Of a DNA stretch of 22,002 bases, positions 1 to 22,002 are shown piece after piece (the stretch's first letter is position 1; each line of letters begins with the position of its first letter). Origin of the DNA: a virus; IMG/VR virus record IMGVR_UViG_3300047481_001191, positions 1-22,002 of that record; one strand, 5' to 3'. A program made the translations under genes and the position numbers. The notes under the pieces were generated by a model that saw nothing but the letters and a program-made list of their open reading frames with translations, ran no database searches and had not been told where the DNA came from.

Positions 1-126
1 CTAGGTGGTGGAGTCAAGTATGACCCTATTGTGAGTTTCTTGCTTCTCTCAAGAGCAAGTGGTGCGGATGGGACTCTCTCCCGCCTGGTTTCCAATTTCC
101 AGTCAAAGAATTGGTGGCGAGCCTGA
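1..126 (+). CDS. 3' end of an unidentified upstream gene (partial)
   Basis: The first frame is open from base 1 to a TGA at 124-126 and gives a 41-residue C-terminal fragment ending in SKNWWRA. The fragment is glycine-rich at its start and then amphipathic, with nothing that identifies a family. It reads as a real gene end because the stop is followed at once by a strong terminator (134-158) and a new promoter. The start lies outside the window, so no function is assigned. Confidence 0.45.
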   Translation, partial: LGGGVKYDPIVSFLLLSRASGADGTLSRLVSNFQSKNWWRA

Positions 127-133
127 GTTACGA

Positions 134-158
134 GGAGGTTGACAACAACCTCCTTTTT
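134..158 (+). terminator. Rho-independent terminator after the upstream gene
   Basis: An 8-bp perfect stem (GGAGGTTG at 134-141 with CAACCTCC at 146-153) and an ACAA loop are followed by five T residues (154-158). The apex TTGACA (139-144) doubles as the -35 box of the next promoter. Confidence 0.85.
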
Positions 159-167
159 CTGTATGAT
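139..167 (+). promoter_or_regulatory. Early sigma-70-type promoter of the carbohydrate operon
   Basis: A perfect -35 TTGACA (139-144) and a -10 TATGAT (162-167) are separated by exactly 17 bases. The -35 sits in the apex of the preceding terminator hairpin and the spacer holds the 3' arm and T-tract. Transcription would start near 174, about 20 bases before the first start codon at 194. Confidence 0.8.
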
Positions 168-193
168 ATATAGAGTGAACAATTAATAATTTT

Positions 194-1246
194 ATGAGTC
201 AATACGTTAAGAAGGCACTTGTACTTGGTGCTGGAGGCTTCATTGGAAGTCATATGGTAAAGAGACTGCGAGCCGAAGGTTACTGGGTTCGCGGCGTAGA
301 TCTTAAGTATCCCGAATATTCAAAAACAGAAGCAAACGAATTTGTCGTTGGTGATTTACGAAATGTAGATTTTGTTCGTCGTGTTCTTGAATGGAAGGGG
401 GATCACGGTAATTTCTATCAATCTGTTCCCTATCGTTATATTCAAGTATTTGATGAGATCTATCAGTTTGCTGCTGATATGGGTGGAGCAGGATTTGTTT
501 TCACTGGCGAAAACGATGCAGAAATTATGCACAATTCATGTTCTATTAACCTGAACGTTCTTGAAATGCAACGTCAGATGAACGAGCGACATGGTAAGAA
601 TGTAACTAAGATTTTCTATTCTGGTTCTGCTTGCATGTATCCAGAATATAATCAACTTGATCCTGATAATCCCGATTGCCGCGAAGAATCTGCATATCCA
701 GCAGCTCCAGATTCGGAGTACGGTTGGGAAAAACTTTTTAGCGAACGTCTTTATTTTGCTTATAACCGCAACCATGGCATCCCTGTACGGGTCGCTCGCT
801 ACCATAATATCTTTGGTCCCGAAGGAACTTGGGAGGGTGGACGTGAAAAAGCTCCTGCAGCAATCTGCCGCAAAGTAGCATATCTTCCAGAGGCAGGTGG
901 AACAATCGAGGTGTGGGGTGATGGGTTACAAACTCGCTCCTTCTTGTACATTGATGAATGTATTGAAGCGACTCGTAGAATGATGAATAGTGATTTCATG
1001 GGTCCAGTGAATATTGGATCTGAAGAAATGGTTACTATTAATCAACTTGTTGATACTGCTGCCAAGGTAGCAAACAAATATGTTGATAAAGAACATATTT
1101 TAAATGCACCATTGGGCGTTCGTGGTCGCAATAGTAACAACGATCTTATCCGTTCTAAGTTAGGATGGGATTACTCCATGACTCTCGAAGAGGGTATTGC
1201 TAAAACATATGCATGGATTCAAACACAAATTGAGAAAAAACAATGA
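194..1246 (+). CDS. GDP-mannose 3,5-epimerase-like NAD-dependent sugar epimerase
   Basis: This 350-residue extended short-chain dehydrogenase closely resembles the plant enzyme that converts GDP-D-mannose to GDP-L-galactose (and GDP-L-gulose). Seen directly: the Rossmann motif GAGGFIG (12-18), the AADMGG segment (93-98), SACMYPE with Cys147, the catalytic YxxxK as Tyr176/Lys180, REKAPAA with Lys219, and WGDGLQTRSF (241-250). These match the position and context of the catalytic Cys, Tyr and Lys residues of the Arabidopsis enzyme as I recall it. The length is typical of the family. It is the first gene of the operon, with no obvious Shine-Dalgarno before the ATG, and overlaps the next gene by ATGA. 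It would supply a GDP-linked sugar to the downstream transferases. A related GDP-sugar epimerase specificity is possible, but the family call is strong. Confidence 0.88.
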   Translation: MSQYVKKALVLGAGGFIGSHMVKRLRAEGYWVRGVDLKYPEYSKTEANEFVVGDLRNVDFVRRVLEWKGDHGNFYQSVPYRYIQVFDEIYQFAADMGGAGFVFTGENDAEIMHNSCSINLNVLEMQRQMNERHGKNVTKIFYSGSACMYPEYNQLDPDNPDCREESAYPAAPDSEYGWEKLFSERLYFAYNRNHGIPVRVARYHNIFGPEGTWEGGREKAPAAICRKVAYLPEAGGTIEVWGDGLQTRSFLYIDECIEATRRMMNSDFMGPVNIGSEEMVTINQLVDTAAKVANKYVDKEHILNAPLGVRGRNSNNDLIRSKLGWDYSMTLEEGIAKTYAWIQTQIEKKQ

Positions 1247-1983
1247 ACCGCATCAAAAATTATTCTGAACTTGAAACTCGTATCGTTTCTTGGTTGAAAG
1301 ATTATACACAACAATTTAATATTAAAGCATTTGTAATTGGTGTTTCTGGTGGTATTGATTCTGCAGTATCATCCACTCTTGCAGCTAAAACTGGTCTTCC
1401 AGTTTATGCATTAGGAATGCCAATTCATCAAATTGAAGGTCAAGAAAACCTTTCTGATGCACATCTTGAATGGTTGCAATCAAATTTTGAAAATGTTGTT
1501 GTTCAAAAGTTTGATTTAACAAGAGTTTTTGATACATTTCAATTCACTATGCGTGAGTTTGGTGCCGACAAACATGCTCTTGCAAACAGTCGTTCACGTC
1601 TTCGTATGGTGACTCTGTATCAGGTTGCCACAACTGTTGGTGGTATTGTAGTTGGTACTGGCAACAAGGTTGAAGATTATGGTGTAGGATTCTATACTAA
1701 ATATGGTGACGGGGGAGTTGACATTGCTCCTATCGCAGATCTGTATAAGACTGAAGTATGGGAACTTGGTAAGCACTTTGGCGTAGACGAACGTATTATT
1801 AATGCTGCGCCCACAGATGGTCTGTGGGATGATGGTAGAACAGATGAAGATCAACTTGGAGCTTCTTATGTTCAACTGGAAGAGGCAATGGAGTACGGAA
1901 CTGGTCCTGGTGTTGAAGTTCTTCAGAAATTCAACTCCCAAAACAAACATAAAATGGAACCTATCCCAACATTTAAACTATGA
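1243..1983 (+). CDS. nadE: NH3-dependent NAD(+) synthetase
   Basis: This 246-residue PP-loop ATPase would amidate nicotinic acid adenine dinucleotide to NAD+ in the cytoplasm. The ATP-binding motif SGGIDSA (35-41), a GTGNKVEDYGVGFYTKYGDGGVD-type region and PTDGLWDD..TDEDQLG near the C-terminus are all present, as in ammonia-dependent NadE. No glutaminase domain is fused, and the length is normal for this form. It overlaps both neighbours by ATGA-type junctions and sits between an NAD-binding epimerase and an NAD-dependent dehydrogenase. That suggests it supports the cofactor demand of sugar-nucleotide synthesis or of infection generally. PP-loop sugar amidotransferases found in LPS clusters are an alternative, but the NadE-specific motifs argue against that. 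Confidence 0.88.
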   Translation: MNRIKNYSELETRIVSWLKDYTQQFNIKAFVIGVSGGIDSAVSSTLAAKTGLPVYALGMPIHQIEGQENLSDAHLEWLQSNFENVVVQKFDLTRVFDTFQFTMREFGADKHALANSRSRLRMVTLYQVATTVGGIVVGTGNKVEDYGVGFYTKYGDGGVDIAPIADLYKTEVWELGKHFGVDERIINAAPTDGLWDDGRTDEDQLGASYVQLEEAMEYGTGPGVEVLQKFNSQNKHKMEPIPTFKL

Positions 1984-3095
1984 AAATTGGTCTGATTGGA
2001 GCAGGCAGACTCGGCATCTGCCTTGCTCTGCTTTTAGAGAAAGCAGGTTATGAAGTTGTTGTTTCCGATTGTCGTCACGATTACGTCATTGGATTGAACA
2101 ATAGAGTCATCACGACTAGTGAGCCTGAAGTTGCAGAACTGCTTGATAATGCTAAAAACTTTACAGCAGTAACTGACAATCTTGAAGTCATTAAAAATTG
2201 TGATTTTATTTTTACACTTGTTGCAACTCCATCTCTTCCTAGTGGGGATTATGATGTGAGTTCTGTATGGCAAGTTGTTGAAGATTTTAAGAATGCAGAA
2301 TTTTCTGTTCGAGGGAAAACTTTGATCGTTGGTTGCACTACAAATCCTGGAGATTGTGATTTATTCCAAGATGCATTGGAAGAAGCTGGTGTAAATGTTT
2401 TTTACAATCCAGAGTTTATCGCACAAGGTACAATCGTTAGAGATCTTCAAAGAGCTGACATGGTTCTGATTGGTGGATATGATAATGATGTCTTTGATAT
2501 ATTATCTGAGATGTACCATCGCATTCAGGTAACAGAACCAAAGATTAATTTTATGTCTCCAAAAGCAGCGGAGATTGTAAAACTTGCAACGAATTGTTTC
2601 CTTACAACCAAGATCAGTTATGCAAATATGCTCGGCGAAGTTATGACTCTTGCGGGGTTGGAAGACGAGATTGAAACTGTTCTTGGTGCTATTGGTGATG
2701 ATAGTCGAGTAGGAAGAAAGTTTCTAAGGTATGGTTATGGATATGGCGGTCCATGTCTGCCAAGAGACAATCGATCGTTCGCAGCTTTCGCTAAGAAGAT
2801 GGGTCTTGTTTATAATCTTGGTTATACTACAGATAACTTTAATGATGAACATGCAATCTTCCTGACAAATTATTTCATGAAGAAGAATGTGAACAATCTT
2901 CCATTCGCTTTTCATTATGTTTCATATAAAGAAGGTACGGATATCATTACAGAAAGTCAACAATATCGTCTGTGTTTAAATCTTTTAAACCATGGGTATA
3001 AAGTTTATGTTGTTGAAGACCATGTAAAATCTCAATGTGATGATAGAATTATCTTTGGCATTCCTAATGAAGAAGTATTCTGGATTGAATTATGA
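1980..3095 (+). CDS. UDP-glucose/GDP-mannose-type 6-dehydrogenase family protein
   Basis: This family makes sugar-nucleotide uronic acids by two-step NAD+-dependent oxidation. The 371-residue protein has the N-terminal Rossmann motif GAGRLG (7-12), NPEF (143-146), the central helix KLATNCF with the expected catalytic Lys (201), and the active-site cysteine in GGPCLPRD (Cys259). It is shorter than most family members (about 390-450), with a compact C-terminal domain. The substrate cannot be decided: UDP-glucose, GDP-mannose or the product of the upstream epimerase are all possible. It overlaps nadE and the next gene by four bases each (ATGA), so translation is probably coupled. Confidence 0.85.
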   Translation: MKIGLIGAGRLGICLALLLEKAGYEVVVSDCRHDYVIGLNNRVITTSEPEVAELLDNAKNFTAVTDNLEVIKNCDFIFTLVATPSLPSGDYDVSSVWQVVEDFKNAEFSVRGKTLIVGCTTNPGDCDLFQDALEEAGVNVFYNPEFIAQGTIVRDLQRADMVLIGGYDNDVFDILSEMYHRIQVTEPKINFMSPKAAEIVKLATNCFLTTKISYANMLGEVMTLAGLEDEIETVLGAIGDDSRVGRKFLRYGYGYGGPCLPRDNRSFAAFAKKMGLVYNLGYTTDNFNDEHAIFLTNYFMKKNVNNLPFAFHYVSYKEGTDIITESQQYRLCLNLLNHGYKVYVVEDHVKSQCDDRIIFGIPNEEVFWIEL

Positions 3096-3934
3096 TTGGT
3101 TATAATCGATTGGGTATTAATGGAAGATTTGGCAATCAACTCTTCCAATATGCTGCCCTCCGTGGTATCGCGGCTAAGCATGGATATGAGTGGTGTATTC
3201 CTGAAGACGGTACTCGATCTGCCAACTATGGAATTCATCATCCATTCAAACTGAAGCATCTTAAGAACATTGGTGAAGTACCTTATCCAACAAGAGATGA
3301 GGCACATTTTCATTTCGATGAAGATCTGCTTGAAACTTTTACTGATAATACAAACCTTGATGGTTATCTTCAGTCCGAAAAATATTTCAAGCATATTGAA
3401 GATGAGATTCGTGAGGACTTTGAATTTATTGATGAGATTCAAAATCCGTGTAAAGAATTTATAGATCAGTTTGAGAAGATTATCTTCCTTCACGTTCGTC
3501 GTGGTGATAATGTTGGTAGAGAACACCTGCATCCAGTTCCTACATTTGATTATTATCGTAAAGCTCTAGAGCATTTCGATGATGATGCAATGGTTTTAAT
3601 TTGCAGTGATGATGTTGCTTGGTGTAAGGAGCAAGAATTTTTCTCTGGTGAAAGGTTCTTAATTAACGAAAGCGTACAGCAATATTCTCATAAGTGTATG
3701 GAAGGCGATGGGGTTTACAGAAACTCTTTTATCCCCTATACTGATCTATGTTTGATGAGTTTTTGTAACGGTGCGATTATTTCTCCCAGCACATTAAGTT
3801 GGTGGGGTGCATGGTTACAAAAGAATCGTACAAATCCCGTGATTGCACCAGATCCTTGGTTTGGTCCAGAACTTTTAAAAGATAACGACACTAAAGATTT
3901 ACTTCCCGATGATTGGATTAAATTATCTTGGTAG
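3092..3934 (+). CDS. GT11 alpha-1,2-fucosyltransferase-like glycosyltransferase (copy 1)
   Basis: This 280-residue GT-B fold enzyme is of family GT11, which transfers L-fucose or a related sugar from a GDP donor. Diagnostic motifs are GRFGNQLFQYA (11-21), GYLQSEKYF (91-99), the donor-binding HVRRGD (134-139) and a C-terminal STLSWWGAW motif. It starts inside the end of the dehydrogenase gene (ATGA overlap). The next gene is a paralogue with near-identical stretches, for example the DNA around 3377-3402 compared with 4213-4238. GDP-L-galactose is 6-hydroxy-GDP-fucose, so the product of the upstream epimerase is a plausible donor; that link is inference. Confidence 0.85.
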   Translation: MIGYNRLGINGRFGNQLFQYAALRGIAAKHGYEWCIPEDGTRSANYGIHHPFKLKHLKNIGEVPYPTRDEAHFHFDEDLLETFTDNTNLDGYLQSEKYFKHIEDEIREDFEFIDEIQNPCKEFIDQFEKIIFLHVRRGDNVGREHLHPVPTFDYYRKALEHFDDDAMVLICSDDVAWCKEQEFFSGERFLINESVQQYSHKCMEGDGVYRNSFIPYTDLCLMSFCNGAIISPSTLSWWGAWLQKNRTNPVIAPDPWFGPELLKDNDTKDLLPDDWIKLSW

Positions 3935-4718
3935 GATGGGGCAACTGGGAAACCAGATGTTCCAATACGCTGCTCTCAGGGGCATTGCTGCTAAACGTGG
4001 ATATGGTTATACCATTCCAGACCACAATGAAAAGATTAAAGATTCTCTAGGCAATATCCTGAGGATTGAATTATTTGATGTGTTTGACATTCGTCCAGAA
4101 CAAACTGGATATCTATTAGCTGACGGTGTAAGATCTGAAGTAGATTTTCATTTTGATGAAGATATTCTTGAGAACTGTCCAGACAATGTTACCATTGTTG
4201 GATATTTTCAGACCGAAAAATATTTCAAACATATTGAAGATGTAATCAGAAATGAATTTACATTCAAACCAGAATATCTAGAATCATGCGAGCCTCATAG
4301 ACCACAAATGCAAGGATCCATTGCACTTCATATTCGTCGAGGTGATTTTCTGATCAATAATTTAAATCATCATAATCTTTCTATGAAATATTATGAAAAT
4401 GCATTGAAACAATTTCCCGATGATCAGAACGTAGTTATCTTTTCGGATGATCCTACTTGGTGTAAGGAGCAAGAACTGTTTGCATCTGATAGATTTTCCG
4501 TATGTGAAAGTGGCAGTTCTTATGTTGACTTGTGTTTGATGTCAATGTGTTCTGATTTTATTATTGCCAACTCTACATTCTCATGGTGGGGCGCATGGTT
4601 ATCCAATATAAAGGATAAGGTGGTTGTTTATCCATCAAAATGGTTTGGACCCAATAATGCAAATAAATCAACCAAGGATTTGTTTCCTGAAGAATGGAGA
4701 ATGGTAAATGAAAACTGA
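3909..4718 (+). CDS. GT11 alpha-1,2-fucosyltransferase-like glycosyltransferase (copy 2)
   Basis: The 269-residue paralogue of the preceding gene carries GQLGNQMFQYA (11-21), GYFQTEKYF (98-106), HIRRGD (141-146) and a C-terminal STFSWWGAW. The start at 3909 is chosen because its MIGLNYLG aligns residue for residue with MIGYNRLG of copy 1. This makes the two genes overlap by 26 bases, so the end of copy 1 also encodes the start of copy 2. An internal ATG at 3936 would lose the conserved N-terminus. The middle regions differ (a region following residue 40 is unrelated), which suggests different acceptors. It ends overlapping the next start by 11 bases. Confidence 0.85.
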   Translation: MIGLNYLGRMGQLGNQMFQYAALRGIAAKRGYGYTIPDHNEKIKDSLGNILRIELFDVFDIRPEQTGYLLADGVRSEVDFHFDEDILENCPDNVTIVGYFQTEKYFKHIEDVIRNEFTFKPEYLESCEPHRPQMQGSIALHIRRGDFLINNLNHHNLSMKYYENALKQFPDDQNVVIFSDDPTWCKEQELFASDRFSVCESGSSYVDLCLMSMCSDFIIANSTFSWWGAWLSNIKDKVVVYPSKWFGPNNANKSTKDLFPEEWRMVNEN

Positions 4719-5586
4719 TTTAAAAACTGTGGACTTTATTGTCCCACTAAGAATTGATACTGGAGATCGTTTAAGGAATGTAATTCTTAGTACTTCATAT
4801 CTTTTGCACCACTTTGATTGTACTGTAACGATTAAAGAAGTAGATTCTGAGCGTAGGTTTGAAACATATGCTCTACCAATCATTAAACGATTGGTAGATA
4901 CTGCAAATCTTAACTTCATCTTTGAAGAAGAAACTAGAACGGACGATTCATTTCATCGTACAAAAGTTCTTAATGATATGATCATGAGTTCTAAGTGTGA
5001 TATTGTAGTGAACTATGATACAGATCTTGTTCTTCCACTCGATACTTATACTAAGGCTGTAGAAATGCTTCAAGGTGAGTATGACTTAGTATATCCATAT
5101 CGCTATGGTAATCATGGTGAGCGTAAAGTAAACCTTGGGTTTACGATTGAAACTCAAGATGACATGGATAACTTTGAGGGTGGGGAATTTGTATCGCGGT
5201 TCATCAAAGAATATGATTCAACATGTTTTGATGATCGTTTCTTCTACTATCCAAGTAATCAAGGAGAAGGATGGGCTGAATATGGTATGGTTCAGTTCTT
5301 CAATCGTCAAGTTTACATTGATGGATATTTGGAAAATGAGGGATTCATCGCTTATGCTCCAGAAGACATTGAAAGGCATCACAGATGGCAAACTTTAGGG
5401 TATAATATTGGTAGGGTAGCTAATCACGCTTATCATCTGGAACATCAAAGAACTCAAAACTCTTGGTTCCACAATCCACATATGCAAAACAACAATGCAC
5501 TGTGGGAGTACTTAAAAACACTTTCAAAAGAACAACTGATTGAATACTACGAGAATCAAGATTACGTTAAGGAGAGACTGAAATGA
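4708..5586 (+). CDS. Family 2-like (GT-A) glycosyltransferase
   Basis: This 292-residue protein starts with a hydrophobic strand and VPLRIDTGDR (12-21), as in GT2-type or galactosyltransferase-like domains. The metal-binding DTD (104-106) follows the strand CDIVVNY. The C-terminal half has many aromatic and acidic residues (EGWAEYG, FIAYAPEDIERHHR) resembling the second domain of chondroitin-polymerase-type transferases. Donor and acceptor are unknown. The ATG at 4708 overlaps the preceding gene by 11 bases, and the gene ends with a four-base ATGA overlap into the next. Confidence 0.7.
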   Translation: MKTDLKTVDFIVPLRIDTGDRLRNVILSTSYLLHHFDCTVTIKEVDSERRFETYALPIIKRLVDTANLNFIFEEETRTDDSFHRTKVLNDMIMSSKCDIVVNYDTDLVLPLDTYTKAVEMLQGEYDLVYPYRYGNHGERKVNLGFTIETQDDMDNFEGGEFVSRFIKEYDSTCFDDRFFYYPSNQGEGWAEYGMVQFFNRQVYIDGYLENEGFIAYAPEDIERHHRWQTLGYNIGRVANHAYHLEHQRTQNSWFHNPHMQNNNALWEYLKTLSKEQLIEYYENQDYVKERLK

Positions 5587-6323
5587 CTTGGCATTTGGTA
5601 ACATTTGCAAACGAAAAGTTTTTGGATAAACAAAAGTATCTTCATGAAATTCATGAGGAAGAATTTTGTCATCATACATACAATCGTGAGTGGTTAGAAA
5701 CCACAGACTTCTATGCAGAAAATAAGGAACTGCTTGATGCTCCTATTGGAGCTGGATGGTGGGCATGGAAACCCTATGTCATTTCTCAGGCAATGGAACA
5801 TGCTGTAGATGGAGATTATATTCTCTACTGTGATTGTGGTGATATGTTCTCTCCTGGGTTGAGACTATATGTTGAAAAGGAAATGGACAATACTGATGAC
5901 ATTTCAATGTTGCTTATCAGCAATAATATGAATGGTCAATATACTAAGCGAGATTGTTTTGTTCTGATGGACTGCGATGAAGAAGACTACTGGAATGAAA
6001 GACAACTTGAATGTGGTTTCATGGTCTGGAAAGTCACTGACAAAACAAGAGAAGTGATTGCGGAGTGGCAGAAATATTGTTTAGATCCTCGGATTATTAA
6101 TAATGATCCAAGTACAGAAGGTGAGGAACTGGAGGGCTTTGAGGCACATAGAAATGATCAAAGTATTCTGACTAATCTTGCAATTCGAGATGGTTTGACC
6201 GTTGGAGGCCCAGAGTTCCGTAATTATATTGAATGTGATTATGACTATTGGTATGAGCGTGGTGGTGTAGGATACGGTCGCCAAATTGATCAGTTCCTAA
6301 ATGCAATTAAAGAAAATGCATAG
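5583..6323 (+). CDS. Putative GT-A-like glycosyltransferase with GWWAWKPY motif
   Basis: The 246-residue protein has GAGWWAWKPY (57-66), then the hydrophobic strand DYILYCDCGDMF (78-89) with a DCG in place of the usual DxD, and a conserved ECGFMVWK later. This pattern occurs in glycosyltransferase-like proteins of polysaccharide clusters where the GxWxWKP segment and the D-x-G loop frame the nucleotide-sugar site. No membrane segment is seen. It is embedded in the operon (ATGA overlap upstream, 8-base overlap downstream). Assignment to glycosyltransferases rests on these motifs and on context; specificity is unknown. Confidence 0.6.
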   Translation: MTWHLVTFANEKFLDKQKYLHEIHEEEFCHHTYNREWLETTDFYAENKELLDAPIGAGWWAWKPYVISQAMEHAVDGDYILYCDCGDMFSPGLRLYVEKEMDNTDDISMLLISNNMNGQYTKRDCFVLMDCDEEDYWNERQLECGFMVWKVTDKTREVIAEWQKYCLDPRIINNDPSTEGEELEGFEAHRNDQSILTNLAIRDGLTVGGPEFRNYIECDYDYWYERGGVGYGRQIDQFLNAIKENA

Positions 6324-7140
6324 TATTGTTCTTACAGTCCATAATAAAGACTGGTTGATTGAAAGAGTCATTGAAGGCATCTACAAATACACAGCAGAAC
6401 CTTATGAATTAATCGTGGTGATTGATGGTTGTACAGATAATTCTGAAAAAATTATTTGGGATTCTTTGAGTGGTACTCCAGTTAAAAGAAAATTTCTTCA
6501 TGCTCCAAATGTTTTTGAAACAAAAGCAAATAATCTTGGCATGAAAAATGCTGAGGGAGATAAGATCATTATCGTTCAAGATGATATGATTATCAAGGAG
6601 CAAGATTGGAACAAAAGATTGGAAAAACCATTCAGAGCTTTCGATGATGTGTTTGCGGTGACCTCCAGAACTGCACACAATTGGGTATTCAATCCAGACT
6701 CACAGCATTTGGGAATGGAAGAGAATCTTGATAATTGTTGGTGCGATATTGTCAATCATGTTGATCATGCTGATCGCAAACATGCGTTACCTCGTGATGT
6801 ATTTGCCGTCAGATGTTCCGTAAATCGTGGACCGTTGATGATTGATCATGATGATCTTAAGAAATTGGATTATCTTGATGAGGCATTTGAACCACAAGAT
6901 ATGGATGATCATGATCTTTGTTATCGTGCGTACAAACAACTTGGAAAAGTCGTAGGTGCATATTGGATTGATTATGAGAGTGATGATTGCTGGGGTGGAA
7001 CACGAGTGGAAACTGGATCCCCCGCTCCATGGCTTTTAAAAGCACATCATAAAAACAGCAAGATCTTTTATGAGCGTCATAAAGATCTAATAAATACCAG
7101 AAGAATTGTTGAACATCGAGAGTTGCCTTATGCGAATTGA
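6316..7140 (+). CDS. Family 2 glycosyltransferase
   Basis: The 274-residue protein starts directly with a GT2 fold: HSIVLTVHNKDWLIERVIEGI, then VVIDGCTDNSE (34-44), a conserved NLGMKNAEGDKIIIVQDDMII, and QDD (88-90) as the metal-binding motif. A DMDDHDLCYRAYKQLG segment near the C-terminus matches the ExDhclR-type acceptor helix of GT2 enzymes. The start at 6316 is preferred over an in-frame ATG five codons upstream because GT2 proteins begin almost at the first beta-strand; it overlaps the preceding gene by 8 bases. Nucleotide-sugar specificity cannot be inferred. Confidence 0.8.
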   Translation: MHSIVLTVHNKDWLIERVIEGIYKYTAEPYELIVVIDGCTDNSEKIIWDSLSGTPVKRKFLHAPNVFETKANNLGMKNAEGDKIIIVQDDMIIKEQDWNKRLEKPFRAFDDVFAVTSRTAHNWVFNPDSQHLGMEENLDNCWCDIVNHVDHADRKHALPRDVFAVRCSVNRGPLMIDHDDLKKLDYLDEAFEPQDMDDHDLCYRAYKQLGKVVGAYWIDYESDDCWGGTRVETGSPAPWLLKAHHKNSKIFYERHKDLINTRRIVEHRELPYAN

Positions 7141-7726
7141 TATGGATAGGTGGGCTGTGGCACAGACTACAGAATTTTCACATCACCAAGATTTAAGTCG
7201 TGAAGCATATGGATATGCTTCTGAGTGCATTGCTAAGTATTTGGAATTTGACTACAAAGAAGATTTCAAAGACAAAGTTGTTGTTGAAGTTGGTGCAGGT
7301 CCAAGAGGATCTATTCTTTTGACTGAAGGCAATTTCAAAAGAGGAATTATTATTGAACCGTTGATTGATCGCTGGCCTGCAGAAATCCGTCAGGATTATG
7401 AAGCGATTGGTGTAGAAATTATCGCAGCGCCATATGAAGATCTGGAAATTGATGAGCAGATTGATGAGACTTGGTTCTTCAATGTTGTTCAGCATGTGCT
7501 TGATCCCCAAGAACAACTCGAACTTGCAAAGAAAACATCAAAAGTAATTCGAGTTTTTGAAAGTATTGGAAGTGCGACTGATGAAGCACATCCACACTTC
7601 ATCACTAAGGAAACCTTTACTGAAGTTTTAGGTGACTTTGGTAAAATTTATAAGGGAGGAAGCAACCCAGGATTTCATGGGGCTGATTGTTATTATGGAA
7701 CTTGGTATGCGCCTGATAACGTTTAG
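7130..7726 (+). CDS. Class I SAM-dependent methyltransferase-like protein
   Basis: About 198 residues with a Rossmann-like methyltransferase core. Motif I is VVEVGAGPRG (51-60), followed by an acidic residue at the end of strand 2 (IIIEPL) and a motif-IV-like WFFNVVQHVLDP. In a glycosyltransferase cluster it may methylate a sugar hydroxyl or a sugar intermediate, which is inference from position. The start is uncertain: ATG at 7130 overlaps the upstream gene by 11 bases and has a weak GAGAG upstream, while the in-frame ATG at 7142 would leave a one-base gap. The 3' end overlaps the next gene by 20 bases. Confidence 0.72.
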   Translation: MRIDMDRWAVAQTTEFSHHQDLSREAYGYASECIAKYLEFDYKEDFKDKVVVEVGAGPRGSILLTEGNFKRGIIIEPLIDRWPAEIRQDYEAIGVEIIAAPYEDLEIDEQIDETWFFNVVQHVLDPQEQLELAKKTSKVIRVFESIGSATDEAHPHFITKETFTEVLGDFGKIYKGGSNPGFHGADCYYGTWYAPDNV

Positions 7727-8522
7727 TCTTTTTGGTTCCAATCCACTTTATTGTGAAGGTGCGGTAGAGAACGCAAGACTTGCAAAGGAAATCTATCCAG
7801 ATTGGACAGCAAGATTTTATGTTGATCTGGATACTCCTGAAGAGTATACTTGGAGACTTAAAGATTATGATGCTGAAGTTTATCTTCGTCAAAGATACAG
7901 TGCCTATGATGCATTGAATTGGAGATTTCTTCCTTTTCTGGATGATACTATTGATGCGTGGATTAGTCGAGATTGTGATAGTCGATTATCTTGGAGAGAG
8001 CGTAGAGCTGTAGATGAATGGTTGACAACGGATAAGACCTGCCATCTTATGAGAGACTGTCATAATCATGGTTACTCAATCATGGCAGGAATGTTTGGTA
8101 TTAATAATACTCTTTATCACCAAAGATATGGTAAATTAAATCTTGATGTTCAAGCACAGAACAATAGAGATGATGATCAAACTGTTTTGCAAAACCATGT
8201 TTGGCCTATGATTATTCATGACCATGTATGCCATGATCATTGGTCTCACAATCAACCATCTGGGCAACCAACGACACAACCAGGAGACCATGTTCCTCAT
8301 GATCAAGCATATGGTGTCGGATTGATTCCATATATTACTGGAGATGTCAAACGACAACTTGCTTTAATTTATCCTGCAGGTCAGGACAATAGGCCTTTTC
8401 CTGAACACGAACCAATGGAGTATGGTATTTTTGTTGGACAGATTATTGAAGCAGATGGTAAACCAAGAATGAATATGGATGTTCGTTGGGAGTATGAGTT
8501 GAGGGGAATTGCTTATGAGTAA
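7707..8522 (+). CDS. Putative glycosyltransferase with RDCDSR motif and His-rich insert
   Basis: The 271-residue protein begins ITFSLFGSNPLYCEGAVENARLAKEIYPDW and has a nucleotide-sugar/metal-type DCD (89-91) in SRDCDSRLSWRERRAVDEW. This arrangement is familiar from uncharacterised phage and polysaccharide-cluster glycosyltransferase-like proteins. An unusual histidine-, glutamine- and proline-rich segment (about 171-200, with HDHVCHDHW) lies between the core and the C-terminal block PEHEPMEYG. The start at 7707 is chosen because the family begins at this strand; it lies inside the end of the methyltransferase gene. It overlaps the next gene by 8 bases. The enzymatic reaction is unknown. Confidence 0.6.
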   Translation: MRLITFSLFGSNPLYCEGAVENARLAKEIYPDWTARFYVDLDTPEEYTWRLKDYDAEVYLRQRYSAYDALNWRFLPFLDDTIDAWISRDCDSRLSWRERRAVDEWLTTDKTCHLMRDCHNHGYSIMAGMFGINNTLYHQRYGKLNLDVQAQNNRDDDQTVLQNHVWPMIIHDHVCHDHWSHNQPSGQPTTQPGDHVPHDQAYGVGLIPYITGDVKRQLALIYPAGQDNRPFPEHEPMEYGIFVGQIIEADGKPRMNMDVRWEYELRGIAYE

Positions 8523-9927
8523 TTTTCATATTATTGGATCTGGTGGATGTGGTTTTCTTCGTGCTAATTATCTGCTAAGAAATCATATTCCAATCAAATA
8601 TAAAGGTGGTGGTCCGAAGTATCAAAATAGTTTTGAAACTTGGAGTGATGAGAATGGATTGATTTGGGATTCTGAAAGTCTTTCAAAAGAAGAAAGAACT
8701 CGTAGAGTATCTTTTCACTTTGATTATGATCAAGATGGTTGGGTTATTCCAAACATCACACATTCATATTTGAAATATGTTCCAGAGTTTCTGGAGTTTT
8801 ATCCCGACATGAAGTTCTTCTGTTTACGTGGTAGAAGAGAACACTCTATCAAGTCCTTGGCTACATCGTGGGCGTATAGAAATCCTTGTTATGTAAAGGA
8901 TAGGACAATCGGATTTGGTCATAACCGATATGCTGTGAGTCAGTTCCCAGATTATAGTGATTCTAGAGATGAGTTTCATGCCACAGAAAGATACTGGGAT
9001 GAATATTATCGGATTGCAAATGAGTTGCAAGAGCAGTATCCAAAAAACTTTTTGATTGTTGATGCTCCAGAGTTTTTTGGTAATACTGAATATCAATTGT
9101 GTTGTTTAGGATGGATTGGGATTGACGTAAGTATTGATAGTACATCAAAAGCAGTTTCAATGCCTGTCAACTTTAACGATTGGACAATCAGTACAACATT
9201 GCACGGTGGATTGGGAAATAATCTGTTTCAGATGGCAGAAGTCATTTCATTCTGCAAAAAGTTTAATCTACCAGAACCAAAGTTTGGTACATGGGATCTA
9301 TGGAATGGTGGTAACTTATATCCTTCATCATATAATTCAGATAGACTTCTTGGCGGCCATGATGGAAGTCATGGTGATATGAGAAAGTATTTTCCAAATC
9401 TAAACTGGCAGGGAAATCTTTCTGCAACTTTTGATACAAAATTTGTTATCAATGATATGTTTAGATTTGGTTCTGTAGAAAATCTAGATGATGTTCGAAA
9501 TGTTCTTAGTATCAATAAAGATTCTGTATCGGAAACAGTCTCATTGCATCTGAGATTTTGTACTCGTCCTGCCGATGATCATGTCAATGGATATGTTGAT
9601 GATCAATTCTATGTAAAAGTATTTGAAAAAATTCCTTCAAGAAGTAAAGTTTATATTTTTGCTGATGATAATAACAAAGCAAGACATAAACTTGCATGGT
9701 TCAGAGAAAAATTTGATATGCATTTCGAAATATTTGATGGAGATGCTTTTCAATCGTTGCGAAAGATGGTAGAATGTGAGTACCATATTTTGCATGTATC
9801 AACGTTTAGTTTTTGGTCCGCCTTCTTAGATCCAAATCAACCAAACTCAAAAGTATTTTATCCAGAATCTTTTATTGGTACGCATAGCCCAAACATGATA
9901 CCCTATAAAGAGTGGCAAATGTTATGA
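8515..9927 (+). CDS. Two-domain protein: sulfotransferase-like domain fused to GT11-like domain
   Basis: The 470-residue protein appears to be a fusion. Residues 1 to about 210 begin with a strand and P-loop-like GSGGCGFLR (8-16). They later contain FFCLRGRREHSIKSLATSW (101-119), resembling the 5'- and 3'-phosphate-binding elements of PAPS sulfotransferases. Residues from about 225 resemble GT11: LHGGLGNNLFQMA (229-241), HLRF (345-348) where GT11 has HxRRGD, and STFSFWSAF near the C-terminus. The degenerate HLRFCT suggests a divergent or altered donor site. The start is ATG 8515, overlapping the upstream stop by 8 bases. The sulfotransferase call is less certain than the GT11-like call. Confidence 0.65.
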   Translation: MSNFHIIGSGGCGFLRANYLLRNHIPIKYKGGGPKYQNSFETWSDENGLIWDSESLSKEERTRRVSFHFDYDQDGWVIPNITHSYLKYVPEFLEFYPDMKFFCLRGRREHSIKSLATSWAYRNPCYVKDRTIGFGHNRYAVSQFPDYSDSRDEFHATERYWDEYYRIANELQEQYPKNFLIVDAPEFFGNTEYQLCCLGWIGIDVSIDSTSKAVSMPVNFNDWTISTTLHGGLGNNLFQMAEVISFCKKFNLPEPKFGTWDLWNGGNLYPSSYNSDRLLGGHDGSHGDMRKYFPNLNWQGNLSATFDTKFVINDMFRFGSVENLDDVRNVLSINKDSVSETVSLHLRFCTRPADDHVNGYVDDQFYVKVFEKIPSRSKVYIFADDNNKARHKLAWFREKFDMHFEIFDGDAFQSLRKMVECEYHILHVSTFSFWSAFLDPNQPNSKVFYPESFIGTHSPNMIPYKEWQML

Positions 9928-10706
9928 ACTGTATAATCTATCTTGTCAGATCTTCTGATGAAGATGTTGAAATGTTCAATAAGTCTCTTGCACTTCTTGA
10001 AGAGAATGTACTTAAGTTTACTTCTGCAGATGTAATTGTTTTTGTAGAAGATTCATTTTTTCCGTATGTAGAAAAGGTTCAAACGAATTTAAACCTTAAG
10101 TACAATCTAGTTCAATTTGATGTGCCAGAATATCCAAATGAAATTGCACGTCACATACCAGAATTTTTCCCACACCCAACTCATGGAAATGGCCCTGTTG
10201 CTTGGGGACATCCAGGATTTTCTATGGGGTATCGCCACATGTGTAGATTTTTCTCCGGAGAAATGTACAACCAAAGTATTATAAGAAATTATAATTATTA
10301 TCTTAGATTGGATACAGATTCTTTTATACATACTCCATTGAATTATGATATTTTTGATTGGGCTGAAAGTAATCATTGTTATTACGGTTTTATCGCTCCT
10401 GCTGTTCAAACCGACAATCCCAAAGTAATCGAAGGACTGTGGGAATTTACGAATGACTTATACCCAAATAATATACCTGAGGGTATGATGTTCTACACTA
10501 ATTTTGAATTGGGGAATGTGAACTGGTTCTTGACAAGTCCCTACATGGAATTTTATAATAAGATCGATGAGCATGGTGGAATCTACACCAAAAGATGGGG
10601 TGATGCTCCTATTAAATTCTTAGGAGTCAACCTTTTCATGCCACAAGAAAACATTCAACCAGTCACAGGTTTTACTTATCAACATGGAGCCGTATATCAA
10701 GTCTAA
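9924..10706 (+). CDS. GT15 (KRE2/MNT1-like) alpha-1,2-mannosyltransferase family protein
   Basis: The 260-residue protein matches the catalytic core of fungal KRE2/MNT1 mannosyltransferases, which transfer mannose from GDP-mannose. Seen: GYRHMCRFFSG (102-112), NYYLRLDTDSF (124-134) at the donor/metal position, NFELGN (193-198) with the conserved glutamate (195), and the strongly diagnostic GGIYTKRWGDAPI (218-230). Eukaryotic members have an N-terminal membrane anchor and stem; here the protein starts at the catalytic domain. The start codon 9924 overlaps the upstream stop (ATGA). GDP-mannose is also the substrate expected for the first gene of the operon, so both may draw on the same pool. 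Confidence 0.82.
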   Translation: MNCIIYLVRSSDEDVEMFNKSLALLEENVLKFTSADVIVFVEDSFFPYVEKVQTNLNLKYNLVQFDVPEYPNEIARHIPEFFPHPTHGNGPVAWGHPGFSMGYRHMCRFFSGEMYNQSIIRNYNYYLRLDTDSFIHTPLNYDIFDWAESNHCYYGFIAPAVQTDNPKVIEGLWEFTNDLYPNNIPEGMMFYTNFELGNVNWFLTSPYMEFYNKIDEHGGIYTKRWGDAPIKFLGVNLFMPQENIQPVTGFTYQHGAVYQV

Positions 10707-11500
10707 TGGATAGAAATAAATCAACTTTTAAATTAAAAAATATTGGTCCAATCTATTGCATCAATCTTGATGGGCAACCAGATAGATGGCAATATATGGA
10801 GGATCAATTCAAGTACTGGGAGATTGAAAATTATACTCGAATCTCCGCATACGATGGTAGAGAAGATGATCTGAGTGATATTATTTCTGGTCGCTATCCA
10901 GAGATGATGACTTCTGGTGAAATTGGATGTACCACATCACATCTAAAAGCAATTAAACATTGGCTTGAAACGTCTGATAGCCCCTATGCTATCATGATGG
11001 AAGATGATTGCAATTTGGATCTTGTGCGGTTCTGGAATTTTACCTGGAGTGATTTCTATGGACGTATTCCTTATGATTGGGATGTTGTGCAGATTGCAAT
11101 TATTTGTACTGGAGATCTTCATGTCAAATTGCACAAGCGTTTTGTGAATGATTTTTCTACCGCTTGTTATATGATTACTCGCCATCATGCGGAAAAGTTA
11201 ATGAAGCATCATGTTCGGGGAGAAAAGTATAAACTTGATAATGGATGCAAACCACGTCCTGTTGCAGATGATCTTATCTATAATTCGGGCAATACTTATA
11301 GTATTCCTCTTCTTCTTTATAAGATTGAACTTGGATCGTCGATTCATCCAGAACATATTGATGCATTCCATAAGGGTAATCATGACGGACTTCTTAATTT
11401 CTGGAGTCAGCGTGGAGCTGAATTAAAGATTGAGGAACTTATGGATTATGATCCTTATCTTGGAAGGGTTGTGGAAAATTCAGCACATCAAAGTGCTTGA
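10706..11500 (+). CDS. Family 25 (LPS-type) glycosyltransferase
   Basis: The 264-residue protein has the GT25 hallmarks: IYCINLDGQPDRW (16-28), the SGEIGCTTSHLKAIKHW segment (70-86) and MMEDDC (97-102) with the EDD motif. GT25 includes LPS beta-galactosyltransferases and collagen-type transferases. It is the last gene of the carbohydrate run, starting on the preceding stop codon (TAATG). About 100 bases without a gene follow, with a late promoter box. No terminator with a clear T-tract is visible after it. Confidence 0.82.
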   Translation: MDRNKSTFKLKNIGPIYCINLDGQPDRWQYMEDQFKYWEIENYTRISAYDGREDDLSDIISGRYPEMMTSGEIGCTTSHLKAIKHWLETSDSPYAIMMEDDCNLDLVRFWNFTWSDFYGRIPYDWDVVQIAIICTGDLHVKLHKRFVNDFSTACYMITRHHAEKLMKHHVRGEKYKLDNGCKPRPVADDLIYNSGNTYSIPLLLYKIELGSSIHPEHIDAFHKGNHDGLLNFWSQRGAELKIEELMDYDPYLGRVVENSAHQSA

Positions 11501-11522
11501 CATCCAAAGAGTTATCGATTAC

Positions 11523-11530
11523 AATAAATA
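11523..11530 (+). promoter_or_regulatory. Candidate T4-type late promoter box upstream of the SLH/beta-barrel gene
   Basis: AATAAATA matches the T4 late consensus TATAAATA except for its first base. It lies 68 bases before the porin-like start codon at 11599, leaving an A/T-rich leader. In cyanophages related boxes precede late genes. Support is from motif and position only. Confidence 0.4.
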
Positions 11531-11598
11531 AGTACTTAAGGATTCTGTTGTAATTCTTAACACAAAATGTCGTTTAGATCTAAAACCAATTATCTATT

Positions 11599-12477
11599 AT
11601 GATTCGTTCTTTTATTGCCGCCGCCACTGTTGCTACTACTGCAGTTGCTCCTGCCATGGCACAAGTCACCAGTGTTTCACAACTGCGTGATGTTCAACCT
11701 ACCCAGTGGTCTTATCAAGCAATCACTAATCTGGTAGAGCGTTACGGTTGTGTTGCTGGTTACCCTAATGGCACCTTCCGTCCTGGCCAACCTGCGACTC
11801 GTGCAGAACTTGCTGCTCTGACTAATGCTTGTCTTGATCGCATTAGTGAGTATCAAAGTGCTGCTGATGCTGCTCTTGCTGCTGCTCTTCGTGCAGAGTT
11901 TTCCAAAGAGATTGCTGCTACCAATACTCGTGTAAGTGCTCTTGAACTTGCCGCTGCCCAAAAGGCACAGGGCGTTGGTAACTATCTGGGAGCTGGTGTG
12001 CTTCTCAATCAGCAAGGTGTTGCTGGTAATGGTTATGGTGCTCAACGCACTGTTGCTGGTGCTACGGTTCAGGCACGTTATGCTGTGAAGAACTTCAAAA
12101 ACCAAAATGCTGTTTCGGTTCGTCCTTATGCCAACTTTGTAGGCACTCCTGCTGGTCAGGTAGGTGCAGGCGGCGGCGCCCTTGTTTCCTATGATTGGAG
12201 CGTTTCCCGTGCTAAGTCTGGCGTGAGCCGTGCCAATGTGTATGCTGGTGCTGGTTATCAGATTCCTTTCGTGAATGATACTGCTGCTAACTATCAGTCC
12301 GCTGTTGGTAATCGTGGTCAATTCGTGCTTGCTCTTGGTGTTGAAGGTCGTCTGACCAACTCACTGGTTGGTTTTGCTGACCTGAAGTTCCCTACCACCA
12401 ATGCCGCTAATAGCTATGGTGCTACCAACGGAACTTACTCGCCTGTGTTTACCACTGGTCTTGGATTCAAGTTCTGA
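11599..12477 (+). CDS. SLH-domain outer-membrane beta-barrel (porin-like) protein
   Basis: The 292-residue protein has a signal peptide (1 to about 21, ending AMA|QV). An S-layer homology domain follows (about 27-78, with WSYQAITNLVERYGCVAGYPNGTFRP-type sequence and ATRAELAAL), then an alanine-rich coiled-coil segment (about 82-122). The last 165 residues are alternating polar/hydrophobic strands ending in GLGFKF, with the C-terminal phenylalanine typical of outer-membrane barrels. Cyanobacterial porins share the SLH-coil-barrel plan but are usually about 500 residues; this barrel is short, perhaps eight strands. It is flanked by a late-type box and a terminator, and its sequence is richer in Ala/Gly and G+C than the glycosyltransferases. 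It could alter the host envelope or derive from a host porin; a virion role is also possible. Confidence 0.8.
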   Translation: MIRSFIAAATVATTAVAPAMAQVTSVSQLRDVQPTQWSYQAITNLVERYGCVAGYPNGTFRPGQPATRAELAALTNACLDRISEYQSAADAALAAALRAEFSKEIAATNTRVSALELAAAQKAQGVGNYLGAGVLLNQQGVAGNGYGAQRTVAGATVQARYAVKNFKNQNAVSVRPYANFVGTPAGQVGAGGGALVSYDWSVSRAKSGVSRANVYAGAGYQIPFVNDTAANYQSAVGNRGQFVLALGVEGRLTNSLVGFADLKFPTTNAANSYGATNGTYSPVFTTGLGFKF

Positions 12478-12508
12478 TTTCCTGAAAAATTAAGTATCCA
12501 ATAATACG

Positions 12509-12529
12509 AGGGGAGCTTGACTCCCCTTT
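12509..12529 (+). terminator. Rho-independent terminator after the porin-like gene
   Basis: A 7-bp stem AGGGGAG (12509-12515) / CTCCCCT (12521-12527) with a five-base loop is followed by a short TT-rich tail. The loop overlaps the -35 of the hli promoter. Confidence 0.75.
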
Positions 12530-12545
12530 ATATTTGCTATATAAT
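12517..12545 (+). promoter_or_regulatory. Early sigma-70-type promoter of the hli-peroxiredoxin operon
   Basis: A -35 TTGACT (12517-12522) lies in the terminator loop and a perfect -10 TATAAT (12540-12545) follows with a 17-base spacer. Initiation near 12552 would leave a leader of about 20 bases before the hli start at 12572. Confidence 0.82.
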
Positions 12546-12571
12546 TGTGCAACAGTTCTTTACAAAACACG

Positions 12572-12766
12572 ATGACTGTAACTACTAATGAGCGTGGTCA
12601 ACAAAATATGTGGGCAAAAGAGCCCACAATGTATTATGAAAACTATGGCATGTTGACGCCAAATCAAGTTAAGGAACGTACCAATGGTCGATGGGCCATG
12701 ATGGGATTCGTTGCTGGTCTTGTATCTTATGTTGCAACTGGAAACTTTTTCTTTGGAGTATTCTGA
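12572..12766 (+). CDS. hli: High-light-inducible protein (64 residues)
   Basis: This is a single-helix chlorophyll-binding protein of the thylakoid membrane, associated with photoprotection and photosystem II repair. The family motif ExxNGRxAMxGF is complete as ERTNGRWAMMGF, followed by a transmembrane helix FVAGLVSYVATG and the FFFGVF end. A hydrophilic N-terminal region of about 33 residues (WAKEPTMYYENYGMLTPNQVK) resembles cyanobacterial HliA/ScpC types. The ATG at 12572 is used; the upstream in-frame TTG at 12545 lies within the -10 region. It is the first gene of the operon, with a second hli beginning one base after its stop codon. Confidence 0.92.
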   Translation: MTVTTNERGQQNMWAKEPTMYYENYGMLTPNQVKERTNGRWAMMGFVAGLVSYVATGNFFFGVF

Positions 12767-12767
12767 A

Positions 12768-12887
12768 ATGGACAAAATTTTTACCGAATTTGCTGAGCGT
12801 TGGAATGGACGCCTGGCTATGCTTGGATTTGTTGCCGCTGTTGGCGCATATCTTACCACTGGACAAGTAATTCCTGGTGTATTTTGA
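12768..12887 (+). CDS. hli: Short high-light-inducible protein (39 residues)
   Basis: A 39-residue hli protein: a short lead (MDKIFTEFA), the full chlorophyll-binding motif ERWNGRLAMLGF, a transmembrane helix FVAAVGAYLTTG and the end VIPGVF. This minimal form is typical of marine picocyanobacteria and their phages. It starts one base after the stop of the first hli and its own stop overlaps the next start (TGATG), so it is clearly part of the operon. HLIPs act as dimers, and the two unequal members could pair. Confidence 0.92.
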   Translation: MDKIFTEFAERWNGRLAMLGFVAAVGAYLTTGQVIPGVF

Positions 12888-13426
12888 TGGAAGTGACTAT
12901 GCGTAAAGAGAATTATCAAATTCCTCAAGTTGAATTTAAATTTCGTGAGAACGGTGAATTTGTAACTCGCACTTCTTATGATCTTTTCGATGGTAAGCGG
13001 GTGATTATTTTCAGTTTGCCCGGTGCTTTCACTCCTACTTGCTCTGCTTATCAACTGCCTGGATTTGAAGAGAAGTATGAAGAATTCAAAGCACTTGGTA
13101 TTGATGAAATCTATTGCATCTCTGTTAATGATGGGTTTGTGATGAATGCCTGGGCCCAGGACCAGAACATTGAGAAAGTCAAACTCATTCCAGACGGCAA
13201 TGCTTACTTCACACGTTCCATGGGATATCTTGTCAACAAGTCTAACCTTGGTTTCGGTGATCGGTCTTGGCGTTATGCTATGGTCGTGGATGATCGAATC
13301 ATCGAAAAGGTATTCGTGGAGGACGGTCTGCGTGACAATGCGGACACAGACCCATATGAAGTATCGACACCTGAAAATGTTTTAGAATATGTCAAATCAA
13401 CTGTAAAAGTTGGTGCTACTGCCTAA
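12887..13426 (+). CDS. Type II peroxiredoxin (atypical 2-Cys, Prx5/PrxII family)
   Basis: A 179-residue thiol peroxidase that reduces hydrogen peroxide and organic hydroperoxides. The peroxidatic cysteine is Cys52 in PGAFTPTCS (45-53). A second cysteine, Cys77 (IYCISVND), lies 25 residues on, as in plant-type PrxII, which forms an intramolecular disulfide and is commonly reduced by glutaredoxin/GSH. Later conserved features include NAWAQDQ and SWRYAMVVDD. The start overlaps the stop of the short hli; an in-frame ATG at 12899 is an alternative. Co-transcription with two hli genes suggests defence against light-driven oxidative stress during infection. A phage glutaredoxin lies about 5.5 kb downstream. 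Confidence 0.88.
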   Translation: MEVTMRKENYQIPQVEFKFRENGEFVTRTSYDLFDGKRVIIFSLPGAFTPTCSAYQLPGFEEKYEEFKALGIDEIYCISVNDGFVMNAWAQDQNIEKVKLIPDGNAYFTRSMGYLVNKSNLGFGDRSWRYAMVVDDRIIEKVFVEDGLRDNADTDPYEVSTPENVLEYVKSTVKVGATA

Positions 13427-13433
13427 AATATGA

Positions 13434-13458
13434 AGCGTCCGAAAGGGCGCTTTTTTTA
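13434..13458 (+). terminator. Rho-independent terminator after the peroxiredoxin gene
   Basis: A 7-bp stem AGCGTCC / GGGCGCT (one G-T pair) around a GAAA tetraloop is followed by seven T residues. The end of the T-tract merges into a late promoter box at 13457-13464. Confidence 0.88.
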
Positions 13459-13464
13459 TAAATA
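13457..13464 (+). promoter_or_regulatory. T4-type late promoter box for the peptidase-lysozyme genes
   Basis: A perfect TATAAATA lies directly at the end of the terminator T-tract and 22 bases before the peptidase start codon at 13487. Lysis genes are expected to be late, which fits. Confidence 0.72.
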
Positions 13465-13486
13465 TCTTTGCGTTTCGGCAAGGTCA

Positions 13487-14185
13487 ATGACATTCGATCT
13501 TCATAACTTCTTTAAGCATTTTGATGAAAAGAATCCAAAGCATGTTGCGGCAGTTGAGCAATTTGAAAAAGATCTTCTCGTAAAAGCATCAGATTTGCTT
13601 GATGATAATGCAAATTGGGTAAAGATTTTTAGAAGCAAAGTAGAAGCACCAAAAGTTCCAGGAATTTTAACTGTTCCGTTTTTTCCTCAAACAGACAATT
13701 ACAGAGATGCTCAAAGAACCTGTAATTCATCTGCATGTGCGATGTGTTTAGAATACTTTAAACCAGGAACTTTAGTAGGCCCTAAAGGAGATGATGCTTA
13801 CGTTCAAAAAGTCTTTGCAGTTGGTGACACAACTGATCATACAGTTCAGACCAAAGTTCTTGCGTCTTATGGTATTAAGTCACACTTTAGTTACAATCTT
13901 TCTTTTAATGACCTTGATAAGAATCTTGCTGCTGGAAAACCTGTTGTTATTGGTATCCTTCATCGCGGTTCTTTATCTGCTCCTACTGGCGGGCACATGG
14001 TTGTAGTCATCGGCAAGAAAGGTGAAGACTATGTGGTTAATGATCCGTATGGTAGCCTGAATGATGGTTATACTGGACCTGTAACAAATGGTAAGGGTGC
14101 TATCTATAAGCGTTCTGATCTTGTTCGTAGATGGTGTCCTAAAGGTAATGACGGGTGGGGGAGAATTTTTGACGCAAAAAAGTAA
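13487..14185 (+). CDS. C39-like cysteine peptidase domain protein
   Basis: The 232-residue protein has a helical N-terminus (about 1-52) and a papain-like C39_2-type domain. Candidate catalytic residues are Cys79 in RTCNSSACAM, His170 in GGHMVVVIG and Asp186 in NDPYG; QTDNYRDA before the cysteine supplies the usual oxyanion Gln68. The ATG at 13487 is used because the more upstream ATG lies in the terminator hairpin. The gene ends GCA AAA AAG TAA, a canonical -1 slippery heptamer (A AAA AAG, 14176-14182) at the stop, with an SD-like GGGGGAG 12 bases upstream. The -1 frame runs into the lysozyme. Alone it may cut peptide cross-links in peptidoglycan; a processing role is also possible. Confidence 0.75.
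   Translation: MTFDLHNFFKHFDEKNPKHVAAVEQFEKDLLVKASDLLDDNANWVKIFRSKVEAPKVPGILTVPFFPQTDNYRDAQRTCNSSACAMCLEYFKPGTLVGPKGDDAYVQKVFAVGDTTDHTVQTKVLASYGIKSHFSYNLSFNDLDKNLAAGKPVVIGILHRGSLSAPTGGHMVVVIGKKGEDYVVNDPYGSLNDGYTGPVTNGKGAIYKRSDLVRRWCPKGNDGWGRIFDAKK
14157..14185 (+). promoter_or_regulatory. Candidate -1 programmed frameshift signal
   Basis: Elements in order: SD-like GGGGGAG (14157-14163), a 12-base gap, the slippery heptamer A AAA AAG (14176-14182) in the peptidase frame, and the zero-frame stop TAA (14183-14185). After slippage the -1 frame continues GTA ACA TCG without a stop into the GH24 domain. The layout resembles E. coli dnaX, where an SD-like sequence upstream of A AAA AAG stimulates slipping. 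A possible downstream hairpin (14196-14211, TAAC/GTTA) is weak. An A-run length error would mimic this. Confidence 0.55.
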
Positions 14186-14202
14186 CATCGCCAATTAACA
14201 GT

Positions 14203-14661
14203 GTGCCGTTAGTTGGTATTAAATTGATCAAGGAGTTTGAAGGATGCCATTTATCAGCATACCCAGATCCTCTTACTGGTGGTCTACCTATTACCATAGG
14301 ATGGGGTAGCACTAGAGACTTCAACGGAAAACCATTTAAACTTGGTGACAAAATTTCTCAAATGGTTGCTGATGACCTTTTAATGAATCAAATTAAGAAA
14401 GAGTTTATTCCTGCTTTATCTAAGATACCTTATTGGAATGAAATGAATGAAAATCAACAGGGAGCACTTCTTAGTTTTGCCTATAATTTGGGGGCGGCCT
14501 TTTATGGTTCTTCCAATTTCAATACCATAACCAAGGTTCTTAAAAACAAAGAGTGGGTTAAAGTTCCTGATGCATTATATCTTTACCGTAATCCTGGTTC
14601 AAACGTAGAAGCGGGTCTTGCTCGTAGAAGAAAAGCAGAAGGAAAACTCTGGATGTCTTAA
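14203..14661 (+). CDS. GH24 phage lysozyme (endolysin domain)
   Basis: The 152-residue domain would hydrolyse the glycan strands of peptidoglycan. It has KEFEGCHLSAYPDP with the catalytic glutamate (13), aspartate (22) and TIGWG threonine (31), the triad of lambdoid/T4-type lysozymes. The central ENQQGALLSFAYNLG and the C-terminal LARRRKAEGKLW blocks are also conserved. The only start in this frame is GTG at 14203, with no Shine-Dalgarno. The frame is open back to 14173 with no ATG, so expression as the C-terminal part of a frameshift product with the upstream peptidase (232 + 159 residues) is attractive. Its stop overlaps that of the convergent minus-strand gene. Confidence 0.85.
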   Translation: MPLVGIKLIKEFEGCHLSAYPDPLTGGLPITIGWGSTRDFNGKPFKLGDKISQMVADDLLMNQIKKEFIPALSKIPYWNEMNENQQGALLSFAYNLGAAFYGSSNFNTITKVLKNKEWVKVPDALYLYRNPGSNVEAGLARRRKAEGKLWMS

Positions 14662-14849
14662 CGTCCTTCTTGCTTATGAATCCAAACCTTCAAGTCTTTT
14701 ACATACTTTCTTAATATTTCTGCTTGTGATAAGTGCCACTCATCACCTGTTTTTGTGTAGTTCTTGATGTGCTCATCAATTGCATCAAGACACTTTTTAA
14801 TGACAGGATTCCAAGGTTCTCGAATTGGAGTATTCCACTCTCTTGGCAT
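14658..14849 (-). CDS. Small conserved-looking cyanophage protein of unknown function
   Basis: A 63-residue, charged and tryptophan-containing protein (starts PREWNTPIREPWNPV, then amphipathic helices). It is the only convincing minus-strand gene in the window. Support comes from a perfect late box TATAAATA on the minus strand 20 bases upstream of its ATG, from its exact fit between lysozyme and tail-fibre genes, and from a recognisable cyanophage-type N-terminus. Its stop codon overlaps the lysozyme stop by two bases, with no terminator between the converging genes. No domain is recognised and no function is proposed. Confidence 0.72.
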   Translation of the reverse strand: MPREWNTPIREPWNPVIKKCLDAIDEHIKNYTKTGDEWHLSQAEILRKYVKDLKVWIHKQEGR

Positions 14850-14869
14850 CTGGAATAGGGCTGACGATG

Positions 14870-14877
14870 TATTTATA
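14870..14877 (-). promoter_or_regulatory. Minus-strand T4-type late promoter box
   Basis: The plus strand reads TATTTATA, giving a perfect TATAAATA on the minus strand, 20 bases upstream of the small minus-strand gene. It faces away from the plus-strand box at 14888-14895. Confidence 0.68.
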
Positions 14878-14887
14878 TTTCTGCTTT

Positions 14888-14895
14888 CATAAATA
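14888..14895 (+). promoter_or_regulatory. Plus-strand late promoter box for the tail-fibre gene
   Basis: CATAAATA, one base off TATAAATA, ends 15 bases before the ATG at 14911. With the minus-strand box only 10 bases away it forms a compact divergent late promoter pair. Confidence 0.62.
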
Positions 14896-14910
14896 TCTAA
14901 AAAACTATAG

Positions 14911-15612
14911 ATGGCTAATAATAGAGAACTTGGGCAGTTTGGTCGCCTAGTTACGGTTGTTGATAATGTATTTGTTGGTGTGGGAACTACATCAAATCAA
15001 ACAATTACATTCGGTAATATTGCTCCAACTGGGGTCAATGCTTCTGGTGTAGTTACTGCATCTAGGTTCTTTGGTTCTGGTTCATCATTAACCGGTGTCA
15101 TTACTTCATTGAATGCTGGTGCAAATGTTACTATCACTCAATTTTCTGGGATTGCCACAATTAGTGCAACTGCTAGTGGCGGAGGAGGAACTTCTTCTCA
15201 GTGGACCACAGGTGAAACAGGTATTACTACAACATCAAGTGTTGGAATTAAATCAACAGCACCAACATCAGCATTGGATGTTACAGGAAATGTTAAAGTT
15301 TCTGGAATTATAACCGCAACCGATTTCAACTCATCATCGGATATTAATTTAAAAACAAATATACAAACCATAGAAAATCCAATCAGCAAGTTATTTGAGA
15401 TTAATGGTGTTACATTTAATTGGATTGAAAACGAAAAGGCATCTGTTGGTGTTATCGCACAAGACGTTGAAAAGGTATTGCCAGAACTTGTAAACAACAT
15501 GGGATCCCACAAGGTTGTAAACTACAACGGTTTAATCGGCCTTCTGATAGAATGTATCAAGCATCAGCAGGGGCAAATCAACGAACTCAAAGAACACATG
15601 ATTGGCTCTTGA
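14911..15612 (+). CDS. Tail-fibre-type protein with S74 intramolecular chaperone domain
   Basis: The 233-residue protein has a glycine-, serine- and threonine-rich beta-structured N-terminal two thirds with repeat-like GVGTTSNQTI / GVVTASRFFGSGSSLTGV segments. A C-terminal peptidase S74 (endosialidase chaperone) domain begins at SSDINLKTNI, with the autocleavage Ser143-Asp144. It continues through GVIAQDVEKVLPEL (180-193), VNYNGLIGLL and a terminal coiled coil. In such proteins the chaperone trimerises the fibre and then cleaves itself off. It is short for a receptor-binding fibre, so it may be a small spike or whisker-type appendage. Its stop overlaps the -35 of the psbA promoter. Confidence 0.85.
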   Translation: MANNRELGQFGRLVTVVDNVFVGVGTTSNQTITFGNIAPTGVNASGVVTASRFFGSGSSLTGVITSLNAGANVTITQFSGIATISATASGGGGTSSQWTTGETGITTTSSVGIKSTAPTSALDVTGNVKVSGIITATDFNSSSDINLKTNIQTIENPISKLFEINGVTFNWIENEKASVGVIAQDVEKVLPELVNNMGSHKVVNYNGLIGLLIECIKHQQGQINELKEHMIGS

Positions 15613-15637
15613 CAGGATTTCCTGACAATGTTATGAT
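15609..15637 (+). promoter_or_regulatory. Early sigma-70-type promoter of psbA
   Basis: A perfect -35 TTGACA (15609-15614) overlaps the tail-fibre stop codon. A 17-base spacer follows, then the -10 TATGAT (15632-15637). It would start near 15644 and give a leader of about 148 bases. Confidence 0.82.
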
Positions 15638-15642
15638 AAATA
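15635..15642 (+). promoter_or_regulatory. Late promoter-like box overlapping the psbA early -10
   Basis: GATAAATA overlaps the early -10 hexamer. This might let psbA be transcribed in both early and late infection from nearly the same start site. Motif evidence only. Confidence 0.4.
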
Positions 15643-15659
15643 AAGATTAAGGAATGTAA

Positions 15660-15791
15660 CGTTTCTTAAGACTCCCGTTAACCGAGACCTATGGGAGGAT
15701 AAATTACGTCTCTCATACCCACACTGGAGGGTGGTGTGGGGAATACCGTATTATCCAGTTCCCCCTGGATCTTTCTTACCCTTTAACGAAA
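15660..15791 (+). ncRNA. Structured psbA leader, candidate PhotoRC-type RNA
   Basis: The roughly 130 bases before psbA hold no gene but several inverted repeats. They are GAGAC/GTCTC (15684-15688 with 15708-15712), a 7-bp CCCACAC/GTGTGGG (15718-15724 with 15734-15740), GGGGAA/TTCCCC (15738-15743 with 15759-15764) and ATCCAG/CTGGAT (15753-15758 with 15765-15770). The last two cannot form together, suggesting alternative folds near the start codon. PhotoRC-I and PhotoRC-II are published RNA motifs upstream of psbA in marine cyanobacteria and phages. Position and kind of structure fit, but I could not compare with their covariance models. Confidence 0.5.
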
Positions 15792-16874
15792 ATGACTGCT
15801 ACACTTTCGCGTCAACAAACACAATCGAATACTTGGGAACAGTTCTGTCAGTGGGTCACCTCAACCGATAATCGTCTTTATGTCGGTTGGTTCGGCGTTC
15901 TGATGATTCCTTGCCTGCTTGCAGCTACTATCTGCTTCATCGTTGCCTTCATCGCTGCCCCACCCGTGGACATTGATGGTATTCGTGAACCCGTTGCTGG
16001 TTCACTCATGTACGGAAACAACATCATCTCTGGTGCTGTGATTCCTTCGTCCAATGCAATTGGACTGCACTTTTACCCCATCTGGGAAGCTGCTTCCCTA
16101 GATGAGTGGCTTTACAACGGTGGTCCCTTCCAACTGGTAGTGTTCCACTTCCTTATCGGTATCTACGCTTATATGGGTCGTGAATGGGAACTTTCTTATC
16201 GTCTTGGGATGCGTCCTTGGATCTGTGTTGCTTACTCCGCTCCTGTTGCTGCTGCTTCTGCGGTGTTCCTTGTTTATCCTTTCGGTCAAGGTTCCTTCTC
16301 TGATGCAATGCCTCTTGGAATCTCAGGCACGTTTAACTACATGCTCGTCTTCCAAGCAGAACACAATATCCTTATGCATCCGTTCCATATGCTTGGGGTT
16401 GCTGGGGTATTTGGTGGCTCTCTCTTTAGTGCTATGCACGGAAGTCTGGTTACGTCTTCCCTTGTCCGCGAGACAACAGAGCAAGAGTCTCAGAACTATG
16501 GTTACAAGTTTGGACAAGAAGAAGAGACCTATAACATCGTTGCCGCCCACGGATACTTTGGACGACTGATCTTCCAATATGCTTCGTTCAACAACTCCCG
16601 TTCTCTGCACTTCTTCCTCGCTGCATGGCCTGTAGTTGGTATCTGGTTCACCGCTCTTGGTGTTTCCACGATGGCCTTCAACCTGAACGGTTTCAACTTC
16701 AACCAGTCCATCATTGATTCTCAGGGTCGTGTGCTCAACACTTGGGCAGATGTACTGAACCGTGCTGGACTCGGGATGGAGGTAATGCACGAAAGGAATG
16801 CTCACAATTTTCCTCTGGACCTGGCGGCTGCCGAGTCAACTCCTGTTGCTCTGACTGCTCCAACCATCGGTTGA
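15792..16874 (+). CDS. psbA: Photosystem II D1 protein
   Basis: The complete 360-residue D1 reaction-centre protein has five transmembrane helices. It includes [18 protein letters not shown] with the redox tyrosine, [16 protein letters not shown] with the chlorophyll/iron histidines, and the C-terminal processing region [12 protein letters not shown]. Compared with standard D1 numbering there is one extra residue near the N-terminus, so Glu131 here ([10 protein letters not shown]) corresponds to position 130. Glu at this site is the high-light (D1:2-type) form. No intron interrupts the reading frame, in contrast to the cyanophage S-PM2 copy. It would replace photodamaged host D1 during infection. 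An early promoter and structured leader precede it and a terminator follows. Confidence 0.98.
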
Positions 16875-16903
16875 TAAAATAAAAACTGAATAATATCAAA
16901 AGG

Positions 16904-16927
16904 GGGACTTGCAAAAGTCCCTTTTTT
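16904..16927 (+). terminator. Rho-independent terminator after psbA
   Basis: A 7-bp stem GGGACTT (16904-16910) / AAGTCCC (16915-16921) with loop GCAA is followed by six T residues. Its apex also supplies the -35 TTGCAA of the next promoter. Confidence 0.88.
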
Positions 16928-16937
16928 AATATATAAT
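16909..16937 (+). promoter_or_regulatory. Early promoter of the endonuclease VII-like pair
   Basis: A -35 TTGCAA (16909-16914) in the terminator apex, a 17-base spacer, and a perfect -10 TATAAT (16932-16937). A short direct repeat AATACACGAAT follows twice (16939-16949 and 16951-16961), just before and into the start codon at 16960. Confidence 0.7.
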
Positions 16938-16959
16938 AATACACGAATATAATACACGA

Positions 16960-17391
16960 ATGGCAAGACCAACTCAAACTACTGGAAGCAAAACCTGCAC
17001 CAAGTGTGGTGTAACCAAAGAAATCACAGAGTTTTATAAAAGGGGTGGAAAACAGTCACCAAATACAAGACATAATCATTGTAAAGAATGCACTAAAATG
17101 AGAGTATCTGCAACTCCATCTATTGTAAAAAGAGAGCAAGCACTTAAAAGAATGTATGGCATTACTCAACAAGATTATGAGGTAATGATTGTGGAGCAAA
17201 ATAACCAGTGTGCTATTTGCAATACAACAGAACCTGGTGGAAGACATAATAGTGATTACTTTGTTGTAGATCATTGTCACACCACTGGTAAGGTTAGAAA
17301 ACTACTTTGTCATAACTGCAACACCGCACTGGGTCTTGTGGGAGATAATATAAACACACTTCAAAAAATGATTGAGTATTTAAATCAATGA
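16960..17391 (+). CDS. Endonuclease VII-family (HNH/His-Me finger) nuclease, first copy
   Basis: The 143-residue protein resembles T4 gp49-type recombination endonuclease VII. A zinc-knuckle-like pair CTKC (13-16) / CKEC (41-44) is followed by the nuclease core: CAIC (84-87), DHCHTTGKVR (104-113) with the catalytic DHCH, CHNC (117-120), and NTALGLVGDN (121-130) ending the His-Me finger. In cyanophage S-PM2 a freestanding homing endonuclease (F-CphI) is reported between psbA and psbD and targets intronless psbA. Location here is equivalent, so a freestanding homing role is plausible; a general junction resolvase is the alternative. It overlaps the next gene by ATGA. Confidence 0.82.
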   Translation: MARPTQTTGSKTCTKCGVTKEITEFYKRGGKQSPNTRHNHCKECTKMRVSATPSIVKREQALKRMYGITQQDYEVMIVEQNNQCAICNTTEPGGRHNSDYFVVDHCHTTGKVRKLLCHNCNTALGLVGDNINTLQKMIEYLNQ

Positions 17392-17771
17392 TTAAAGAAT
17401 GTAGAATTTGTGGTATTAAAAAACCATTATCAGAATTTCATAAATGCTCCAATGAGAAAATTATTAATGGAAAAATTTATCCAGTAAGATATAGAAGTGA
17501 ATGTAAAAAATGTAGAAGAGTTGGTGGTAAAGCTCATTCTTCTGCTGCAAAAAAACTAATGGAGCAGAGTGGAATGAAAAGACCACCATTAGGAACTCCT
17601 TGTGATAATTGCGGTAAGGCAGATCAGAAACTAATATTTGATCATTGCCATGAAACTGGAAAATTTAGAGGATGGTTGTGCTATCAATGTAATACTGCTA
17701 TAGGAAATTTAGGAGATAACATTGATGGTCTGATGAGAGCAGTTCAATATTTGAGCACTAATACTCATTGA
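17388..17771 (+). CDS. Endonuclease VII-family nuclease, second copy
   Basis: A 127-residue second member with the same plan: CRIC (5-8) / CKKC (39-42), then CDNC (72-75), DHCHETGKFRG (85-95), CYQC (98-101) and NTAIGNLGDN (102-111). It is diverged from its neighbour outside the core, so it is either an old duplication or an independent arrival. Both appear catalytically intact. It starts within the stop of the first copy and ends about 50 bases before psbD. Two consecutive nucleases could act on different targets or as a pair. Confidence 0.82.
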   Translation: MIKECRICGIKKPLSEFHKCSNEKIINGKIYPVRYRSECKKCRRVGGKAHSSAAKKLMEQSGMKRPPLGTPCDNCGKADQKLIFDHCHETGKFRGWLCYQCNTAIGNLGDNIDGLMRAVQYLSTNTH

Positions 17772-17794
17772 CTTTTATTGTAAAGTATTGTAAA

Positions 17795-17801
17795 CTAAAT
17801 A
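17795..17801 (+). promoter_or_regulatory. Candidate cyanophage late box upstream of psbD
   Basis: CTAAATA lies 21 bases before the psbD ATG. This core is shared with T4-like late promoters and is reported as a cyanophage late motif. A TTGACT at 17768-17773 overlapping the preceding stop resembles a -35, but no good -10 lies at the right distance. Confidence 0.4.
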
Positions 17802-17822
17802 TGAGAAATACGATTGGAGGTT

Positions 17823-18884
17823 ATGACTTCTTCAACACTTTCACAACCAATTTCACAAAGAGGATGGTTCGATGTACTCGATGACTGGCTTAAAAGAGAT
17901 CGTTTCGTTTTTGTTGGCTGGTCTGGACTTCTTCTTTTTCCCACAGCTTATCTTGCTCTTGGTGGTTGGCTTACTGGGACAAGTTTCGTTACGAGTTGGT
18001 ACACTCATGGGATTGTATCCTCCTATCTTGAGGGTGCAAACTTTCTTACTGCGGCAGTTAGTACTCCAGCAGATTCTATGGGTCATTCTCTTCTTCTTCT
18101 CTGGGGTCCTGAGGCTCAAGGGGATTTCGTCCGCTGGTGCCAACTTGGGGGACTCTGGACTTTTGTGGCACTTCACGGAGCCTTCGCTCTTATAGGTTTC
18201 ATGTTGCGTCAGTTTGAGATTGCTCGTTTGGTCGGAATCCGTCCTTACAATGCAATCGCATTCTCTGGTCCTATTGCAGTATTTGTTTCTGTATTCCTGA
18301 TGTATCCACTGGGACAATCCAGTTGGTTTTTCGCTCCCTCCTTTGGTGTAGCAGCGATCTTCAGGTTCCTTCTATTCCTTCAGGGTTTCCACAACTGGAC
18401 ACTCAACCCCTTCCATATGATGGGAGTTGCTGGTATACTTGGAGGAGCACTACTCTGTGCGATTCATGGAGCAACAGTAGAAAACACTCTATTTGAAGAT
18501 GGTGACCAAGCAAATACATTCAAGGCATTTGAACCTACACAAGAAGAAGAGACCTATTCGATGGTCACTGCCAACAGATTCTGGTCTCAGATTTTCGGAA
18601 TTGCATTCAGCAATAAGCGTTGGCTTCATTTCTTTATGTTGTTTGTTCCTGTTATGGGTCTTTGGACCAGTAGCATTGGTATTATTGGTCTTGCACTTAA
18701 CCTTAGAGCTTATGATTTTGTTTCACAAGAAATCAGAGCGGCAGAGGATCCTGAGTTTGAAACCTTCTACACCAAGAACATTCTCTTGAATGAAGGCCTT
18801 CGTGCTTGGATGGCACCAGTAGACCAACCTCATGAGAACTTTGTATTCCCAGAAGAAGTATTGCCCAGAGGCAATGCCCTGTGA
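17823..18884 (+). CDS. psbD: Photosystem II D2 protein
   Basis: The complete 353-residue D2 protein is the reaction-centre partner of D1. Its conserved regions include [38 protein letters not shown] (chlorophyll and iron ligands), [19 protein letters not shown] and the C-terminal PRGNAL. Start: ATG at 17823 with a perfect GGAGG Shine-Dalgarno at 17816-17820; an in-frame TTG at 17814 lies before that SD and is not used. It is separated from psbA by two nuclease genes. Phages carrying both psbA and psbD can supply the whole D1/D2 heterodimer. A terminator follows directly. Confidence 0.98.
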
Positions 18885-18891
18885 TATACTG

Positions 18892-18917
18892 GGAGGGGAT
18901 AACCCTCCTTTTATTTT
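18892..18917 (+). terminator. Rho-independent terminator after psbD
   Basis: A 6-bp stem GGAGGG (18892-18897) / CCCTCC (18903-18908) with a GATAA loop precedes a T-rich tail (TTTTATTTT). Confidence 0.8.
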
Positions 18918-18919
18918 CT

Positions 18920-18926
18920 CTAAATA
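18920..18926 (+). promoter_or_regulatory. Candidate late box upstream of glutaredoxin
   Basis: CTAAATA directly follows the psbD terminator tail and lies 21 bases before the ATG at 18948, the same distance as the box before psbD. Motif and spacing only. Confidence 0.4.
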
Positions 18927-18947
18927 TTTTTCAGTTTATAAACAGAT

Positions 18948-19184
18948 ATGAAGTTTACAGTTTACTCAAAAGACGGATGTCCATATTGCACAAAAGTGCA
19001 GCAGGTGTTACAATTGGCTGAGTTGCAATATGTCATATACAAACTGAATACTGATTTCACTCGTGAAGAATTCTATGCGGAGTTTGGAGAAGGATCTACT
19101 TTTCCTCAAGTGATTGTAAATAATCAACACATCGGTGGATGCACCGATACGGTTCAATATCTGAAGGAGCAGAATCTGGTTTAA
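18948..19184 (+). CDS. Glutaredoxin
   Basis: The 78-residue thioredoxin-fold protein has a dithiol active site CPYC (11-14), the cis-proline loop TFPQV (51-55) and GGCTD (63-67), the glutathione-binding signature of glutaredoxins. The length is typical of small bacterial or phage glutaredoxins. Phage glutaredoxins commonly support ribonucleotide reductase. Here a further role as reductant of the type II peroxiredoxin encoded at 12887-13426 is possible, because that family often uses glutaredoxin. The stop overlaps the next start codon (TAATG). Confidence 0.9.
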   Translation: MKFTVYSKDGCPYCTKVQQVLQLAELQYVIYKLNTDFTREEFYAEFGEGSTFPQVIVNNQHIGGCTDTVQYLKEQNLV

Positions 19185-19543
19185 TGGAAAATAACATTCA
19201 GGAAATTTATTCTGACATAGAAAAAGCAATTGATTATGCATTCAATGGTCAATTTGTAATGAAGTTCTATGACTATCTTAAAATTCGCGGAACTAAAAAG
19301 GTAGAAGTTGAGGAATTTATTGAGAGCACAACTGCTCAGCAACTCAATGAGCTTATAATGGAACTTGAATCTTATCTTGAAGGTGGTGCTGATGAAATGC
19401 ACAAACAACTTCGTGAAGCCTATGGACACATTCCAAAACCAATGGCAAGAAAAATCAAAGAATATTTGTATGGCATCTTAGAAGATGCTTGGAAGTATAA
19501 TCATGACAAGAGACGCGGGCGACGCAAAAAGCAAACTAAATAG
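19184..19543 (+). CDS. Conserved-looking cyanophage protein of unknown function
   Basis: A 119-residue, largely helical and soluble protein: acidic in the middle (a TTAQQLNELIMELESYLEGG region) and strongly basic at the end (HDKRRGRRKKQTK). The start is ATG 19184, overlapping the glutaredoxin stop; 15 further codons are open upstream but lie inside glutaredoxin. The basic tail suggests contact with nucleic acid, which is inference only. No catalytic motif or membrane segment is seen. Confidence 0.8.
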   Translation: MENNIQEIYSDIEKAIDYAFNGQFVMKFYDYLKIRGTKKVEVEEFIESTTAQQLNELIMELESYLEGGADEMHKQLREAYGHIPKPMARKIKEYLYGILEDAWKYNHDKRRGRRKKQTK

Positions 19544-19625
19544 AAATGAACCCCAAATTAATCGGGGTGTTGAGTTACTACTACGAAATAGGAGGAAGAG
19601 ATCATCAAAGCCAAAAACTTTTCAA

Positions 19626-19709
19626 GTGAAATTTGGTAAAATGATTTCTCTTTTCCGCAGAGAGTATCATTTCTACATTGAGTTTCACTTTGATGTAAGA
19701 AACAAATAA
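19626..19709 (+). CDS. Possible very small gene (27 residues)
   Basis: The gap 19544-19726 holds a frame ending at 19709 whose last 27 residues (FGKMISLFRREYHFYIEFHFDVRNK) look protein-like and aromatic-rich. The start is unclear: GTG at 19626, ATG at 19641, or ATG at 19503 inside the preceding gene. A strong GGAGG near 19590 is too far upstream for these starts. A separate 27-codon frame from ATG 19546 also exists. Low confidence that either is expressed. Confidence 0.3.
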   Translation: MKFGKMISLFRREYHFYIEFHFDVRNK

Positions 19710-19726
19710 CTCTCTGGAGAACTAAA

Positions 19727-19948
19727 ATGTTAGCAGTAACACTTACCATCGGCACATTAGTTTCAATCATGTTCTTTTTTGTTGGTGGTGTAATAGGATG
19801 GATGGCAAAGGAACATTTTTATCAAACTTCGCCAGTGTATACGCACCCAGAGATGTTTGATTCAAATGGAAACATCATTCCCGATGAAATTTTAGCTGTG
19901 AGATTTGAAAACGATTATGACTACGACGAAGACGAGGAAGACGACTGA
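19727..19948 (+). CDS. Small membrane-anchored protein with acidic tail
   Basis: The 73-residue protein has one N-terminal transmembrane segment (about 3-25, MFFFVGGVIGW). A conserved-looking soluble part follows (PVYTHPEMFDSNGNIIPDEILAVRFEN), then a strongly acidic end (DYDYDEDEEDD). I recognise this as a recurrent small protein in T4-like cyanophages with no known function. CTGGAGA about 10 bases upstream serves as the Shine-Dalgarno. The codons of the acidic tail overlap the start of the next gene in another frame. Confidence 0.82.
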   Translation: MLAVTLTIGTLVSIMFFFVGGVIGWMAKEHFYQTSPVYTHPEMFDSNGNIIPDEILAVRFENDYDYDEDEEDD

Positions 19949-20402
19949 AACTGAAGTTAAACTTCCGCCCAATCCATTTATGAATGAGATCCTAGATCTC
20001 GCTTCAAAGCAAAAAACTAATGCAAAAAAAGTTGAAGTTCTGAAAGAGTATGAGAACGATGCGTTGAAATCGCTACTCATTTGGAACTTTGATGATTCTG
20101 TTATTTCTGTTCTCCCATCAGGAGAAGTTCCTTTTAAACCAAATGAAAGTCCATTAGGAACTGACCACTCATCATTGAGACGAGAGTTCAAGCACTTTTA
20201 CAATTTTGTAAAAGGTGGTAATGACACTCTGCCAAGTATCCGTAGAGAAACAATTTTCATTCAGATTCTCGAAGGTCTTCATCCCGACGAAGCAGAAGTT
20301 CTTTGTCTTGTAAAAGATAAGCAATTGCAATCTAAATATAAAATTACGAAAGATCTTGTCTCAGAAGCTTACCCCGATATTCAATGGGGAGGTCGTTCCT
20401 GA
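19917..20402 (+). CDS. Conserved T4-like cyanophage protein of unknown function
   Basis: A 161-residue soluble protein with a threonine/lysine-rich start (TTTKTRKTTETEV) and the blocks NPFMNEILDLASKQKTNAKKVEVL, LLIWNFDDSVISVLP, REFKHFYNFVKGGNDTLPSIRRETIFIQILEGLHPDEAEVLCLVKDK, ending YPDIQWGGRS. I recognise it as a protein widespread in cyanophage genomes, often near small replication/regulatory genes. The ATG at 19917 is used; the upstream TTG at 19905 would lengthen the overlap. It shares 32 bases with the preceding gene. Helical content and the conserved RRE segment do not reveal a function. Confidence 0.82.
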   Translation: MTTTKTRKTTETEVKLPPNPFMNEILDLASKQKTNAKKVEVLKEYENDALKSLLIWNFDDSVISVLPSGEVPFKPNESPLGTDHSSLRREFKHFYNFVKGGNDTLPSIRRETIFIQILEGLHPDEAEVLCLVKDKQLQSKYKITKDLVSEAYPDIQWGGRS

Positions 20403-20653
20403 TGTGTTTGGTTCTTCATCAGAAATGTGAAAAGTCGGCAGCGAAAGATAAATCGCTGCCTTTAAACTCTTATCTTGTTACATATATTTCTGAAGAGGAA
20501 ACTTTTTATGATATTGTAATTTGTAACAAACAGGTTGATATCTTTGATATGTATTGGGATAAATATCGTGAAGGATTGCAGAATATACGATGGACTGATG
20601 GGAGAGTAAATCCCAAATTGTGGCAAGCTAAAACGGAGAAAACAAAAAAATGA
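20402..20653 (+). CDS. Conserved small cyanophage protein of unknown function
   Basis: The 83-residue protein contains LVTYISEEETFYDIVICNKQVDIFDMYWDKYREGLQ and TDGRVNPKLW near the end, a familiar cyanophage hypothetical protein. ATG 20402 overlaps the preceding stop (TGATG); six upstream codons in the same frame belong to the preceding gene. It is cytoplasmic by composition. Its constant linkage with the preceding gene suggests a shared function, but none is known. Confidence 0.8.
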   Translation: MCLVLHQKCEKSAAKDKSLPLNSYLVTYISEEETFYDIVICNKQVDIFDMYWDKYREGLQNIRWTDGRVNPKLWQAKTEKTKK

Positions 20654-20835
20654 GTTCAGGTTTCAGTGAAGAGAAAATTGAAGTATCAATTGATAAAGAT
20701 AAACTTCAAGAAGTTTTGAAAGTTTATAAAAAAATTAAACGATATCAAAGATCTAGTCTTTTTAAAATTAAAACTATGGATGGGACGGAAACTCTGGTAA
20801 ATAATTTACTTAAAGAATTAGACGACGATGGGTAA
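20650..20835 (+). CDS. Small charged protein of unknown function
   Basis: A 61-residue, lysine- and glutamate-rich, helical protein (KLQEVLKVYKKIKRYQRSS) starting with an ATGA overlap on the preceding stop. It ends 8 bases inside speD. No motif recognised. The tight overlaps on both sides support its being translated. Confidence 0.72.
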   Translation: MSSGFSEEKIEVSIDKDKLQEVLKVYKKIKRYQRSSLFKIKTMDGTETLVNNLLKELDDDG

Positions 20836-21154
20836 GCATTATCTACTAAACTTATATGGTTGTTCATTCATGCTTTTAGATGATGAACGTTGCCTTATAG
20901 ATTTATTGGAAAATGCTGCGGCTGCTAGTGGAGCCACTGTCGTTCAAACCATCTCAAAAAAGTTTGAACCGCAAGGAGTCACCGTTATTTGTCTATTGTC
21001 AGAAAGTCATATCAGTATTCACACATGGCCTGAGGAAGGCAAGGCAGCGGTGGACGTTTATACTTGTGGGGAATGTAACCCAAAAATAGGATGTGATATA
21101 ATCATTCAACAACTCTATGCTCAGAATCATACTCTGAGTTACATAGAACGGTAA
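20828..21154 (+). CDS. speD: S-adenosylmethionine decarboxylase proenzyme
   Basis: The 108-residue proenzyme of the short bacterial/archaeal class self-cleaves to a pyruvoyl enzyme that makes decarboxylated AdoMet for spermidine synthesis. The self-cleavage site is Glu59-Ser60 in LSESHISIHTWPE; His65 and Cys80 (VYTCGECNP) match the processing and proton-donor residues of the T. maritima enzyme. The length is near the usual 115-130. speD is a known cyanophage auxiliary metabolic gene. It is the last member of the overlapping run and is followed by the riboswitch region. Confidence 0.93.
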   Translation: MGKHYLLNLYGCSFMLLDDERCLIDLLENAAAASGATVVQTISKKFEPQGVTVICLLSESHISIHTWPEEGKAAVDVYTCGECNPKIGCDIIIQQLYAQNHTLSYIER

Positions 21155-21188
21155 CAAAAGTTACAAAAAAAGTATCTAATATATTATA

Positions 21189-21242
21189 CGTTCATTCGCT
21201 ATTTTCAAATGGCGAACGGAAGTAGGGAAACTGAAGGAACGC
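21189..21242 (+). promoter_or_regulatory. Candidate glutamine riboswitch (Downstream-peptide/glnA class)
   Basis: The hallmark order is present. P1 CGTTC (21189-21193) pairs with GAACG (21237-21241). A 7-bp hairpin TTCGCTA/TGGCGAA (21195-21201 with 21210-21216) follows P1. Then come the conserved CGGAAGTAGG (21217-21226), a short loop, and TGAAGGAACGC closing P1. This agrees with the published consensus of the glnA and Downstream-peptide motifs, shown to bind L-glutamine in cyanobacteria and reported in cyanophages. The next gene, 34 bases on, is a short YRGV-type peptide gene as expected for the class. No clear promoter hexamers were fixed upstream. Confidence 0.82.
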
Positions 21243-21275
21243 ACCAATACCCTAACCAAGTAAAGGAGCAACCTA

Positions 21276-21413
21276 ATGTCTAAAGTCGTATATCGTGGTG
21301 TCGAATATGATACGCAAAAGCGTATCGAATACCAACAGCAAATGATGCAACAGCCTCAACAATATAATGAAACATATCGTGGAGTTAAGTTTGTAAAGGA
21401 GGGGCACAAGTGA
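21276..21413 (+). CDS. Riboswitch-linked 'downstream peptide' (DUF4278-like)
   Basis: A 45-residue peptide with two YRGV units: VVYRGVEYD (4-12) and ETYRGVKFV (32-40), separated by a glutamine-rich stretch (YQQQMMQQPQQY). YRGV-Y peptides are the characteristic product downstream of this riboswitch class and resemble the DUF4278 family. AAAGGAGC upstream is a good Shine-Dalgarno. In Synechocystis a glutamine riboswitch of the related type controls a glutamine-synthetase inactivating factor; whether this peptide acts on nitrogen metabolism is unknown. The stop overlaps the next start (TGATG). Confidence 0.78.
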   Translation: MSKVVYRGVEYDTQKRIEYQQQMMQQPQQYNETYRGVKFVKEGHK

Positions 21414-21511
21414 TGAAGAAACTTAACTTTCTACAACTCATTAAAGAACAAAAACAAAAAGAAGAGCGTCGTTATCAAGCACAATTAGCACAACTCGTTG
21501 GAGCAAAGTAA
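21413..21511 (+). CDS. Very small helical protein (32 residues)
   Basis: MKKLNFLQLIKEQKQKEERRY followed by QAQLAQLVGAK: a single charged amphipathic helix. It overlaps the peptide gene (TGATG) and the next gene (TAATG). AAGGAGGGG just upstream is a very strong Shine-Dalgarno, which argues that this frame is really translated. No family recognised. Confidence 0.68.
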   Translation: MKKLNFLQLIKEQKQKEERRYQAQLAQLVGAK

Positions 21512-21594
21512 TGTTCGCAGTATTACAAATTGCCGCAGGATCTGCGGTTGTACTTGTTTTATTGTCTCTTTATATTCAATTTTTATTCAAATAG
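21511..21594 (+). CDS. Very small single-span membrane protein (27 residues)
   Basis: MFAVLQIAAGSAVVLVLLSL then YIQFLFK: one transmembrane helix filling the protein. It starts on the stop of the preceding mini-gene and is followed directly by a terminator, so it is the last gene of a riboswitch-controlled unit. It resembles small photosystem-type single-helix subunits in size only; no homology is claimed. Confidence 0.62.
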   Translation: MFAVLQIAAGSAVVLVLLSLYIQFLFK

Positions 21595-21599
21595 AATTG

Positions 21600-21624
21600 G
21601 GAGGGTTTACACCCTCCTTTTTTT
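21600..21624 (+). terminator. Rho-independent terminator of the riboswitch unit
   Basis: A 7-bp stem GGAGGGT (21600-21606) / ACCCTCC (21611-21617) with a TTAC loop precedes seven T residues. Confidence 0.9.
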
Positions 21625-21634
21625 ATGATAAAAT
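21606..21634 (+). promoter_or_regulatory. Early-type promoter nested in the terminator
   Basis: A -35-like TTTACA (21606-21611) at the hairpin apex, a 17-base spacer and a -10 TAAAAT (21629-21634). It would serve the gene at 21656. TATGAT at 21624-21629 is an alternative -10 but is spaced only 12 bases away. Confidence 0.55.
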
Positions 21635-21655
21635 GAATTGAAAGAATATCATTTT

Positions 21656-21886
21656 ATGGACAAAGACAAACTTAAATTGATTGTTCGCAATCTTGAATTG
21701 CTAGTAGATTCTTTGAAGTCTGAAATTTATTCTGACACTCAAAGTTACCTAGAGTATGATAAAATTACAGCAGCCCTCAACGATTATGATGAGGTGTTTG
21801 AAGACGATGACTACGAAGATGATGTGACTAATTCTATAAATAAATCATATCGATTAATAAACGATGATGATGGAGACGGATTATAA
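21656..21886 (+). CDS. Conserved-looking small acidic cyanophage protein
   Basis: The 76-residue protein has a helical N-terminal half (DKDKLKLIVRNLELLVDSLKSEIYSD), then YDKITAALNDYDEVFEDDDYEDD and an acidic C-terminus. I recognise the N-terminus as a common cyanophage hypothetical protein. ATG 21656 is used; an upstream in-frame TTG lies next to the -10. Its last 17 bases overlap the next gene in another frame. A TATAAATA at 21835-21842 lies within it. Confidence 0.78.
   Translation: MDKDKLKLIVRNLELLVDSLKSEIYSDTQSYLEYDKITAALNDYDEVFEDDDYEDDVTNSINKSYRLINDDDGDGL
21835..21842 (+). promoter_or_regulatory. Late promoter box inside the small acidic gene
   Basis: A perfect TATAAATA lies 28 bases upstream of the start of the endonuclease gene at 21870. 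It lies in coding sequence, so it may be chance in A/T-rich DNA or may drive the following gene late. Confidence 0.35.
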
Positions 21887-22002
21887 AATAATTGAGGAGT
21901 ATCCTCATTATAAAATATATCCAGATGGAAAAGTTTATTCAATTAAACTTAAAAAATATATTAGTGGTCACAAAAATAAAAGAGGATATTATGCTTTTAC
22001 TT
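21870..22002 (+). CDS. N-terminus of a NUMOD4-like HNH homing endonuclease (partial)
   Basis: The 44 codons visible before the window ends contain a NUMOD4-like pattern: a short lead, EEYPHYKIYPDGKVYSIKLKK, then a glycine-containing turn and NKRGYYAFT. This matches the DNA-binding module that precedes the HNH domain in many phage homing endonucleases (typically ..YEVSNLGRVRS...NGY..V). The HNH domain would lie outside the window. The start overlaps the preceding gene by 17 bases without a good Shine-Dalgarno, as often seen for mobile endonuclease genes that insert at gene ends. Confidence 0.62.
   Translation, partial: METDYKIIEEYPHYKIYPDGKVYSIKLKKYISGHKNKRGYYAFT

Follow-up and report, generated by a model that had tools for sequence, protein, structure and literature searches.

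In the gaps between genes of a T4-like cyanophage fragment, there are four sites at which a predicted intrinsic terminator and a sigma-70-type promoter use the same bases, with the -35 box in the apex of the terminator hairpin and the -10 box 17 bp beyond it. Judged from sequence, each of these composite elements is probably (at a probability of roughly 0.8) a bifunctional terminator-promoter that is used by the host RNA polymerase and that packs the boundaries of transcription units tightly. Elements of this kind, about 35 bases long, recur in viruses of Synechococcus-type cyanobacteria. The fragment, called the window below, is the whole 22-kb stretch of DNA that was analysed, and its content of psbA, psbD, hli, peroxiredoxin and speD marks it as T4-like cyanophage DNA.

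Composite elements in the window

At all four sites a GC-rich RNA hairpin is followed directly by a T-tract, the sequence test used here for terminators, and RNA folding places the -35 box in the loop or apex (z -3.7 to -5.3; Table 1). The -35 and -10 boxes together match the sigma-70 consensus at 10-11 of 12 positions, and the spacer is exactly 17 bases at 4/4 sites. The stem arms differ among the four copies, and the intergenic gaps are 61-94 nt long. Seven terminators were detected in the window, of which four are composite; 60 dinucleotide shuffles of the window yielded no composites and a mean of 0.35 terminators. The preliminary description of this DNA had proposed four instances of one geometry with a 17-base spacer, and all four were found where it had placed them.

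Two small ORFs (16960-17388 and 17388-17771) lie between psbA and psbD, the first being of the endonuclease VII/HNH type, with the composite at 16904 as its predicted promoter. Another locus (L007) has the same hairpin as site 3, followed by an ORF in a similar position.

Table 1. Positions in the window of predicted terminator and promoter parts and of the genes that follow them.
Feature	Position	Strand	Remarks
Site 1 terminator hairpin, GAGGAGGTTG-ACAA-CAACCTCCTT, then T-tract	132-155	+	RNA fold -14.7 kcal/mol; z -5.26 with flanks
Site 1 -35 box, TTGACA	139-144	+	spans hairpin apex
Site 1 -10 box, TATGAT	162-167	+	17-bp spacer; expected start near 174
Gene after site 1, nucleotide-sugar epimerase (phrog_540)	194-1246		
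Site 2 terminator hairpin, GAGGGGAG-CTTGA-CTCCCCTT	12508-12528	+	RNA fold -12.7 kcal/mol
Site 2 -35 box, TTGACT	12517-12522	+	final bases paired in stem
Site 2 -10 box, TATAAT	12540-12545	+	next gene hli (phrog_178) at 12572
Site 3 terminator hairpin, AAGGGGGACTT-GCAA-AAGTCCCTTTT	16900-16925	+	after psbA; -13.7 kcal/mol; z -5.28
Site 3 -35 box, TTGCAA	16909-16914	+	
Site 3 -10 box, TATAAT	16932-16937	+	next gene at 16960, endonuclease VII family
Site 4 terminator hairpin, GGGAGGGT-TTAC-ACCCTCCT	21599-21618	+	RNA fold -12.7 kcal/mol
Site 4 -35 box, TTTACA	21606-21611	+	
Site 4 -10 box, TAAAAT	21629-21634	+	next gene at 21656 (phrog_878, unknown function)
Terminator (13432-13453) with T-tract running into TATAAATA (13457-13464)	13432-13464	+	T4-type late promoter
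-10 box TATACT (18885-18890) immediately before terminator hairpin (18891-18909)	18885-18909	+	after psbD; expected start ~18897, inside 5' arm

Enrichment and spacing in related loci

The arrangement was sought in about 320 IMG/VR loci (4.1 Mb) around psbA, speD, peroxiredoxin and epimerase genes. Terminators were called by one fixed rule and collapsed to 519 clusters below 70% identity; a terminator counted as composite when a promoter with at least 9/12 consensus matches had its -35 box in the hairpin apex. The rule requires near-perfect stems, so that some composites are missed. By these definitions 92 of the 519 non-redundant clusters are composite, a proportion that is not a genome-wide rate because the loci were sampled around few genes. 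A single shuffle of all 4.1 Mb gave one composite; the enrichment over controls that the preliminary description had expected of related phages is therefore present.

The position of the promoter within the terminator is narrowly set. Relative to the loop centre, the -35 box starts at -5 to -1 in 92 clusters and at -23 to -6 in none, and starts further downstream number 0-4 per position. Apex placement thus accounts for 92 clusters at five offsets, whereas tandem placement downstream accounts for about 50, scattered over roughly 50 offsets. From a TTG in the apex, a good -10 box is found at 17 bp in 65 clusters and at each distance of 13-16 and 18-30 bp in only 0-3. The first eight bases after the stem average 6.9 T in composites and 6.2 T in non-composite terminators. 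The start codon of the next gene usually follows the composite stem by about 29-42 nt (interquartile range).

Other close arrangements of stop and start

Signals for stopping and starting also meet in other ways, as at the remaining two plus-strand terminators of the window. The terminator that runs into the late promoter TATAAATA in the window precedes a lysis-type gene (C39-peptidase/endolysin type) at 13487. A T-tract leading to such a promoter, 7-9 nt past the stem, was seen in 28/519 terminator clusters, and T4 itself has 3/25; the arrangement seems to be a counterpart of the composite element for late genes.

A -10 box can also stand before a terminator hairpin, usually by 0-4 nt, as it does after psbD. 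This was found in 47 clusters, 31 of them not at psbA or psbD ends, and the -35 box is often supplied by the stop regions of psbA and psbD. From the layout, transcription would begin within the 5' arm, and the terminator would not stop the new RNA. Five loci (L185, L194, L222, L224 and L238) show yet another arrangement upstream of hli, with the hairpin immediately ahead of the -35 position and its T-tract TTGTTTTTTC in place of the -35 box. The window also has a strong promoter ahead of psbA (15609-15637; TTGACA-17-TATGAT, with an extended -10), which overlaps the 3' end of a tail-fibre-like gene; an imperfect hairpin over this promoter was rejected as not significant (z -1.35).

Covariation of the stem arms

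Two sites were followed across many phages. The region upstream of hli, in 96 distinct sequences, has the composite in 50, the promoter alone in 37 and neither in nine; upstream of the epimerase gene the corresponding counts among 100 sequences are 39, 31 and 30. Both sites are composite in the marine phage S-SM2 (143544 and 167144), the hli site is composite in S-PM2, and the sugar-dehydratase site is composite in DSL-LC03.

The final base of the -35 box is paired with base -3 in the hli composites (pair -3/+5). This pair is formed in 25/26 cases and takes all four Watson-Crick kinds (TA 9, GC 9, AT 6, CG 1), while shuffling of the 3' letters leaves 8.1 paired on average and 14 at most. Where the hairpin is missing, the same base is mostly the consensus A (14/17 TTGAC promoters). 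The epimerase pair -4/+12 is likewise formed in 25/26 cases, against 11.7 in shuffles, which at both sites ignore relatedness. The counts of change along gene trees correct for relatedness in part: the hli pair changes type at least 11 times and the epimerase pair at least nine times, on trees that come from quick searches, with an hli CDS of only 192 bp and recombination likely. The arms thus covary at both sites while the 17-bp spacing and the -10 box stay constant, a pattern that supports selection acting on both the terminator and the promoter parts through the same bases.

Free variation of the arms bears on a different reading of the inverted repeat, namely that it is the operator of a regulatory protein and not a terminator. 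The repeat is indeed centred on the -35 box, but its arms vary freely while complementarity is kept, even with C in the left arm and G in the right, and the T-tract that goes with the hairpin mostly disappears when the hairpin does. Both features fit poorly with a sequence-specific protein site. Arm sequence is not conserved across sites, and an operator, largely refuted by the covariation, appears very improbable.

Hairpin, T-tract and upstream gene

The spacer is T-rich in 46/46 hli sites with a hairpin and in 13/35 without one; at the epimerase site the fractions are 34/35 and 9/33. Hairpin and T-tract are therefore gained and lost together, the T-tract mostly going with the hairpin. The presence of a hairpin was also compared with that of a co-directional gene ending no more than 250 nt upstream. 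Such a gene precedes 45/46 hli sites with a hairpin and 24/35 without (p = 3e-4), and 32/35 and 12/33 epimerase sites, respectively (p = 2e-6). When the pairs compared were phylogenetically independent, every informative case at the epimerase site lay in the expected direction, with a borderline median p of about 0.06; the hli site offered too few pairs. Together with the T-tract association, this is the pattern that a terminator serving the upstream gene should produce.

Distribution among phages and hosts

In complete or near-complete genomes of T4-like cyanophages, use of the composite is patchy, ranging from 0 to 5 per genome. As fractions of the terminators detected, composites make up 2/21 in S-PM2, 3/20 in S-SM2, 1/13 in P-HM1, 5/33 in S-SRM01, 3/24 in DSL-LC02, 2/28 in DSL-LC03, 2/25 in S-CREM1 and 1/27 in S-SZBM1; P-SSM2 has 2/23, with spacers of 16 bp. 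None was detected in Syn9, S-TIM5, S-CRM01, HTVC008M or P-SSP7 (partial). The window, with 4/7, is unusually rich.

All IMG/VR viral contigs were searched for an exact pattern consisting of purine and pyrimidine arms around the -35 box (R-TTGACA-Y), five T and TATAAT at 17 bp. It occurs on 94 contigs, compared with one for a version with a 21-bp spacer, and represents 44 distinct elements at 80% identity; 81/93 matches form a hairpin around the -35 box. Kyanoviridae-type proteins, defined by their similarity to proteins encoded in seven reference genomes of the family, are encoded on 93/94 of these contigs. The swapped arms Y-TTGACA-R, intended as a control, proved to be mostly hairpins as well (31/40 matches; 41 contigs, of which 38 are Kyanovirus-type). 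Unpairable R-TTGACA-R arms, used as the control instead, occur on 14 contigs, none of which is Kyanovirus-type. These counts indicate that, in Kyanoviridae, a consensus promoter with a T-tract spacer goes with pairable arms, and that unpairable arms belong to other viruses. Among IMG/VR contigs the nested element is nearly restricted to Kyanoviridae and comes close to being a signature of the family. The preliminary description had spoken of T4-like cyanophages in general; it named the right group, although several genomes of that group are without the element.

A general T4 trait was rejected, there being no composite among 25 T4 terminators. An origin in the host was likewise rejected: composites are missing from 35 terminators of WH7803 (400 kb) and from 194 terminators in 1.36 Mb of cyanobacterial loci, and 292 cyanobacterial genomes hold no exact match to the pattern. 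Cyanophage genomes (W01-W16) carry the simpler motif TTGAC-N18-TATAAT as many as 15 times each, in most of them nearly always on one strand; three whole marine picocyanobacterial genomes (G001-G003) do not have it at all, which indicates that the phage promoters are far nearer to consensus than those of the host.

Proposed mechanism and alternatives

Cyanomyoviruses are without alt, modA, motA and asi, and unmodified host sigma-70 polymerase is therefore thought to drive their early genes (PMC2984593). Rho is missing from cyanobacteria (PMC13289151), so that a phage in need of sharp unit boundaries would have to rely on intrinsic terminators. In the mechanism that we propose, the hairpin and T-tract would end transcripts arriving from the upstream gene. 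As double-stranded DNA, the hairpin apex would serve as the -35 box of an early-type promoter for the host sigma-70-type polymerase, with the 3' arm and T-tract occupying the 17-bp spacer up to the -10 box. The next transcript would begin about 20 nt past the hairpin and, not containing it, could not be terminated by it. Placing the -35 box in the loop would be the shortest way of fitting a stop and a start between close co-directional genes, the loop being the only free sequence in a terminator. Termination and initiation at these sites are what we infer from the sequences, with compaction and insulation as the likely reason for the nesting.

The preliminary description had suggested one standard layout in which, over some 35 bases, the upstream transcript would end and the following one begin; arm covariation, the fixed 17-bp spacer, the joint loss of hairpin and T-tract and the link with an upstream gene all argue in favour of it. 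Its further suggestion, that the elements could be portable boundaries for exchanging cassettes, was not supported. The arms differ between copies, so that homologous exchange would have no common sequence to act on, and the hli and epimerase elements stay with their downstream gene across phages.

The nesting may also couple the two activities. After termination, E. coli RNA polymerase stays bound to the DNA, moves along it by diffusion and starts again at promoters close by; 37% of terminations were followed by such downstream re-initiation, a share that was 55% when sigma-70 was added (PMC6978380). By analogy, a polymerase that has released the upstream RNA could stay on the DNA, rebind sigma and re-initiate at the nested promoter, so that upstream transcription would feed the downstream gene. 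As this reading would have it, RNA release would fall immediately before the -10 box, and, counted per position, the apex holds a -35 box far more often than do the tandem positions downstream. The apex is, however, also simply the shortest layout, so that geometry alone does not discriminate, and many orthologues keep the promoter without the hairpin, which shows that the promoter does not need the terminator. We regard such a hand-off as possible but doubtful; it could supplement the bifunctional terminator-promoter reading, not replace it. The stronger proposal, that nesting is a coupling device by which the next promoter preferentially reuses the terminating polymerase in a relay-style expression suited to Rho-less hosts, we consider rather unlikely.

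Alternatively, the two activities might exclude each other. An open complex extends from about -55 to +20 and hence covers the whole hairpin. An initiating polymerase would thus cover the terminator DNA, an arriving polymerase would have to clear the promoter, and heavy upstream transcription, for example of late genes, would shut off the downstream early promoter. The hairpin does occur mostly where a co-directional gene lies upstream, but similar interference would affect any promoter close behind a gene, and a switch of this kind seems improbable. An N4-type promoter, at which a phage RNA polymerase recognises an extruded DNA hairpin, would explain a hairpin at a promoter, but the consensus -35 and -10 boxes at 17 bp are a sigma-70 layout, a T-tract follows the hairpin, and the host polymerase is thought to transcribe the early genes of cyanomyoviruses (PMC2984593), all of which makes this reading exceedingly improbable. 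Chance overlap of AT-rich terminators with promoter-like matches, to which the 38 promoter-like sites in a consensus scan of the first half of the window (40 in shuffles) might seem to point, is refuted by the near lack of composites in shuffles of the window and of the 4.1 Mb, by the single-spacer peak and by arm covariation.

Relation to known systems

As bifunctional terminator-promoters, the elements would combine two familiar signals. Like intrinsic (Rho-independent) terminators they have a hairpin that is GC-rich, measures about 7 bp and precedes a run of 6-8 T, but the loop is a -35 hexamer and not a stabilising UUCG or GAAA. Like sigma-70 promoters of bacteria and the early promoters of T4-like cyanophages they have a TTGACA-type -35 box, a 17-bp spacer and a TATAAT-type -10 box; unlike a plain sigma-70 promoter, the spacer and the flanks of the -35 box form a terminator, and the last -35 base is used for stem pairing. 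The comparisons show two transcription signals under selection on the same bases, among them a -35 base whose identity can change provided that it stays paired.

Promoters, intrinsic terminators and close tandem pairs are already known. In the Kayvirus vB_SauM-515A1, promoter p98 lies directly behind terminator t97 (PMC7698491); there too a phage sets a stop and a start close together, but in tandem and at one site, whereas in the cyanophages the promoter lies inside the hairpin, with a fixed geometry and many times over. Bifunctional terminator-promoter elements engineered for yeast also unite both functions in one part, but are synthetic, eukaryotic and fused, and not nested (PMC10298055). 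What appears to be new is the recurrent, covarying nested version, of which no prior description was found in the literature searched, many subscription papers lying outside that search.

In 2010 the early and middle regulation of cyanophages was called unclear (PMC2984593), and the element aids the prediction of their transcription units. Recycling of RNA polymerase after intrinsic termination offers a possible mechanism for a stop beside a start, but was studied in vitro, with E. coli RNA polymerase and separate units (PMC6978380). In the work found, the question of polymerase reuse has so far been addressed only with such separated units in vitro; the nested cyanophage elements provide a compact natural part for studying the reuse of a just-terminated polymerase at an overlapping promoter.
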